A stretch of DNA of 64,000 nucleotides from Crossiella cryophila (GTDB lineage: Bacteria; Actinomycetota; Actinomycetes; Mycobacteriales; Pseudonocardiaceae): contig NZ_JACHMH010000001.1 in NCBI RefSeq assembly GCF_014204915.1, positions 8,519,501-8,583,500 of the forward strand. Reading direction: 5' to 3'. Shown here piece after piece: positions 1-64,000 of this stretch. How positions within the stretch are numbered: the first letter of the stretch is position 1; each line of letters opens with the position of its first letter. The position numbers and the translations under genes are program-made. Below the pieces are notes generated by a model. The model saw only the letters and a program-made list of their open reading frames with translations, did not search any database and was not told the origin of the DNA.

Positions 1-122
1 CACCAGATCGACGGGCCGCGGTCCGGGACGCCAAGGTGCGACAGCCAGGGCACCGCCAGGCAGACCGGCAGCACCGCTACCGCGACGCCGGTCAGCGGCA
101 GTCGTCGTTCCACGAACGGCAT
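1..122 (-). CDS. N-terminal fragment of a membrane or exported protein (runs off the window)
   Basis: An ATG at 122 reads leftward for 40 codons and leaves the window without a stop. The first residues are MPFVERRLPLTGVAVAVLPV, then a hydrophobic stretch ending around LAVPWLSHLG, which looks like a first membrane segment or an uncleaved signal. A GGGGAGG ribosome binding site lies 7 to 8 bases upstream, which supports this start strongly. The family cannot be named from 40 residues. Confidence 0.6.
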   Translation of the reverse strand, partial: MPFVERRLPLTGVAVAVLPVCLAVPWLSHLGVPDRGPSIW

Positions 123-365
123 TGGCGAACCTCCCCGGCACAAAAAATAGTCGCAGTCGGGACTTCGTGCGCGGCGAATAGTGATGACATCCACCGGAAA
201 TGAGACCTTGCTCATGAAGCATGACTTTCTCATGGTGGATTTGTTCGATTTTCCACGCTGCCATTTCACCGGGAACCCGGGCAGGCTGGGGAACCCTCGG
301 GGGGCGAGGACGGCTCCCGTGGGTCCATGCCCCGACCTCGGATCCGCGGGAGCCACTAGGCTCAG
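123..365. other. Intergenic region with a nested hairpin at 189-240
   Basis: This 243-base divergent gap is clearly AT-richer than its surroundings. It holds a nested inverted repeat: ATCCACC (189-195) plus ATGAGA (200-205) pair with TCTCAT (228-233) plus GGTGGAT (234-240), leaving a four-base bulge. The loop contains a second perfect hairpin, TCATG-AAG-CATGA (212-224). A T-rich stretch follows on the plus strand. It could be a regulatory leader or operator for either divergent gene. No credible coding region is seen here. Confidence 0.45.
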
Positions 366-1319
366 GTGGTGAGACGGAAAACTCCCGCCCCGTTGCCGCA
401 GCGCTTCGGGCTAGACCCGGCCCGGATGCGGCTGCCGGAGACCGGGAGCTGGCCCACTGTGCGCGCGCACCTGGCCGACCGGTTGCCGCTGGTCACCCCG
501 GCTGTGCTGGACGCGATGTTCACCGAGCGGCGGATCGCTGACCTGCGTGGTCCGCTCGAACTGGACGCGCCGTACGTGCCGGGCGCGGTGGTGTGGTTTC
601 ACCGGGAGTTGCCGATCGAGGTGCCGGTGCCGTTCCCGATCGGGGTCGTCCACCGCGACGATCACCTCCTCGTGGTGGACAAACCGCATTTCCTGGCCAC
701 GATTCCGCGTGGGAAACACATCCAGGAAACCGCGCTGGTGAAGTTGCGCCGTCAGTACGATCTGCCCGATTTGAGTGCCGCGCACCGATTGGACCGGGTC
801 ACCGCGGGACTGATGATGTTCGTGATCAATCGGGCCGATCGCGGGGCCTATCAAACGTTGTTCCGGGACCGGCTGGTGCACAAGGAATACGAGGCGGTGG
901 CGCCGGTGAATCCGGGGCTGGTGCTGCCGACCACGGTGCGCAGCCGGATCCTCAAGGAACGCGGCGTGATCACCGCGCAGGAGGTGGACGGGCCGCCGAA
1001 CGCCGAGACCGAGGTGGAACTCCTCGAACAGCGGGACGGGCTCGGGCGGTACCGGCTGCGGCCCAAGACCGGGCGCACCCACCAGCTCCGGCTGCACCTG
1101 ACCCGGCTGGGCATCCCGATCCTGGGCGACGACTTCTACCCCGTGCTCACCGAACGACCCCTGGACGACTTCACCCGGCCACTGCAGCTGCTGGCCAGGA
1201 CGCTGGGCTTCACCGACCCGATCACCGGACAGGAGCACCGGTTCAGCAGCAGGCTGACGCTGGCCGCGTGGACCGACTACCCGTCCTGGGCCAGCGATGC
1301 CAGCCGGCGGTCCAGGTAG
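366..1319 (+). CDS. RluA-family RNA pseudouridine synthase
   Basis: Predicted to isomerise uridine to pseudouridine in rRNA and/or tRNA. The 317-residue protein carries the RluA signature HRLDRVTAG around residue 140; the Asp in it is the family's catalytic nucleophile. The C-terminal [10 protein letters not shown] segment is also typical of the family. The N-terminal 90 residues ([13 protein letters not shown]...) resemble the short RNA-binding extension seen in many actinobacterial members. The start is one of two consecutive GTG codons at 366 and 369, with no strong ribosome binding site. The 3' end overlaps the convergent sigma-factor gene by 43 bases. The exact target uridine cannot be told from sequence. 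Confidence 0.9.
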
Positions 1320-2524
1320 CGGCGTTCCGCCTCGGCGGTGACCAGCTTGAGCGCCGCCCGGTACGCCTGCGCCGCCTCGGCGTCGCGGCCAAGGCGGCGG
1401 AGCAGGTCGGCGCGGGTGGCCGGGAGCAGGTGATAGCCGTCCAGCTGACCTGACTCCTCCAGTGCGCGCACCAGTTCCAGCCCGGCGGCCGGGCCCTCGG
1501 CCATCGCGATGGCCACCGCCTGGTTGAGCCGCACCACCGGGGAGGGCATCCGGCCGGCCAGTTCGCCGTAGAGACCGGCGATCTGCGGCCAGTCGGTGTC
1601 CTCGGCCAGTTTGGCGTTGGCGTGGCAGGCCGCGATGGCCGCCTGGAGCTGGTAGACGCCGGGACGGCCCTGGCGCAGCGCCGATTCCAGCAGCGCGGTG
1701 CCCTCGGCGATCTCGTCCTGGTCCCAGCGGTTCCGGTCCTGGTGTTCCAGGGTGACCAGGTCGCCGTGTTCGTCCAGGCGGGCCGCGCGGCGGGCGTCCT
1801 GCAACAGCAACAGGGCGAGCAGGCCGTGCGTCTCGGGCTCGTCCGGCATCAGTCCACAAAGGACTCTGGCCAGCCGGATGGCCTCACCGCTGAGGCCGCC
1901 GCGCAGCAGGTCCTCGCCAGCGGTGGCCGAGTAGCCCTCGTTGAACAGCAGGTAGAGCACGCCGAGCACGGCGGTCGTCCGCTCCGGCAGCAGGTGCGCC
2001 GGCGGCACCCGGTACGGGATGCCGGCGTTGCGGATCTTGCGTTTGGCCCGCACCAGGCGTTGCGCCATGGTGGGTTCGGGCACCAGGAAGGCGCGCGCGA
2101 TCTCCGGGGTGGTCAGGCCGCACAGGGTGCGCAGGGTCAGCGCGACCCGGCCCTCCAGCGGGAGCGCGGGGTGGCAGCAGGTGAAGATCAGGCGGAGCTG
2201 GTCGTCGCGCACGCCGCTGTCGTCGTCGGACTCCGGTTCAGGGCCGGGGTCGGCTGGCGGGGTGGTGGCGAGTTCGCGGAGTTTGGCGTTGCCGACCGCC
2301 TCCCGGCGCAGCCGGTCCAGCGCCCGGTTGCGGCCGGCGGTGGTCAGCCAGGCGCCCGGCCGCCGGGGCACGCCGTCCCTCGGCCAGGTCTCCAGGGCCA
2401 GCGCGAAGGCCTCCTGGGCGCATTCCTCGGCCAGGTCCCAGTCGCCGGTGACCCGGATCAGGGTGGCCACCACCTGGCCCCATTCGGTGCGGAAGGCCTC
2501 GGCGACCGCCGACTGGACCGTCAT
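1277..2524 (-). CDS. ECF-type RNA polymerase sigma factor with C-terminal helical-repeat domain
   Basis: A 415-residue protein of the SigJ/COG4941 type: sigma-70 region 2 (roughly residues 5-80, [19 protein letters not shown]), region 4 (about 110-165, [28 protein letters not shown]), then a long helical C-terminal domain ([13 protein letters not shown]...). No anti-sigma gene is adjacent; in this family the C-terminal domain is thought to modulate activity. The start is the ATG at 2524, four bases after the MarR stop, so the two are probably co-transcribed. An upstream in-frame start at 2566 would run into marR and is less likely. Relatives often sit next to a YCII/DGPF protein; here a YCII gene lies about 10 kb away. 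Confidence 0.88.
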
Positions 2525-2528
2525 GGCC

Positions 2529-3059
2529 TCACGGTAGCCCGGGGGGCCGACAGCCACCTTCGGCACGCAGGTCGCCGAGCAGGGTGCGCATCATGACGTC
2601 GAGCTGTCCGCGTTGTTCGGGGCAGATGTTCGCGGTGAGCCGGTGCAGGTTGGCGATGTGCGCGGAGAACGCCTCGTCGATGACCTCGCGGCCGCACGGG
2701 GTGAGCGCGATGAGGAAGCTGCGCCGGTCCGCCGGGTCCAGGCGCCGCTCCACGTACCCGGCGGCCTCCAGGCGGTCCACCCGGTTGGTCATGCCCGCAC
2801 GGGAGAGCATCAGCAGCCCGGCCAGTTCGGAGGGGGTCAGCGTGAACGGCGGTCCGGAGCGGCGCAGCGAGGTGAGCACATCGAACTCGCCGCGGCGCAG
2901 CCCGTGTTCCACGAACACCCGCTCCACCGCGGCCGACATCAACTGGGTGACCTGCAACATCCGGATGAACGGACCCAGCGAGGACACCTCGAGGTCCGGC
3001 CGCTCCTGCCGCCAGGCCGCCAGGATCCCGTCCGCGTCGGCCAGCCCGTCGATACCCAT
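2529..3059 (-). CDS. MarR-family transcriptional regulator
   Basis: A 176-residue winged-helix regulator. The core [50 protein letters not shown] is a classic MarR DNA-binding segment, followed by the wing ([13 protein letters not shown]) and a C-terminal dimerisation helix. No ribosome binding site precedes the ATG at 3059, but a TAGAGT -10-like hexamer sits six bases upstream, suggesting a leaderless transcript. It is divergent from a small cupin gene and immediately upstream of the sigma factor. It probably controls the divergent promoter and itself; the ligand is unknown. Confidence 0.88.
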
Positions 3060-3134
3060 AAGGGCACTCTAGTTTGCCGCGAGATAGTTAGCCTCCGTAC
3101 TATTACGTTGTAGAACTACTGCGGAGGGGGCTCC
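3060..3134. promoter_or_regulatory. Divergent marR/cupin promoter with possible MarR operator
   Basis: This 75-base gap contains two short inverted repeats, ATAGT(3084-3088)...ACTAT(3099-3103) and GTAG-AA-CTAC (3110-3119). They are AT-rich islands in GC-rich DNA and are reasonable MarR operator candidates. A strong GGAGGGGG ribosome binding site (about 3123-3130) serves the cupin gene. Operator function is inferred from position only. Confidence 0.4.
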
Positions 3135-3419
3135 ATGACCGTGCTCAACGCGACCATCCCGAACGCGACCGCGCCGAACTCGACCGTGCTCAACGCGGTG
3201 CGCACCACCCTGCCGCCGGATTCCGAGTGGCAGCCGTCGCATCCCGCCGAGGTGCCGCTGCTGATCTTCGTGGTCTACGGCGCGCTGGACGTGGCCGTGG
3301 ACGACCGGATGGAGTACCTGGCCACCGGCGATCAGCTCTACCTCCCGGCCGGCGCGCGGCACAGCTGGCGGACCCCGGTGGACAGCGGCGTGGAGATGGT
3401 CGTGATCACCGCGAGCTGA
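3135..3419 (+). CDS. Small cupin-fold protein
   Basis: A 94-residue single-domain cupin. The visible pattern is PLLIFVVYGALDVAVDDRMEYLATGDQLYLPAGARHSWRTP, i.e. the second half of a cupin with the G(D)xxxxPAGxxHxW motif. The first motif's metal-ligand histidines are not evident, so metal binding is doubtful. A strong ribosome binding site sets the ATG at 3135. The first 20 residues are an odd near-repeat (TVLNATIPNAT...NSTVLNAV). It is divergent from marR, which may regulate it. Substrate or ligand unknown. Confidence 0.75.
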   Translation: MTVLNATIPNATAPNSTVLNAVRTTLPPDSEWQPSHPAEVPLLIFVVYGALDVAVDDRMEYLATGDQLYLPAGARHSWRTPVDSGVEMVVITAS

Positions 3420-3459
3420 ACCTTGACCTCCAGCGCACTGGAGGTAAGAGACTGCGGGC

Positions 3460-4287
3460 ATGACAACGCCGACCCAGCCGACCACCAACGACGAGTGGAC
3501 CGTTGACGCCGTCGACGTGCGCGCCTACCTGGACCGGATCGCCCACCCGCCGGTGCCCGCGCCGACCGTCGAGGCGCTGCGCACCCTGCACGCCGCGCAC
3601 AGCTCCGCGATCCCGTTCGAGAACATCGACGTGCTGCTGCACCAGCACCCCGGCGTGGACCTGAAGCTCATCGCGGACAAGCTGATCAACCGAAGGCGCG
3701 GCGGCTACTGCTACGAGCACGGGCTGCTCTTCGCCGCGGTGGCCACCCAGCTCGGTTATCCGGTCCGGCGGCTGCTGTCCCGGATCGACCCGTACAAGCC
3801 CAGCTTCCGCACCCACATGACCCTGGTGATCACCGCCGAGGGCCGGGACTTCCTGGTGGACATCGGTTTCGGCGCCGGCATGTTCGCGCCGATGCCCCTG
3901 GTCGACGGGCTGGTCACCGAGCAGGCCGGGTGGCCGCACCGGCTGGTGTGGGACGCCCCGAACTGGGTGCTGCAGAAGCTGGAGGACGGGAACTGGCGGT
4001 CCCTGCACGGCTTCGACGAGCAGGTGCAGCACCCGGTGGACTACGCGGTCGCGCACCACTTCGTCTCCACCCACCCGCGTTCCCCGTTCGCCCAGCAGCT
4101 GGTGGTGATGCGCCTGGCACCGGGCGTGAGCCGCCGCCTGGTCGGCGGAGAGCTGATCGTGGAACGCGCCGACGGCCCGACCGAGACCAGGCCGGTCACC
4201 CCGGCCGAGGCCGTCGAGCTGCTGCCGGAGTTCGGGGTGGAGCTGACCGGGGCCGAACGTCAGGCGTTGCTCTCCAGGATCAGCTGA
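3460..4287 (+). CDS. nat: Arylamine N-acetyltransferase
   Basis: Transfers acetyl from acetyl-CoA to arylamines or hydrazines in the cytoplasm. The 275-residue length is normal for the family. The catalytic triad is visible: Cys in RRGGYCYEHG (about residue 84), His in SFRTHMTLV (about 125) and Asp in DFLVDIGFG (about 140). FENIDVLL near residue 50 is another family motif. The gene starts at ATG 3460, 40 bases after the cupin stop. Its 3' end overlaps the convergent membrane-protein gene by 28 bases. In some actinomycetes NAT-like proteins close ansamycin macrolactams, but no such cluster is nearby, so a housekeeping or detoxifying role is more likely. Confidence 0.93.
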   Translation: MTTPTQPTTNDEWTVDAVDVRAYLDRIAHPPVPAPTVEALRTLHAAHSSAIPFENIDVLLHQHPGVDLKLIADKLINRRRGGYCYEHGLLFAAVATQLGYPVRRLLSRIDPYKPSFRTHMTLVITAEGRDFLVDIGFGAGMFAPMPLVDGLVTEQAGWPHRLVWDAPNWVLQKLEDGNWRSLHGFDEQVQHPVDYAVAHHFVSTHPRSPFAQQLVVMRLAPGVSRRLVGGELIVERADGPTETRPVTPAEAVELLPEFGVELTGAERQALLSRIS

Positions 4288-4907
4288 AACAGGGGCGCGG
4301 CCGGGGCGCCGAGCGCGGTGACCGCGGCGGTGACCCCCAGCGCGTACCACCGGTCCTGCAGGGTGCGCGGCAGCAGTAACGCGGCCAGCACCCCGCAGCC
4401 GAGCATGGTGCCTCCGGCGATCTCCTGGGTGTTGCCGGGCTGGTCGGGGGCGAGCACGAACAGCCGGTACAGGCCCTCCCACAGCAGCACCCCGCCGATC
4501 ACCCCGATGCCCAGGAAGGACCAGGGGCGCACGCAGTAGCGGCGGCAGGCCCCGGCGTAGCCGAACACCGAGCCCGCCATCACCGCCGCGCCGAGCCAGA
4601 TCCCGGCCTCCCCCAGGGTGGCCCAGCCGAAGTGGCCCGGCAGGATCTCCGCGCCGACGTACCAGACGGTCAGGCCGATCCACAGCGTGGTGACGCCGTA
4701 GAGCGGGGAGCGCCACAGGCTCCAGCTGGTGAGCGTGCCGACCAGGTAGGCGGTGGCCGCCCAGGTGGCGGTGGAGTTGGCCAGCCAGGTCAGGCCGGTG
4801 GCCTGCAACAGGAACGTCACCCCGCCGAGCAGCAGCCCGGCGAGGGTGACGATCAGCCAGTCGCGGCCGGTCCGGGTGTCGCCCTGGACCTGCGCCGGGG
4901 GGAGCAT
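4260..4907 (-). CDS. Integral membrane protein of unknown function
   Basis: A 215-residue protein with about six hydrophobic segments, e.g. DWLIVTLAGLLLGGVTFLL, LWIGLTVWYVGAEILPG and FLGIGVIGGVLLWEGLYRLF. I do not recognise the family. Its ATG (4907) lies eight bases after the parC stop, so it is probably the last gene of the parE-parC transcript. The 3' end overlaps nat convergently. No catalytic motif is seen. Confidence 0.7.
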   Translation of the reverse strand: MLPPAQVQGDTRTGRDWLIVTLAGLLLGGVTFLLQATGLTWLANSTATWAATAYLVGTLTSWSLWRSPLYGVTTLWIGLTVWYVGAEILPGHFGWATLGEAGIWLGAAVMAGSVFGYAGACRRYCVRPWSFLGIGVIGGVLLWEGLYRLFVLAPDQPGNTQEIAGGTMLGCGVLAALLLPRTLQDRWYALGVTAAVTALGAPAAPLFQLILESNA

Positions 4908-4915
4908 CGCGGGCC

Positions 4916-7900
4916 TCAGTCGCGTTCGATGAGGTGTCCCACCACATCCGGACCGGGGTGGGCGTGGCCGGAGCCGTCCCGCCGGGGGTCCACCTCCGGC
5001 AGCTCCACCGGCGACCCGCTGCCGTTGGCGCCTGCCGGACGCGGCCCGATCCAGGCCATGTGCAGGTGCGTCTCGCCCTTGAGGAAGCGTTGCGAGCGGA
5101 CCCCGCCGGTGGCCCGGCCCTTGGGCGGGTACTCGGCGAACGGGGTGACCTTGACGCTCTGCCCGGTGGAGGTGACCACCATCGGCTCACCGTGCTCGTC
5201 GTCGTCGGTGCGGATGGCGCCGAAGAAGACCACCTTGGCGTCCTTGCCCAGGTTGACCCCTGCCATGCCGCCGCCCTTGAGGCCCTGCGGCCGGACCAGG
5301 TTGGCCGGGTAGCGCAGCAGCGAGGAGTCGCTGGTGACGAAGGCGAGGGTCTCGCTGCCGTCCACGAGCCAGGTCAGTCCGGCGATCTCGTCGCCGTCCT
5401 TGAGCGAGATGACCTCGAACTCATCGGAGCGGACCGGCCATTCCGGCGAGCACACCTTGACCACGCCCTGCCGGGTGCCGATGGCCAGGCCAGGCGAGTC
5501 CCCGGCCTGTTCGCCGAGCGGGGCGATGCCGACGACCTTCTCCCCCTTCTCCAGGGGCACGAGTTCGCTGGCGGCCATGCCGCCGGAGAGGGAGACGGTG
5601 CCGGACTGCTCGGGCAGCACCGGCAACGGCAGCACGTCGGTCTTGAACGCGCGACCGAGGGTGGTGATCAGCAGGACCTGGCCGCGGGCGGTGGAGTGCA
5701 CCACCGCGGCGACCGCGTCGTGCTTGGTGCGCCCGTTGCGCCGCCGGGCCTCGGAGGACTCCTCGGATTCGGCGGCGGTGCGGGCGACCAGGCCGGTGGC
5801 CGAGAGGATCACCTGGCACGGGTCGTCGGCCACTTCCAGGGGCCCGGCGGGCTTGGAGGCGGCCAGGACCTCCTTGAGATCGCCGTCGATCAGGGCGGTG
5901 CGGCGCTCGAAGCCGAGGTCCTTGGAGACCTTGGCGAGTTCGGTGGAGACGACCTTCTTCAGCACCGACTCGTCGTCGAGGATCTTGGACAGTTCGGCGA
6001 TCTCGGCTTCCAGCTTCTCCTGCTCGGCCTCGAGTTCGATCTTGTCGAACTTGGTGAGGCGGCGCAGCGGCGTGTCCAGGATGTAGGCGGCCTGGATCTC
6101 CGAGAGCTTGAACTGCTTCATCAGGCCGTCCTTGGCGGCCTGGGCGTTGTCGCTGTTGCGGATCAGCTTGATGACCTTGTCGATGTCCAGCAGCGCCCGC
6201 AGCAGGCCCTCGACCAGGTGCAACCGTTCCTGCCGTTTGCGGCGGCGGTGCGAGGTGCGCCGGGTGACGACCTCGTACCGGTGCGCCAGGAAGACCTCGA
6301 GGAGTTCCTTGAGCCCGAGGGTCTGCGGCTGGCCGTCGACCAGGACCAGGTTGTTGATGCCGAAGGACTGTTCCAGCGGGGTGAGCCGGTAGAGGTCGGC
6401 GAGCAGCGCCTGCGGGTTGACGCCGACCTTGCACTCGATGACCAGGCGGGTGCCGTTCTCCCGGTCGGTGAGGTCCTTGACGTCGGCGATGCCGGTGAGC
6501 CGCTTGGACTTGTTCACCTCGTCGGTGATCTTCTCGATGATCTTCTCCGGCCCGACGCCGTAGGGCAGTTCGGTGACCGTGATGGCCTGCCGCCCGCGAC
6601 TGCCCTCCAGCGGACCGGTCTCGACCTTGGCCCGCATCCGGACCACGCCGCGGCCGGTCTCATAGGCCTTGCGGACCTCGTCGAGGCCGAGCAGCATGCC
6701 GCCGGTTGGCAGGTCGGGGCCGGGCACGAACTCCATCAGCCGGTCCAGGGTGGCGTCCGGGTGGTTGATCAGCCAGCGCGCGGCGGCCACGACCTCGCCG
6801 AGGTTGTGCGGGATCATGTTGGTGGCCATGCCGACGGCGATGCCGGAGGTGCCGTTGACCAGCAGGTTGGGGAAGGCGGCCGGCAGCACGGTGGGTTCCA
6901 GGAGGGAACCGTCGTAGTTCGGGCGGAAGTCGACAGTGTCCTCGTGCAGCTCGCTGACCAGCAGCATCGCCTCCGGGGACATGCGAGCTTCGGTGTACCG
7001 CGAGGCGGCCGGTCCATCGTCCGGGGACCCGAAGTTGCCGTGCCCGTCGACGAGCGGGGCGTTCAGGGAGAAGTCCTGGGCCATCCGCACCATCGCGTCG
7101 TAGATCGCGACGTCGCCGTGCGGGTGGTACTTGCCCATGCAGTTGTGCGTGACGAAGCCTTCGACGACGAAGGCGTGTTCCTCGGTGCCGACCTGGATGT
7201 CGTAGGTGGTGTCGGAGTCGACCGGTTCCACCGATTCCACGGTCAGGAAGGAGAACCCGGACAGTGCCGCCAGCCGGTCCGCCAGCGGGGAGCCGATCCG
7301 GCGCAGCTTGTCGATCCAGCCGTCGGTTTCCGCGCGCCACAACGGGAATGAGCGCTCGGCGAGCGGGTTGCCGTGCCGGTCCTTGCCGTAGCGCACCTTG
7401 GCGCCGGAGACCGCGGACAGCGAGGCCCGGAACGCCACACCGTCGGTGTCCCGGAACCAGCCGCCGCCCTGGTGGGCCGCGGTGAACTCGGCGATCACGG
7501 GCCCGCAGGGCAGCCGGTCGTTGCCCTGCTTGCCGCCGTAGGCGTAGTCCAGCCCGGCCAGCTGCCGGAGCCCGTCCTGCTTGTAACCGATCGTGGACCA
7601 GGGCAGCAGCGCCTTGGCGAGCTGGGCCGCGTCCTGCCCGGCGAGGGACAGGCCGTGCAACGTCTTGTGCCCGGTCTTGCTCGCCCGCGACCACCAGTGC
7701 CCGTGCATGCCGAGGTCGGCCAGCATCGAGTACATCTGCCGCAGCAGCTGCTCGCTGGTGCTGACCAGCACGATCTCCCGGTTCCGCTTGCGCACGTAGC
7801 CGTCGCCGTCGAAGAAGCCGGCCAGGAACGGCAGCCAGGCGGAGCGGTCGCCGAGCACGCTCGCTGGCACGAACTTGTGATCGCTGAGCGGGGTTCCGGC

Positions 7901-8710
7901 CTCCAGCAGGCCGGTGTGCCGGGCGAAGGTCAGCACGTGCTGGTCGCGGTGCTTCGGGTTCCTGGCCTCGCGCTTGCCACGGGAGACGGTGAGCCCGTTC
8001 ATGATGGCCCAGCCGTGCAGGGTGTCGATCGGCTCGGTGTCGCACATGTGGATGCGGACCCGGCCGTCGGCGGCCCTGGCCCGGTCCACGGCGAAGCCTT
8101 CGGCGACCACAAGGCCCAGGACGTACGGGTACACGTCGTGGCCACCGGGCAGGGTGGCGCGCCGGGCCCGGCCGTAGCCGATGGTCTGCTGCCCGGCGAG
8201 GTCCCTGGCCTCGGTCCAGCCGATGGCGTAGTCCGCGCCGACGGTGCGGAACCGCTGGCCGGGGGTCACCAGCATGGTGTGGCCGTTGGACCACCGCACG
8301 CGGACCAGTTCGGACCGCGGGTTCTCATAGACCGCGGTGACCGGGACCGCCTGCCCGTGGCCGTCGAGCACCTGCTCGCCGACCTCGATGTCCTCGATGG
8401 GGCGCAGTCCACCCGGGGTGGACACCAGCGCGCCCCGGACGAAGCAGTCGCCGACCACGCGCGAGGACTTCACATACGCGTGCGTGGGCCGGTACCCCTG
8501 CTCGTTCATCGAGAACAGGATCCGCCGGTGCACCGGCTTGAGTCCGTCCCTGGCATCGGGCAGGGCGCGGGCGTGGATGACCGAGTAGGCGTATTCGAGG
8601 TAGGAGTCCTCGATCTCGGTCTTGAGGGAGTTGTCGAAGACCTGGGCGCCCGCCCGGTCGAAGGCGGCCGGGTCGACCTTGGTGGTGCTGCTGCCCTTGC
8701 GGCGTGCCAT
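4916..8710 (-). CDS. parC: DNA topoisomerase IV subunit A, intein-containing precursor
   Basis: Breakage-reunion subunit of topoisomerase IV, which decatenates replicated chromosomes with ParE. The 1264-residue precursor contains a 435-residue intein (residues 89-523); the spliced protein would be 829 residues, normal for actinobacterial ParC. The extein begins with a typical N-terminus ([30 protein letters not shown]). After the intein come MGKYHPHGD and the active-site Tyr in [10 protein letters not shown] (precursor residue 572, spliced residue 137). The C-terminal part has beta-pinwheel-like repeats ending in [16 protein letters not shown] see no QRRGGKG GyrA box, so ParC is favoured over GyrA, as is adjacency to parE. 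The start is ATG 8710, with an AGAGGAG site ten bases upstream. The reading frame stays open as far as 9880 upstream, but that part overlaps parE and is not real. Confidence 0.95.
7142..8446 (-). other. Intein with LAGLIDADG homing endonuclease inside ParC
   Basis: A 435-residue protein-splicing element, bounded by Cys1 (codon 8446-8444, after RVVGD) and His434-Asn435, followed by extein Cys (before MGKYHPHGD). Block A is [20 protein letters not shown], block F is [17 protein letters not shown], and block G is VTHN|C. Two dodecapeptide endonuclease motifs are seen at intein residues about 109-118 ([10 protein letters not shown]) and 207-216 ([10 protein letters not shown]); both keep an acidic residue, so the nuclease may be active. 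In block B the usual TxxH reads TPGQ (61-64), replacing the conserved His by Gln. The insertion is upstream of the catalytic Tyr, in the conserved HPHGD region. Splicing is inferred from the intact ends and in-frame flanks. Confidence 0.93.
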
Positions 8711-8742
8711 AGCTGTCTGGCTCCTCTGAAGAAACGTGCGCC

Positions 8743-10794
8743 TCAGGCGTCGATCGCGGCCCGGTCGACCCTGGCCGCCGAGTCGACCAGCCAGTTGCGC
8801 CGGGGCTCGACCTTCTCCCCCATCAGCAGCTCCAGCGCGGCTTCGGCGGCTTCGGCGTCGTCCAGGGTGATGCGGCGGACCGAGCGGGTGGCCGGGTTCA
8901 TCGTGGTGTCCCAGAGTTCCTCGGCGTCCATCTCGCCGAGGCCCTTGAACCGGGGCACCGGGGTGACGATCTGCTTGCCGGCCTTCTCCAGCTTGGTGAC
9001 GGTGTTCTCCATCTCGCGCTGGGTGAAGGTGAAGATGGTCTCGCTGTTGCGGCCCTTGGTGGTGATCTTGTGCAGCGGCGGCATGGCGGCGTAGAGCCTG
9101 CCGTCCTCGATCACCGGGCGCATGTACTTGGCGAACAGGGTGATCAGCAGGGTGCGGATGTGCGAGCCGTCCACGTCGGCGTCGGCCATCAGGATCACCC
9201 GGCCGTAGCGCATGGTGGTCAGGTCGAAGGTGCGGCCGCTGCCGGCGCCCAGGACCTGGACGATGCTGGAGATCTCGGCGTTGCGCAGGGTGTCGGCCAG
9301 GCTGGCCTTCTGCACGTTGAGGATCTTGCCGCGCAACGGCAGCAGCGCCTGGTACTCCGAGACCCTGGCCATCCGGGCGGAGCCGAGCGCGCTGTCGCCC
9401 TCGACCAGGAACAGCTCGCTGCGGGCCACGCCGGTGGTGCGGCAGTCGACCAGCTTGGGCGGCATGGCCGCGCCCTCGAGCGCGGTCTTGCGGCGGGCGG
9501 CGTCCTTCTGCTGCTTCTGGGTGAGCCGGACGCGGGCGGCGTCGACCACCTTCTGCAGCACGGTCTTGGCCTCGACCTTGCTGCGCTTGTCCTCGGTCCA
9601 GGCCTTGATGTGCCGTTCCACCACGTTCTGGATGACCTTGGTGATCCCGGCGGTGGAGAGTTCGTCCTTGGTCTGGGAGGTGAACTGCGGCTCGGGGATG
9701 CGCACGTGGATGACCGCGGTCATGCCTTCGAGCACATCGTCGAGCTGGGGCAGGTCCTCCTTGGGCTTGAGCAGGCCACGGCTCTTGGAGATGGCCTCCT
9801 GCAAGGCTTTCAGCGCGGCCCGGTCGAAGCCGCGGCGGTGCGTGCCGCCGTGCATGTTGCGGATGGTGTTGGTGAAGCACTCCACGGTGCGCTCGTAGCC
9901 GGTGCCCCAGCGCAGCGACACCTCGACCTGGGCGGTGCGTTCCACTTTGGACCGCATGACGCCGTTCTCGTCGGCGGCGTTCTCGGTGTAGGTGCCCTCG
10001 CCGTTGGCGTGGATGATCGCCGAGACCGCCTTGTCACCCGAAGGCGTGAGGAACTCCACCATGTCGGACAGGCCGTTGGGGAAGTGGAAGGTCTCCTCGG
10101 TGATGCCGCCCTCGGTGACATCGCGCAGCACGTAGGTGACGCCGGGGACCAGGAAGGCGGTGTTGCGCAGTTTGCCGCGGACGGCCTCGCGGTCCAGCGC
10201 GGCGCCGTTCTCGAAGTAGCGGGCGTCGTGCCAGTACCGGATGGAGGTGCCGGTGGACTCGTTGCGCTTCATCTTGCCGGTGACGTTGAGCCCGGAGACG
10301 CGGGTGAACTTGGCCTTGGGGCCGGGTCCGTCGAACTCGCCGGGCACGCCGTGCGCGAAGGACATCTGGTGCACCTTGCCCTCGCGCTTGACGGTGACGT
10401 CGAAGCGGTGTGAGAGCGCGTTGACCGCGGAGGCGCCGACGCCGTGCAGGCCGCCGGAGGTCTTGTAGCCGGAGCCGCCGAACTTGCCGCCCGCGTGCAG
10501 CCGGGTGAGCACCAGTTCGACGCCGGAGAGGCCGGATTTGGCGTGCACCCCGGTGGGGATGCCGCGGCCGTCGTCGTCGACCTGGACGCTGCCGTCGGCG
10601 TGCAGGGTCACCACGATCCTGGCCGCGTGCCCGGCGATGCCCTCGTCGGTGGAGTTGTCCACGACCTCGGTGAAGAGGTGGTTGATACCCCGGCTGTCGG
10701 TGGACCCGATGTACATGCCGGGCCGTTTGCGCACGGCTTCCAGACCCTCCAGATGGGTCAGGTCGTCGGCCCCATAAAGGGTCTCAGCAGTCAC
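8743..10794 (-). CDS. parE: DNA topoisomerase IV subunit B (ATPase)
   Basis: ATPase subunit of topoisomerase IV, 683 residues. It has the GHKL ATP-binding fold ([51 protein letters not shown]), the transducer domain, and the TOPRIM domain ([34 protein letters not shown]). The TOPRIM motif reads EGDSALGSA instead of the commoner EGDSAGGSA. The start is GTG 10794, nine bases after a GGGAG site. The gene ends 32 bases before parC, and the order parE-parC-membrane protein suggests one operon. The local parE-parC pairing, not near dnaA or recF, favours topoisomerase IV over gyrase. Confidence 0.95.
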
Positions 10795-10887
10795 AGGGTC
10801 GTTCTCCCGGATCGTGGCACGAGGTGATTCGCCAGCATGACACCGTACTTGAGCCTAGCCGGGTGCTCCGACAGTCCTGAGCGGCCA

Positions 10888-12237
10888 TCAGGAAATGTCG
10901 GGCCGGGTGCGGACTGGCACGGCGACGACCAGCGTAGCCAGCAGGGCGGCGATCGTGCCGAGGAGGAAGAAGAGAGGTAGGCCACCTGTGGCCGCGAGGG
11001 CGCCGAAGACGGCGCTGGCGACCGAGCTGCCCAGCGTCCGGGCGAGCGAGTTGAGCCCGTTGGCGGCGGCGGCCTGCGCCGGTGGGGTGGCGTCCAGGAT
11101 GAGCGCGGGCATCGCCGAATAGGCCAGGCCGGCGCCGCCGGAGATGACCGTGGTGGCCAGCACCACGTGCCAGAGCGAGCTGTCCAAGGCCAGTCGCAGG
11201 GCGAAGCCGAGCACGACCCCGGCGCAGCCGATGAGCAGGGTGAACCTGCCCCCGCGGCGGGTGATGAGGCGGGCGGCGACCGGGGACAGGGCGGCCATCA
11301 GCAGGCCGCCGGGCAGCATGTACAGGCCGGAGGCGACCACGGAGAGTTCGTACCGGGTCTGTAACACGGTGACGGTGCCGAGGAAGTTGACGAACAGCGC
11401 GAACCCGGTGAGGAACGCGGACAGGTTGGTCAGCAGGACAGAGGCACGGGCGGCCAGCCGGAGGTCGACGATGGGCGCCCGGCGGCGTAACTCGACCAGG
11501 CCGAAGACGGCCAGGCCGAGGGTGGCGGCGCCGAGCAGGCCCAGGGTGAGCGGGGAGTCCCAGCCCCATTCGGCGCCGCGGCTCAGTGGCAGCAGCAGCG
11601 CGGTGAGGGCGAGGACGAGCAGGGTGGCGCCGACCAGGTCGACCGGGGCGCGTTCGCCGTTGGCAGGGACCTCGGGCACCAGCCAGTGGACCGCGGCCAG
11701 CGCGGGCAGCCCGGCGAGGAAGCAGACCCAGAACAGTCCGTGGAAGCCCCAGACGTCGGCGACCAGTCCGGCCAGCGGCAGCGCGACCGCGCCGCCGATC
11801 CCGAGCATGGCGCTGACCAGTGCGATCCCGCCGGCCCGCCGCTCGGCGGGGACCAGCGCGGCGATCAGGCTGATACCCAGCGGAATGGCCACTGTGGACA
11901 GTCCCTGGATCGCGCGGCCGACGATGAGCAGGGTGAGGTCGGTGGTGAGCGCGCAGAGCAGCGAGCCGAGCACGAAGGCCACTACCGCGAGCAGCAGAAC
12001 CCGTTTGCGGCCAAAGAGATCGGCCAGTCGGCCGAGCAGCGGGTTGGCCACCGCCCCGACCACCACGGTGACGGTGACCAGCCAGCTCGTGGTGGCCGGG
12101 GAGGCGCCGAGGCGTTCCGGCAGGCCGGGCAGGACCGGGATGAGCATGGTGTGGGTGAGCAGGGTGACCAGCGCGGTGAACGCGAGGACCGTGGTCAGCA
12201 ACCCGGTGCGGGTGGCGGGCTCGCGCAGTGTGGTCAC
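10888..12237 (-). CDS. MFS multidrug-type exporter
   Basis: A 449-residue, 12- to 14-segment major facilitator. Motif A is clear (NPLLGRLADLFGRKRVLL, about residues 65-82), as is the motif C region GIGGAVALPLAGL (about 150) typical of drug:H+ antiporters. The segment PAERRAGGIALVSAML lies just before it. It starts at 12237 and ends 93 bases before parE on the same strand, but has no obvious functional link to it. Substrate unknown; export of a drug or secondary metabolite is inferred from the family. Confidence 0.88.
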   Translation of the reverse strand: MTTLREPATRTGLLTTVLAFTALVTLLTHTMLIPVLPGLPERLGASPATTSWLVTVTVVVGAVANPLLGRLADLFGRKRVLLLAVVAFVLGSLLCALTTDLTLLIVGRAIQGLSTVAIPLGISLIAALVPAERRAGGIALVSAMLGIGGAVALPLAGLVADVWGFHGLFWVCFLAGLPALAAVHWLVPEVPANGERAPVDLVGATLLVLALTALLLPLSRGAEWGWDSPLTLGLLGAATLGLAVFGLVELRRRAPIVDLRLAARASVLLTNLSAFLTGFALFVNFLGTVTVLQTRYELSVVASGLYMLPGGLLMAALSPVAARLITRRGGRFTLLIGCAGVVLGFALRLALDSSLWHVVLATTVISGGAGLAYSAMPALILDATPPAQAAAANGLNSLARTLGSSVASAVFGALAATGGLPLFFLLGTIAALLATLVVAVPVRTRPDIS

Positions 12238-12308
12238 CCGGCCACCCTACGTTCCCGGCATCGGCCGGTCAGCCGACGAAGGATCTCCAGGTGCGGGGAT
12301 TCGCCAGG

Positions 12309-12653
12309 TCAGCCCTGGTTCATGCCGCCGACCCACAGCGGCCGGATCTCCACCGAGCCGCCCTGGATCGCGCCGGGGTGACCCTTGGCGATCTCGACCG
12401 CCTCGTCCAGGTCGGCGCACTCGATCAGGACGAATCCGGCGATCTGCTCCTTGGTCTCGGCGAACGGCCCATCGGAGAGCAACACCTCGCCCTGGGCGCC
12501 CAGGCGCAGTGTGGTGGCGTCGGAGCTGGGCTGGAGGATGCCGCCGCCCTTGGTGATGCCGCGTTCGGCCAGGTCCTGGCCCCAGGTGCCACAGCCTTCG
12601 GAGGTCTCGTCGGCGCGGCTCTCGTCCTGGCAGATCAGCAACAGGTACTGCAT
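12309..12653 (-). CDS. YCII-related (DGPF) protein
   Basis: A 114-residue dimeric alpha/beta-barrel protein of the YCII superfamily. MQYLLLICQDE opens the first strand and LLSDGPFAETKEQIAGFVLIE is the defining DGPF motif with the conserved acidic residue; PLWVGG ends the domain. AAAGGA stands eight bases before the ATG at 12653. In actinobacteria such proteins are often encoded beside COG4941-type sigma factors; the one in this window (ending at 1277) is about 10 kb away, so a link is only suggestive. Biochemical role unknown. Confidence 0.88.
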   Translation of the reverse strand: MQYLLLICQDESRADETSEGCGTWGQDLAERGITKGGGILQPSSDATTLRLGAQGEVLLSDGPFAETKEQIAGFVLIECADLDEAVEIAKGHPGAIQGGSVEIRPLWVGGMNQG

Positions 12654-12752
12654 GGTCGTTGTCCTTTCTCGCGAACCCGGTACTCCCCCACGACGAACGG
12701 CCCGGCGGCTAATCGACAGGACCGGCGACGAGATCGTGGCTACGGTACGGCG

Positions 12753-13196
12753 ATGTCCGAGGACCTCATCCTGCGTTGCGCCCAGGATCCGCGCGTGTCG
12801 ATCACCTTCGCCGGGGCCGAGGTGACGGCGAACCCCCTGGACAGTCCGCTGACGTTCGCCGTGCGGGTGAGCGCGCCGGGACTGGACGCGGTGGCACACG
12901 GGGTGACGCACTACGTGGACGGGATGGCGCTGCCCCGGTTCCTGGAGCGCCTGGAGCTGACCGGCTGGGCTGGTGAACTGGCCTGGCATAGTACGGATCG
13001 CGATATATCCGTGTGCGCGGTATATGACGGCCGCGGATATATGCGGCTGACCTGGACGGTGCGGCCGTGGCGGAAGTCGGCGCAGGGCGAGTGGGCGGCC
13101 TCGGTGACGACGGTGCTGGAGGGCGGGTCCCGGGACCGGTTCGTGGCCGAGCTGATGGAGTTCCTGGGCCAGGGGGATCATCGCGGGCAGGACTGA
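12753..13196 (+). CDS. Small uncharacterised protein, DUF6228-like
   Basis: A 147-residue soluble protein starting MSEDLILRCAQDPRVSI. It has alternating beta strands and a WTVRPWRKSAQGEWAASVTTVLEGG segment, resembling from memory the actinobacterial DUF6228 group; no function is established. The region 13001-13044 contains three ATATA words that force the rare ATA and GTA codons, unlike the rest of the gene (see findings). Convergent with the peptidase gene, separated by a perfect hairpin. Confidence 0.7.
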   Translation: MSEDLILRCAQDPRVSITFAGAEVTANPLDSPLTFAVRVSAPGLDAVAHGVTHYVDGMALPRFLERLELTGWAGELAWHSTDRDISVCAVYDGRGYMRLTWTVRPWRKSAQGEWAASVTTVLEGGSRDRFVAELMEFLGQGDHRGQD

Positions 13197-13225
13197 ACGG
13201 CCGCGGACGGACCACGGCCGTTCAG
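13193..13225. terminator. Hairpin terminator between convergent genes
   Basis: CTGAACGGCCG (13193-13203) is perfectly complementary to CGGCCGTTCAG (13215-13225) across an 11-base loop. It overlaps the stop of the plus-strand gene and precedes the stop of the minus-strand peptidase gene. It could terminate both transcripts; no U-tract is present, as is usual in actinobacteria. Confidence 0.65.
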
Positions 13226-13238
13226 AATTCCCTGGGAG

Positions 13239-15413
13239 TTACTTCCCGTTCGGGTACAGGTACTTCTCCGCCGGGATCACCTTGCCGTGTGCCCAGGCGT
13301 CGAAGAAGCCGCGCAGGTCCTTGCCGCTGACCTGCTGGGCGAGAGCCTCGAACTGCAGCCAGGTGGCGTTGCCGCCGTTGTTCTCGCGGATCCAGCGCTT
13401 GAGCAGGCCGAAGAATGCCTGGTCGCCGACGGTGCGGCGCAGGGCGTGCATCATCACCGAGCCCTTGTGGTAGAGCGCCGGGTCCAGTTCCTTGCCGGGG
13501 CCGGGGTCGAACAGCGGGACGTTCCAGAACTCGGGCTTGTTCCGGTTCTCCTCGACGACGCCGCGGTAGAAGCCCTTGTCCAGGTCGGCGCCGTTGTGTT
13601 CCTCCCAGAGCTGGTTGGCGTACTGGGCCACGCACTCGTTGAGGCAGGCGTTGCGCCAGTCGGCGACCGAGACGGCGTTGCCGAACCACTGGTGGGTCAG
13701 CTCGTGTGCCATGGAGGCGTCCCACATGCCGCCGGAGTAGGTGGGGCGGCTCTGCGTCTCCAGGGCGCCGAGGCCGCTGGCGTTGACGATGATGCCGCCG
13801 GTGCTGCTGAACGGGTAGGGGCCGTAGAGCGAGCTGAAGTAGTCCAGCATCGGCTGCATCAGGGCCTCGGAGGCCGGTTCCGGGGTGGTGCCGCTGCCCC
13901 AGGCGTAGATCGCCGGCTTGCCGTCCTTGAGGGTGCTGGTGCGCATGGTGAACTTGTCCACCGCGACCGTGGACAGGTAGGTGGCCATGGGCTGGTCCTC
14001 GTGCCAGTGGAAGGTGCTGCGGCCGTCGGCCTTGCTGGTCTGGCCGGGTTTGCCGTTGCCGACCGCGGTCCAGCCCTCCGGCACGGTGGCGGTCAGGGAG
14101 AAGGTGGCCTTGTCCGAGGGGTGGTCGTTGGCCGGGTACCAGCTGGCGGCCGAGTGCGGTTCGCCGCTGGCGCTGAAGCCGCCGCCCTGGATCGGATTCC
14201 AGCCCTCGGTGCCGTGCTTGCCGGAGTAGCGGACGCGGACCTTGAACTTGCTGCCCTTGCGGATCCGCTGCTTCGGGGTGATCACCAGTTCGTGCTCGGC
14301 CTCACGCCGGTTACCCGCCTGGGCACCGTCCACTGTGGTCGAGTCGACGGTGAATCCGTTGAGGTCCAGGTGGAACAGGTCCAGGTCGCGCTGGGCGACG
14401 GCCGTGACGGTGGTGTCGCCGGTCAGCGCCTCGGGCTTGGCCGGGTCGTAGTCGATCTTCACGTCGTAGTGCTCGACCTGGTAGCCGGAGTTGCCGTCCT
14501 TGGGGTAGTACGGGTCGCCGACCCCGGCCGGGTCCTGGGCCAGGCCCCAGACCGCGGTGATCATCGCGTTGGTGCTCATGGTCTCGACCTCGGGGTCGAG
14601 GTTGGCCAGGGTGTCGCAGGCCTTGTGGTAGCAGTCGTCGAGCGGCGTCATGAAGCCGCCGGTGCGCACGCCCTTCTCGTGGAAGGCGGTGTGGTCCGAG
14701 CCGCCGCCCGCGCCGACCTCGAAGGTGTCCTTGCCGCGGTCCTTGAAGTACTTCTGGAACAGCGGGGTGGCCGGGGTGCCGGTGTCGATCACGATGAAGA
14801 ACTGCGGTTTGGGCGTGGCGGTCATGTCGAAGTTGAGGTAGACCTCGATCTGGTCCCGCTGCACCGGGGTCAGCCCGCCGACGTAGTGCCGCGAGCCGAC
14901 CAGTCCGCTTTCCTCAGCGCCCCACCAGGCGAAGCGCAGGTGCCGGTCGGTGGGCAGCTTCTTCCTCGCCACGGTGAGCGCGGTGGTGAGCAGCGCCGCC
15001 GAGCCGGAGCCGTTGTCGTTGAGGCCGGGACCCTCGGGCACGCTGTCCAGGTGGGCGCCCAGGAACAGGGTGCGGGACTCGTCGCCGCCGGGCCAGTCGG
15101 CGATCAGGTTGAAGCCGTCCTTGCCGTCGTGCTGGAACTTCTGCACGGTGGTGCGGAATCCGGCCAGGTCCAGGCGGGCCTTGACGTAGTCCAGGGACTG
15201 CTTGAACCCGGGGGTGCCGTGTGCGCGGTTGCCGCCGTTGTGATCGGCGATCTGCTGGAACGCCTGGAGGTGCGGCAGCACGTCCGCATAGGACACGGTG
15301 GGCACACCGCCCGCGCCGGTGGCGCCTGGCTGGGCGGTGGCCGGCGCGACGCCGGTGAGCACGACGGCGGCGCCGAGCAGCACCGGCAGCAGCCGTCTGA
15401 GGGGTGATCGCAT
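13239..15413 (-). CDS. Secreted double-headed metallopeptidase: M28 aminopeptidase fused to M1 peptidase
   Basis: A 724-residue exported protein with a Sec signal (residues 1-27, cleavage near PATAQ). Residues about 45-290 form an M28 zinc aminopeptidase: GAHLDSV, NDNGSGSAALL, WWGAEESGLVGS and SDHTAFHEKGV supply the expected metal ligands. Residues about 315-724 form an M1 (gluzincin) unit: HELTHQWFG, then Glu exactly 18 residues on in LNECVAQYAN, which completes HEXXH-18-E. The usual GAMEN exopeptidase motif reads GALET. Both active sites look intact, so the enzyme should act on extracellular peptides or proteins at two centres. It follows the sensor kinase by 60 bases on the same strand. 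The ATG at 15413 lacks a strong ribosome binding site. Confidence 0.88.
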   Translation of the reverse strand: MRSPLRRLLPVLLGAAVVLTGVAPATAQPGATGAGGVPTVSYADVLPHLQAFQQIADHNGGNRAHGTPGFKQSLDYVKARLDLAGFRTTVQKFQHDGKDGFNLIADWPGGDESRTLFLGAHLDSVPEGPGLNDNGSGSAALLTTALTVARKKLPTDRHLRFAWWGAEESGLVGSRHYVGGLTPVQRDQIEVYLNFDMTATPKPQFFIVIDTGTPATPLFQKYFKDRGKDTFEVGAGGGSDHTAFHEKGVRTGGFMTPLDDCYHKACDTLANLDPEVETMSTNAMITAVWGLAQDPAGVGDPYYPKDGNSGYQVEHYDVKIDYDPAKPEALTGDTTVTAVAQRDLDLFHLDLNGFTVDSTTVDGAQAGNRREAEHELVITPKQRIRKGSKFKVRVRYSGKHGTEGWNPIQGGGFSASGEPHSAASWYPANDHPSDKATFSLTATVPEGWTAVGNGKPGQTSKADGRSTFHWHEDQPMATYLSTVAVDKFTMRTSTLKDGKPAIYAWGSGTTPEPASEALMQPMLDYFSSLYGPYPFSSTGGIIVNASGLGALETQSRPTYSGGMWDASMAHELTHQWFGNAVSVADWRNACLNECVAQYANQLWEEHNGADLDKGFYRGVVEENRNKPEFWNVPLFDPGPGKELDPALYHKGSVMMHALRRTVGDQAFFGLLKRWIRENNGGNATWLQFEALAQQVSGKDLRGFFDAWAHGKVIPAEKYLYPNGK

Positions 15414-15473
15414 GCTCGGGGAGCGTAAGCGGGAAATGTCAGGGACTTGTTGTGCCGCGGTGAGGAGCCGGTT

Positions 15474-17225
15474 CTATCGGGGCAATCGCAGGGTGAAGGT
15501 GGAGCCGGCGCCGGGTTCGCTGGCGGCGGTGACGGTGCCGCCGTGCGCCTGGGCGAGCTGGCGGACGATGGCCAGGCCGAGGCCGCTGCCGCCGGACTGT
15601 CTGCTGCGGGATTTCTCCGCGCGCCAGAAGCGGTCGAAGACCTGGGGCAGGTGTTCGGGGCTGATCCCGCTGCCGGTGTCGGCGACCTGGAAGAGCACCG
15701 CCTCGGGTTCGGCGTGCGCGGTGACGGTGACCCGGCCGCCCGCCGGGGTGTGCCGGACCGCGTTGGCCACCAGGTTGCCCAGGGCCTGACGCAGCCGCAC
15801 CGGGTCCGCCCAGAGTTCCGGGTCGCCGTCCACTGTGGACTCCAGGTGCACACCCGCGGCGTCGGCGGCGGCGCGGTGCGCGGAGACCAGGGTGTCCACC
15901 AGGTCGGCCACCCTGAGCTGTTCGGGGTGCACGCGCAGTTTGCCGGCATCGGCCATGGCCAGGTCCTGCAGGTCGTCGATGATGCGTTGCAGTTGCCGGG
16001 ATTCGGCCAGCAGGAAGGTGATCAGCGCCTGGTCGGGCTGGGTGACGCCGTCCTCGGCCGCTTCCAGCCAGCCGCGGATGTTGGACAGCGGGGTGCGCAG
16101 CTCGTGCGCGATGTCGCCGACCATGGCCTTGCGCAGTTCCTCCACCCGCGCCCGGCTCTCGGCCATCTCGTTGAAGGCCGCGGCCAGCCGGGCGATCTCG
16201 TCCCGGCCGGTGACCTGGACCCGTGCGGCGGCGTCGCCGTCCTTCATCCGTTGCGCGGCGCCGGTGAGCGCGCGCAGCGGGCGCACGAGGCGCCGTCCGG
16301 CCAGCACGGTGATCACCACGGTGAACAGCAGCACCAGCGCGGCCACCCAGAGGATCCGGGTCTGGTTGGCCGGGGACAGGTCGAGGGAGGCCGAGGGGGT
16401 GTTGCCGGGGGTGGTCACGTAGAGCACGGCGGGGGCGGCCACGAACGGGTCGAGTTGTTCCTTGCGGGAGGAGGTGAGGCAGTTGTCCACCAGTTCGCCG
16501 CCGTTGGGCGCGCTGACCGCGGGCCGGTCGAAGACCCAGGTGAGGTCGAGTTTGAGGGTGGCCCTGGACAGGCCGCGGCGGGTCAGGCAGTCGTTGAACA
16601 GCTCGTTGAGCTTGCCGATCGCGGCCAGTTCGGTGGGCTGGGCCCGGTCCAGTGCGAGCTGGGAGCAGCCGTTGACGCTGAGCGGGTTGACCGTCTCGAT
16701 CTGGGTGCGCCCGTTGGGTTTGGTGACCAGCTGGGCCAGGCCGCCGGTGCGGGTCTGCACGCAGGGCAGCGCGGCCTCGGCGGAGCGGCGCAGCGCGTCC
16801 CGTTCGGCCGGGCTGAGCTGGAACGGGCCGACCGCGCGCGGATCGATCCGGTCCCCTGGCGCGCCGGGGGCCAGCGAGCGGTCCAGGTTCAGCGGGTCGA
16901 TGGTCGCGGATGCCTTGACCGGCAGCTCCTTTCCAGGATCGGTGTCCACAATGGACTTCTGGTCCGGGGTGAGGAGGGCGATCCGGCGGCCGGTGCTCGC
17001 GGCGAGTTCGCGGACCAGGCCGTCCACCTGGGACCAGTCGGGGTGGGTGGCGGCGTAGCCGACGAGCTGGTCGTAGACGCGGGCGTCGTCGGCCAGCGCG
17101 CGGCCCTGTTCCTGTTGGATGGCCACGGTGGTGGTGCGCACGGCCAGCCACGCGGTGGCGCCGACCGCGCAGACCGCGATCAGGATGGAGGCGGCCAGCA
17201 GCCGCGCGAACAGGCTACGGCGCAC
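15474..17225 (-). CDS. Sensor histidine kinase
   Basis: Membrane-bound sensor of a two-component system. From GTG 17225 the protein is 583 residues: TM1 (about 8-30), an extracellular sensor of about 250 residues with several cysteines (PCVQTR, NGCSQ, NDCLTRR, DNCLTS), TM2 (LWVAALVLLFTVVITVLAG), HAMP, a HisKA dimerisation helix with phospho-acceptor His in GDIAHELRTPLSNIRGW, and the ATPase boxes NLVANAVRHTP, DTGSGI and GGSGLGLAIV. The four paired cysteines suggest disulfides outside the cell. An alternative TTG start at 17261 would add 12 residues. GTG 17225 gives an 11-base overlap with the response regulator and implies translational coupling. The signal is unknown. Confidence 0.92.
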   Translation of the reverse strand: MRRSLFARLLAASILIAVCAVGATAWLAVRTTTVAIQQEQGRALADDARVYDQLVGYAATHPDWSQVDGLVRELAASTGRRIALLTPDQKSIVDTDPGKELPVKASATIDPLNLDRSLAPGAPGDRIDPRAVGPFQLSPAERDALRRSAEAALPCVQTRTGGLAQLVTKPNGRTQIETVNPLSVNGCSQLALDRAQPTELAAIGKLNELFNDCLTRRGLSRATLKLDLTWVFDRPAVSAPNGGELVDNCLTSSRKEQLDPFVAAPAVLYVTTPGNTPSASLDLSPANQTRILWVAALVLLFTVVITVLAGRRLVRPLRALTGAAQRMKDGDAAARVQVTGRDEIARLAAAFNEMAESRARVEELRKAMVGDIAHELRTPLSNIRGWLEAAEDGVTQPDQALITFLLAESRQLQRIIDDLQDLAMADAGKLRVHPEQLRVADLVDTLVSAHRAAADAAGVHLESTVDGDPELWADPVRLRQALGNLVANAVRHTPAGGRVTVTAHAEPEAVLFQVADTGSGISPEHLPQVFDRFWRAEKSRSRQSGGSGLGLAIVRQLAQAHGGTVTAASEPGAGSTFTLRLPR

Positions 17226-17922
17226 CGCGGCGCTCGCTGTCGTCGGAGAGCTTGTAGCCAACGCCGTAAACGGTGACCAGGCGGACCGGGCGGCGTGGGT
17301 CGGGTTCGAGTTTGCGGCGCAGGTTCATCACGTGCACGTCGATGGTGCGGCTGGTGATGTACCGGTCGAACCCGTGCAGCCGTTCGAGGAGCTGTTCCCT
17401 GGTGAAGACGCGTTCCGGTTGCGCGGCAAGGGCTTCCAGCAGCCGGAACTCCCCCGGCGTGCACTCCACCTGCTCGCCGGCGCAGCGCACCTGGTGGCGG
17501 CGCGGGTCGATCTCGATGGCGCCCACCCGCAGCACCGGGTCGACTTCGGGCCTGCCGGATCCGGTGCGGCGCAACAGGGTGCGCACCCTGGCCATGAGTT
17601 CGCGCGGGCTGAACGGTTTGGTCATGTAGTCGTCGGCGCCGAGGTCGAGGCCGAGCAGCAGGTCGTCCTCGGTGGAGCGGGCGGTGAGCATGAGCACCGG
17701 AAGTTCGGATTCGGCGCGCAGGATCCGGCACACGTCCAGGCCGTCGACCAGGGGCAGCATCACGTCCAGCACCAGCAGGTCGGGCTGCCGCCGCCGGACC
17801 TCCTCCAGTGCGCTGCGCCCGTCGCCGACGACCACGACCGAATGCCGCTCCCGTTCCAGGTAGCGGCGGATGAGTTCGGCCTGGTGCTCGTCGTCCTCGG
17901 CGAGCACGATGTGGGCGCACAT
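17215..17922 (-). CDS. OmpR/PhoB-family response regulator
   Basis: A 235-residue regulator. The receiver domain (residues 1-120) has acidic pair EDD, phospho-acceptor Asp in LLVLDVMLP (about 51), Thr in LMLTARS and Lys in YMTKPFSP. The C-terminal winged helix (about 135-228) ends in SRTIDVHVMNLRRKLEPD and VTVYGVGYKL. It starts at ATG 17922 and overlaps its cognate kinase. It is divergent from the lipoprotein/adaptor/ABC operon that begins at 18047, which is its most likely target. The first residues (MCAHIVLAEDD) fix the start; longer in-frame readings would enter the promoter. Confidence 0.94.
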   Translation of the reverse strand: MCAHIVLAEDDEHQAELIRRYLERERHSVVVVGDGRSALEEVRRRQPDLLVLDVMLPLVDGLDVCRILRAESELPVLMLTARSTEDDLLLGLDLGADDYMTKPFSPRELMARVRTLLRRTGSGRPEVDPVLRVGAIEIDPRRHQVRCAGEQVECTPGEFRLLEALAAQPERVFTREQLLERLHGFDRYITSRTIDVHVMNLRRKLEPDPRRPVRLVTVYGVGYKLSDDSERRGAP

Positions 17923-18046
17923 ACCGGCGATCCTAGGCGCGTCCCCGGCCGTCGGCGGCCCGCGCAGGCCCCACTTCAGGGTGAGGCCATCGGATGACGA
18001 ATAGTTCCTGACAGGTTCCTGACAATCGTCGGCGACGGTGTCCGCC

Positions 18047-18613
18047 ATGACCCGACTGTTCCCCGCCGCGCTGCTCGCCGCGGCCGCGCTGGCCCTGCTG
18101 ACCGCCTGCGGTCCCGAGGCCCCGCCCCCGGCCCAGGTGGCCGCGCTGACCACCAGCGACAGCGCGCCCGCCACCACCGTACCCAGCACCGGCGCCGCGA
18201 CCGGCGCGGCCGAGCGCCCGCAGTTGCGGCTGGACAGTTCCGAGGAGGAGGTGAAGCGGTACTGGGCGGTCTACCGCGCCTGCCTGAAGCAGAACGGCCA
18301 CAAGATGTACGAGGGCCGGGGCGGGGACTCGCCCGACCAGCGGGACACCAGTCCGGCCTCCCAGGCCGCGAAGGCCGCGTGTGCCGGGAAGATCCCGGTG
18401 CAGCCGCCGGAGCTGGACCAGAAGAACCCGGAGTACACCGACAACTACCGCGCCTACCTGAAGTGCATGGACGGCAAGGGACTCAAGGTGGTGCCGATCG
18501 AACCCTTCGGCAGCGGCTGGAACTACTCCGACACCCCGAGCAAGCTCACCGAGCAGCAGCGGCACCAGGTCGAACGGGACTGCAAGATCGAGGCGTTCAG
18601 TGCCAAGAGGTGA
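18047..18613 (+). CDS. Secreted lipoprotein of an ABC export operon
   Basis: A 188-residue lipoprotein: signal peptide MTRLFPAALLAAAALALLTA followed by the lipobox Cys (LTAC, residue about 21), then a Pro/Thr-rich linker and a charged domain (SSEEEVKRYWAVYRACLKQNGHKMYEG). Cysteines in RACLKQ, AACAGK, LKCMDG and ERDCKIE suggest two disulfides. ATG 18047 is preferred over GTG 18038. The family occurs upstream of MacA-like adaptors in actinobacteria; function unknown. It overlaps the adaptor gene by 14 bases. A direct repeat TTCCTGACA in its promoter (about 18005-18024) could be a response-regulator site. Confidence 0.8.
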   Translation: MTRLFPAALLAAAALALLTACGPEAPPPAQVAALTTSDSAPATTVPSTGAATGAAERPQLRLDSSEEEVKRYWAVYRACLKQNGHKMYEGRGGDSPDQRDTSPASQAAKAACAGKIPVQPPELDQKNPEYTDNYRAYLKCMDGKGLKVVPIEPFGSGWNYSDTPSKLTEQQRHQVERDCKIEAFSAKR

Positions 18614-19706
18614 GACCCGGCGCTGGTTCCCGGTGACCGCGGTGGCCGTGACCCTGGCGGCCGCGGGCGGGATCGCCTGGTTCACGCTCAGTCCACAAGG
18701 GACACCCTCAGCGCAGCCCTCCGGTCCGCCGGTGCGCACGGTCAAGGTGCAGCGCACCGAACTGAGCACCAGCCAGAACTTCCCCGGCACCCTGGGTTTC
18801 GGCGCGGACCAGGTGGTCAAGGGCGCGGGCGCCGGTCTGGTCACCCGGCTGCCCGCGGGCGGGGACGGCACCGAACGGGGCAAGCCGCTGTTCTGGGTCA
18901 ACGACCAGCCGGTGCCGGTCTTCTACGGCGCCACCCCGTTGTTCCGCAAGCTGGAGGTCCCGGTCGCCGGGGATCCGTTGAGCGGCAACGATGTCACCGT
19001 GATCGCGGACAACCTGCGCGCGCTGGGCTACTCGATCGGCATCCAGCCCAAGACCAGCGCCCGCCCCGGCGAGTCCGCGAAACCCGCGGTGTTCACCGCC
19101 GCGCTGAGCACCGCGCTGAAGAAGTGGCAGCAGAAAGCCGGGCTGCCCGCCACCGGCACCGTCGACATCGGACAGTTGCTGGTGCTGCCCGGACCGTCCC
19201 GGGTCGGCATGGTCACCGCGCAGCTCGGCGATCCGGCCACCGGGCCGCTGTTGAAGGTCACCGGCACCACCAAGGCGGTCAGCGTGGAGATCGCCGCCAC
19301 CGAGGCGGACAAGGTCAAGCAGGGCGCCGAGGTGGTGATCCAGCGCCCGGACACCAAGGAGGTGCCCGCGGTCATCAGCCAGGTCGGCACCGTGGTGCAG
19401 GGCGGCGCCGAGTCCGGCGGGCAGAACACCCAGCCCAAGCTCACCGTCACGGTGACGCCGAAGGACCCGGCCGCACTGTCCGATTTGGACGCTGCCTCGG
19501 TACAGGTGCGGGTGGTCGCCGAGGCGCGGCCGAACGTCCTTGCCGTGCCGGTCGGCGCACTGCTCGCGCTGCGCGAGGGCGGGTACGCGGTGCAGTTGCC
19601 CGGCGGCGAGCTGAAACCGGTGCAGACCGGCTTGTTCGCCAAGGAACTGGTGGAGATCAGCGGCCCCGGCATCACCGAGGGCCAGGCCGTGGTGACGGTC
19701 TCGTGA
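18600..19706 (+). CDS. MacA/HlyD-like adaptor with peptidoglycan-binding-type domain
   Basis: A 368-residue membrane-anchored adaptor (TM at about 10-30, [19 protein letters not shown]). A small PG_binding_1-like segment (about 127-195, [11 protein letters not shown]...[25 protein letters not shown]) is followed by a beta-barrel/membrane-proximal region ([22 protein letters not shown]) and a C-terminal domain ending [18 protein letters not shown]. Such proteins couple an FtsX-type ABC transporter to the cell wall. GTG 18600 is inside the lipoprotein gene and has a GAGG site; the stop overlaps the ATPase start (GTGA). Confidence 0.85.
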
Positions 19707-20386
19707 ACACCCCGGTGCTGGCCGTGCACGCCGCGAGCAAGATCCACCCCGGTGGTGTGGTGGCCCTGGACGAGGTGTCGCTGACCGTGGAATCCGGTGA
19801 GCTGCTCGGCATCGTCGGCCCGTCCGGGTCCGGGAAATCCACCCTGCTCACCATCATCGGCACCCTGGACGCGCCAACGCACGGCCGGGTGGAGATCGAC
19901 GGCCAGGACGTCACCGCGCTCTCCGACCGGCGGCTGTCCGCCTTGCGCGGGCGGCGGCTCGGCTTCGTGTTCCAGCAGTTCCACCTGGTCGACGGCCTGT
20001 CCGCGGCGGAGAACGTGGCCACCGGACTGCTCTACGCCGGAGTCCCGCGTCGGCGACGGCGCGCCCTGGCACTGGCCGCGCTGGACCGGGTCGGCCTGGC
20101 GCACCGGGTGGATCACCAGCCGCACCAGCTCTCCGGCGGGGAACGCCAGCGGGTGGCCATCGCCAGGGCCGTGGTCAACCGCCCGGCCCTGGTGCTGGCC
20201 GACGAACCCACCGGCGCGCTGGACACCGCCAACGGCCGGGCGGTGCTGGAGTTGTTGCGCGCCTTGAACCAGGAGGGCACCACCATCGCGATCATCACCC
20301 ACGATCGGGACATCGCCGCCGGGCTGCCACGTCAGGTGGAACTGCGCGACGGCCGGATCATCGCCGACCGCCGGAGCCCGGTGTGA
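19703..20386 (+). CDS. ABC transporter ATP-binding protein (MacB/LolD type)
   Basis: A 227-residue ATPase: Walker [10 protein letters not shown] (about residue 37), Q-loop FVFQQFHLV, signature [14 protein letters not shown], Walker [13 protein letters not shown] and H-loop IITHD. The MacB-family [13 protein letters not shown] segment is present. It starts at GTG 19703, overlapping the adaptor's TGA, and ends overlapping the permease GTG, so three genes are translationally coupled. It probably energises export or mechanotransmission by the permease at 20383. Confidence 0.93.
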
Positions 20387-21585
20387 GCGGCGAGGGGCCG
20401 GTGCGGCTGAGCCTGACCGACACCCTGCGGCTGGGCCTGCTCGGCATCCGCACCCGCCGCCTGCGCGCCGCGCTGTCCGCACTGGGCATCGCGATCGGCA
20501 TCGCCACCACGGTCATCGTCACCGGCGTGCCGGCCTCCAGTCACCAGGCCCTGCTCGACGAACTCTCCGCACTGGGCACCAACCTGCTGCGCGCCGAACC
20601 CGCGCAGAACCAGGACCCGCCGGTGCTGTTGCCCGCCAACTCCGCCGCGCTGGCCGCCCGGATCGGCCCGGTCACCGGCAGCGCCGCGGTCGCCAACACC
20701 CATGCCGTGATCCGCCGCTCCGACCGCGCCGATCCCAGTGACGGCGCGGGCATCACCGTGCTCGCCACCACCCCGGACCTGCTGTCCACAGTGCACGGAT
20801 CCGTCCACTCCGGACGGTTCCTGGACGAGGTCGGCGCGCGCTTCCCCACCGTGGTGCTGGGCAACCGGGCCGCCACCCGGCTCGGCATCACCGAACTCCA
20901 CCCCGGCGAACCAGCGCCCCAGCTCTACCTCGGCCAGACCTGGTTCAGCGTCACCGGTGTGCTCGGCGAACTGCCGCTGCACCCGGACCTGGAACGCTCG
21001 GTCTTCGTCGGCGCCCAGGCCGCTCGCGAGCACCTCGGCTTCGACGGCCACCCCACCGTGGTCTACGTCACCGCCCGCGAGGACGCCATGGAGGACGTGC
21101 GCGCGGTGCTGCCGGCCACCCTGTACCCGCAGCTGCCCGGCCTGGTCCGGGTCGGCAAGCCCTCGGACGCGCTGGCCGCGAAACGGGCCACCCAGAACAA
21201 CTTCTCCGGTCTGTTCCTCGGCCTGGCCGGGATCGCGTTGCTGGTCGGCGGGATCGGCGTGGCCAACACCATGTTCATCTCGGTGCTGGAACGCCGCCGT
21301 GAGATCGGCCTGCGCCGCGCGCTGGGCGCCACCAGGGGGCAGATCCGCGGCCAGTTCCTCACCGAGGCGGTCGCGCTGTCCGGCCTCGGTGGCCTGGCCG
21401 GCGCGGTGATCGGCGTGCTGGGCACCCTGGGATACGTGACCTACCAGGACTGGCCGCCGGTGATCCCGCCGCTGGCGGTCGCCGGGGGCGTGCTGGGCGC
21501 GGTGCTGGTCGGCGTGGCCGCCGGGATCCACCCCGCCGCCCGCGCCGCCCGGCTGTCCCCCACCCAGGCCCTCGCCGCCGCCTAG
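20383..21585 (+). CDS. FtsX-type ABC transporter permease (MacB-like)
   Basis: A 400-residue permease: TM1 near residue 30 ([23 protein letters not shown]), a large extracytoplasmic MacB_PCD domain (about 55-260), then three TMs within the FtsX domain ([38 protein letters not shown]... and two more). The cytoplasmic coupling helix [19 protein letters not shown] is typical. With the adaptor and ATPase it forms a MacAB-like tripartite system in a monoderm; substrates of such systems include peptides and antibiotics. The stop overlaps the convergent VOC gene by four bases. Confidence 0.92.
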
Positions 21586-21968
21586 GCGGGCTGGATCAGG
21601 TCGAACCGGTTGCCGTAGAGGTCCTCGAACACCGCCACCGTGCCGTAGACCTCGACCCGCGGCTGCTCCAGGAACCTCACCCCGGCCGCGGACATCCGGG
21701 CGTGGTCGCGGGCGAAGTCCTCGGTGTGCAGGAAGGCGAAGACCCGCTGCCCGGTCTGCGCGCCGACCCGGCCGAGTTCCACCGGATCCGCGGCCAGGGC
21801 CAGCAGGAAGCCGGTCGGGCCCGCGCCGTCCGGCCGCACCACGACCCAGCGCGCGCCGCCGGGCAGCGCGGTGTCCTCGGCCAGGGTGAAGCCCAGCGCC
21901 TCGGTGTAGAAGCGGATGGCCTCGTCGTAGTCGCGGACCAGCACGGTCAGCAGACCCAGGTGCGGCAT
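21582..21968 (-). CDS. VOC-fold (glyoxalase/bleomycin-resistance superfamily) protein
   Basis: A 128-residue protein with the paired beta-alpha-beta-beta-beta modules of the VOC fold: [24 protein letters not shown] at the start and [18 protein letters not shown] at the end. Putative metal ligands are limited (Glu in VAVFED, no clear first His), so it may bind a ligand without metal. AAGGAGG directly before ATG 21968 fixes the start. It is divergent from the small membrane protein at 22033. Substrate unknown. Confidence 0.88.
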
Positions 21969-22032
21969 GGCTGTCCTCCTTGATCGCCGCGCGAGTCTGT
22001 CACACCCGGCTGGGCTGTCTCGTCCACCGGGC

Positions 22033-22446
22033 ATGCAACCACTACCGACCCGCCTCGCCCTGGTCCTGACCGCGCTGATCAACGCCGTGGTCGGCCTGTG
22101 GGCCCTGCTCTGGCCCACCGCCTTCCACACCGACTTCCCCGGCGTGCGCACCGGCTGGGTCGCCGCCGACGGCCCGTTCAACGAGCACCTGCTGCGCGAC
22201 TTCGGCGGCCTCAACCTGGCCCTGGCCGTCACCGCGACAGGCGCGCTGCTGATGGCCACCACGGCCGCCGCACGCTGGGCCGGGGCGGCGATCCTGGCCT
22301 TCAACCTGCCGCACGCGCTCTACCACTCGCTGCACCTGCACGCCTATCCGGAGGTCATCGACCAAGTGCTGATCGCGAGCACCACCTGGGCCGCGGCGGC
22401 GCTGGGACTCCTCGCACTGCTCTGGCCTACCCGCGGTACCACCTGA
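22033..22446 (+). CDS. Small four-helix membrane protein
   Basis: A 137-residue protein with four hydrophobic segments (LALVLTALINAVVGLWALL; LNLALAVTATGALLM; AGAAILAFNLPHALYHSLH; LIASTTWAAAALGLLALLW). The histidine-rich loop LPHALYHSLHLHAYPE between segments 3 and 4 is conspicuous. I do not recognise an assigned family; the architecture is like DUF4345-type proteins. It starts at ATG 22033 and lies 68 bases upstream of the dehydrogenase, possibly the same transcript. Confidence 0.72.
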   Translation: MQPLPTRLALVLTALINAVVGLWALLWPTAFHTDFPGVRTGWVAADGPFNEHLLRDFGGLNLALAVTATGALLMATTAAARWAGAAILAFNLPHALYHSLHLHAYPEVIDQVLIASTTWAAAALGLLALLWPTRGTT

Positions 22447-22514
22447 CCGGCGGCGTTTCCGGACGCGGGCGGCGGGAAGGCCAACGGCTACCGCGACTTC
22501 TCCGGGAGGCGAGC

Positions 22515-23648
22515 ATGAAAGCCGTGACCTGGCACGGGAAACGGGACGTGCGTGTGCGGACCGTGCCCGACCCGGTGCTCACCGAGCCGCACGATGTGCT
22601 GGTGCGGATCACCTCGACCGGCATCTGCGGATCCGACCTGCACCCGTACGAACTGCTCGGCCCGCTCCCGGAGCCCGGCGACGTGCTCGGGCACGAGCCG
22701 ATGGGCATCGTGCAGGAGGTCGGCCCCGAGGTCACCGCGATCGCGCCGGGCGACCGGGTGGTGGTGCCGTGCACCATCTCCTGCGGGGCCTGCTTCATGT
22801 GCGACACCGGTCTGCACTCCCAGTGCGAGACCGGCCAGGTGCGGGTGCGGGGCACCGGCGGCCAGGCGGAATACCTGCGGGTGCCCTTCGGCGACACCCT
22901 GCCGATCAAGGTGCCGGCCGGTCCGCCGGACGACCGGTTCGTCTACCTCTCCGACGTGCTGCCCGCCGCCTGGCAGGCCGTGGCCTACGCGGCGATCCCG
23001 CCCGGGGGCAGCGTCGCGGTGCTCGGCCTCGGCCCGATCGGCGACATGGCCACCCGGATCGCCCGACACCTCGGCGCGGCACGGGTTCTCGGCCTGGACC
23101 TGGTGCCGGAACGGCTGGACCGGGCCCGCCGCAACGGGATCGAGGCCATCGACGTGCGCGGCGCCGACCTCCTCGAACAGGTCAGGGACCGCACCGGCGG
23201 CCGCGGCCCGGACGCGGTGATCGACGCGGTCGGCATGGCCGCGCAGGGATCCCCGATCGGCCGGATCCCCCGGCAGCTCACCGGATTACTGCCGGAATCG
23301 GTGGCCACCAAGCTGATCCGCACCGCGGGCGTGGGCCGGTTGCACGCGCTGCACCTGGCCATCGACCTGGTGCGGCGCGGCGGCACGATCTCGGTGTCCG
23401 GGGTCTACCGCGGCCTGGCCGACCCGCTGCCGCTGCGCATCCTGTTCGACAAGCAGATCCAGCTGCGGATGGGCCAGGTCAACGTGCACCGCTGGGTGGC
23501 CGACCTGCTGCCGCTGCTCGGCGACGACGATCCCCTTGGCACCGAAGGATTCGCCACCCACCGCCTCCCACTGGCCGAGGCGCCGCACGGGTACGAGCTG
23601 TTCCGGACCAAGCAGGACGGCGCGGTCAAGGTCCTGCTAACGCCCTAG
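22515..23648 (+). CDS. Zinc-dependent alcohol dehydrogenase (MDR superfamily)
   Basis: A 377-residue medium-chain dehydrogenase. Catalytic-zinc ligands are in TGICGSDLHPYE (Cys about 38) and LGHEPMG (His about 62). The structural zinc cysteines are in PCTISCGACFMCDTGLHSQC (about 91-110). The NAD-binding motif is VLGLGPIGDMATRIA (about 173-187). The insertion around ATKLIRTAGVGRLHALH and the length resemble the formaldehyde-dehydrogenase-like branch that uses other cofactors or substrates. GGGAGG before ATG 22515 is a good ribosome binding site. The 3' end overlaps the APH-like gene convergently by four bases. Substrate not predictable. Confidence 0.9.
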   Translation: MKAVTWHGKRDVRVRTVPDPVLTEPHDVLVRITSTGICGSDLHPYELLGPLPEPGDVLGHEPMGIVQEVGPEVTAIAPGDRVVVPCTISCGACFMCDTGLHSQCETGQVRVRGTGGQAEYLRVPFGDTLPIKVPAGPPDDRFVYLSDVLPAAWQAVAYAAIPPGGSVAVLGLGPIGDMATRIARHLGAARVLGLDLVPERLDRARRNGIEAIDVRGADLLEQVRDRTGGRGPDAVIDAVGMAAQGSPIGRIPRQLTGLLPESVATKLIRTAGVGRLHALHLAIDLVRRGGTISVSGVYRGLADPLPLRILFDKQIQLRMGQVNVHRWVADLLPLLGDDDPLGTEGFATHRLPLAEAPHGYELFRTKQDGAVKVLLTP

Positions 23649-24592
23649 GCCCAGCCGAGTCGGCCGCGCAACCAGTCCACCGCGGTCACCCCCTGCGCGC
23701 CCTGGAACGCACGCAGGGTGGGCAGGCCGGGCGGCGCCGGTTGCAGCGCGCCGTGGGTGAAGTATCCGGCAAGTCCGGCCAGCACCGCGTTCACCGCGTC
23801 CGGATCCGCCTGCGCGGCAACGGGATGCGCCCGGAACACCGGCTCAGGTTCGGGGCCGCCCTGCATGCGCACGCTGGGCAGCAGCGCGAGCAGGTCGATC
23901 CAGGCCGCGCCGCGGCAGGCGTGCGGCCAGTCGACCACCATCACCCGGTCCGCGGTCAGCAGCAGGTTGTCCGCGCGCAGATCGCCGTGCAGCAAGGTGT
24001 TCCCGGCCGCGGCCGTGGGCCAGCCGGACTCCAGTTCGGCCAGCCGGTCCAGGTTGCGCAGTACCCATGGGTCCAGGCGGTCATCGGGCTGGGCGGCGAG
24101 CTTGCGCCAGCCGGTGAAGATCCGCTCGAACTTCGCCAGGGTGTCCGGCACCCGCACCGGGCACGGCGTCAGCGCCTCGGCCAGCTCGGCGATCGCGGCC
24201 AGCACCCGGTCCAGTTCCCCGGTACGCCAAGGGATCTCGGGTTGCCTGCCGTCGACGTCGGCGAAGAGCAGCAGCACCCAGTCGTCCTGGTCGAAACTGG
24301 CCAGCAGCTCCGGCACCGGGGCCACAGTGGACAGTCCTTTCGAGATGATCGACTCGGCCCGGTGCATCGGCGCGGAGTGCTTGTTCGTGTGCCAGTCCAC
24401 CGCCTTGGCGAACACCCGCCGCCCATCGGCCAGCCGCAACCGGGCCGCCACCCCGGGGGAGAACCCGCCGGACTGGCTGATCGCCTCGGTCACCGGGGCG
24501 CCCAGGAACTCCTCGACCGCGGCGCGCACCGGCGCGGCGACCTCGCTCCAGGATCGGCGCCGGCCGGTGGCGGCGGGGGCTGAGTCGGTCAT
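23645..24592 (-). CDS. Aminoglycoside-phosphotransferase-like (APH) kinase
   Basis: A 315-residue protein-kinase-fold enzyme. The nucleotide-binding Lys is in GRRVFAKAVDW (about 61), the catalytic Brenner motif is LLHGDLRADNLLL (about 197-209), and the metal-binding Asp is in VMVVDWPHA (about 214-222). Homologues phosphorylate small molecules such as aminoglycosides, choline or macrolides; the substrate here is unknown and resistance should not be assumed. The start is ATG 24592; an ATG 12 codons upstream is also possible. Divergent from the giant TPR gene. Confidence 0.87.
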   Translation of the reverse strand: MTDSAPAATGRRRSWSEVAAPVRAAVEEFLGAPVTEAISQSGGFSPGVAARLRLADGRRVFAKAVDWHTNKHSAPMHRAESIISKGLSTVAPVPELLASFDQDDWVLLLFADVDGRQPEIPWRTGELDRVLAAIAELAEALTPCPVRVPDTLAKFERIFTGWRKLAAQPDDRLDPWVLRNLDRLAELESGWPTAAAGNTLLHGDLRADNLLLTADRVMVVDWPHACRGAAWIDLLALLPSVRMQGGPEPEPVFRAHPVAAQADPDAVNAVLAGLAGYFTHGALQPAPPGLPTLRAFQGAQGVTAVDWLRGRLGWA

Positions 24593-24693
24593 GTGTCCAT
24601 GATGCGGGTACCGCCAAACAGGTTTCATTCCGCCATTCCGGCCCACCGCGGCCGCCCGAGCAGCGATGATCACCCGGGCGAGGCGGCACGGAG

Positions 24694-27600
24694 GTGGCGG
24701 TGGGCTGGGACCGGATCCAGGACGAGGCACGCGAACTGCTCGGCGAGGGCGCGCGCACCCGGCTCGCCCGGCTGGTCCGCCGGGAGCTGCGGCACAGTCC
24801 CGAGGACCCCGACCTGCACGTCCAGCTCGGCCGGATCGCACTGGAACGCGGTCAACTCGACCAGGCTGACCAGCACTTCCACCGGGCCGCCGAGTTGGCC
24901 CCCGACGATCCGCGCCCGCACGGCTGGCTGGTCGCGGTGCTGAACTGGCGCAACCAGTACGAGCAGGCCCTGGCCACCGTGGCCGTCGCCCGCGCCCGCT
25001 GGCCTGCGGACGCCGGACTGCGGGCCGCGCAGGCCCGGCTGCACTACGCGCTCGGCGACTACCCGGCCGCGCTCGCGGTCACCGAGCCGGTCCCGTTCAC
25101 CGCGGCCAGGGCCGAGGACGCGGTGGAATGGCGGCTGGCCGCGCTGCGCTGCCTGCACCGCCACCCCGAGGCCGAAGCGCTGGCCAGGGAGTTCCTCGCC
25201 GAGTCGCCGGACGCGGTGGACGTGCACGACGAGCTGATCCGCAGCCTGCGTGGCCAGGGCAGGCACGCCGAGGCGGTGGCCGCGGCCAGTGCGCTGCACG
25301 AGCGGTTCCCGCGCCGGATCACCGCCATCCTCACCCACGCCGACACCCTGCAGACCGCTGGTGACCCCGCCGCGGTGGTCCGGCTGCTCACCCCCGCGGT
25401 GCGCGCCCGGCCGCACCTGTCCGCGCTGCGGCACGCCCTCGGCAGCGCGTACACCCAGGTCCTCGAGCACACCGCGGCGGCAGCGGAGTTCGCGGTCGTG
25501 GTCCGGCTCAACCCAGGCAAAGCCGCCGGCTGGTGGCTGTGGGCGAGCGCGCTGCGCCTCGCGGACCGGCTGCCCGAGGCCGACGCGGTGCTCGCCGAGG
25601 CCGCCCGCCGCCTGCCGCACGAGGCCGACATCCGCACCGAACAGGCCGAACTCGTCGAGGCGCGACAGGACGCCGCGGCCGCGCTGCCGATCGCGGAGAG
25701 CGCACTGGACCTGGACCCGGCCGACCTGTGGACACCGCGGCTGGTGGCCCGGCTGCGCCGCGAGTCCGGCTCGCCGGCCGAGGCCGAGACGCTACTGCGT
25801 GGGCTCATCGCGAACCGGCCCTACGACAACGAGAACGTGCGCGCGCTCGGCTGGCACCTGCGGCAGGAGGACCGGGTCGAGGAGGCGATCGCGTTGTACC
25901 GCAGCGCACTCGACCGCATCCCGGCCAACGCGGAGGTCGCGCTCGCGCTCGGCTCGCTGCTGCGCACCCTGGACCGCGCGGGCGAGGCGGTCACCGTGCT
26001 GCGGCAGTGCCTGACCCACCGGCCGCGGCACGGCGAACTGTGGCAGGACCTGGGGCGGTCCCAGGAGATCCAGGGCGATCACGAGGCCGCCGAGACCGCC
26101 TACCGCACCGCCACCGAACTGATCCCCACCGACGCCGAAGGCTGGTACGCCCGGGTCGGCCACCTGATGACCAGGGGCAGACTGGCCGAGGCGAGCAGCC
26201 TGCTGGACACCGCGCTGGCCCTGCGTCCGGACGCCGAGGCGTTGCACCGCAGGCGCGTCGCGCTTCTGCAGGACACCGCGAGCGACGAGAGCGTGGAGGC
26301 CGCCCTGCGCGCGGCCATCGCCCGCTTCCCCGACTCCACCTCCCTGCCCCTGGATCTGGTGCGCCACCTCAACTGGGGCCGCCGCTTCACCACCGCACTG
26401 TCCGAAGTGGACAGTCGACTCGCGACGGACCCGGCCGATGAGGACCTGCTGTACTGGCGGATCCAGCTGCTGTTCCAGCTGAACCGGCGCACCGAGGCCA
26501 GGGCCGCCGCCGAGGCCGCGCACCTGGCCCTGCCGGAGTCCGCGCGGCTGAGCTTCCTGAACGCCTGGAGCCTGATCGAGGTGGACCAGGAGGTGGCCGC
26601 CGAGGCCGCGCTGGCCGCCGCGCACGCCGCGCACCCGACGGACCGGGTGATCCTGCGCGGCCTGGTCCGCTGCCTGCGCAGGCTCAACCGCGTCGCGGAG
26701 ACCGAACCGCTTTTGCGCACCGCGCTGGCCAAGGAGCCGGACGCGGTGGAGCTGCAGGTGGAACTGGCCTGGACGCTGGAGCAGTTGTTCCGGTTCTCCG
26801 ATGCCATCCAGGCCTGCGACCAGGTGCTGGTCCTGGACGCCGGGCACAACGAGGCCTTCGGCGCCGGGATCCGGTTGCGCTACCAGGTCGGCCGGGCCGA
26901 GGAGGCGGACCGGCTGGTCGCGGCCGAGGTGAGTCGCAGGCCGTGGGATTCCGGGCTGTGGCAGGAGATCAGCTCGGCCCGGCTGAGCGCGCGCCGACTG
27001 GCCGAGGCGGTGACCGCGGCCCAGAACGCGGTCGACCGGGCGCCCGGCGACCCGACGCTGTGGCTGCTGCTGACCGAGACCCTGCTGGAGTCCGGCCGGG
27101 TGGCCGAGGCCGCCCAGATCGCCGCCGAGGCCGTGGTGCTGCACCCGCGCAACCCGCCGCTGCGGCACCGGCAGGCCAGGGTGGCCAAGGTGCAGGGCCG
27201 CGCGGCGGAGGCCGAGGCGCTGCTGCGGGCGAGTGTCGCGGACCTGCCGGAGGTCACCTCGGTCGGCCACGACCTGGTCAACCACCTGCGCGGGCGGCAC
27301 CGGCACGAGGAGGCGCTGGCCCTGCTGGCCGGGCTGGGCGAGCGCGATCCCGGCAACCAGCGGGTGCACTGGCACCGGATCCGGACGCTGCGCGCCGCCC
27401 GCCGGTTCGCCGAGGCCCGGCTCGCCGCCGACGCGGCGCTCGCACTGTTCCCGTGGTCCACCGACCTGCGGGTGCAGCACGCGCGGATCCTGGTGCGGGA
27501 AGGGCGGATCGAGGCCGCGCTGGCCGAGTACACCGCGATCGGGCAGGTCGACCCGGTCAGTCCGGGTGCGCTGTCCGGGCGGCTGGACTGCCTGGGCTGG

Positions 27601-29496
27601 CTGGGCCGCCAGGAGCAGGCCGTCCGCGAACTGCGGGCCGGGGCCAGTGCCCATCCGGACCGGATCTCGTTGCGGCTACAGGTGGTGTGGCTGGAACTGC
27701 ACCTGGGACGGTTCGCGGAGGCCCGCGCCGAACTGGACCGGATCACCGGACAGTTCGAGCCCACCGCGGAGATCATCCAGGACAAGGTCCGGTTGTTGTT
27801 CGTGCGCAAGCACTTCACCGAGGCCGCCGCCGAGGTCGAGGCCGGACTGGTCCGGTTCCCGGCCGACACCGGGCTGATGTTGTTGCAGGGCAACATCCTG
27901 GACGGGCAGAACCGGTACGCCGACGCACTGGACTGCTTCGACCGGATCCTGGTGCAGGACCCGCTCTCGGTCGGCGCCATCACCGCCAAGTCCGCCACCC
28001 TGCGCTCACTGGGCCGCTTCCGCGAGGCCCGGCAGCTCATGGAGACCGCGCTCGCGGACCGGCCCACCCAGCCCGAACTGCTCGCCGAACGCGGCTGGGT
28101 GCACCGCGACCAGGGCCGGTCCAGCCTGGCACGCAAGGACTTCAGCGCGTTGCTGGAACTGGCCGAGGACCCGGACGAGAAGCTGGACGCGTTGCGTGGA
28201 CTGGGCTGGGTGGCCTTCGCCGACGGTGATTTCGCCGAGGCGACGGCCCGTTTCCGGGCGGCGGCGCTGCTGGACCCCGAGGACGCCGCGGTCAAGGGCG
28301 GGCTGGCCTGGACGCTGGTGCGCGGCGGCGAACCGGAGCACGAGGAGGAGGCCGAGCGGCTCTGCCTGGACATCCTCAACCGCGATCCGGTCAACCTGCT
28401 CGCGCACACCTGCGCCGGGGTGCTCTACGCCCGCCAGCGCGACTATCCGCTGGCCGAGCACCACCTGCGCCGCACCATCACCCTGGACCCGTTCAGCGGC
28501 AGCTACGTCGACCTGGGCGCGTTGCTGGCCCAGCTGGAACGCTTCGGCGAGGCCGAGGAACTCTTCGACAAGGCACTGGCCCGCGATTTCTACGACGCGC
28601 AGGCACACGTGGAGCTGGGCAGCCTGCTGCTGCAACGGGATCAGGACGGCGCCGAACCGGGCGCGGACGCCAGGGCGGCCGCCCAGCACTTCCGGCAGGC
28701 CCTGCTGTGCGAACCCCGCAGCGGCGCCGCCGCCATCGGCCTGGCGCTCGCACTGGCCCGCTCCCCCGGCGACCTGGTCGCCGCCGAACGCGTGCTGCGC
28801 GACGCACTGGACCGCACCGACTGCGACTCACCGGCCTGGCAACTGCGGCTGACCCTGGCCCGGCTGCTGGTGGAGCGCGGCGACGCCACCCAGCGCCGCG
28901 AGTTCCACCTGGAGGCCCTCGCCCTGGCCCAGCAGGCCATCGGCGCGGCCGCCACCGAGGCCGAGCCCTATTTCGTGGCGGGCGTGGCCGCGTTCAAGAT
29001 CGGCGAGAACGGCACCGAGGTGCAGGCCCGCCCGGCGCACCGCCGCCGCGCGGTCCGCTTCCTGCGCCGCTGCCTGGAACGCGAACCGGGGCATGTGGAG
29101 GCACGCAGGCTGGTCGAGCTGGCCACGCACAGCCTCGCGGTGGCCCGCCGCAGCCTGGTCGGCAGCGCCGCGCTGGTGTCGGTGGCGACCAGTCTGCTGG
29201 TGGCGCTGTGGGTCGGCTTCTTCTTCACCGACAAGGTGAACACGGTCGTGCTCGCCACGCTCACCCCGGTGCTGACCGGCCTGATCGCACTCGGTTTTGT
29301 GCTGCCACTGCTGGTGAAGCTGAAACTGCCGGGAGGGGTGGAGGCGGACCTGGCGGCGAGCATGAACCAGCTCTCCGCCGGCCCGACCGGCGAGTTGAGC
29401 TACGGGCCGGGCCGCCTGGTCGGGCATCGCACCGAGGGCCGCCCGGACCGCTCGCTCAACGCCGGGCCACGCGGCGAACTGCCCCGGCTGGGCTGA
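24694..29496 (+). CDS. Giant tetratricopeptide-repeat protein with C-terminal membrane anchor
   Basis: A 1600-residue protein made almost wholly of TPR-like helical hairpins from about residue 15 to 1450. Recurring patterns are EAEALLR, AVEL..ELAWTLEQL and ALDCFDRILVQDP; by eye roughly 40 repeats. There is no signal peptide. Two TM helices follow (about 1488-1512, VGSAALVSVATSLLVALWVGF; about 1518-1546, LATLTPVLTGLIALGFVLPLL) and a 50-residue tail. The repeats would therefore sit in the cytoplasm as a superhelical scaffold tethered to the membrane. The start is GTG 24694 (or GTG 24700). The 3' end overlaps the convergent membrane gene by 41 bases. No enzymatic domain is seen, and the partner proteins are unknown. 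Confidence 0.85.
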   Translation: MAVGWDRIQDEARELLGEGARTRLARLVRRELRHSPEDPDLHVQLGRIALERGQLDQADQHFHRAAELAPDDPRPHGWLVAVLNWRNQYEQALATVAVARARWPADAGLRAAQARLHYALGDYPAALAVTEPVPFTAARAEDAVEWRLAALRCLHRHPEAEALAREFLAESPDAVDVHDELIRSLRGQGRHAEAVAAASALHERFPRRITAILTHADTLQTAGDPAAVVRLLTPAVRARPHLSALRHALGSAYTQVLEHTAAAAEFAVVVRLNPGKAAGWWLWASALRLADRLPEADAVLAEAARRLPHEADIRTEQAELVEARQDAAAALPIAESALDLDPADLWTPRLVARLRRESGSPAEAETLLRGLIANRPYDNENVRALGWHLRQEDRVEEAIALYRSALDRIPANAEVALALGSLLRTLDRAGEAVTVLRQCLTHRPRHGELWQDLGRSQEIQGDHEAAETAYRTATELIPTDAEGWYARVGHLMTRGRLAEASSLLDTALALRPDAEALHRRRVALLQDTASDESVEAALRAAIARFPDSTSLPLDLVRHLNWGRRFTTALSEVDSRLATDPADEDLLYWRIQLLFQLNRRTEARAAAEAAHLALPESARLSFLNAWSLIEVDQEVAAEAALAAAHAAHPTDRVILRGLVRCLRRLNRVAETEPLLRTALAKEPDAVELQVELAWTLEQLFRFSDAIQACDQVLVLDAGHNEAFGAGIRLRYQVGRAEEADRLVAAEVSRRPWDSGLWQEISSARLSARRLAEAVTAAQNAVDRAPGDPTLWLLLTETLLESGRVAEAAQIAAEAVVLHPRNPPLRHRQARVAKVQGRAAEAEALLRASVADLPEVTSVGHDLVNHLRGRHRHEEALALLAGLGERDPGNQRVHWHRIRTLRAARRFAEARLAADAALALFPWSTDLRVQHARILVREGRIEAALAEYTAIGQVDPVSPGALSGRLDCLGWLGRQEQAVRELRAGASAHPDRISLRLQVVWLELHLGRFAEARAELDRITGQFEPTAEIIQDKVRLLFVRKHFTEAAAEVEAGLVRFPADTGLMLLQGNILDGQNRYADALDCFDRILVQDPLSVGAITAKSATLRSLGRFREARQLMETALADRPTQPELLAERGWVHRDQGRSSLARKDFSALLELAEDPDEKLDALRGLGWVAFADGDFAEATARFRAAALLDPEDAAVKGGLAWTLVRGGEPEHEEEAERLCLDILNRDPVNLLAHTCAGVLYARQRDYPLAEHHLRRTITLDPFSGSYVDLGALLAQLERFGEAEELFDKALARDFYDAQAHVELGSLLLQRDQDGAEPGADARAAAQHFRQALLCEPRSGAAAIGLALALARSPGDLVAAERVLRDALDRTDCDSPAWQLRLTLARLLVERGDATQRREFHLEALALAQQAIGAAATEAEPYFVAGVAAFKIGENGTEVQARPAHRRRAVRFLRRCLEREPGHVEARRLVELATHSLAVARRSLVGSAALVSVATSLLVALWVGFFFTDKVNTVVLATLTPVLTGLIALGFVLPLLVKLKLPGGVEADLAASMNQLSAGPTGELSYGPGRLVGHRTEGRPDRSLNAGPRGELPRLG

Positions 29497-30406
29497 ACCA
29501 GGCCACCGCGCCCAGCACGATCGAGACCGCCAGCGCCGCGACCGCGTGCGGCGCCGTCGGACCGAAGGCGAAGGCCAGCTGGGTCACGCCATGCGCGAAG
29601 GCCACCAGCAACGCCAGCCAGCTGCCCGCGAGCAGCGCCCACGGCCGGTTCCTGGCCAGCAGCACCGCGGCCACGGTCACCCCGGCGGCCAGTCCCCAGA
29701 CCACCACGGATTCGAAGGCACTCGGCAACATCCACAGGATCTGCGCCTGCCCCAGCAGCACCACCATGGTCACCGGCAACGCGAGCAACCAGCGGCTCGG
29801 CCGCCCCGGCACCGCCAGCGGTCCACGCCACCAGACCAACACCGCCACGGCCAGCGTGCCGAACGTGAGCAGCCGCCCCGCCCAGGCCATCCCGTACGGA
29901 TTGTTGATCACCTGGAGCACCAGCGGCACCGCCGCCAGCACCACCGCCAAGGGCGCGGCGTACCGGCGCCGGTACAACAGGCCGTACAGCACCGCCAGCC
30001 ACCCCAACGCGAACACCAGGTCCTGCCCGACCTGGCCGGCCAGCTCACCGCCCAGGTCGAAGGTCAGCGGCACATCACTCATCGGCGCGGGCGTCCACGC
30101 CTGCCCCAGGTACAACACCATGGACAGCACACCCATCAACGCCCCGACGAGCGCCAGCCCCGCCTGCGCCAGCACCAGCATCGCCACCAGCGCCGCCGCG
30201 GCGGGCCCCGTCACCGGGGTCACCACCCGCAGTTTCAGCGCCAGCGCGAGCACCGCCAACCGCTCCCGAATGGGCAGCACGCCACGCTCGTCCACGGTGT
30301 CGGCCAACGTGCTGACCAGGTCCTCCCCATGCGCCGCCCGGTAATCGGCAGGCAACACCCGAACCAGCCGACGACAGCTGTCCGCAACCGACTCCCCGAT
30401 GTTCAC
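29456..30406 (-). CDS. Multi-pass membrane protein paired with a PadR regulator
   Basis: A 316-residue protein. A cytoplasmic N-terminal segment (RRLVRVLPADYRAAHGEDLVSTLADTVDERG) is typical of actinobacterial membrane proteins encoded after PadR regulators. About seven or eight hydrophobic segments follow. GTG 30406 is preceded by GGGGAGG and overlaps the padR stop (GTGA), so the two are translationally coupled. Function unknown; such pairs often answer membrane stress or drugs, which is inference from other PadR systems. Confidence 0.78.
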   Translation of the reverse strand: MNIGESVADSCRRLVRVLPADYRAAHGEDLVSTLADTVDERGVLPIRERLAVLALALKLRVVTPVTGPAAAALVAMLVLAQAGLALVGALMGVLSMVLYLGQAWTPAPMSDVPLTFDLGGELAGQVGQDLVFALGWLAVLYGLLYRRRYAAPLAVVLAAVPLVLQVINNPYGMAWAGRLLTFGTLAVAVLVWWRGPLAVPGRPSRWLLALPVTMVVLLGQAQILWMLPSAFESVVVWGLAAGVTVAAVLLARNRPWALLAGSWLALLVAFAHGVTQLAFAFGPTAPHAVAALAVSIVLGAVAWFSPAGAVRRVARR

Positions 30407-30747
30407 GCCAGCCTCCCCGTAGCCCGGAACAACCGCCGCCGCACCAACCGCTGCTTGGCCAGCTTCGCCCCCTCGGCCATCCGCTCGGCCGCGGCCCGCA
30501 CCACCTCGGCCCCCTCGTCGGTGAGCCGGTAGTAGCGCCGGAGCCGGGAGTTCTCGACCTCTTCCCGGTCGAGCGCGACCAGACCCTGCTTGGCGAGGCG
30601 GTCCAGGAGTCCGTAGAGGGTGCCGGCGGCGAGCTGGACCCGGTCTCCGGAGAGTTCCTTGACCTCCTGGATGAGGCCGTAGCCGTGCCGGGGTTCGTCG
30701 GCCAGGGCGGTGAGCACGAGAAACGCCTGCTCGGAAAGACTCTCCAT
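30403..30747 (-). CDS. PadR-family transcriptional regulator
   Basis: A 114-residue winged-helix regulator: SEQAFLVLTALADEPRHGYGLIQEV, then LAAGTLYGLLDRLAKQGLV and RRYYRLTDEGAEVV, the canonical PadR DNA-binding domain, with a short C-terminal helix (PadR-s1 type). The start is ATG 30747; a longer in-frame reading to 30795 would run through the promoter. It is coupled to the membrane protein at 29456 and probably represses its own operon through the AT-rich sites just upstream. Confidence 0.92.
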   Translation of the reverse strand: MESLSEQAFLVLTALADEPRHGYGLIQEVKELSGDRVQLAAGTLYGLLDRLAKQGLVALDREEVENSRLRRYYRLTDEGAEVVRAAAERMAEGAKLAKQRLVRRRLFRATGRLA

Positions 30748-30790
30748 GGAGCTGAATATACAGTGCCACGATATATACGCCAACCAGTTA
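30748..30790 (-). promoter_or_regulatory. padR promoter with two AT-rich operator-like sites
   Basis: Read on the minus strand, the sequence upstream of ATG 30747 holds GTATATATCG (30778-30769) and GTATATTC (30762-30755), two GTATAT half-sites about 16 bases apart. PadR proteins commonly bind AT-rich repeats overlapping their own promoter. The first site matches the recurring CGATATAT word described in the findings. Assignment is by position. Confidence 0.45.
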
Positions 30791-30810
30791 TCCACAGGCC
30801 GCGGGGATCG

Positions 30811-31020
30811 CGCGGGGTTGACGCCCCGTGGGGCGGAGGGGTGAAACCCCCACGACGAGGGTTCTCGCGTGTTCTCCGTACGGCCTGGAGCTTGCTGACC
30901 GCGCCCCGAGGAGCGGCCCCTGCAACCCGCCGCCGCCCTAGCCTCCCCAACGTGACGGGGGCCGCTCCTCGGGGTGTGGTTGGCTTGCGGAAGGCCGTGC
31001 GGAGAACACGCGAGCCCTCG
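30811..31020. repeat. Long nested inverted repeat in the padR/beta-propeller intergenic region
   Basis: A long hairpin-forming element. Its outer arms are 30856-30885 and 30993-31020, about 28 bp with a two-base bulge and one mismatch (CTCGCGTGTTCTCCG paired with its complement). Its inner arms are perfect over 17 bp: CCCCGAGGAGCGGCCCC (30904-30920) with 30958-30974. Two small hairpins precede it: GGGG-TTGACG-CCCC (30814-30827) and GGGG-TGAAA-CCCC (30838-30850). The second lies in the context GCGGAGGG, identical to the central hairpin of the 22-bp arrays further on. No open reading frame here looks coding. Confidence 0.65.
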
Positions 31021-31176
31021 GAGCCACGCTGGGTCTTGAGTCGGCAGCCCAAACCCATGCCCCGCAACCTGCTTGCCCGGCTCTTGACTTGCCCTCCCCC
31101 TCCGGTGGTCTGCCCGGCCGGCGAGGCCATCTTTTCCGCTCTTGATCTTTGCGCTTGTGGCCTCTGTTGCTGAGGT

Positions 31177-31630
31177 ACACGAGCGACAGTCAAGAGCGTC
31201 CTCGCCGGACGGGCAGAAATCAAAGGATGGGGGGGAAAGTCAAGAACAAGGGCAGAGAAGAAGAGCAGTGCTCGTACGGTTCCCCCATCCCCGTCAGCCC
31301 TCCGATACCAAACCACATCCCGGGCACGCAGACCGTTGCGGTTGAGAGGCTAGGGCGGCGGCAGGTTGCGGTCTGCGCACCCGGGATGTGGTGTGTCCTC
31401 TCCAGGCTGACGGGGATGGGGGAACCGCTCGGGGAGTGTTGAAAAGCCACCCCGACTGCCCGTCCTCGGGCTTCGCCCGGTCGCAGTGCCTATGGCGTAC
31501 AAGAACGGCCAACACTGGGTACGACAACGGCCAACACGCGCGGAGGGTTGAAACCCTCGTCGGCGTGTTGGCCGTTCTGGGACGGGGTGTTGGCCGTTGT
31601 TGTACGGGGTGTTGGCCGTTGTGGGTGGGT
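31177..31630. repeat. Composite structured repeat, copy 1 (hairpin plus inverted 22-bp array)
   Basis: Shares order, orientation and sequence with 53048-53637. Module 1 (31177-31440) contains a 149-nt hairpin at 31278-31426. Its stem 1 is 31278-31299 with 31405-31426 (22 bp perfect), stem 2 is 31312-31324 with 31380-31392, and stem 3 is 31328-31334 with 31370-31376. Then comes a short CGGGC-TTC-GCCCG hairpin (31467-31479). Module 2 is an array of 22-bp units beginning GTGTTGGCCGTT: two inverted units (31494-31537), a 27-nt spacer with GAGGGTT-GA-AACCCTC (31543-31558), and three direct units (31565-31630). The last unit ends at the stop codon of the beta-propeller gene. No coding potential is believed. 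Confidence 0.85.
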
Positions 31631-33600
31631 TAGGTGAAGGGGAGCCAGGATTGGTCGGTGAGGGTGGTGAGGTCTTGGCGTTTTACGCCGGCTGAGGAGA
31701 TTGTCCAGAGGGAGTCTGCTGCTACCAGGGAGCGGCGGACTGTGGCGTCGGAGCCTGCTGAGCGGTCTTGGGGGTGGGCGACCTGGCCTAGTTGGGTGAC
31801 GTTGCCGTCGGTGATTTTCAGGATCAGGGCGCCGCCAGCGGGGGGCATTGAGCGGTCGCCTCGGGGGGCTGTCCAGCCTCGGTTCACGGGGAGGACGAGG
31901 AGGCCGGTTTGTTGCCAGTACAGGAAGGCGTGGGGGTCGAACTCGGCTTCGGAGAAGGCGCCGGGGAGGTGGTGCTGGGCCAGGCGGCGGGGGTTGGACT
32001 GGTCGGAGACGTCGAAGAGGGAGACCTGGGTGCCGAGGACCCGGCCCTGGTCGCTGGCTTCCTGGCCTACGCCGATGAGTTTGCCTGGGCCTGCCAGGTG
32101 CAGGTAGGCGGAGTAGCCGGTGATCTTGAGTTCGCCTGCGGCGCGGGGGCGTCTGGGGTCGCGCAGGTCCACTGTGTACAGGGGGTCGGTTTGGCGGAAG
32201 GTGACCACGTAGGCGGTGTCGCCGTAGAAGCGGACGGCGTAGATGCGTTCGCCCTTGCCAAGGCCGTCGAGTTTGCCGATCTCGGTGAGTTTGTCGCCCT
32301 GGCGGGACAGCACGGTGACGGCGCTCTGGGAGTCGGGGACCTGGCGGGGCTGGGCGCCGCCGCGGTTCGTGGTGGTGGCGATGCGCAGGTTTCCGTTGTG
32401 TTCGGAGAGGGAGTACTGGTTGAGCAGGGCTCCTGGGACCGCGCCGGAGGCCAGGTATTTCGGTGGGGCGGAGCCGTCGATGCTGAACTGGTGTACCTGG
32501 GTGCGGGGCTGGGGTTCGGGGGCGACCTCGGCGCCGCCGCGCAGTGGCACCGCTCGGGGCCACTGGTCGTCGGCCACGTAGAGGCTTTTCTCGTTGCCGT
32601 AGACGGTGTTTCCGTCGGCGGCCACGGTTACCGGGTCGCCGTTGCCCAGGGCCTTGTCCAGGGGCAGGGTCAGTACGGTGAGCATGGAGGCGCCGCTGAA
32701 CTTGGCGGGGTGGTTCACCCGGGCGCAGTCGACGAGTTGGCCCTCGCTCTTGCCGGACTCGCTGTCCAGGCGGTAGCGGGGCAGCCAGTCGCCGATGGCG
32801 GAGTCGCGGACGATGTCCTGGTTGCGGCGCAACGCCTGTTCGGCGTTGAGGGTGCCGTCGGGGTAGGCGAACTTCAGTTTCGGCATGGACCGGATGACCA
32901 CCCTGGCCACGCCGCCGACCTGCCGGGAGTCCACATAGGACCCGTCGACGTCCAGGCTGCCCAACGTCTTCGGCGCGCCGGACAGGTCGACCAGCACCAG
33001 CTTGGCCGAGCCGGATGGCCAGTCGCCCGGCGGGTGTGAGCGGGGTTCGGCGTGGCTGACGCCGGAGGTCAGCACCAGGGCGCGGTCGCCGTGGGTGAGC
33101 AGCTGGGTGGCCGGGCCGCCGGGGAGTTCCAGCACCCCGGTGGCCTTGTTGGTGGCCAGGTCGATGACCCGGAGTTTGCCGTCGACGATGGAGACCAGGC
33201 GTTTGCCGTCGCTCTTGACCAGGTCCGGCTCGTCGGCGCCCGCCTCGTGCCGGTTGGTGGTGGAGTGGCCCTGGTCGGGGGCCTTGCTCTCGATGCTGCG
33301 GTCGCCTGCCGCGCCGGGGGTGTTCAGCTCGGCGCCGGTGCGCGCGTCGATGGACGGCCTGCCGTGCTGGGCGAAGCCGTAGGCGCTGACCACGGGGGCC
33401 GCGGCCTGCCGGAAACCCGCCAGCGCGGCGGGGCAGGAGTCGTAGGCGACCAGGCGGACCGCGGCGTCGGTGACCGGTGGTGGTTCGGACTGGGCCAGTG
33501 GGCCCGCCGCGGACACCGCGCCACCGGCCACCAGCCCGGCCACCACCGCGGTCACACCCGCGCGCACCCAACCCGTTCCCGCTCCGCCTGACTGCCTCAT
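31630..33600 (-). CDS. Secreted beta-propeller-domain protein (COG4880 type)
   Basis: A 656-residue exported protein: an N-terminal signal or anchor (about residues 10-32, WVRAGVTAVVAGLVAGGAVSAAG), then a region with VAYDSCPAALAGFRQAA, and a long C-terminal beta-propeller. In the propeller, blades are signalled by repeats such as DEPDLVKSDGKRLVSIVDGKLRVIDL, ERIYAVRFYGDTAYVVTFRQTDPLYTVDLRDP and SLFDVSDQSNPRRLA. This matches the family of secreted proteins with propellers distantly related to WD40. ATG 33600 overlaps the permease stop (ATGA), so the two are translationally coupled. Role unknown; possibly extracellular binding. The stop abuts a repeat array. Confidence 0.85.
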   Translation of the reverse strand: MRQSGGAGTGWVRAGVTAVVAGLVAGGAVSAAGPLAQSEPPPVTDAAVRLVAYDSCPAALAGFRQAAAPVVSAYGFAQHGRPSIDARTGAELNTPGAAGDRSIESKAPDQGHSTTNRHEAGADEPDLVKSDGKRLVSIVDGKLRVIDLATNKATGVLELPGGPATQLLTHGDRALVLTSGVSHAEPRSHPPGDWPSGSAKLVLVDLSGAPKTLGSLDVDGSYVDSRQVGGVARVVIRSMPKLKFAYPDGTLNAEQALRRNQDIVRDSAIGDWLPRYRLDSESGKSEGQLVDCARVNHPAKFSGASMLTVLTLPLDKALGNGDPVTVAADGNTVYGNEKSLYVADDQWPRAVPLRGGAEVAPEPQPRTQVHQFSIDGSAPPKYLASGAVPGALLNQYSLSEHNGNLRIATTTNRGGAQPRQVPDSQSAVTVLSRQGDKLTEIGKLDGLGKGERIYAVRFYGDTAYVVTFRQTDPLYTVDLRDPRRPRAAGELKITGYSAYLHLAGPGKLIGVGQEASDQGRVLGTQVSLFDVSDQSNPRRLAQHHLPGAFSEAEFDPHAFLYWQQTGLLVLPVNRGWTAPRGDRSMPPAGGALILKITDGNVTQLGQVAHPQDRSAGSDATVRRSLVAADSLWTISSAGVKRQDLTTLTDQSWLPFT

Positions 33601-35000
33601 GTCCTCTGGACGGAGGACACCCCACTTCGCGTTGCCTGGCGGCGGGAGAAAACCAGGTACAACGCCGCGGGCACGGTCAGCCCGAGCAGCCAGGCGATGT
33701 CCGCGCCACCCAGCAGCGGGGCCAGGAAGCCGGTGAACACGCCGGGCACGTTGGCGAACGGGATCTGCACCAGCACCCCCACCGCGTATGCCATGAGCGC
33801 CGATATACCCCACCGGCCGTATATACCGTCGGGGTCGTAGATCGCGGCCAGGTCGTAGCGCTCCTTGCGCACCGCGTAGAAGTCGATCAGGTTGATCGCG
33901 CTCCACGGGGTGAGGAAGTAGAGCAGGAACTCCAGGAACAGCACGAAGTTCTTCAGGAACTCACCGCGGCCGAGGATGGCGATGACCGCGCCGAGCACTG
34001 CGATCGCGGCCACGTAACCGATCCGCACCGCGGGGGAGAGCGCGGCGCGGCGGGTGAAGGCGGTGAACGTGGTGGCCACCGACATGTACCCGCCGTAGAT
34101 GTTGAGCACGTTCACGGTGAACTTGCCCAGCGCGATGGACAGCAGCAGCGGCACCACCAGCCCGGCGTGCCCGAGCCCGACCAGGTAGGCGACCTCCTTG
34201 CCCTTGAAGGCGTTCCCGGCCACCGCGTAGGCCAGCGCGCCGAAGGACATCGCCCACACCGCGCCGAGCACGGTGCCGCCGTAGGTCCACCAGAAGGTGG
34301 CCCGCACCGAGGTGGCCGAGGGCAGGTAGCGGGAGGTGTCGGCGACATAGGGCCCGAAGGTGAGCTGCCAGGACGCGGTGAGGGAGAGCGCGAGCAGGAA
34401 CTTGGGGAAGTCCAGCCGCGGGGCGGCCAGCACCGCGCCCAGGTCCTGGGTGGTGATCAACCGGATGGAGAGGTAGACGAAGACCACCACCGACAGCGCG
34501 GAGGCCACCCAGCCGAAGCGGTGGATCAACCGGTAGCCGATCACCGCGAACACCCCGGACAGCACCGCGTACAGCACGATGCTGACATCGATCGGCAGCC
34601 CGCTGATCCCGGAGATCGCCTGTCCGCCAAGGACATTGCCGCTGGCGAAGAAGCCGAGGTACATGATCACCACGAGCACCAGCGGCAGCACCGCGCCGTA
34701 CACGCCGAACTGCGCCCGGCTCTGGATCATCTGCGGCACCCCGAGCTTGGGCCCCTGCGCGGCGTGCAGTGCCATCGGCACCCCGCCCAGCACGTTGCCC
34801 AGCGCGATCGCGACCAGTCCCCACACCGGGTGCAGCCCGCTGAGCAGGGTGAGCGCGCCGGTGACCGCCGCGGTGACCTGCATGTTGGCCGCGAACCACA
34901 GCGTGAACAGGCTGCGCGGCCTGCCGTGCCGCTCGGCCTCGGGCACCGGGTCGATGGACCGCGCCTCGATCGTGGCCGCGGCTCGCACGCTCTCCGTCAT
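33597..35000 (-). CDS. NCS1-family nucleobase/cation symporter (cytosine-permease type)
   Basis: A 467-residue, 12-TM transporter. Family motifs are LFTLWFAANMQVTAAVTGAL (TM1), GVPMALHAAQGPKLGVPQMIQSRAQFGVYG (the NCS1 signature around residues 75-105) and LTPWSAINLIDFYAVRKERYD (about 365). Expected to import a nucleobase or related heterocycle with H+ or Na+. GGAGG lies five bases before ATG 35000. Two ATATA words around 33801-33827 introduce rare ATA codons (DGIYGRWGIS), unlike the rest of the gene. It is coupled to the propeller gene downstream. Confidence 0.9.
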   Translation of the reverse strand: MTESVRAAATIEARSIDPVPEAERHGRPRSLFTLWFAANMQVTAAVTGALTLLSGLHPVWGLVAIALGNVLGGVPMALHAAQGPKLGVPQMIQSRAQFGVYGAVLPLVLVVIMYLGFFASGNVLGGQAISGISGLPIDVSIVLYAVLSGVFAVIGYRLIHRFGWVASALSVVVFVYLSIRLITTQDLGAVLAAPRLDFPKFLLALSLTASWQLTFGPYVADTSRYLPSATSVRATFWWTYGGTVLGAVWAMSFGALAYAVAGNAFKGKEVAYLVGLGHAGLVVPLLLSIALGKFTVNVLNIYGGYMSVATTFTAFTRRAALSPAVRIGYVAAIAVLGAVIAILGRGEFLKNFVLFLEFLLYFLTPWSAINLIDFYAVRKERYDLAAIYDPDGIYGRWGISALMAYAVGVLVQIPFANVPGVFTGFLAPLLGGADIAWLLGLTVPAALYLVFSRRQATRSGVSSVQRT

Positions 35001-35046
35001 CCACACCTCCGACGTCTGAACCCGGGAACACCCTATGCTCGGACGC

Positions 35047-35508
35047 GTGCCTCGACCCATCGCCACCAACACCCAGGTGGACCGCGACGCCCTGCTGGAG
35101 TTCCTCCGCCCGCGCCACCACGGCCTGCTGATCACCACCAGGGCCGGCGGCGGCCCGCAGGCCAGCCCGGTCTCCTGCGGCGTCGACGCCGAGGGCCGGA
35201 TCGTGGTCTCGACCTATCCGGACCGCGCCAAGGCCAACAACGCCCGCCGCGATCCGCGCGGCAGCATCGTGGTGTTGTCCGATGACTGGAACGGTCCGTG
35301 GGTGCAGGTCGACGGCACGATCGAGGTCATCGACCAGCCGGAGGCGATCGAACCGCTGGTCGAGTACTTCCGCAGCATCTCCGGCGAGCACCCGGACTGG
35401 GACGAGTACCGCGAGGCCATGCGCAGGCAGGGCAAGTCACTGCTGCGGCTGACCCCGGAGCGCTGGGGCCCGGTGGCCACCGGCGGTTTCCCGGCGCACC
35501 TGGCCTGA
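35047..35508 (+). CDS. PPOX-class F420-dependent (or FMN) oxidoreductase
   Basis: A 153-residue split-barrel flavin/F420-binding protein. The segment HHGLLITTRAGGGPQASPVSCGVDAEGRIVVSTYPDRAKANNARRDPR is the classic Rv1155-like N-terminal half, and WVQVDGTIEVID follows. The actinobacterial context favours F420, but the cofactor is inferred. GTG 35047 is preferred; ATG 35035 would add four residues and has no ribosome binding site. Divergent from the permease operon. Substrate unknown. Confidence 0.85.
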   Translation: MPRPIATNTQVDRDALLEFLRPRHHGLLITTRAGGGPQASPVSCGVDAEGRIVVSTYPDRAKANNARRDPRGSIVVLSDDWNGPWVQVDGTIEVIDQPEAIEPLVEYFRSISGEHPDWDEYREAMRRQGKSLLRLTPERWGPVATGGFPAHLA

Positions 35509-35553
35509 CCGGCGACGGCTCGCGTTCGGCGCGGTCGCGCCGGCCAGGCGTGT

Positions 35554-36570
35554 TCAGTCGCTCGCCCGGCCGACCGTGCTCTCCCTGATCTCCAGGGTGA
35601 AGTCGGCCTGGAACTCCCGTGCGGGCATGTCCGCGCCGTTGATCCGTTCCAGGAGCATCTGGACCGCGACCGAGGCGATCTGGGCCTTGTCCGGGCGGAT
35701 CGTGGTCAGCGTGGGGGTGCTGAACCGGCCGTCCTCGATGTCGTCCACGCCGACCAGGGCCACGTCCTCGGGCACCCGCAGGCCCCTGGCCAGCAGGGTG
35801 CGCAGTGCGCCGAGGGCGAGCAGGTCGTTGAAGCAGAACACCGCGTCGGGCGGTTCGGGCAGCGCGAGCAGCGCCGCCATGGCCTCCGCGCCGGGCGGGC
35901 GGTGGTAGCTGGGCACCGGCACGACCAGGTCGGGGTCCAGCGGGATGCGGGCGGCGGCCAGTGCCTGGGCGTATCCGGCCAGCCGCAGGTTGGAGGTGTC
36001 CTGGCCGACCACCACCCTGGCGCCGATGGCGGCGATCCGGCGGCGGCCAAGGCCGATCAGGTGTTCGGTGGCGGCGCGGGCGGCGGCGATGTTGTCGATG
36101 ACCACGTGGTCGGCGGCGCCGGGTCCGATCCGCTCGCCCAGCAGCACCACGGGCATCTCGGTGCCGAGCCGGGCCAGGTCCTCGCCGTCGAGGGCCAGCG
36201 GGCTGAGGATGAGGCCGTCCACGGTGCGGGTGCGCAGGCCGGAGGCGAGCAGCAGCTCGCGTTCGCGCACGCCCTCGGTCTGTTCGATCAGCACCGCCCA
36301 GGACTGGGCCTCCGCACAGCCGATGACGGATCTGGCCAGCTCGCTGAAGTAGGGTATGTCCAGCTCGGGCAGGGCCAGGGCGATGATGCCGGATCGGCCG
36401 TACCGCAGGTGGCGCGCGGTGAGGTTGGGCTGGTATCCCAGCTCGGTGATGGCCTGCCGCACCTTGGCCCTGGTCTGTTCGCTGACGTGGGTGTAGTCGT
36501 TGACGACGTTGGAGACCGTCTTCACCGACACCCCGGCCAGCGCGGCGACGTCTTTCAGGCTCACGCCCAT
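35554..36570 (-). CDS. LacI-family transcriptional repressor of the adjacent sugar ABC operon
   Basis: A 338-residue regulator. The N-terminal helix-turn-helix VSLKDVAALAGVSVKTVSNVVN and hinge (about residues 2-58) are followed by the periplasmic-binding-protein-like domain (YGRSGIIALALPELDIPYFSELA; DGLILSPLA; VDDIEDGRFSTPTLTTIRPD). ATG 36570 is preferred to an upstream in-frame start inside the operator. It is divergent from a sugar importer, with LacI-type operators between them, so it should repress both until the imported sugar or a derivative binds. Confidence 0.93.
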   Translation of the reverse strand: MGVSLKDVAALAGVSVKTVSNVVNDYTHVSEQTRAKVRQAITELGYQPNLTARHLRYGRSGIIALALPELDIPYFSELARSVIGCAEAQSWAVLIEQTEGVRERELLLASGLRTRTVDGLILSPLALDGEDLARLGTEMPVVLLGERIGPGAADHVVIDNIAAARAATEHLIGLGRRRIAAIGARVVVGQDTSNLRLAGYAQALAAARIPLDPDLVVPVPSYHRPPGAEAMAALLALPEPPDAVFCFNDLLALGALRTLLARGLRVPEDVALVGVDDIEDGRFSTPTLTTIRPDKAQIASVAVQMLLERINGADMPAREFQADFTLEIRESTVGRASD

Positions 36571-36580
36571 GGAGAAGCAC

Positions 36581-36687
36581 TTTACATCGTTGTAAAACAC
36601 CTCGGTCGCGGGACTGTCACAATTCACGCCTTATCGGGCGAAGTCCCCCGCTCGCACCTTTACAACGTTGTTTACAACGCTGTAGAA
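36581..36687. promoter_or_regulatory. LacI-type operators between repressor and importer
   Basis: Three related quasi-palindromes occur: TTTACATCGTTGTAAA (36581-36596), ACAACGTTGT with flanking TTT (36659-36673) and TTTACAACGCTGTAGAA (36671-36687). All have the central CG of LacI-family sites and stand out as AT-rich. The first lies 11 bases from the repressor start; the pair lies about 50 bases upstream of the importer start. Confidence 0.75.
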
Positions 36688-36737
36688 ACTAGCCGCGGCC
36701 GAGGGGGATTGGTCGTGCTGGGGGTTCTGGAGGCGCC

Positions 36738-38093
36738 GTGTCAAGACGCAGTCGGAGGATCGGACAGCCGGGTGGTACCCGGGTGGACGGTCACCTGGAC
36801 CGGCGGCGGTTCCTCCAGGGGACCGCGGCGCTCGCGCTGGGTTTGGGGGTTGGCGCGAGCGCATGCGGTCCGCAGGGTGCGGCTGAGGGGACGCCGCTGA
36901 AGTTCTGGAACCTGTTCACCGGTGGTGACGGGGCCAGGATGATGGAGCTGGTCACCGCGTTCCAGCAGGCCCGGCCCGAGGTGTCGCTGCAGGCCACCAC
37001 ACTGTCCTGGGGCACGCCGTACTACACCAAGCTGGCCATGGCCGCCGCCGGTGGCCGCTCCCCCGACGTCGCGGTGCTGCACCTGTCCCGGCTGGCCGGG
37101 TACGCCCCCGCCGGGTTGCTCGACCCGTACGACCCCGCGCTGCTGGCGGAGTTCGGGCTGACCGCCTCGGCCTTCCCGGCCGCGGCCTGGCAACGCGCCC
37201 AGCACCAGGGCCTGGTCTACGCGCTGCCGCTGGACACCCACCCGCTGGTGCTCTTCTACAACACCGAGATCTGCGGCAAAGCCGGTCTGCTCGGACCGGA
37301 CGGGCGACTGCTGCCACTGCGTGGCGAGGCCGCGTTGCTGGACGCCTTCCGGCGGGCCAAGCAGGCCGGGGCCCAGCAGGGCGTGGTGATGGCGGTGTCG
37401 GCGGACATCAACCCGTGGCGGCTGTTCTGGACGCTGTACCGGCAGCAGGGCGGCGAACTGTTCGACCCGGCCGCCACCAGGCTGGTCCTGGACGAGGCCA
37501 AGGCACTGCGCGCGCTGAAGTTCCTGCGCGCGATCACCGTGGAGTCCGGGGTGGCCCGCGGCGACCTCAACAACAACGCCGCGGTGGCCATGTTCGGCAG
37601 CGGACAGGCCGGGTTCTTCTGGAACGGCGAATGGGAGATGCCCACCTTCGTCGAACAGAACACTCCGTTCGACGTCATACCCTTCCCGGCGATATATGAC
37701 ACGGCCGGAGTGCACGGCGACGCGCACGCGCTGGTCCTGCCGCACCGGGCCGACCGTGATCCCGCCCGCACCAGGGCCGCGGTGGACTTCGTGCGCTTCC
37801 TGCTCCAGCACAGCCTGACCTGGGCCAAGGGCGGGCACATCCCGGCCTACCGCCCGGTGGCCACCAGCCCGGAGTACGCCCAGCTGGGCCCGGCCTCCCG
37901 GTACGCCGCGGCCGCGGACAGCCTGGAACTGGACCCGCCGTGCTGGTTCGGCGGCGCGGCCTCGGAGTTGCAGAACCGGGCGGGCGCGGTGTTCAGCCAG
38001 GTCTGCGCGGGCGGGCTGACCCCGGAGGCGGCCATCCCGGAGTTCACCTCGGCCATGCGCACCCTGCTGGCCACGCCACGACCGCAGCTATGA
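36738..38093 (+). CDS. Sugar ABC transporter substrate-binding lipoprotein (Tat signal)
   Basis: A 451-residue family-1 solute-binding protein. The N-terminus has a twin-arginine signal (DRRRFLQGTAALALGLGVGASAC) with a lipobox Cys (ASAC, about residue 43). The mature part follows the SBP_bac_1 pattern (LKFWNLFTGGDGARMMELVTAFQQ; DVAVLHLSRLAGYA; GQAGFFWNGEWEMPTF; FPAIYDTAG...DAHALVLP). It should bind an oligosaccharide outside the membrane. GTG 36738 follows GGAGG. An ATATAT word at 37691-37696 brings a rare ATA codon. Followed by two permeases; no MsmK/MalK ATPase or glycosidase is adjacent. Confidence 0.92.
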   Translation: MSRRSRRIGQPGGTRVDGHLDRRRFLQGTAALALGLGVGASACGPQGAAEGTPLKFWNLFTGGDGARMMELVTAFQQARPEVSLQATTLSWGTPYYTKLAMAAAGGRSPDVAVLHLSRLAGYAPAGLLDPYDPALLAEFGLTASAFPAAAWQRAQHQGLVYALPLDTHPLVLFYNTEICGKAGLLGPDGRLLPLRGEAALLDAFRRAKQAGAQQGVVMAVSADINPWRLFWTLYRQQGGELFDPAATRLVLDEAKALRALKFLRAITVESGVARGDLNNNAAVAMFGSGQAGFFWNGEWEMPTFVEQNTPFDVIPFPAIYDTAGVHGDAHALVLPHRADRDPARTRAAVDFVRFLLQHSLTWAKGGHIPAYRPVATSPEYAQLGPASRYAAAADSLELDPPCWFGGAASELQNRAGAVFSQVCAGGLTPEAAIPEFTSAMRTLLATPRPQL

Positions 38094-38103
38094 CCAACGC
38101 GCG

Positions 38104-39012
38104 ATGACGACCGGACAGGGGGCGCCGATGAGCAGGGCCGTGCGGGGGCGCGAGTGGTCCGGGTTCTGGTTCGTGGCCCCGTTCCTGTTGCTGTACCTGG
38201 CTTTCCTGGTGGTGCCGCTGCTGCTCGGGGTGAAGATGAGCTTCACCAACCAGAGCATCACCGGCGCCGGCTCGGACGCCTGGGTGGGCCTGGACAACTA
38301 CGCCGAACTGTTCGGCGATCCGGCGGTGTGGCGCTCGCTGTGGAACACGCTGGTGTTCACCCTGCTCAGCACCCCACCGCTGGTGGCCATCGGCCTGGGC
38401 CTGGCCCTGCTGACCCACCGGAGACTCCCCGCGGCCTGGCTGTTCCGGCTGGCCTTCTTCGCCCCGTACGTGCTGCCGGTCTCGGTGGTGGTGCTGATCT
38501 GGATGTGGCTCTACCAACCGGGTTTCGGCCTGATCAACGACACCCTGACCTGGCTCGGCCTCGGCGAGGTGGGCTGGCTCAGCGACAACGACGTGCTGAT
38601 GGTCTCGGTGGTGATCACCACGGTCTGGTGGACGGTGGGCTTCAACTACCTGCTCTACCTGGCCGGGCTGCAGGAGATCCCGCGCGAGCTGTACGAGGCG
38701 GGCGCGCTGGACGGCACCACCGCCTGGTCCCGGCTGCGCTGGCTGACCCTGCCGCTGTTGCGCCGCACGCACGTGCTGGTCCTGGTGTTGCAGATCCTGG
38801 CCTCGCTCAAGGTCTTCGACCAGGTCTACCTGCTCACCGGCGGCACCAACCCGGAGGTGCGCAGCATCGTGCAGTACATCTACGAGAGCGGCTTCACCAA
38901 CTTCCGGGTGGGCTACGCCTCGGCGATCTCCTACCTGTTCTTCGCGTTGATCGTGGCACTGGCCGTGCTGCAGTTCCGGATCCTGCGGGCCCGAGCGGAG
39001 CGGACCTCGTGA
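38104..39012 (+). CDS. Sugar ABC transporter permease (MalF/UgpA type)
   Basis: A 302-residue, six-TM permease. The cytoplasmic EAA loop is EIPRELYEAGALDGTTAWSRLRWLTLPLL (about residues 198-226). It starts ten bases after the binding-protein stop; an internal ATG at 38128 is an alternative. It forms a heterodimeric channel with the next gene product (GTGA overlap). Confidence 0.92.
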   Translation: MTTGQGAPMSRAVRGREWSGFWFVAPFLLLYLAFLVVPLLLGVKMSFTNQSITGAGSDAWVGLDNYAELFGDPAVWRSLWNTLVFTLLSTPPLVAIGLGLALLTHRRLPAAWLFRLAFFAPYVLPVSVVVLIWMWLYQPGFGLINDTLTWLGLGEVGWLSDNDVLMVSVVITTVWWTVGFNYLLYLAGLQEIPRELYEAGALDGTTAWSRLRWLTLPLLRRTHVLVLVLQILASLKVFDQVYLLTGGTNPEVRSIVQYIYESGFTNFRVGYASAISYLFFALIVALAVLQFRILRARAERTS

Positions 39013-39845
39013 GCGCCTTCGACCGGGAACGCCCCGCCGCCCGCGCCACCCGGCTGTCCGTGGCACTCGCGCTGGCGCTGATGTGGTTGCTGCCGCTGGG
39101 CTGGGCGCTGTCCACCGCACTGCGCCCGGAGGCGGACACCACGAGGATCCCGGTGCGCTGGCTGCCGGAACGGCCGACCCTGGACGCCTTCGGCAAGGTG
39201 CTCGGCGAGACCGGGCTGCTGACCTGGTTCGGCAACAGCGTGCTGGTCGGCGTACTGGTGACGGTGCTGACCGTGTTGCTGGCCAGCATGGCCGCCTACG
39301 GCCTGTCCCGCACCGAGTTCCGCGGCCGCCAGGTGCTGCTGTGGGTGATCGTGGCCGGGATCGTGGTGCCGCCACAGGTGCTGATCGTGCCGCTGTTCAG
39401 CCAGATGGTCGGGCTGGGCCTGGTGGACACCTACTGGGGCCTGGTGCTGCCGCAGATCGTGTTGCCCGCCATGGTGTACGTGCTGAAGAAGTTCTTCGAC
39501 GGCGTGCCGCGCGAACTGGAGGAGGCGGCCAGGGTGGACGGCGCGAGCCGGTGGCGGATCTACTGGAGCATCATGCTCCCGCTGGCCCGCCCGGCACTGG
39601 CCGCTGTCGCCATCTTCACCTTCGTCACCACCTGGAACAACTTCCTGTGGCCGTTCATCGTGGCCACCGACCCGGACATGATGACCATCCCGGTCGGCCT
39701 GGCCTCGGTGCAGAGCAGCTACGGTCTGCGGTACGCCCAGGTGATGGCAGGCAGCGTGCTCGGCGGGCTGCCGCTGCTGGTGTTCTTCCTGGTGTTCCAG
39801 CGCCAGGTGGTGCGGGGCATCACCACCACGGGCGTCAAAGGCTAG
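39009..39845 (+). CDS. Sugar ABC transporter permease (MalG/UgpE type)
   Basis: A 278-residue, six-TM permease. EAA loop: GVPRELEEAARVDGASRWRIYWSIMLPLARPAL (about residues 168-200). The C-terminal pattern FVTTWNNFLWPFIV and RGITTTGVKG is typical of the MalG branch. GTG 39009 overlaps the stop of the partner permease. A shared ATPase must be supplied from elsewhere in the genome, as is common in actinomycetes (MsiK-type). Confidence 0.93.
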   Translation: MSAFDRERPAARATRLSVALALALMWLLPLGWALSTALRPEADTTRIPVRWLPERPTLDAFGKVLGETGLLTWFGNSVLVGVLVTVLTVLLASMAAYGLSRTEFRGRQVLLWVIVAGIVVPPQVLIVPLFSQMVGLGLVDTYWGLVLPQIVLPAMVYVLKKFFDGVPRELEEAARVDGASRWRIYWSIMLPLARPALAAVAIFTFVTTWNNFLWPFIVATDPDMMTIPVGLASVQSSYGLRYAQVMAGSVLGGLPLLVFFLVFQRQVVRGITTTGVKG

Positions 39846-40021
39846 GTCGGGTTTGGTGGACCTTGGCCGCGATCGCCGGGCCCAGATCGCCCCTGGCCGC
39901 GCCGCCGCGGCGGCCACGTACAACAGCGGTACGAGGCCACCACGTCGACACGACCAGAAGCAATCTGGACTCCGGCGCTCATCGACCAATACCCACCAAA
40001 CACGACCTGGGAGGCCACGAC
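39846..40021. other. Intergenic region with a long-spaced inverted repeat
   Basis: The arms GGTCGGGTTTGGTGG (39845-39859) and CCACCAAACACGACC (39993-40007) are complementary at 14 of 15 positions and enclose 133 bases of ordinary GC-rich sequence. The left arm begins at the permease stop. The right arm is just upstream of the VOC ribosome binding site. It may be terminator/attenuator pairing or a degenerate insertion; nothing coding is seen. Confidence 0.4.
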
Positions 40022-40408
40022 GTGCACCCGATCAACAGCCGGATCATCCTGCGGCCGACCGATCCGGCCCGCTCCACCGCGTTCTACCGGGACACCCTCG
40101 GCCTGGCCATCAGCCGGGAGTTCCCCGGCGGCACGGTGTTCTTCCTCGGCCAGGGCTACCTGGAGGTCTCCGGGCACAGCGGGGACGGCGGTTCGGGCAA
40201 CGTCGCGTTGTGGTTGCAGGTAAGGGATCTCGCGGCCACCCACCGCGAACTGGTGGACCGCGGCGTGACCGTGCAGCGGGAACCGCGCTGCGAGCCGTGG
40301 GGCCTGCACGAGATGTGGATCAGCGATCCGGACGGGGTGCGCATCGTGCTCGTCGAGGTGCCCCCGGATCACCCCATCCGCAAGGATTCCCGGCCCCCTA
40401 GCGACTGA
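40022..40408 (+). CDS. VOC-superfamily protein
   Basis: A 128-residue protein with the VOC beta-alpha-beta pattern: INSRIILRPTDPARSTAFYRDTLGLAISREF and WGLHEMWISDPDGVRIVLVEVP, the latter with the metal-ligand-like His and Glu. GGGAGG precedes GTG 40022. It overlaps metX convergently by 11 bases. Substrate unknown. Confidence 0.87.
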   Translation: MHPINSRIILRPTDPARSTAFYRDTLGLAISREFPGGTVFFLGQGYLEVSGHSGDGGSGNVALWLQVRDLAATHRELVDRGVTVQREPRCEPWGLHEMWISDPDGVRIVLVEVPPDHPIRKDSRPPSD

Positions 40409-41537
40409 GCAGCTCCCCCACGATCGGCCCCAGCTGACCGGTCTCGATCAGGAACCCGTCGTGCCCGTACGGCGAGCCGAGCACCCGCAGCGGCCCGGCC
40501 GCCGGGATGCCGTCGGCCAGTTCCTGTTGCTGGACAAGGGGGAACAGCCGGTCACCGGCGACCCCGGCGACCAGGGTGCGGGCCCGCACCGAGGCCAGCG
40601 CCGCCGCCACGCCACCGCGGCCGCGGCCCGCGTCGTAGTCGGCCATGGCCTTGGTGAGCGTGACGTAGCTGCCCGCGTCGAACCGGCCGACCAGCTTGGC
40701 CGCCTGATGGTCCAAATAGGACTCGATCGAGTATCTGCCACCCTGCCAGGGGTTCTCGCCGGGTTGCGGGATCCGGCCGAAGCGGCCGTTCAGCTCCGCC
40801 GGGCTGCGGTAGGTGAGGTGCGCGATCCGCCGGGCCAGGCCGAGTCCGGCGTGCGGGCCGTGGCCGGGCGCGGCGTGGTGGTAGTCACCGCCACGCCAGT
40901 TCGGATCCGCCTCGATCGCCCGCACCTGCGCCGAGCACCAGCCGATCTGCTCGGCGCTGCTGGCCGCGGTGCAGGCCAGCAACAGCAGCGCACGCACCCG
41001 ATCCGGTTGGCACAGCGTCCATTCCAGCGCGCGCATGCCGCCGAGCGAACCGCCGATCACCGCGGCCCAGGCGTCCACGCCGAGATGGTCGGCCAGGTCG
41101 TTCTCGGCCCGCGCCAGGTCGTTGAGGGTGAGGAACGGGAACCGGCTGCCCCACGGTTTCCCGTCCGGGGCGGCCGATGCCGGGCCGGTGCTGCCCTGGC
41201 AGCCGCCGAGGGCGTTGGGCGCGACCACGAACCAGTGGTTGGTGTCCACCGCGCGGCCGGGCCCGACCAGGCCGTCCCACCAGCCCGCGGTGGGATGGCC
41301 CGGCCCGCCCGCCCCGCTGACGTGGCTGTCCCCGGTGAGCGCGTGCAGCACCAGGATCGCGTTGTCCCGCTTGGGGTTGAGACTGCCCCAGGTCTCGTAG
41401 GCGAGCCGGGCCCCCGGCAGTGCACCCCCGGCCTGCAACGGCAGTGGGCCGCGCAGGTCCAGCCAGCGGCGGCGGCCGGGTGGGTCGCCCGCCCGCCAGG
41501 CGGCGGTGGCGGGCGGGGCGACCACATCGGTGAGCAT
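40398..41537 (-). CDS. metX: Homoserine O-acetyltransferase
   Basis: Acetylates homoserine from acetyl-CoA, the committed step to methionine. The 379-residue alpha/beta hydrolase-fold protein has the nucleophile Ser in GGSLGGMRALEW (about 165-176), Asp in AGDRLFP (about 320) and His in YGHDGFLIE (about 353). Other family marks are LVLHALTGDSH and NALGGCQGSTGP. It begins two bases after the metY stop, so metY-metX form an operon that makes acetylhomoserine and sulfhydrylates it. MetX and the succinyl-type MetA differ in fold, so the call is secure, though acyl preference can vary. Confidence 0.95.
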   Translation of the reverse strand: MLTDVVAPPATAAWRAGDPPGRRRWLDLRGPLPLQAGGALPGARLAYETWGSLNPKRDNAILVLHALTGDSHVSGAGGPGHPTAGWWDGLVGPGRAVDTNHWFVVAPNALGGCQGSTGPASAAPDGKPWGSRFPFLTLNDLARAENDLADHLGVDAWAAVIGGSLGGMRALEWTLCQPDRVRALLLLACTAASSAEQIGWCSAQVRAIEADPNWRGGDYHHAAPGHGPHAGLGLARRIAHLTYRSPAELNGRFGRIPQPGENPWQGGRYSIESYLDHQAAKLVGRFDAGSYVTLTKAMADYDAGRGRGGVAAALASVRARTLVAGVAGDRLFPLVQQQELADGIPAAGPLRVLGSPYGHDGFLIETGQLGPIVGELLSR

Positions 41538-41539
41538 CC

Positions 41540-42856
41540 TCAGCCGCCGAGCGCTGCCTTGGCGGCGCGGAAACCGGCCTCCAGGTCGGCCTTGAGGTCT
41601 TCCAGGCCCTCGATGCCGACGGAGAGCCGGACCAGGCCGGGGGTGACGCCGGTGGCGACCTGTTCGGCCGCGGAGAGCTGGCTGTGCGTGGTGCTGGCCG
41701 GGTGCACGATCAGGCTGCGCACATCGCCGATGTTGACCAGGTGGCTGAACAGCTCGACCGCGTCCACGAACGCCTTGCCCGCCTCGACCCCGCCGCGCAG
41801 GTCGAAGGAGACCACCGCGCCGGCGCCCTTGGGCAGGTACTTCTGGGCCAGTTCGTGCCAGCGGCTGGACGGCAGCCCGGCGTAGTAGACGGTCTCCACC
41901 TCGTCGCGGGCCTCCAGCCATTCGGCCAGTGCCTTGGCGTTGGCCACGTGCCGTTCGATCCGCAGCGACAACGTCTCCAGCCCTTGCAGCACCAGGAAGG
42001 CGTTGAACGGGGACAGCGCCGGACCGAGGTCGCGCAGGCCCTGCACGCGCAGCTTGGCGGCGAAGGCGCCGGGACCGAGTGCGGGCCAGTACTGGAGACC
42101 GTTGTAGCTGGGGTCGGGCTCGGTGAAGCCGGGGAAGCGGGCCGGGTCGGCGCCGAAGTCGAAGGTGCCGCCGTCCACGACCACGCCGCCGATCGCGTTG
42201 CCGTGCCCGCCGAGGTACTTGGTGGCCGAGTGCACCACGATGTCCGCGCCGTGCTCGATCGGGCGCAGCAGGTACGGGGTGGGCACGGTGTTGTCCACCA
42301 CCAGCGGCACCCCGGCCTCGTGCGCGACCCCGGCGACCGCGGCCACGTCCAGGACGTTGCTGCGCGGGTTGGCCAGGGTCTCGGCGAAGAACAGCTTGGT
42401 GTTGGGGCGCACCGCGGCCCGCCAGGCGTCCAGGTCGTCCGGGTCCTCGACGAAGCTGACCTCGATGCCCAGCTTGGGCAGGGTGTAGTGGAACAGGTTG
42501 TAGGTGCCGCCGTAGAGCGAGGCGCTGGAGACCAGGTGGTCGCCCGCACTGGCCAGGGTCAGCACGGTGAGGGTCTCGGCGGCCTGGCCGGAGGCGAGCG
42601 CGACCGCGGCCACCCCGCCCTCCAGCGCGGCCACCCGCTGCTCCAGGACGTCCTGGGTGGGGTTGTTGATCCGGGTGTAGATGTTGCCCGGTTCGGCCAG
42701 GCTGAACAGGTTCGCCGCGTGCTGGGTGTCCCGGAAGACGAACGAGGTGGTCTGGTAGATCGGCGTGGCCCTGGCCCCGGTGGCAGGGTCGGGCTGGGCG
42801 CCTGCGTGGATCTGACGGGTCTCGAAGGACCAGGCGGCACTGGCTGCTGCGGACAT
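41540..42856 (-). CDS. metY: O-acetylhomoserine sulfhydrylase (aminocarboxypropyltransferase)
   Basis: PLP enzyme that combines O-acetylhomoserine with sulfide (or methanethiol) to give homocysteine (or methionine). The 438-residue Cys/Met-metabolism protein begins SFETRQIHAGAQPDPATGARATPIYQTTSF, has the PLP Lys in HSATKYLGGHGNAIGG (about residue 210), and ends with the HPASTTHSQLSAAEQ segment. Length and the 60-residue insertion typical of MetY separate it from cystathionine gamma-synthase. GGGAG stands seven bases before ATG 42856. Upstream lies a cysteine-rich leader peptide, so expression is probably attenuated by cysteine. Confidence 0.95.
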   Translation of the reverse strand: MSAAASAAWSFETRQIHAGAQPDPATGARATPIYQTTSFVFRDTQHAANLFSLAEPGNIYTRINNPTQDVLEQRVAALEGGVAAVALASGQAAETLTVLTLASAGDHLVSSASLYGGTYNLFHYTLPKLGIEVSFVEDPDDLDAWRAAVRPNTKLFFAETLANPRSNVLDVAAVAGVAHEAGVPLVVDNTVPTPYLLRPIEHGADIVVHSATKYLGGHGNAIGGVVVDGGTFDFGADPARFPGFTEPDPSYNGLQYWPALGPGAFAAKLRVQGLRDLGPALSPFNAFLVLQGLETLSLRIERHVANAKALAEWLEARDEVETVYYAGLPSSRWHELAQKYLPKGAGAVVSFDLRGGVEAGKAFVDAVELFSHLVNIGDVRSLIVHPASTTHSQLSAAEQVATGVTPGLVRLSVGIEGLEDLKADLEAGFRAAKAALGG

Positions 42857-43008
42857 GCGGATACTCCCGAGTGAGAATTGCGAAATGTGGGCACGCGAAA
42901 TGAGCCCGAACGGCCGATTAGCGACCGCCGGTGAATTGACCCCGGGCAGCGTCCGACCGGCCGAGGGCATCGGCCTTCAGGTGCGCGGGGAAGGGTTGTG
43001 CCTGGTCG
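42857..43008 (-). promoter_or_regulatory. metYX leader with hairpins downstream of a polycysteine leader peptide
   Basis: This is the 150-base transcribed leader between the leader-peptide stop and metY. It contains a hairpin GGCCGA-loop-TCGGCC (42959-42975), a possible CCTTC/GAAGG pairing (about 42974-42993), and other GC-rich alternatives near 42915-42935. Such competing hairpins could release or block metY translation or transcription according to ribosome position on the cysteine codons. The mechanism is inferred. Confidence 0.6.
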
Positions 43009-43089
43009 TCAGGCAGCAGGAGTGCAGCAACACGCCATGGCCGTCACACGTCGCAGATCGACGTGGATACGGGACACCAGGGTGCTCAC
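43009..43089 (-). CDS. Cysteine-rich leader peptide (26 residues) upstream of metYX
   Basis: GTG 43089 begins a 26-residue frame with VSRIHVDLRRV in its middle, then MACCCTPAA and TGA (43011-43009). The SRxHVDLxRV core and a run of three cysteines (TGT TGC TGC) match the leaderless polycysteine short ORFs described as cysteine-responsive attenuators before sulfur-assimilation genes in mycobacteria. A TAGTCT -10-like hexamer ends seven bases before the GTG, so the transcript is probably leaderless here too. Stalling at the Cys codons when cysteinyl-tRNA is scarce would raise metYX expression. Confidence 0.82.
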   Translation of the reverse strand: MSTLVSRIHVDLRRVTAMACCCTPAA

Positions 43090-43250
43090 AGTCCGGAGAC
43101 TAGCAGCGGACCGGAGGTTTCCGCAGAAACCGCCCACCATGTGAGAGTAATTCCGCCTTCTGGTCGAAGATTATTGTTTCCACCCTTGACCGCACCCGGT
43201 TTGGCTCAGCACGATTCGGTATTCCCTCAATTCCCATCAGGAGTGCCGCC

Positions 43251-43748
43251 ATGTCGTTGACCGATGTCATCGAGGCCACCCGGAGCGCGGTCGCCGAGGA
43301 TCCGTACCACGCGGGCGCGGTCTTCGACGCGCACTGCGCGGTGGTGGCCGGCACCGACACCAGGGTTCGGGTGCGCATCCGCGGGCACGAGCAGACCGCG
43401 GACGAGACGGTGGCCCGCGGCGGCGCGGACACCGGGCCGAACCCGGTGGAGTACGCGCTGGCCGCGCTGGGCTCCTGCCAGGTGGTCACCTACCAGTTCT
43501 GGGCGGCGAAACTGCGGCTGCGGCTGAGTTCGGTGTCGGTGGAGGTGACCGGCGAGCTGGACCGGCGCGGGTTCTTCGGGCTCACCGAGCACACCAGGCC
43601 CGGGTACACCGGCATCACGGTGCGGGTGCGGCTGGACGGACCGGAGACCAGGGAGCGCTACGAGGAGCTGCGGCGCGAGGTCGACCGGCACTGTCCGGTG
43701 CTCGACCTGTTCCGCGCGGAGACCCCGGTGGGCACCGAGCTGCGCTGA
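43251..43748 (+). CDS. OsmC/Ohr-family peroxidase-like protein
   Basis: A 165-residue protein of the OsmC fold. The two conserved thiols are seen: Cys in ALGSCQVVTYQ (about 76) and Cys in VDRHCPVLDLF (about 148), the pair that reduces organic hydroperoxides in this family. GGADTGPNPVEYALAALGSC is the signature. AGGAG before ATG 43251. Divergent from the metYX leader. The YhfA/OsmC-like branch sometimes acts on other substrates, so the peroxide specificity is inference. Confidence 0.88.
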   Translation: MSLTDVIEATRSAVAEDPYHAGAVFDAHCAVVAGTDTRVRVRIRGHEQTADETVARGGADTGPNPVEYALAALGSCQVVTYQFWAAKLRLRLSSVSVEVTGELDRRGFFGLTEHTRPGYTGITVRVRLDGPETRERYEELRREVDRHCPVLDLFRAETPVGTELR

Positions 43749-43765
43749 GCCCGGAAAATGCCCGC

Positions 43766-45034
43766 ATGGAACTGACCAAGCTGGACGCCGACGAGCTGCC
43801 CGCCCCCCTGGCCGACCTGCGCAAGGCCTACGACGAGCTGAAGGCGCAGAACCTGTCCCTGGACCTGACCCGGGGCAAGCCCGCTGCCGAACAGCTCGAC
43901 CTGTCCAACGAGCTGCTGTGCCTGCCGGGCAAGGACGTTTTCAAGGCGGGCGGCACGGACACCCGCAACTACGGTGGCCTCGCCGGCCTGCCGGAACTGC
44001 GCGAGATCTTCAGCGGCCCGCTGGGCGTGCCGGTGCCGCAGTTGCTGGCACTGGGCAACTCCAGCCTCGCGGTGATGCACGAGACCATTGTCTTCGCGCT
44101 GCTCAAGGGCCCGGTCGACGGCGAGCCGTGGGTGGGGCAGCAGATCAAGTTCCTGTGTCCGGTGCCCGGTTACGACCGGCACTTCTCGCTGTTGAAGCAG
44201 TTCGGCATCGAGGCGGTGCCGGTGCCGCTGCACGAGGACGGCCCGGACATGGACGTGGTCGAGCGGCTGGTCGCCGAGGACGCCTCGATCAAGGGCATCT
44301 GGTGCGTGCCCAAGTACGCCAACCCCACCGGCGCGGTCTACTCCGAGGACACCGTCCGCCGGCTGGCCTCGATGCCCACCGCGGCCAAGGACTTCCGGCT
44401 GTTCTGGGACAACGCCTACGCGCTGCACCACCTCACCGAGGACGCGGTGGAGATCGCCAACGTGCTCGAACTGGCGACCGCGGCGGGAAACCCCAACCGC
44501 CCCTTCGTCTTCGCCTCCTCCTCCAAGATCACCCACGCCGGTTCGGGGGTGGCCTTCTTCGGCGGTTCACCGGAGAACGTGGCCTGGCTGACCAAGAACC
44601 AGAGCTTCGGCACCATCGGCCCGGACAAGGTCAACCACCTCCGGCACGTGGCCTTCCTCAAGGACACCGAGGGCCTGCTCGCGCACATGGACAAGCAGCG
44701 CGCGGTGATCGCCCCGAAGTTCGAGATGGTGCTGTACATGCTGGAGAAGCGCCTGGGCGGCACCGGCGTCGCGCAGTGGAGCAAGCCCAAGGGCGGCTAC
44801 TTCATCAGCCTGGACGTGCTGGAGGGCACCGCCAAGCGCGTGGTGCAGCTGGCCAAGGAGGCCGGGATCGTGCTGACCCCGGCCGGCGCGACCTTCCCGC
44901 ACGGTGACGACCCGCGCGACCGCAACATCCGGCTGGCGCCGACCTTCCCGGACATCCGCGAGGTCGCACTGGCCACCGAGGGCGTGGTGACCTGCGTGCT
45001 GCTGGCCGCGGTGGAGAAGCTCAGCGGCAACTGA
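43766..45034 (+). CDS. Class I aminotransferase, subgroup Ic (aspartate/alanine-type)
   Basis: A 422-residue PLP aminotransferase of the Asp_aminotransf (PF12897-like) branch typical of actinobacteria. It shows SLDLTRGKPAAEQLDLS, TRNYGGLAGLPELREIF, a PLP-binding Asn/Asp region (YANPTGAVYSEDT; FWDNAYALHHL) and the Schiff-base Lys in ASSSKITHAGSG (about residue 254). A C-terminal Arg in NIRLAPTFP would bind the substrate carboxylate. It follows OsmC by 17 bases. It probably interconverts aspartate and oxaloacetate; the exact substrate is inferred from the subgroup. Confidence 0.9.
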   Translation: MELTKLDADELPAPLADLRKAYDELKAQNLSLDLTRGKPAAEQLDLSNELLCLPGKDVFKAGGTDTRNYGGLAGLPELREIFSGPLGVPVPQLLALGNSSLAVMHETIVFALLKGPVDGEPWVGQQIKFLCPVPGYDRHFSLLKQFGIEAVPVPLHEDGPDMDVVERLVAEDASIKGIWCVPKYANPTGAVYSEDTVRRLASMPTAAKDFRLFWDNAYALHHLTEDAVEIANVLELATAAGNPNRPFVFASSSKITHAGSGVAFFGGSPENVAWLTKNQSFGTIGPDKVNHLRHVAFLKDTEGLLAHMDKQRAVIAPKFEMVLYMLEKRLGGTGVAQWSKPKGGYFISLDVLEGTAKRVVQLAKEAGIVLTPAGATFPHGDDPRDRNIRLAPTFPDIREVALATEGVVTCVLLAAVEKLSGN

Positions 45035-45047
45035 AGCCGCCGGGCCC

Positions 45048-45075
45048 GGCCCGGCCGGTGATCATCGGCCGGGCC
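45048..45075. terminator. GC-rich hairpin after the aminotransferase gene
   Basis: GGCCCGGCCG (45048-45057) pairs perfectly with CGGCCGGGCC (45066-45075) across GTGATCAT. It stands 14 bases after the stop and has no U-tract, which is normal for actinobacterial terminators. Confidence 0.7.
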
Positions 45076-45130
45076 CACCCAGCCCCCTGGCGTCCGGCGG
45101 GGCCGGGTGGGGCGCATTAGCCTTGGCCGC

Positions 45131-45796
45131 ATGCGAGTCGTCATCGCCGGAGGCCACGGCCAGATCGCCCTCAAGCTCGAAGCACTGCTCTCCGCCCGCG
45201 GGGACAGCGCGGCGGGCCTCATCCGCAATCCCGAGCACGCCGCCGACCTGCGTGCCATCGGCGCCGAACCGGTCGAGCTGGACCTGGAATCGGCCACCGT
45301 GGCCCAGGTGGTGGCCGCGCTGGCCGGGGCGGACGCGGTGGTGTTCGCGGCGGGCGCAGGCGGCAAGGCGGCCTCGGATGGCAGTGACCGCAAGGACAAC
45401 GTGGATCGCGGGGCGGCGGCGTTGCTGGCCGACGCGGCCGAGCGGGCCGGGGTGCGCCGGTACCTGATGATCTCCTCCTACGGCGCGGACGTGGCGCCGA
45501 GGGACGGGTACAGCGAGAGCTTCGCCGCCTACCTGCGGGCCAAGGGCGAGGCGGACGCGGACCTGAGCCGCCGGGACCTGGACTGGACCATCCTGCGGCC
45601 GGTCACGCTGACCAACGACGAACCGGCCGGGGTGGTCACCCTGGCGGAGCGGGTCGAGCCGACCAAGATCCCGCGCGCCGATGTGGCCGCGGTGCTGCTC
45701 GCGCTGCTGGACACCCCCGGCACCGCCCGGCTGACCATCGAGCTGACCGGTGGCGGCACCCCGGTCGCCGAGGCCGTGGCCAAGATCGCCCAGTAG
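45131..45796 (+). CDS. NAD(P)-binding protein, atypical SDR (YwnB/HSCARG-like)
   Basis: A 221-residue Rossmann protein. The N-terminal motif MRVVIAGGHGQIALKLEALL (GxxGxxG variant GGHGQIA) binds NAD(P); RYLMISSYGAD and WTILRPVTLTND are typical of the NAD(P)H-binding (PF13460) group. No YxxxK catalytic pair is evident, so it may be a redox sensor or flavin reductase-like protein. ATG 45131 is the natural start. Function otherwise unknown. Confidence 0.87.
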   Translation: MRVVIAGGHGQIALKLEALLSARGDSAAGLIRNPEHAADLRAIGAEPVELDLESATVAQVVAALAGADAVVFAAGAGGKAASDGSDRKDNVDRGAAALLADAAERAGVRRYLMISSYGADVAPRDGYSESFAAYLRAKGEADADLSRRDLDWTILRPVTLTNDEPAGVVTLAERVEPTKIPRADVAAVLLALLDTPGTARLTIELTGGGTPVAEAVAKIAQ

Positions 45797-45802
45797 TACG
45801 CG

Positions 45803-45839
45803 TGCCCGTCATATATCGCACTCCGATATATGACGGGCA
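45803..45839. repeat. Perfect 16-bp inverted repeat with ATATAT core
   Basis: TGCCCGTCATATATCG (45803-45818) and its exact complement (45824-45839) flank a five-base loop CACTC. It starts six bases after the stop of the NAD(P)-binding gene and about 95 bases before the sigma-factor start. It could be a terminator or the operator of a dimeric regulator. The CGATATATGAC half is identical to a site inside the sugar-binding-protein gene (37690-37700). Confidence 0.75.
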
Positions 45840-45932
45840 TGACTTCGCTCGCAGTCCCGCATGTTCGCGTCATGAACCCGAGGGACCAGGGTCACCCACT
45901 CAGCCGGACCCTGCCCCATTCGGAGGACGAGC

Positions 45933-47642
45933 ATGTCGGAGACACCCCCAGGAACCGAGGTGCCCAGCGACGCTGAGCTGATCACCAAGGTGCGCGCCGG
46001 TGTCACCGAGAGCTACGGCGAGCTGTACCGGCGGCACGTCGGTTCGGCCACCGCATTCGCCCGCCAGCTGGCCAATGCCACCGCCGAGGCCGACGACCTG
46101 GTCGCGGAGGCGTTCACCAAGGTCCTGGACGCGTTGCGGGCCGGCAAGGGCCCGGAACTGGCCTTCCGCTCCTACCTGCTGACCACCCTGCGCAACGTGG
46201 CCTACGAACGCCACCGCCGGGCCAAGCCGGTCACCCTGAGCAACGACCTGGGCGAGGTCCCGGACCAGGTGGAGACCCAGGCCAGCGTGTTCGAGGACAT
46301 CGAGCGTTCGCTGGCCGCCAAGGCCTTCCAACGTCTGCCGGAACGCTGGCAGGCGGTGCTTTGGTATACCGAGATCGAGGGACACGCCCCAGCCGAGGTC
46401 GCCCCCCTGCTCGGCCTCAACCCCAACGGCGTCTCCGCCCTGGCCTACCGCGCCCGCGAGGGCCTGCGCCAGGCCTACCTCCAGGTCCACCTCGCCGACA
46501 CCGAGAACAGCCGCTGCCGCGCCACGGTGGAACGCCTGGGCGCGTGGACCCGCAGCCGGTTGTCCAAGCGCGAGGCGGCGCAGGTCGAGGCGCACCTGGA
46601 CACGTGCGAGCAGTGCCGGGCATTGGCGGCGGAGCTGGTTGACCTCAACGGGGCGTTGCGGGCGGCGGCGGGACCGTTGGTGCTGGGGGTCGGGGCGGCG
46701 GGGTATCTGGCCAGTGCGGCCAGCGATGGCGGGATCGGGGTGGCGGGGGCCGGACTCGGTGGCGCGGCGGGAACTGGGGGCGCGGGAAGCGTTGGTGGGA
46801 CTGGCGGTGCGGCGGGCGGCGGCTCGGCGAGCGCCGGGGGCGCGGGCGGAGCCGCGGGTGCTGGCGGGACCGGCGACGCGGGCGCGGGTGGCGCTGGCGG
46901 AGCGAGTGCGGGCGGAGCTGGAGCGGGCGGAGCTGGCGGTGCGGGTGCTGGCAGCGCGGGTGGTGTGCTGGGGCAGTCGTGGGCGGCGCTGGTCGCGGTG
47001 GCGGCCGGAGTCGGCGCGGTGACCATGGCACTGGCAGCCCAGCCCACCGAGGCCGCCCAACCACGTGTCCAGGCCCCCGCCCTCGCCCCGGCCACCGCCA
47101 CGCCGGAGCACCCCTCGACCGCCACCCCACCCCCACCCGCCACCACCCAGCCGGGCAGCACTCCCCCGGCCCCCACTCCCTCGGCCACCACCACGAACCG
47201 GCCACCCGGCCCGACCCCACCGCGAACCCCGGGCACTTCCCCCGGCACCACTCCTCCCCCGACCACCACCCCACCTCCCCCCGCCCCGGCGCGACTGACC
47301 GCGAGCGCCACGGCCGACCGGACGCATCCCGGTGGCACCACTGGATACGCGCTGACCGTGCGCAACGACGGCGCCGCCGCCACCGGGCCGGTGCGGGTGC
47401 GGTTGTCGTTGCCGGAGGGCGTGTTCGCGCGTGGTGGCGGCGGTAGCCGGTGCACCCAGGACGGGCGGGTGGCGGAGTGTTTCCTGACCGATTCACTCGC
47501 GGCGGGCGCCCAGTCGACGGTGCGGATCTCCTTGCACGTCAGCGTGTTCAGCGCGGGTGGGCCGGTGTCCGGGACGGTGTACTCGGGGCCGCTGAGCGCT
47601 CCGGTCGGGGCGGTGCGGGTGGACGCCCGGCGCTGGTTCTGA
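45933..47642 (+). CDS. Membrane-tethered ECF sigma factor with fused zinc-finger and extracellular domain
   Basis: A 569-residue fusion. Residues about 15-90 are sigma region 2 (ESYGELYRRHVGSATAFARQLA; AEDDLVAEAFTKVL-like), and about 120-180 region 4 (RLPERWQAVLWYTEIEGHAPAEVAPLLGL). Next is a zf-HC2-like anti-sigma motif with HLDTCEQC (about 220), then a Gly/Ala-rich stretch, one TM (about 346-370, SWAALVAVAAGVGAVTMALA), a Pro/Thr linker, and a C-terminal DUF11/CARDB-like beta domain (ATADRTHPGGTTGYALTVRNDGAAA). This resembles known actinobacterial ECF groups carrying their own zinc finger and surface domain. GGAGGACGAGC precedes ATG 45933. A chitinase gene follows at 47795. Confidence 0.9.
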   Translation: MSETPPGTEVPSDAELITKVRAGVTESYGELYRRHVGSATAFARQLANATAEADDLVAEAFTKVLDALRAGKGPELAFRSYLLTTLRNVAYERHRRAKPVTLSNDLGEVPDQVETQASVFEDIERSLAAKAFQRLPERWQAVLWYTEIEGHAPAEVAPLLGLNPNGVSALAYRAREGLRQAYLQVHLADTENSRCRATVERLGAWTRSRLSKREAAQVEAHLDTCEQCRALAAELVDLNGALRAAAGPLVLGVGAAGYLASAASDGGIGVAGAGLGGAAGTGGAGSVGGTGGAAGGGSASAGGAGGAAGAGGTGDAGAGGAGGASAGGAGAGGAGGAGAGSAGGVLGQSWAALVAVAAGVGAVTMALAAQPTEAAQPRVQAPALAPATATPEHPSTATPPPPATTQPGSTPPAPTPSATTTNRPPGPTPPRTPGTSPGTTPPPTTTPPPPAPARLTASATADRTHPGGTTGYALTVRNDGAAATGPVRVRLSLPEGVFARGGGGSRCTQDGRVAECFLTDSLAAGAQSTVRISLHVSVFSAGGPVSGTVYSGPLSAPVGAVRVDARRWF

Positions 47643-47655
47643 ACCGCGTTCCCCG

Positions 47656-47700
47656 AATGGTCTAGACCCATTGACGTGGTGCGGCCAATCGCCCTAACTT
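47656..47700 (+). promoter_or_regulatory. Chitinase promoter with DasR (dre)-like site
   Basis: AATGGTCTAGACCCAT (47656-47671) matches the core GGTCTAGACC of the DasR responsive element (consensus ACTGGTCTAGACCACT). It abuts and partly overlaps a -35 like TTGACG (47671-47676); TAACTT (47695-47700) would be the -10 after an 18-base spacer. The chitinase ATG is about 95 bases on. DasR repression relieved by amino-sugar phosphates is the known logic in Streptomyces; here it is inferred. Confidence 0.8.
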
Positions 47701-47794
47701 CGGTGCAACGTCGGGAAAATTCCGATCCGCCGCTGGTTCTTCAGTTCTGCCGGAGTGCTCCGCCGAGCGCCCCGAATCCCTGTGAGGGAGAACC

Positions 47795-50092
47795 ATGCCC
47801 AGGATCAACTCCGCGCTGTCCCGGGGCCGCCGTGTCCTGGCCGCAGGCGCGACCCTGCTGCTCCTGCCCGTGCTCGGACTCACCGCCCTCGCCCCGTCCG
47901 CCAGCGCCGCGCCGGGCCTGACCGCGACCTTCTCCATCGCCGACATGGGGTCCTGGAAACAGGGCAAGTACATCGTCGGCAACCCGACCACCGCGGCGAT
48001 CACCGGATGGAAGATCGAGTTCGATCTGCCTGCCGGCACCACGTTGAGCAACACCTGGTACGGCAAGTCCACCGTGTCCGGCAACCACGTCACCGTCGAG
48101 AACGAGCACTACAACGCCAGGGTCAACGGCGGGGCCAACACCGAGCCGTACAGCCCGATGTTCCAGCTCACCGGGACCGGGGTGCCGGCGAACTGCCGGA
48201 TCAACGGCAACAAGTGCGACGGCGCGGCCGATCGCGGTCCGGAGGCGCCGACGAACCCGCGCGGCACCGGCAAGACCACCAAGACCGCGACGCTGGCCTG
48301 GAACGCCGCGGTGGCCGGGGACTTCCCGGTGGCGGGCTATGAGATCGCAGGCGGACCGGCACTGGTGTCGGTGACCGGGACCTCGGGCACGGTGGCCGGA
48401 CTGACCCCGAACACCGACTACACCTTCACCGTCAAGGCCCGCGACACCAGGGGCAACCTCTCCCCCGCCAGCGCCGCGGTGACCGTGCGCACCAACAATC
48501 CCGGCGACGACACCCAGCCGCCGACCGTGCCCGGCAACCTTCGCAGCACCGGCAAGACCTCGACCAGTGTCGCGCTGGCCTGGAACGCCTCCACCGACAA
48601 CTCGGGTATCGCGAACTACGACATATATCGCGACGGTGTATATGCCGCGACCGTGAGCGGGACTTCGTCCACTGTGGACGGTCTGTCGCCGAGCACCGCG
48701 TACCGGTTCACCGTGCGGGCGCGGGACAACTACGACAACCTGTCCGCGGCCAGCGCCGAGGTCGCGGTGACCACCGACGACCTGGTCGGCGGCGGCAACT
48801 ACGCCAGGGTCGGCTACTTCGTGCAGTGGGGCATCTACGGTCGCCAGTACTTCGTGCGCAACCTGGACACCACCGGCGCGGCGGCCAAGCTGACCCACAT
48901 CAACTACGCCTTCGCCAACATCGACCCGGTCAACCTGACCTGCCTGCAGGGCGTCACCAAGGGCACCAGCGCCAACCCGCAGGACCCCAACCAGGGTGAC
49001 GGGGCAGGCGACGCCGAGGCCGACTACAGCAGGCCGTTCGCGGCCGCCCAGTCGGTCGACGGGGTGGCCGACACCGGCTGGGAACCGTTGCGCGGCAGCT
49101 ACAACCAGCTGCGCAAGCTCAAGGCCAAGCACCCGCACCTGAAGATCCTGATCTCACTGGGCGGCTGGACCTACTCGAAGTACTTCTCCGACGTGGCCGC
49201 GACCGACGCGGCCCGCAAGAAGTTCGTGACCAGCTGCCTGGACATCTACATCAAGGGCAACCTGCCCACCTACAACGGCGCCGGCGGCGTGGGTTCGGCC
49301 GCCGGCATCTTCGACGGCATCGACCTGGACTGGGAGTGGCCGGGCGCGGAAGGCCACGCGGGCAACCACATCAGCCCGAACGACAAGCGCAACAACACCC
49401 TGCTGGTCGCGGAGTTCCGCAGGCAGCTGGACGCGCTTGGCCAGCAGAACAAGAAGCAGTACCAGCTCACCGCGTTCACCCCGGCCGACCCGGCCAAGGT
49501 CGACGCGGGCTGGGAGATCTCCGGCCCCGACCACGTCTTCAAGTACCTCGACATGGCCAACGTGCAGGGCTACGACTTCCACGGGGCGGGCAGCGACAAC
49601 TCCTGGGAGCCCAAGCGGGCCGGGCACCAGGGCAACCTCTACACCGACGCCGAGGACCCGTACAACTTCCACTTCAGCGTGGAGAACGCGGTCAACCACT
49701 ACCTCAACGCCGGGGTGAACCCACGCAAGCTCACCATCGGCTTCGCCTACTACGGCCGCGGCTGGCAACAGGTGACCGACGGCGGCAAGAAGGGTGAGTG
49801 GCAGGCCGCGAACGGGGCCGCGCCGGGCCAGTTCGCCGAGGAGGCGGGCACCAGGGGCTACAGCAACCTGATCGCCAGCGTGCCGGGCATGACGATCTAC
49901 CACGACGAGCAGTCGGTGGCCACCTACGGCTACACCGGCAACAACGGCCAGTGGTGGAGCTTCGACGACGCCTGGTCGATCGGCAAGAAAACGGCCTGGC
50001 TGAAGAGCAAGAACCTGTTGGGCGCGATGGTGTGGGAGATGTCCGGGGACACCGGCAGCCTCACCACGGCGCTGGACAACGGGCTGCGTTAG
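47795..50092 (+). CDS. Secreted family-18 chitinase with CBM2-like and two FnIII domains
   Basis: A 765-residue exported endochitinase. Signal peptide 1-38 (SASA-A cleavage); a CBM2-like carbohydrate-binding domain (about 39-145, ITGWKIEFDLPAGTTLSNTWYGK); FnIII-1 (about 150-232) and FnIII-2 (about 240-328); and a GH18 barrel (about 334-765). The catalytic motif is FDGIDLDWEWPG (DxxDxDxE, general acid Glu near 513); ILISLGGWTYS and AMVWEMSGD are other GH18 marks. It should cleave beta-1,4-GlcNAc chains outside the cell. GGGAG precedes ATG 47795. The second FnIII has two ATATA words (48621-48646) with rare ATA and GTA codons. Confidence 0.96.
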   Translation: MPRINSALSRGRRVLAAGATLLLLPVLGLTALAPSASAAPGLTATFSIADMGSWKQGKYIVGNPTTAAITGWKIEFDLPAGTTLSNTWYGKSTVSGNHVTVENEHYNARVNGGANTEPYSPMFQLTGTGVPANCRINGNKCDGAADRGPEAPTNPRGTGKTTKTATLAWNAAVAGDFPVAGYEIAGGPALVSVTGTSGTVAGLTPNTDYTFTVKARDTRGNLSPASAAVTVRTNNPGDDTQPPTVPGNLRSTGKTSTSVALAWNASTDNSGIANYDIYRDGVYAATVSGTSSTVDGLSPSTAYRFTVRARDNYDNLSAASAEVAVTTDDLVGGGNYARVGYFVQWGIYGRQYFVRNLDTTGAAAKLTHINYAFANIDPVNLTCLQGVTKGTSANPQDPNQGDGAGDAEADYSRPFAAAQSVDGVADTGWEPLRGSYNQLRKLKAKHPHLKILISLGGWTYSKYFSDVAATDAARKKFVTSCLDIYIKGNLPTYNGAGGVGSAAGIFDGIDLDWEWPGAEGHAGNHISPNDKRNNTLLVAEFRRQLDALGQQNKKQYQLTAFTPADPAKVDAGWEISGPDHVFKYLDMANVQGYDFHGAGSDNSWEPKRAGHQGNLYTDAEDPYNFHFSVENAVNHYLNAGVNPRKLTIGFAYYGRGWQQVTDGGKKGEWQAANGAAPGQFAEEAGTRGYSNLIASVPGMTIYHDEQSVATYGYTGNNGQWWSFDDAWSIGKKTAWLKSKNLLGAMVWEMSGDTGSLTTALDNGLR

Positions 50093-50117
50093 CCGGCACG
50101 GCAGCACTGACAGCAAC

Positions 50118-50149
50118 GGCGGGGCGGGCCTGGGAAGGCTCGCCCCGCC
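50118..50149. terminator. Hairpin terminator between chitinase and glycosyltransferase genes
   Basis: GGCGGGGCGGGCC and GGCTCGCCCCGCC pair around TGGGAA, with one mismatch. It lies in the 111-base gap between two convergent genes and probably terminates the chitinase transcript, perhaps both. Confidence 0.75.
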
Positions 50150-50203
50150 GTGTGCGGAGAAGATCGGCGGCGCGGGGCAGCGGGTGCCCGCACCAGCGGC
50201 GCG

Positions 50204-51436
50204 TCAGGCCGCGCGGGCCGGGTCCGCCTGCACCGGTGACGGCGCGGCGGGTGTGCTGAGCCGCAGCGCGTACACGCACCCGGCCACGATGAACACCAGC
50301 GCCACGATCACGTAGCTGTTGCCGAGCAACTGCTCGCCCAGCGTCCACTTCAGCTCGCGGTCGGCCTCCTTGGGCACCAGCTGGTGCCCGCCGATGCCGA
50401 AGATCACCGCCACCGGCAGCCCGATCGCCAGCAACCGGATCCGGGCGTCAGCAGTCTGGGTGAACTTCACCACCAGGAGCACCACCACGGGCCCGATCCA
50501 CACCCAGTGGTGCGACCAGGACACCGGGGAGGCCAGCAGGCCGGCGGTGGCCACCAGCAGCAGGGCCAGCAGGTCCTGATCGGCCGCGCGCAGCCGGTAC
50601 ACCGCCAGCGCGGTCACCGCCACGATCACCGCGACCAGGGCCACCCACAGCACGGTGGAGTCCAGGCCGAGGCGGGAGATGACGCCGCGGACGGACTGGT
50701 TGGTGGCGTAGACCGGGGAGCCGATGCGGCCCGGGTCGGTCAGGGTCTGGAACCAGTACTGCATGGAGTTGCCTGGCGAGAGCAGGAAGCCCAGCGCGCC
50801 GAAGCCGAAGAAGGAGCCGACCGCGACGAACATCGGCTTCCACTGCAGCTTCACCAGGAAGAACAGCAGGAAGGCCAGTGGCGTGAGCTTGATCGCGGCG
50901 GCCAGGCCGATCATCATGCCGCGCGGCCACGGGGTCTTCTTCAGCAGGCAGTCGGCCGCGATCATGACCATCAGGATCAGGTTGACCTGGCCGAACATCA
51001 GCGTTTCGCGGATCGGCTCCAGCACCACGCAGACCAGGCCGACCGCCGAGGCGATGTACCAGGCCTTGCGGCGGTCCAGGCCGAGGCGCTGGCCGACCAT
51101 GGCGCCGGTGCCGAACAGCGCGAGCAGGCTGACCACCACGAACAGCACCGCGCTGACCCAGAACGGCAGCAGCCCCACCGGCGCGAACAGCACCGCGGCC
51201 AGCGGGGGGTAGGTGAAGGGCAGCGGGAAGTCCAGCGTGAACGGGCGCGGGAAGCTCGGCTCGTACAGGCTCAGCCCGTTCAGCCAGGTCAGGCCGCCCG
51301 CGCGGTAGACCTGCAGGTCGAGGTAGTAGAACGCCTTGCCGATGTTGAACAGCGTGATGACACCGAATCCCGCGGCCAGCATCAGGGCGACCACGACTGG
51401 CAGTCGCCAGGCGGGCGCGGCATTCGATGCTGACAT
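50204..51436 (-). CDS. GT87-family polyprenyl-phosphate-mannose-type glycosyltransferase
   Basis: A membrane glycosyltransferase of the DUF2029/PimE group, about 410 residues with ten or more TMs. The extracytoplasmic acidic motif YLDLQVYRAGG (about residue 40) is where the family's catalytic Asp resides. PFTYPPLAAVLFAPV and SHHWVWIGPVVVLLV are further family patterns. Members add alpha-mannose or related sugars to lipid or wall glycans outside the membrane. ATG 51436 follows AAGG; a GTG at 51460 would add eight residues. Convergent with the chitinase gene. Acceptor unknown. Confidence 0.87.
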   Translation of the reverse strand: MSASNAAPAWRLPVVVALMLAAGFGVITLFNIGKAFYYLDLQVYRAGGLTWLNGLSLYEPSFPRPFTLDFPLPFTYPPLAAVLFAPVGLLPFWVSAVLFVVVSLLALFGTGAMVGQRLGLDRRKAWYIASAVGLVCVVLEPIRETLMFGQVNLILMVMIAADCLLKKTPWPRGMMIGLAAAIKLTPLAFLLFFLVKLQWKPMFVAVGSFFGFGALGFLLSPGNSMQYWFQTLTDPGRIGSPVYATNQSVRGVISRLGLDSTVLWVALVAVIVAVTALAVYRLRAADQDLLALLLVATAGLLASPVSWSHHWVWIGPVVVLLVVKFTQTADARIRLLAIGLPVAVIFGIGGHQLVPKEADRELKWTLGEQLLGNSYVIVALVFIVAGCVYALRLSTPAAPSPVQADPARAA

Positions 51437-51460
51437 GTTGACCTTGGAGATGTCCCTCAC

Positions 51461-51694
51461 CCCGAACTTCTGGCGGCGCTGCTACTCCGGGCGAGGGTAC
51501 CCAACAGCGTTCTCACACCCGCGTCATGGGCGGCCCGGTGCGCCGTCACGTAGTTGTGACCGCGGGATCACCGCAGGTCATGGGACCCTGACAAGATGTG
51601 TGACTTTCCCACGAGGATCCGTGTACGGACTGTGATCTACCCACACACGGTTGGCCTAGGAAACTAGTTCTCCTCAGCTACGAAAGCGCACGTT
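51461..51694. other. Intergenic region without recognised genes
   Basis: About 230 bases between the divergent glycosyltransferase and antitoxin genes. It is somewhat AT-richer than average and must hold both promoters. The repeat GCGCACGTTTGCGCAC (51687-51702) at its right edge belongs to the antitoxin operator. No tRNA, no coding frame and no strong hairpin were found. Confidence 0.5.
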
Positions 51695-51722
51695 TGCGCA
51701 CAGATGAGCTACTCTGTGCGCA
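51695..51722. promoter_or_regulatory. Operator of the RES toxin-antitoxin operon
   Basis: A perfect 10-bp inverted repeat, TGCGCACAGA (51695-51704) and TCTGTGCGCA (51713-51722), with an eight-base spacer, ends at the A of the antitoxin ATG. A further GCGCAC stands just upstream (51687-51692). TACTCT (51710-51715) could be the -10 of a leaderless transcript starting at the ATG, so a bound antitoxin would block its own promoter. Confidence 0.75.
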
Positions 51723-52306
51723 TGAGCATTGCGTTGGAGGATGTCTTGGCCAGAGCCGGATTGCGGGTCACCGCCACCGAGTTCCTGTCCCTGGTGGAGG
51801 ACGCCGCACGCAAGCTGGCGCCGCCGCACCCGGACCCCGGGGCCTACTTCTCCGCAGATCAGCGCGCCGCGCTGGCCGCGGTCGGGGTGGACCTGAGTCC
51901 GAGGGCCGACGGCGAGCGCGACCCGAGGGCGAAGGCGGTGGCCTCCCAGGCCGTGCTGCGCGACTCGGCGATGACCGTGGCCGAAGCGGCCGAACGGGTG
52001 GGCGTGGACACCAGCCGGATCCGGCACCGGGTCAGCGCGGGTCGGCTCACCGGCTGGAAGGACCGCGGCGGCTGGCGACTGCCCGCCTGGCAGTTCACCG
52101 ACAGCGGGGTGCTGCCCGGTCTGGGTATGGTGCTGGCAAAGGTGCCTGCCGATCAGCCCCAGATGGTGGTCGCGGCGTTCATGACGACCCCTCAGGAGGA
52201 CCTGCTGCTCGGCGACCGGCCGACCTCCCCCCGCGACTGGCTGCTTGCCGGTGGTGACCCGCGCCGGGTCGCGACGCTGGCCTCGACGCTGGGGACGCCG
52301 GCCTGA
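51722..52306 (+). CDS. Antitoxin of a RES-type toxin-antitoxin pair
   Basis: A 194-residue protein. The middle has an HTH segment (MTVAEAAERVGVDTSRIRHRVSAGRLTGWKDRGGWRLPAWQF, about 86-127) like an excisionase/MerR-type DNA reader. The C-terminus (TPQEDLLLGDRPTSPRDWLLAGGDPRRVATLA) resembles the DUF2384 tail of MbcA/Xre antitoxins that plugs the RES active site. ATG 51722 is preferred to ATG 51704, which falls in the operator. It should bind the adjacent toxin and repress the operon. The N-terminal 80 residues are not recognised. Confidence 0.8.
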   Translation: MSIALEDVLARAGLRVTATEFLSLVEDAARKLAPPHPDPGAYFSADQRAALAAVGVDLSPRADGERDPRAKAVASQAVLRDSAMTVAEAAERVGVDTSRIRHRVSAGRLTGWKDRGGWRLPAWQFTDSGVLPGLGMVLAKVPADQPQMVVAAFMTTPQEDLLLGDRPTSPRDWLLAGGDPRRVATLASTLGTPA

Positions 52307-52369
52307 CTGGTCCATTGAGACCACCCAGGTAAGCGAACTCACGCGAGACCAGCGAACAGGACACACGAC

Positions 52370-53026
52370 TTGGCCCGGCTTCCTCCGCCGCCGACTCCGG
52401 CTGCGCTGCAAGCGTTGCTGCGCCGAACCGAGGACGTCGTCGCCGTACACCGCGCGACCCGTCTGGTGCGCATCTTCGCCGCGGGCGGCACCCACCCCCA
52501 GCGGTGGAACTCCTTCCGGTACGCCGGACCGTTGCCGCACGCCCGGTTCGACCCGCACCCGGCCACCCTGGACGGCCGCCCGATCGAGACCCACGAACAC
52601 GGGGTCCTGTATTTCGGCCTGTCCGTGCGGACCAGCGTCGCCGAGGTCTACCAGGCGACATCGACGGTGGACCGGCGCACCCGCAGCCCGCACCTGGTGG
52701 TGCTTCGGCCGCGGCGCACGTTGCGGTTGCTGGATCTTTCCGGGCTGTGGCCCACTCGCGCCGGTGCGTCGCAGTCGATCAGCACTGGGCCGAAGGACCG
52801 TACGCAGGCTTGGGCTCGGGCGATCCGGGCGGCTTATCCGGAGCTGGATGGGCTTTGGTACCGGTCCTCGATGGACACCGGGAATCCGGCTATCTGCCTG
52901 TGGGATCCGCCGGGGATGAGCGCGTTGCCGATCGCGCCGGATGTGTTGTTGCCGTTGGATCATCCGGGGCTGGATCTGCCGCTGGCGCGGATCTGCGAGG
53001 AACTCAACTACACGCTGCTTGGCTGA
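52370..53026 (+). CDS. RES-domain toxin (probable NAD+-degrading enzyme)
   Basis: A 218-residue RES-domain protein: VHRATRLVRIFAAGGTHPQRWNSFRYAGPLPHARFDP at the start (RES Arg in RWNSF), GVLYFGLSVRTSVAEVYQ with the Tyr and Glu of the family (about residues 78-95), and LLDLSGLW, DTGNPAICLWDPP. Characterised relatives (MbcT, Res) break down NAD+ and stop growth. TTG 52370 follows AGGA; the gap to the antitoxin is 63 bases. Downstream lies the first repeat unit of the copy-2 array. Confidence 0.83.
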   Translation: MARLPPPPTPAALQALLRRTEDVVAVHRATRLVRIFAAGGTHPQRWNSFRYAGPLPHARFDPHPATLDGRPIETHEHGVLYFGLSVRTSVAEVYQATSTVDRRTRSPHLVVLRPRRTLRLLDLSGLWPTRAGASQSISTGPKDRTQAWARAIRAAYPELDGLWYRSSMDTGNPAICLWDPPGMSALPIAPDVLLPLDHPGLDLPLARICEELNYTLLG

Positions 53027-53047
53027 GCCGGGGTCCCCTTCCTCGGC

Positions 53048-53637
53048 GTGTTGGCCGTTGTCGTACGGGGTGTTGGCCGTTGTGGGACACGAGCGACGAT
53101 CAAGAGCGTCCTCGCCGGACGGGCAGAAATCAAAGGATGGGGGGAAATCAAAGGCACAGAGCAGTGCTCGTACGGTTCCCCATCCCCGTCAGCCTTCCGA
53201 TACCAAACCACATCCCGGCAAGCAGCCCGGTTGCGTTTGTGTTGACTTGGCGGCGGTTTGTGTTGCGGGGCTGCTTGCCGGGATGCGGTGTGTCCTCTCC
53301 AGGCTGACGGGGATGGGGAACCGCTCAGGTGGGGTTTGAAAAGCCACCCCGGCTGCTTGTCCTCGGGCTCCGCCCGGTCGCGGCGCGGTCGAACCGCCTA
53401 GCCGCCACGCTTCGGGCTTCGCCCGCCTGCCCCCGACGCTCACCGCTCCGGGCTTCGCCCGCCCACAACGGCCAACGTGCCGTACAAGAACGGCCAACAC
53501 ACCGTCCCATAACGGCCAACACGCGCGGAGGGTTGAAACCCTCGCCAGCGTGTTGGCCGTTCTTGTACCGGGTGTTGGCCGTTTTCGTACGGTGTGTTGG
53601 CCGTTGTTGTACGGCTTGTTGGCTGTTGTGGGTGGGG
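53048..53637. repeat. Composite structured repeat, copy 2 (hairpin plus inverted 22-bp arrays)
   Basis: Same order and orientation as 31177-31630. Two 22-bp units (53048-53091) stand right after the toxin gene. The hairpin module follows at about 53087-53340: stem 1 is 53174-53194 with 53302-53322 (21 bp perfect), and stems 2 and 3 merge to 53207-53228 with 53268-53289 (22 bp, one mismatch); the total length is again 149 nt. Three short CGGGC hairpins follow (about 53364-53376, 53412-53424, 53448-53460). Then come a partial and two full inverted units (about 53462-53522), the 27-nt spacer with GAGGGTT-GA-AACCCTC (53528-53543), and four direct units (53550-53637), the last touching the TAA of the GNAT gene. 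Confidence 0.88.
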
Positions 53638-54162
53638 TTAGGCGGTTTTGGGGAGGTGGGTGGGGAGGTGGCGGCGGTAGCGGCAGGTGGGGATTTCCTG
53701 GTTTTGCAGGTGGTCTGTGCTGGTGGTGCCGTCTGGGCGCCAGCCGTGGGCGCGGTAGAAGTTGCGGGCGAGCATGTTGGCTTGGAAGACCCAGAGTTCG
53801 GCGTGGGTGTGGCCTAGGGCGGCCAGGTGGCGGAGGCCGGCGTGGTGGACCGCCCGGCCCGCTCCGGTGCCCCACATTCTCGGGTCGCCGTACAGGGCGA
53901 TCAGTTCTCCGGTTGAGTTCTCGGTCTCGCGGACCGCGCAGTACGCGCCGATGCGGCCGGTGCGGTCTTCGGCGACGAACACCGTGTCCGCTCCTGGCCT
54001 GCTCAGCCAGGTTTCCCAGCCGGGGGCTCGGCGCTGCGGGCTCATCTGGTCGAGCAGCTCGTCAGCGACGATGCCTCGATAGGCGTACTGCCAGCTCAAC
54101 ACGTTGATACGGGCGATCTCCGCCGCATCCGCCGGTTCTGCCTGGCGCACCGTCCATGTCAT
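53638..54162 (-). CDS. GNAT-family N-acetyltransferase
   Basis: A 174-residue acetyltransferase: WTVRQAEPADAAEIARINVLSWQYAYRGIV at the start; the acetyl-CoA loop is DPRMWGTGAGRAVHHAGL (Q/RxxGxG/A variant), and ELWVFQANMLARNFYRAHGWRPDGTT is the typical C-terminal strand. Substrate unknown. Its TAA is contiguous with the repeat array. Base composition is normal. Confidence 0.9.
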   Translation of the reverse strand: MTWTVRQAEPADAAEIARINVLSWQYAYRGIVADELLDQMSPQRRAPGWETWLSRPGADTVFVAEDRTGRIGAYCAVRETENSTGELIALYGDPRMWGTGAGRAVHHAGLRHLAALGHTHAELWVFQANMLARNFYRAHGWRPDGTTSTDHLQNQEIPTCRYRRHLPTHLPKTA

Positions 54163-54234
54163 GACAAGAGCCTGCGGGACGGCACCGGGTCCGGGCCAGG
54201 GAATTTCCCGTTCGGACCAGGCGCGCGGCCCTGA

Positions 54235-56181
54235 TCAGCCCAAATGGCGGGACCACCAGTCGAGAACGGCCTCGAAGCGCTGCAGCCGGTGCTTCGGCCT
54301 GCCGCCGCGGGTGAGTTCGTGGCCCTCGCCGGGGAAGAGCAGCATCTCGGTCGGGGTGCCGTTGCGGCGCAGGGCGACGAACATCCGCTGGGCCTGTTCC
54401 AGGGGACACCGCCAGTCCTGTTCGGAGTGGGCGATCAGGAACGGGATGGTGATCTGGTCGGCGTAGGTGAGGGGGCTGCTGCGGCGCTGGGTTTCCTCGT
54501 CGGCGCAGTAGTCGGTGGCGAAGGACCAGCCGATGTCGGAGGAGCCGACGAAGGAGTCCCAGGCGTTGAGCGCGCGTTCGCTCCAGGCGGCCACGAACCG
54601 CTCGCCGTGTTTGGCGGCCAGGATGCCGGTCATCAGGCCGCCGTAGGAGCCGCCCATCACGCCCACGCGGGCCGGGTCCAGGCCGGGGAGTTCCAGGGCC
54701 GCGTCCAGCAGGGCGAGCAGGTCGCCGGTGTCCTCCACGGTGCCGAAACCGGGGCCGGCGAGTACCGCGCCGTGCGCCTGGCCGTAGCTGGCCGAGCCGC
54801 GCGGGTTGCCGAGCACCACGGCGTACCCGGCCTCGGCGTAGATCTGCGCCTCGTCGAAGAAACCGCGGCTGTAGAAGCGGAACGGGCCGCCGTGGATGTT
54901 GAGCAGCACCGGGTGCGGGCCGGGGCCCTTGGGCAGCATCACCCAGCCGTGCACCGGGTAGCCGTCGGGGGCGGCGGTGTCGATCTCCTGCCAGCCGAGC
55001 AGGCCGGTGGCGCGGGCCTCGGCGTTGAACTCGGTGAGGGTGACCGGGTTCTCGCCGAGCAGCACGAGTTCGCCTGGATCGTCCACAGTGGACACGGCTG
55101 CCACCGTGCGGCCGCTGTGCGCGGTGAAGCCGAGTACCGCGGCGTCCTCGCCCGCCAGCAGTGGCAGCTCGTCCAAGAGTGCTTCCTTGGCGCCGGTGGG
55201 GACCAGGCGGACCTGCACCGCGCCCCGGTGCGCCACCGGCACCAGCACGCCGCCCTCGATGAGCACCGGCGGGCCGGGGGCGCGTTCCACCGCGACCGTC
55301 TCGGTGTCGGTCAGCCGCAGCGGGGTGCCCGGTTCGCCGGTCAGCCGCAGCGGGGCCGACCACAGGCCGGGGTTGAGCGCGACCGCGCGGCCGGTGAACT
55401 GCTCACCGCAGTAGTAGACCGTGTCGCCGTCGGCGGTCGGGTACTCCGCGGTGCCCTCACTGCGCACCACCAGCACCGGCTCGCCGCCTGCCACCGACAC
55501 CGCGTAGACGTCGGTGTGCAGGGTGTCGCCGTCGGCGCCCAGGGCACGCTGAGCGGTGAAGAGCACGTGCCTGCCGTCCGGGGTGAAGGCGGGATCGGCG
55601 GCGTCCACGTCCAGCTCGGTGAGCCGCCGGGGCGGGCTGGGCACACCGTCGGGGCCGGGCAACTCGGCCACGTGCACCTGGGCCGGGCGGTCGCCGATGA
55701 AGCCGATGCCGTCGAAGCGGTAGCTGAACCGGGTGATCCGGCGCGGCGCCTCGGCCTCCGGCCCCACGCCCGCGGTGGTCCCGTAGCGGCCCGGTTCGGG
55801 CACCCTGGCGGTCCAGGCCAGCGAGCGTGAGTCCGGCGCCCAGGCTGGCACTCCGGCCCCCAGCGGCAGGTCGGTGAGCTGGATCGCCTCACCGCCCGCG
55901 GTGGGCAGCAGGTAGACCTGGGGCCTGGCCGCCGTGCCGGAGTCACCGGCCACCCGCAGGAAGGCCACCCAGGCGCCGTCCGGGGAGATCCGCGGCTGGG
56001 TGTCGGAGCGGCCGCCGGTGATCCGCCGGGGTGTGCCGCCAGGGGTCAGCGGCACCTGCCACAGGCCGCCGCGATAGCCGTCGGCCCGCAGGTCCGGGCT
56101 GGACACGGCCACCACGAGGGTGTCGCCGTGCAGGGCCGGGATTCCGGGAACTCGCAGAAAAGGAAGATCCTCCGGGCGCAT
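54235..56181 (-). CDS. S9-family prolyl-oligopeptidase-like serine peptidase
   Basis: A 648-residue protein: an N-terminal seven-bladed propeller with TolB-like repeats (SDTQPRISPDGAWVAFLRV; GAGVPAWAPDSRSLAWTA; ADPAFTPDGRHVLFTAQ) to about 380, and a C-terminal alpha/beta hydrolase. Catalytic Ser is in MGGSYGGLMTG, Asp in AHSEQDWRCP and His in FPGEGHELTRGG. It has no signal peptide, so it probably degrades peptides in the cytoplasm (acylaminoacyl-peptidase type). ATG 56181 is preferred over TTG 56190. Confidence 0.92.
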   Translation of the reverse strand: MRPEDLPFLRVPGIPALHGDTLVVAVSSPDLRADGYRGGLWQVPLTPGGTPRRITGGRSDTQPRISPDGAWVAFLRVAGDSGTAARPQVYLLPTAGGEAIQLTDLPLGAGVPAWAPDSRSLAWTARVPEPGRYGTTAGVGPEAEAPRRITRFSYRFDGIGFIGDRPAQVHVAELPGPDGVPSPPRRLTELDVDAADPAFTPDGRHVLFTAQRALGADGDTLHTDVYAVSVAGGEPVLVVRSEGTAEYPTADGDTVYYCGEQFTGRAVALNPGLWSAPLRLTGEPGTPLRLTDTETVAVERAPGPPVLIEGGVLVPVAHRGAVQVRLVPTGAKEALLDELPLLAGEDAAVLGFTAHSGRTVAAVSTVDDPGELVLLGENPVTLTEFNAEARATGLLGWQEIDTAAPDGYPVHGWVMLPKGPGPHPVLLNIHGGPFRFYSRGFFDEAQIYAEAGYAVVLGNPRGSASYGQAHGAVLAGPGFGTVEDTGDLLALLDAALELPGLDPARVGVMGGSYGGLMTGILAAKHGERFVAAWSERALNAWDSFVGSSDIGWSFATDYCADEETQRRSSPLTYADQITIPFLIAHSEQDWRCPLEQAQRMFVALRRNGTPTEMLLFPGEGHELTRGGRPKHRLQRFEAVLDWWSRHLG

Positions 56182-56233
56182 GCGGGCCAAGCTACCCGCC
56201 CGGAGGACCTTCCCTCGAGCCTTGCCGGAAGAA

Positions 56234-57232
56234 CTACTTGGCCGGGGCCTTCTCGTCCTTGCGGGCGTCGTTGCGGGTCTTGAGCAGGCTGGTCACGGTG
56301 GTGATGATCAGCACGCCGATGATGAACGGCAGCGAGATCTCGATGCCGATGTGCGGCGCCCAGGCGATCGGCTGGCCCTCGTTGAGGAACGGCAGGTTGT
56401 TGCTGGCCAGCGCCTCGAAGACGAGCTTCACACCGATGAAGCCGAGGATGACGGCCAGGCCGATGTGCAGGTAGACGAGCCGGTTGAGCAGGCCGCCGAT
56501 CAGGAAGTACAGCTGCCGCAGGCCCATCAGCGCGAAGGCGTTGGCGGTGAAGACCAGGTAGGGCTCCTTGGTCAGCGCGAAGATCGCCGGGATCGAGTCG
56601 ACCGCGAAGAGCAGGTCGGTCAGGCCGATCGCGAGCATCACGATGAACATCGGGGTGACCCAGCGCTTGCCGTCGATCTTCACGAACGACTTGGCGCCCA
56701 CGTAGTCCTTGGTCACCGGCAGCACCTTGCGGGCGAAGCCGACGAGCTTGGGCTCCTTGAACTCCTCCTCGTTGCCCTCACCCTGTCGCGCCTGCTTGTA
56801 GGCCACGAACAGCAGGAAGCCGCCGAAGATGTAGAAGATCCAGCTGAACTGCTCGATCAGCGCCGCGCCCGCCGCGATGAACCCACCGCGCATGACCAGC
56901 GCCAGCAGGATGCCGATGAGCAGCACCTTGTGCTGGTGGATCGAGGGAACCGCGAACGTGCTCATGATGATCACGAACACGAAAAGGTTGTCGATACTCA
57001 ACGAGTATTCGGTGATGTAGCCGGCAAAGAACTCCCCGGCGTACTGGGATCCGGAGAAATACCAGAGCCCTAGTCCGAAGAGCACCGCGGCGGCCACGTA
57101 GAAGATGACCCAGCGGGAAGCCTCGCCGACCGTCACCTCGTGCGGTTTGCGGTCGACGATCACGAGGTCGATAGCGATCAGGGCCAGCAGTCCGACCACA
57201 GTCGCGATCCACAGCCAAGCGGGGACGAGCAC
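56234..57232 (-). CDS. TerC-family integral membrane protein, probable manganese exporter
   Basis: A 332-residue, about nine-TM protein of the TerC/Alx family. Conserved acidic TM motifs are TEYSLSIDNLFVFVIIMSTF (about 78-97) and IGLTDLLFAVDSIPAIFAL (about 202-222), the residues thought to carry Mn2+. GGAGG lies before GTG 57232. A manganese-type riboswitch precedes it on the same strand, which strongly favours a Mn2+ efflux or metalation role over tellurite resistance. Confidence 0.92.
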   Translation of the reverse strand: MLVPAWLWIATVVGLLALIAIDLVIVDRKPHEVTVGEASRWVIFYVAAAVLFGLGLWYFSGSQYAGEFFAGYITEYSLSIDNLFVFVIIMSTFAVPSIHQHKVLLIGILLALVMRGGFIAAGAALIEQFSWIFYIFGGFLLFVAYKQARQGEGNEEEFKEPKLVGFARKVLPVTKDYVGAKSFVKIDGKRWVTPMFIVMLAIGLTDLLFAVDSIPAIFALTKEPYLVFTANAFALMGLRQLYFLIGGLLNRLVYLHIGLAVILGFIGVKLVFEALASNNLPFLNEGQPIAWAPHIGIEISLPFIIGVLIITTVTSLLKTRNDARKDEKAPAK

Positions 57233-57280
57233 AGTTCACCTCCGGTTCATGGGCACACGCCACCAGACACACGCCACTGA

Positions 57281-57383
57281 CCGGAGGTCTCTTCCACCGG
57301 ACCAGAAGGCCGGTCGACGGCACCGGGACGTCACTGGGGACGGCCGTGATGACGATGTCGCCGCGAAGGAATACTCCCCTCCA
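57281..57383 (-). ncRNA. yybP-ykoY manganese riboswitch
   Basis: On the minus strand the leader reads GGAGGGGAGTATTCC (57382-57368), then ATCGTCATCACGGCC, and ends GAGACCTCC (57291-57283). This matches the yybP-ykoY core: GGGGAGUA in loop 1, the CGUCA-CACG segment, and an AGACC-type loop 3 closing the P1 stem. P1 is GGAGG (57382-57378) with CCTCC (57287-57283). The gene it controls is TerC, the classic partner. About 50 bases separate it from the start codon. Confidence 0.85.
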
Positions 57384-57478
57384 AGCTGTGTAACGTTCTC
57401 ATGTGCACCCTGAAGTCCACCAGTAGGGGTGATGCGGGGCACTGTCTCAGACCCCCTTGGGGTGAAAAGATCCCCTGC

Positions 57479-57757
57479 ATGGTGCTGGAGATCACCGAGC
57501 TCCTGCTCCGACCGGAGACAGCGGAGCGGTTCACCGCGTTCGCCGAGGTCACGGTGCGTGGGCTGCTCTCCGAACCCGGGTGCGTCTCGGCCCGGCTGAC
57601 CCGCGGGGTGGAGAACCCGAGCCGATTCGTGCTGCTGGTGGAATGGGAGACGATCACCCGTTCGGCGCCGCCTGACCGGCACTGGCCAGGGGAGTTGGCC
57701 GCGTTGCTGGCCGAGCCGCCGGTGATCGAACTATTCGATCCGGCCGGTGCGCCGTGA
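57479..57757 (+). CDS. ABM-domain (antibiotic biosynthesis monooxygenase-like) protein 1
   Basis: A 92-residue dimeric alpha/beta-barrel protein (MVLEITELLLRPETAERFTAFAEVT; PGCVSARLTRGVENPSRFVLLVEWET). The His or Trp residues needed by oxygenase members are mostly absent, so it may be a binding protein. The ribosome binding site is weak. The stop overlaps the start of the next gene (GTGA), whose product is a paralogue. Confidence 0.8.
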   Translation: MVLEITELLLRPETAERFTAFAEVTVRGLLSEPGCVSARLTRGVENPSRFVLLVEWETITRSAPPDRHWPGELAALLAEPPVIELFDPAGAP

Positions 57758-58059
57758 TCCTGACCATCACCGAACTGCTGGTCGTGCCCGGCGCCGAGGC
57801 CGAGTTCCTGATCGCGGTGGACAAGGCGCTGCCCGAACTGCTCGGCGCCGCGGGCTGCCACTCCGCGCGGCTGGTCCGGTGCACCTCGGCGCCGGAACGG
57901 TTCGTGCTGCTGAGTGAATGGGCCACGCTGGAGTCGCACACCGAGGACTTCTACCGCTCCGAGGCGTTCCTGCGGTGGCGGGACGCGGTCAGCGAGCACC
58001 TGTGCGAACCACCCCGCGTGGAACACGCCGAGGACCTCACCGGATTGATCACCCGGTGA
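57754..58059 (+). CDS. ABM-domain protein 2, paralogue of the preceding gene
   Basis: A 101-residue ABM protein (ILTITELLVVPGAEAEFLIAVDKALPELLGAAGCHSARLVRC; RFVLLSEWATLESHTEDFYRSEAFLRWRDAV). It is longer at the C-terminus than its neighbour and retains a typical LESHTEDFYRSEAF helix. Start GTG 57754 is coupled to the upstream stop. The two probably form a heterodimer; function unknown. Confidence 0.83.
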   Translation: MILTITELLVVPGAEAEFLIAVDKALPELLGAAGCHSARLVRCTSAPERFVLLSEWATLESHTEDFYRSEAFLRWRDAVSEHLCEPPRVEHAEDLTGLITR

Positions 58060-58175
58060 TCCATTTCCGCCCTGCGCGAAACCGACAGTTCTCAGGTTCG
58101 CCGCTGGACACCGGATCTATACCGATTCGGCTCGGCCACACACTCCCGTCACCATCGTTGGCATAACTTGGCGAG

Positions 58176-61088
58176 GTGTCCCGGCCCTCCCGTGCCCGCA
58201 GGAAATGGTCCCTGCTCGCCGTTGTCGCCCTGCTGCTGATCGCCGCGGGTGGCTTCTGGTGGTCGCAGCGTGACGAGGTCAAACCCGCTGTCAGCCAACG
58301 CGAGCTGAAGCTCGACGTGGTGGACGGTCCGCGCAAGGACGAGCCAGTCCAGCTCGACGCCACGCTCTATCTGCCCGAGCGCACCCCGGCTCCGTCGGTG
58401 ATCGTCGCGCACGGCTTCGGCGGCAACAAGAACAGCGTCGCGCAGGAGTCGCGGGAGCTGGCCGAGCGCGGGTTCGTGGTGCTGGCCTACTCCGCGCGCG
58501 GCTTCGGCGCCTCCACCGGCCAGATCGCGCTGAACGCGCCGGAGTACGAGGTCGAGGACGCCAAACAGCTCGTCGACTGGCTCTCCCGGCAGCCCGAGGT
58601 GCTCAAGGACGCCGACAACGACCCCAAGGTCGGGGTCACCGGCGGCTCCTACGGCGGCGCGCTGGCGCTGATGCTGGCCGGCTATGACCGCAGGGTGGAC
58701 GCGATCGCGCCGGTGATCACCTGGAACGACCTCACCCAGGCCCTGCTGCCCAACGCCGCCTCCACTTCTCCGTTGAGCGCGACCACGCCCGCTGCGGGCG
58801 CCTTCGGCGCGGACGGGGTGTTCAAACGCACCTGGGCCGGCCTGTTCTTCTCCGCCGGGCTCGGCCCGGCCTCGGTGGCCGGTGGCGAACCACGCGGCGA
58901 GGCTCCCGAACCCGGCTCCAGCACCTCCAGCCAGCCCGAACCACTGCCCGGCGGCGCACCCGGCGGCCAGGGCTCTCCCGGCGGCCAGCAGGGCGCGGGC
59001 GGTCCCGGCGGACGCACCACCGGCGGCCCTGAGCTGACCTGCGGCCGGTTCCGGCCCGAGGTGTGCGCGGCCTACCGCGAGGCGGCCACCACCGGCCGCG
59101 CCTCCCAGGCCACCGTGGACCTGCTGCAGCGCTCCTCCCCCGCCAGCGTGACCAACCGGATCACGGTGCCGTCGATGATCGTCCAGGGCGAGGCGGACAC
59201 CCTGTTCGGCCTGGACCAGGCCGATGCCAACGCCCGCCAGATCGCCGCGGCGGGCGGCAAGGTCAAGACGGTCTGGTACGCCGGTGGCCACGACGGCGGC
59301 GCACCCGGACCGGCACTGCGGGCCGAGATCGGGCAGTGGTTCGACTTCCACCTGGCCAACCGCGGCAGCGACCCCGGCACCGAGTTCGAGTACGCGGTGC
59401 AGGGCTCGTTCCGGCGCACCGGCGGCCCCTCGGTGCGCACCGTGTCCACCTCGAACTACCCCGGCCTGGCCGGGGACCGCAACACCCCCACCGAGCTGCG
59501 CAAACTCGGTCTGACCGGCCCGGACCAGCCCGCGCTCAACCCGGCTGGCGGCAACCCGGCGGCACTGAGCGCGGTGCCCGGACTCAGCGGCCGGGTCGGC
59601 GGCGGCAGCGGGTCCTCCGCGCTGGCCACCGGCCTCGCCGTGGACATCCCCGGCCAGTTCGCCGCCTTCGGCACCGAGGCGATGACCGAACAGGTGCTGA
59701 TCGCGGGCGCGCCGCAGGTGCGGCTCAAGGCCAGCGGCCTGCCTGGACAGCCGAACCCGGGCGAGGCGGTGCTGTTCGTCAAGCTCTACGAGGTCGCCAA
59801 GGAAGGCCAGCGGACCCTGGCCGGTGGCGCGGTCGCGCCGATCCGGGTCAAGGACCTGCCGCAGGACGGCAGCCCGGTGGAGGTCACCGTGACCCTGCCC
59901 GGCGTGGTCCGGCCGGTCGCCGAGGGCAACAAGCTGATGGTCGTCGCGGCCACCACCGACCAGGCGTTCGCGCCCAGTGTCGAGCCCGCCGTGTACAAGA
60001 TCGGACTGGCCGGGGACAACGCCCTGTCCGTGCCGATCGTGCCCGGTCAGCGCTCGGCCAGCGTGATCCCCTGGGGCACCCTGGCCGGGATCGGCGGCGT
60101 GCTGCTGGTCGCGCTGATCGCCACCGTGATCGCCGCGATCCGCCGCCGCCGGGCCGACGACGTGGACCCTGACCTGCTGGACACCCCGCTGGACATCCGC
60201 GACCTCACCAAGTCCTACCCCGGCAAGCTGACCGCGGTGGACGGACTGTCCTTCCAGGTCAAACGCGGTCAGGTGCTCGGCCTGCTCGGGCCCAACGGCG
60301 CGGGCAAGACCACCACGCTGCGGATGCTGATGGGCCTGGTGCAGCCCACCGAGGGCGAGATCAGGGTGTTCGGGCACCTGGTGCACTCCGGCGCGCCGGT
60401 GCTCTCCCGCACCGGCTCGTTCGTGGAGGGCTCCGGCTTCCTGCCGCACCTGTCCGGCACCGCCAACCTGCACCTCTACTGGGCCGCCACCGGCCGCCCC
60501 CTCGAAGAGGCCAGGTTCGAGGACGCGCTGCAGATCGCCGGACTCGGCACCGCGGTGCGGCGCAAGGTCGGCACCTACAGCCAGGGCATGCGGCAGCGGC
60601 TGGCCATCGCCCAGGCCATGCTCGGCCTGCCGGACCTGCTGGTGCTCGACGAACCCGCCAACGGGCTCGACCCGCCGCAGATCCACCACATGCGCGATGT
60701 GCTGCGCCGCTACGCCGAGACCGGCCGCACCGTGGTCGTCTCCAGCCACCTGCTCGCCGAGGTCGAACAGACCTGCTCGCACGTGGTGGTCATGCACCGC
60801 GGCAGGCTGGTCGCGCAGGGCGAGGTGGCCGAGATCGTGGCCGGTGGCGGCGAGGTCAGCTTCCGGGTGGACAACCCGGAGGACGCCGTGGTCGCGCTCA
60901 AGGCGGTGGACGGCATCGGCGAGGTCAGCGCCGACGGCAGCACCGTGCACGCCGACCTCGGCGCGCTGCCGCGCTCGGTCGCGGTGAACGCGCTGGTGTA
61001 CGCCGGGGTCGCGGTCGAACAGGTCGGGCCGCGGCGACGGCTGGAGGACGCGTTCCTCCAGCTCGTGGGAGAGGACACCGTGCAGTGA
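58176..61088 (+). CDS. Extracellular alpha/beta hydrolase fused through a TM helix to an ABC-transporter ATPase
   Basis: A 970-residue two-domain protein. TM1 is at about 12-30 (SLLAVVALLLIAAGGFWW). A surface alpha/beta hydrolase of X-Pro-peptidase (S15-like) style follows (about 45-620; HGFGGNKNS; AYSARGFGAST; nucleophile Ser in VTGGSYGGALAL about 157; Asp near QGEADTLFG; His in YAGGHDGGAP), with a Gly/Pro-rich insert (about 235-290). TM2 is at about 633-655. The ABC ATPase spans 670-970 (Walker A GPNGAGKTT about 707; signature YSQGMRQR; Walker B LLVLDEPANGLDP; H-loop VVSSHLL). The permease gene overlaps its stop. One polypeptide thus joins an outside hydrolase to an inside motor. GTG 58176 seems leaderless. 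Confidence 0.9.
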   Translation: MSRPSRARRKWSLLAVVALLLIAAGGFWWSQRDEVKPAVSQRELKLDVVDGPRKDEPVQLDATLYLPERTPAPSVIVAHGFGGNKNSVAQESRELAERGFVVLAYSARGFGASTGQIALNAPEYEVEDAKQLVDWLSRQPEVLKDADNDPKVGVTGGSYGGALALMLAGYDRRVDAIAPVITWNDLTQALLPNAASTSPLSATTPAAGAFGADGVFKRTWAGLFFSAGLGPASVAGGEPRGEAPEPGSSTSSQPEPLPGGAPGGQGSPGGQQGAGGPGGRTTGGPELTCGRFRPEVCAAYREAATTGRASQATVDLLQRSSPASVTNRITVPSMIVQGEADTLFGLDQADANARQIAAAGGKVKTVWYAGGHDGGAPGPALRAEIGQWFDFHLANRGSDPGTEFEYAVQGSFRRTGGPSVRTVSTSNYPGLAGDRNTPTELRKLGLTGPDQPALNPAGGNPAALSAVPGLSGRVGGGSGSSALATGLAVDIPGQFAAFGTEAMTEQVLIAGAPQVRLKASGLPGQPNPGEAVLFVKLYEVAKEGQRTLAGGAVAPIRVKDLPQDGSPVEVTVTLPGVVRPVAEGNKLMVVAATTDQAFAPSVEPAVYKIGLAGDNALSVPIVPGQRSASVIPWGTLAGIGGVLLVALIATVIAAIRRRRADDVDPDLLDTPLDIRDLTKSYPGKLTAVDGLSFQVKRGQVLGLLGPNGAGKTTTLRMLMGLVQPTEGEIRVFGHLVHSGAPVLSRTGSFVEGSGFLPHLSGTANLHLYWAATGRPLEEARFEDALQIAGLGTAVRRKVGTYSQGMRQRLAIAQAMLGLPDLLVLDEPANGLDPPQIHHMRDVLRRYAETGRTVVVSSHLLAEVEQTCSHVVVMHRGRLVAQGEVAEIVAGGGEVSFRVDNPEDAVVALKAVDGIGEVSADGSTVHADLGALPRSVAVNALVYAGVAVEQVGPRRRLEDAFLQLVGEDTVQ

Positions 61089-61981
61089 GCGAGGAAACCA
61101 CAGCCGTGACGCACCCGCTGACCGACCGCGCGATCGCCGCGGACGGCTCCATCGAGGGCTATCGCGCCTCCCGCACGCTGCCGATCCGGGTCGAACTGGC
61201 CCGGCAGCTGCGACGGCGGCGCACCCAGGTCACCCTGGCCCTGCTCGCGCTGCTGCCGGTGGTGCTGCTGATCGCCTTCGAGCTGGGCGCCAGCCAGAAC
61301 GCGCGCCGCTCCGGCGGCCTGGTCGACCTGGCCACCGCCAGCGGCCAGAACTTCGTCACCTTCGCGCTGTTCGCCTCCTCCAGCTTCCTGCTGGTGGTCG
61401 TGGTCGCGCTGTTCTTCGGCGACACCGTGGCCAGCGAGGCATCCTGGTCCAGCCTGAAATACCTGCTCGCGGTCCCGGTGCCACGCGGCAGGTTGTTGCG
61501 GCAGAAGGCGATCGTGTCCGGGATGCTGGCCGTGGCCGGGCTGATCGTGCTGCCCGGCATGGCACTGGTGGTCGGGCTGATCTTCTACGGCGGCGGCGAC
61601 ATGGTCACGCCAACCGGCGAGTCGGTGGCGCTGGCCGACGGGCTCACCGCGCTCGGGCTGGCCATGGTGTACCTGATGATCCACCTGTTCTGGGTGGCCG
61701 GACTCGCGCTGTACCTGTCGGTGTCCACCGACGCCCCGCTGTCCGCGGTCGGCGGGGCCGCGCTGGTCTCCATCGTCTCCCAGATCCTGGATCAGATCAC
61801 CGACCTGGGCAGCCTGCGCAACTACCTGCCGACGCACTACTCCTTCGCCTGGTCCGACCTGCTCAGTACCGACATCGACTGGACCGGCATGGCCAGCGGG
61901 GTGCTCTCCGCGCTGGTGTACGGCACGGTGTTCCTGCTGCTGGCCGCCCGCCGGTTCGCCACCAAGGACATCACCAGCTGA
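61085..61981 (+). CDS. ABC-2-type transporter permease
   Basis: A 298-residue, six-TM permease (ELARQLRRRRTQVTLALLALLPVVLLIAF; FALFASSSFLLVVVVALFFGDTVASEASWSSLKYLLAVPVPRGRLL; SAVGGAALVSIVSQILDQI). It pairs with the ATPase domain just upstream; GTG 61085 overlaps the TGA. ABC-2 exporters move lipids, polysaccharides or peptides; the fused hydrolase may process the cargo. Confidence 0.9.
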   Translation: MSEETTAVTHPLTDRAIAADGSIEGYRASRTLPIRVELARQLRRRRTQVTLALLALLPVVLLIAFELGASQNARRSGGLVDLATASGQNFVTFALFASSSFLLVVVVALFFGDTVASEASWSSLKYLLAVPVPRGRLLRQKAIVSGMLAVAGLIVLPGMALVVGLIFYGGGDMVTPTGESVALADGLTALGLAMVYLMIHLFWVAGLALYLSVSTDAPLSAVGGAALVSIVSQILDQITDLGSLRNYLPTHYSFAWSDLLSTDIDWTGMASGVLSALVYGTVFLLLAARRFATKDITS

Positions 61982-61988
61982 CGCGCTG

Positions 61989-62022
61989 AATCGGCGGATG
62001 GAGGCCCCTCCACCCGCCGATT
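61989..62022. terminator. Hairpin terminator after the ABC operon
   Basis: AATCGGCGGATGGAGG (61989-62004) pairs with CCTCCACCCGCCGATT (62007-62022), one mismatch. It sits eight bases after the permease stop. The remaining 170 bases before the next gene hold only its promoter. Confidence 0.8.
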
Positions 62023-62196
62023 CGCCGCTGCCCGGCATCGGAGATCTTGTGCAACACCCCCGGTCGCGACGCCCGCACGCCTAGGCTGGTTCGGCTGAGG
62101 TGGTGCCCCGTACCCGGGCGTGCCCGTGCCGAACCAAGTGACAGGATGCCCGCGGCCGGTCCAGCGCCGGTCCAGCGGAGTCCACCGGGGGGCTGG

Positions 62197-64000
62197 ATGC
62201 TGCTGCTCGTGCTCGGTCCGCTGGCGGCGCGAGGGCCGGACCAGGAGCTGGTCAGCCTGCCCGCGCGCAAGCAGCGGCTGGTGCTGGCCACCCTCGCCCT
62301 GCACGCCGGGACCACCGTGTCGGTGGAGAAACTGGTGCACGCGGTCTGGGGCGAGACGCCACCGCGGTCCGCGCCCGGCAACCTCAAGACCTACGTCTGG
62401 GAACTGCGCCGCCAGCTGCACCCCGACCTGCGCATCTCCAGCCAGCCCGGCGGCTACCGGCTGGACCTGCCTGCCGACGCGCTGGATCTCGACGTGCTCG
62501 GCGGGCAGCTCGAGGCCGCCACCACCGCGCTGAACTCGGGCCACCCGGAGATCGCGCTGCGGCTGGCGGGCGAGGCCCTGGAACTGTGGCGTGGCCAGCC
62601 GTTCGAGGAACTCGACACCGACCTGGCCAGGGCGGCCGCCACCGCCGCGCTGGAGACCCGCTGGCAGGTGCAGGACGTGCGGGTGGAGGCGTTGCTGGCC
62701 ACCGGGCAGCACGAGAACGCCACCGCGGTGCTGCGCGGACTGATCGGCGAGGACCCGCTGCGGGAGAAGCTGTGGGCGCGGCTGCTGCTCGCGCTGTACC
62801 GCTCCGGGCGACAGGCGGAAGCGCTTTCCGCCTACCGGCAGGCGCGCACCGTGGTGCGGGCCGAACTGGGCATCGAACCCGGCCTGGAGCTGCGTGAACT
62901 GCACCAGCGCATCCTCACCGGCGACCCCGGCCTGCTGCTGCGCGAAGCCGAACCACCCGGCCCGGAACTGGTGGTGCCACGGCAGCTGCCGCCGGCCACC
63001 GGCGGCTTCACCGGGCGGGAGACCGCGCTGGCCTGGCTGGACCGGCTGCTCGCCGACCCGGACCAGGCCACCGTGCTGGGCACGGTCACCGGCAGCGCGG
63101 GCGTCGGCAAGACCACGCTGGTGGTGAACTGGGCGCACCAGGTGCGCGAGCGGTTCCCGGACGGGCAGCTCTACGTCAACCTGCGCGGCTACGCCGAGGG
63201 CCCGCCGCTGGGCCCGACCGAGGCCCTGGCCAGGTTCCTGCGCGCACTGGGCGTGCGGGCCGAACGGGTGCCTGCCGACCTGGACGAGCAGGCAGGGCTG
63301 TTCCGCTCGCTGCTGGCCGAACGCCGGGTGCTGATCATCCTGGACAACGCCAGCAGCGTGGTCCAGGTCCGCCCGCTGCTGCCGGCCACCCCGGGCTGCG
63401 CGGTGGTGGTGACCAGCCGGGACGCGCTGCGCGGGCTGGCCGCCTTCGACGACGCGCACACCCTGACGCTGAGCGTGCTGCCCGCGGCCGAATCGGTGCG
63501 GCTGCTGTCCCGGATCATCGGCCCGGCCCGCGCCGCGGCCGATCCGGCGGCCACCACCGAACTGGCCCAGCGCTGCGCGCACCTGCCCCTGGCCCTGCGG
63601 ATCGCCGCGGCCGACCTGGCGGTGCACCCGGAGCAGACGGTCGCGGAGTTCGTGGCGGAGCTGGGTGCGGACGGGCTGATGGGCAGGCTGACCGTGCACG
63701 GCGACGAACAGGCCGCGGTGCGCACCACCTTCGGCCTGTCCTACCGCGCGCTCAAACCGGAGACCGCGCACGTGTTCGCCTGCTTCGGCCTGATGACCGG
63801 CGACGACCTGACCCCGTCCGCGCTGGCCGCGCTGGCCGGGGTGAGCGAGGCCGAGGCCCGGCGCCGGCTGGCCGAGTTGCGCACGGCCAGCCTGGTCGAG
63901 CAGTCCGGGCCCGGCCGGTACCGGTGTCATGACCTGCTGCGGCAGTACGCGCGGGAACGGATCGAGGCCGAACTGGGCCAGGAGCAGCGGGACCGGGCGG
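62197..64000 (+). CDS. SARP-family regulator with NB-ARC ATPase domain (3' end outside window)
   Basis: An open frame from ATG 62197 reaches the window edge without a stop, giving 601 residues. Residues 1-90 are an OmpR-like DNA-binding domain (ARKQRLVLATLALHAGTTVSVEKLVHAVWGETPP), 95-240 the bacterial transcriptional activation domain (LWRGQPFEEL; RSGRQAEALSAYRQARTVVRAELGIEPG), and 265-600 an NB-ARC STAND ATPase (P-loop GSAGVGKTTLV; Walker-B-like RVLIILDNA; HLPLALRIAAADL). This is the AfsR/DnrI-like layout; TPRs probably follow beyond the edge. GGGGGG precedes ATG; an in-frame ATG at 62146 is less likely. It probably controls secondary metabolism. Confidence 0.9.
   Translation, partial: MLLLVLGPLAARGPDQELVSLPARKQRLVLATLALHAGTTVSVEKLVHAVWGETPPRSAPGNLKTYVWELRRQLHPDLRISSQPGGYRLDLPADALDLDVLGGQLEAATTALNSGHPEIALRLAGEALELWRGQPFEELDTDLARAAATAALETRWQVQDVRVEALLATGQHENATAVLRGLIGEDPLREKLWARLLLALYRSGRQAEALSAYRQARTVVRAELGIEPGLELRELHQRILTGDPGLLLREAEPPGPELVVPRQLPPATGGFTGRETALAWLDRLLADPDQATVLGTVTGSAGVGKTTLVVNWAHQVRERFPDGQLYVNLRGYAEGPPLGPTEALARFLRALGVRAERVPADLDEQAGLFRSLLAERRVLIILDNASSVVQVRPLLPATPGCAVVVTSRDALRGLAAFDDAHTLTLSVLPAAESVRLLSRIIGPARAAADPAATTELAQRCAHLPLALRIAAADLAVHPEQTVAEFVAELGADGLMGRLTVHGDEQAAVRTTFGLSYRALKPETAHVFACFGLMTGDDLTPSALAALAGVSEAEARRRLAELRTASLVEQSGPGRYRCHDLLRQYARERIEAELGQEQRDRA

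Follow-up and report, generated by a model that had tools for sequence, protein, structure and literature searches.

The question raised by this locus is whether a long hairpin that occurs twice in the window (the whole 64,000-nt stretch of DNA analyzed, G000:C1:8519501-8583500) is kept for its structure and, if so, in which molecule it folds. The source genome, G000, is a single contig of 10,058,141 bp. The original prediction had described two 149-nt stretches with the same fold, and both were present at 31278-31426 (copy 1) and 53174-53322 (copy 2). Folding of 181-nt segments around each confirmed a long hairpin in copy 1 (-123.9 kcal/mol, z -10.4) and in copy 2 (-115.0 kcal/mol, z -8.5); in neither case was any of 200 shuffles equally stable. 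The differences that had been taken as compensatory, CCCCC/GGGGG versus CCCC/GGGG in stem 1 and GCAGACC/GGTCTGC versus GCAGCCC/GGGCTGC in the upper stem, were likewise found in the sequences of the two copies. Rfam 15 gave no match at gathering score to the window or to 10 related loci.

A bipartite palindrome and its copies

Both copies in the window are real, but they are two of many. A search of the whole G000 genome with the motif TCAGCCNNCCGATACCAAACC, allowing up to two mismatches, gave 65 matches. One of these (position 2780927, L095) had no hairpin around it and was dropped as a chance match, leaving 64 true copies scattered over the 10.06-Mb chromosome of this soil bacterium: window copy 1 and 63 copies at loci L032-L094. 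The spread is uneven, with one copy in the first 1.6 Mb and four between 5.1 and 7.4 Mb.

The 149-nt hairpin forms the right-hand half (B) of a large intergenic bipartite palindrome, A-C-B. Its parts in the window are as follows.

30786-31503, unstranded: 718-bp unit of copy 1 holding A-C-B, absent at the syntenic site of the congener G004 (18 bp there)
30856-31020, plus strand: module A of copy 1, a large hairpin with outer stem, internal loop, inner stem and variable loop
31104-31135, plus strand: left-half core of copy 1, a bulged hairpin GGTGGTCTGCC-CGGCC-GGC(G)AGGCCATC followed by TTTT
31188-31217, minus strand: right-half core of copy 1, TCTGCCCGTCCGGCGAGG in the minus-strand reading and then T-rich, from sequence
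31278-31426, minus strand: module B of copy 1 (149-nt hairpin), from fold and pairing counts, with wobble pairs on the minus strand
31496-31620, unstranded: separate D hairpin of 22-nt units GTGTTGGCCGTT..., with a similar D hairpin at the same site in G004
53044-53088, plus strand: D units left of copy 2, from sequence
53110-53127, minus strand: core of copy 2 (short form, without module A), from sequence
53174-53322, minus strand: module B of copy 2, from sequence and fold
53462-53634, unstranded: D hairpin right of copy 2, from sequence

The long form A-C-B accounts for 37 of the 64 copies and a short form without intact A for the other 27. G000 has 37 sequences that match the 3' arm of module A, each about 270-310 nt from a B motif, and one additional copy (L088) has a partial module A. 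In the long copies read by eye, which are a part of the set, a GGGGTT tract typically comes first and module A second; the left core and the inverted right core follow, then module B with small hairpins behind it, and often a D hairpin closes the series. The GGGGTT tract varies in length: 15 consecutive units, telomere-like in sequence, stand immediately left of module A in L072, four in L081 and two in L037.

Modules A and B are homologues that have diverged and stand in inverted orientation to each other. A B profile and a B covariance model both match A on the opposite strand, and in congener sequences the internal-loop residues of A are, by eye, the same as in the reverse complement of B. 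The profile work used 62 of the 64 B sequences (L035 was missed by the regular expression and copy 1 lay outside the set) and 36 of the 37 A sequences. The terminal loops, which had been described as freely diverged, turned out by eye to group into a few recurrent families. The B loop of copy 1 is 84% complementary to the A loop over 37 nt, as expected because A is the inverted homologue of B. Complementarity of this origin makes no case for kissing loops between A and B, and in some copies (e.g., L036) the loop families of A and B are unmatched by eye.

The D hairpins belong to a separate and commoner repeat. The 22-nt unit GTGTTGGCCGTTNTNGTACGG has 703 matches in G000 at up to one mismatch, and its arrays make separate hairpins at gene ends. 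At the copy 1 site, G004 carries the D hairpin and lacks A-C-B. In another genome (G115, L131), an array of GAAGGGGCCCTTCATC-type palindromic units adjoins the hairpin in a layout that resembles the D arrays.

Pairing and the folded strand

Pairing of module B was examined in an alignment of 29 sequences from four Crossiella genomes, chosen for diversity (left out were 3 of 18 G000 representatives, L049, L062 and L085, and 3 of 15 matched B sequences from the other genomes, L101, L102 and L111). Altogether 98.6% of 1384 stem cells were paired, and 20 of 48 pairs showed two-sided change. In none of 500 shuffles did pairing or the covariation score come up to the value of the real alignment. Further pair types were no more numerous than in the shuffles, 498 of the 500 having as many. 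Sliding the partners by 1-3 columns reduced pairing to 35-45%, in a comparison that favors the actual structure since it was derived from the same sequences.

Within G000, partner columns of B, 44-148 columns apart, gave no four-gamete pair in 12, with a mean normalized mutual information of 0.86. The corresponding values were 36/132 and 0.25 for wrong partners, and 2/11 and 0.34 for neighboring variable columns. Two-sided stem changes also distinguish the congeners. The covariation of module B is therefore genuine and exceeds what a recent duplication would give, pairing being kept by matched changes. In module A, partners gave 0/5 four-gamete pairs (0.64), wrong partners 7/20 (0.43) and neighbors 1/4 (0.69); partner linkage here is not above neighbor linkage, and A alone does not make the point.

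Wobble mismatches are distributed very unequally between the strands, and such strand specificity indicates the folded strand without experiment. Read on the plus strand, the helices of B contain no G.U and 43 A.C cells in G000 (A.C being G.U on the minus strand) and 0 and 10 in the congeners. The helices of A, whose inner stem in copy 1 is formed by 30904-30920 and 30958-30974, have 142 G.U versus one A.C cell in G000 and 81 versus 2 in the congeners. Distinct wobble counts based on position are inflated, since an event shifted by one base is recounted, above all for A in the congeners. Counted once per sequence context, in a recount that covers G000 and in which events sharing descent are not independent, G.U to A.C stands at 0 to 9 in B and 8 to 1 in A. 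Mismatches of transversion type (B, 65 cells in G000 and 37 in congeners; A, 7 and 53) are located at the outer end, the internal loop and the loop edge.

Wobble pairs sit on the minus strand in B, opposite to the strand folded in the original prediction, and on the plus strand in A; each half therefore seems to be read from the gene beside it toward the interior of the element. A mutation bias of the replication strands is disfavored because the signs of A and B are opposite. Transcription-linked C-to-T mutation could imitate the wobble bias, yet it also requires transcription in that direction. In a second genus, g26, with the core strand as sense, the left hairpin has 1 G.U versus 8 A.C cells (1 versus 2 distinct) and the right hairpin 0 versus 2; these few data lean to the opposite sign from Crossiella.

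The prediction had ascribed the conserved pairing to selection on RNA or cruciform structure. Selection on pairing stands, but a purely cruciform reading is weakened because the wobble strands are asymmetric. Its interpretation was partly supported in this sense; it had missed that the hairpin makes up one half of a two-part element, that the other strand carries the wobble pairs, and that the copies appear to evolve in concert.

Gene ends and relatives

Gene context was determined for 63 of the 64 copies with a codon-usage ORF caller made for this analysis, which differs from standard annotation. No copy lay inside a predicted gene. The flanking genes were convergent in 42 cases, (-,-) in 14, (+,+) in 6 and divergent in one. 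Control gene pairs at the same loci were convergent in 40/270 and divergent in 51/270 cases, and control gaps of at least 100 bp in 13/102 and 39/102. Against these gaps, the copies show a clear excess of convergent (p 1e-12) and a deficit of divergent (p 5e-9) neighbors. The B-side gene ends toward B in 56 of 63 copies, including 25 of the 27 short ones, and 28 of 36 long copies have an A-side gene that ends toward A. In the window, copy 2 lies between convergent ORFs of the ORF list; copy 1 is flanked by two minus-strand genes, one PadR-like and one for a beta-propeller, so that its left neighbor (PadR-like) is directed away from A. As a separate observation, the orientation of B differs between the chromosome halves (15 plus and 22 minus below 5.1 Mb, 20 plus and 7 minus above; p 0.01).

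A T-rich tract, defined as at least 5 T within 12 nt, follows 163 of 177 cores (82/92 in G000, 50/50 in G003/G004, 27/27 in genus g26, 4/8 in other genera), compared with a frequency of 2-6% in 12-mers drawn at random from these loci. In folds of one copy from each of two genera, a bulged hairpin stands directly before the T run, and the left-half core of copy 1 looks terminator-like. A simple terminator scan found nothing in copy 1 or in L160; in copy 2 it gave two sites, both away from the core, a rate close to that of shuffled sequence. Several g26 copies lie, by eye, behind another, ordinary terminator (left L165, L167, L186 and L187; right L163), and read-through may therefore be rare there.

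Bidirectional intrinsic terminators resemble A-C-B in their position at gene ends and in a hairpin, predicted for the A-C-B core, with a T-rich tract on each inward strand. A-C-B differs from them in an extra hairpin of roughly 150 nt ahead of the core, in a 20-nt core kept across genera, in its likely concerted evolution, and in that the simple scan misses its core. Compensatory change in terminators is described in the literature (PMC5381666).

The element is not limited to this strain. Searches with the window DNA found matches in three of four other congeners (G001 had none), and the covariance model at E<=0.001 matched 7 of 150 family genomes in 4 of 46 genera, i.e., three genera besides Crossiella, one of them with a weak and partial match (G008, E 4e-4). 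The exact core CCTGCCCGTCCGGCGAGGAC was present in 26 of 397 genomes of the order and 12 of 86 genera, all in the family Pseudonocardiaceae, to which Crossiella belongs, without a match in the sampled genomes of the order outside the family. Genome G066 of genus g26 has 41 exact cores, and in most g26 loci read a large hairpin stands on either side of the core, the whole being placed behind genes. In the other genera, where flanks of core matches were viewed in part, a large hairpin ahead of the core was seen in L170, L171 (G017) and L174 (G101) but not in L172, L173 (G115) and L175 (G089).

Single hairpins are missing in some relatives: B in the G002 loci read (L097, L103), and the left hairpin in g26 loci L159, L166, L168 and L169. 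In these loci the gap lies between short direct repeats (GGATGGGG; GGTCATCCC), which fits palindrome-linked deletion; insertion is possible as an alternative. Two G004 loci at sites shared with G000 (L214, L216) have A and no strong match to B. The whole unit is also variable: at the copy 1 site, the flanks on both sides are present in G004 (82% and 87% identity), with 18 bp instead of 718 bp between them, and no target duplication was recognized by eye at this one empty site.

We examined 20 G004 element loci out of about 25 distinct places listed. Nine gave a candidate for a site shared with G000; two were dropped because element and flank were in opposite orientation (L212/L046, L215/L070), leaving 7/20, one of them (L206/L056) on a single flank only. 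Element identity at the seven shared sites was 69-77%, and non-orthologous copies had means of 72-77%, whereas copies within a genome had means of 81-94%; flank-only aligned segments at the shared sites were 86-94% identical. Because orthologous elements are no more alike than non-orthologous ones and copies within a genome are more alike, the copies of each species seem to change together, likely by concerted evolution, although independent refilling of shared hot-spot sites would give the same identity pattern. Four-gamete pairs among copies (233/820 in B, 111/325 in A), counts that recurrent change and alignment shifts also raise, fit a shuffling of variants by gene conversion.

Readings of the element

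We favor the reading that A-C-B is a bipartite, bidirectional 3'-end RNA element behind genes, preferentially between convergent genes, and consider its chances about even, a weighting slightly reduced on account of the inflated wobble counts. Reading of each half would run from the adjacent gene into the element. The transcript would first fold into a giant hairpin of very high stability, whose internal loop is conserved (A on the plus strand, B on the minus strand), and then reach the conserved core, with a possible bulged hairpin and a U-rich tract. The core may help to end transcription, and the giant hairpin may shield or mark the 3' end of the transcript and keep two convergent transcription units apart.

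The main and serious rival, somewhat less probable in our view yet a real possibility, is a MITE- or REPIN-like palindrome, mobile but non-autonomous, that spreads through the genome and of which only copies behind genes are tolerated. Its hairpins would be ends recognized in the form of folded single-stranded DNA and would serve no function for the host. The 64 dispersed copies in one genome, the presence or absence of 718 bp at a syntenic site, the species-specific copy families and the inverted halves all agree with it; inverted ends are typical of MITEs, and here A is the inverted homologue of B, although the short copies have no intact A. Tolerance of G.T could also stem from folded single-stranded DNA. 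On the other hand, the G004 loci at G000 sites suggest that part of the set is old, or that the sites are hot spots, and the empty site, as noted, lacks a visible target duplication. The presence of the exact core in 12 genera also argues against mobility. The only transposase family searched for, Y1 (PF01797, the RAYT enzyme of REPINs), was found in 2 of 12 genomes, G000 (in a match containing a stop) and G002. It was undetected in the other 10, which include G003, G004, G066, G113, G129 and G145, six of the 10 having at least 20 core matches; single-stranded transposition by a Y1 enzyme was rejected on this basis. Carriage by plasmids or viruses was rejected as well, since neither the window DNA nor one g26 copy had a match and the exact core had none in viral contigs. 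No transposase-bearing version was recognized, the coverage of four spaces of 4-4.6 kb between paired cores being a list of their ORFs. These spaces lie between core pairs on the same strand in g26 (L176-L179), where an autonomous element is possible. In L183 (G066), the second hairpin is interrupted, by eye, by other DNA, possibly a transposon insertion. The 3'-end RNA reading and the mobile palindrome are compatible with each other.

Known dispersed repeats were compared with A-C-B by description. ERIC/YPAL repeats are single palindromes of enterobacteria, about 130-170 bp long, intergenic and folding over their whole length. A-C-B resembles them as a long, intergenic, folding palindrome but is bipartite, and we know of no such layout among repeats of the ERIC/YPAL type. 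REP repeats are described in two papers as dispersed extragenic palindromes, often in inverted pairs, downstream of genes or between convergent or unidirectional ORFs, with GT pairing in their stems used as an argument that many are transcribed (PMC3733652, PMC3116915). A-C-B is like the REP/REPIN families GTAG and CGTC in being dispersed, extragenic (in the 63 of 64 copies tabulated), in inverted pairs and behind genes. However, REPs measure 20-40 bp and carry an unpaired GTAG or CGTC tag, whereas the A-C-B hairpin has about 149 nt and the CGTC of B is paired within the outer stem; REPINs moreover have a RAYT transposase, a family undetected in 10 of the 12 genomes searched. As a 3'-end RNA element, the reading favored here, A-C-B would work like REP/ERIC repeats, which does not imply membership. 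A search of open-licence papers retrieved none that we recognized as describing A-C-B.

An element acting at the DNA level, whether by cruciform extrusion or as a palindrome that binds protein and takes up the supercoiling between convergent genes, is unlikely. Positive supercoils do build up at convergent junctions, the inverted repeats are very long, and one-sided changes are rare in B, as expected if the arms were copied onto each other as DNA. A cruciform, however, folds both strands and should show no preference, while wobble is nearly restricted to one strand, and to opposite strands in A and B. Chance or a recent duplication without selection would account for the likeness of copies within a genome but is highly improbable and already contradicted for B by the shuffles, by the partner linkage above that of neighbors and by the two-sided changes that separate congeners.

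Whether the palindromes dispersed in bacterial genomes are selfish DNA or RNA elements is an old debate. The large copy set, the several related species and the bipartite layout make both questions testable here, and the orthologous sites suggest concerted evolution of the copies. A more far-reaching proposal, which we regard as doubtful for now, is a new class of gene-end RNA in the Pseudonocardiaceae, with paired inward-reading giant hairpins, a conserved internal loop and core, a putative dedicated binding factor and dozens of dispersed copies actively homogenized in each genome, both stem arms changing together. If the RNA reading is true, A-C-B would be a shared bidirectional gene-end device of these actinobacteria, unmatched in Rfam 15.
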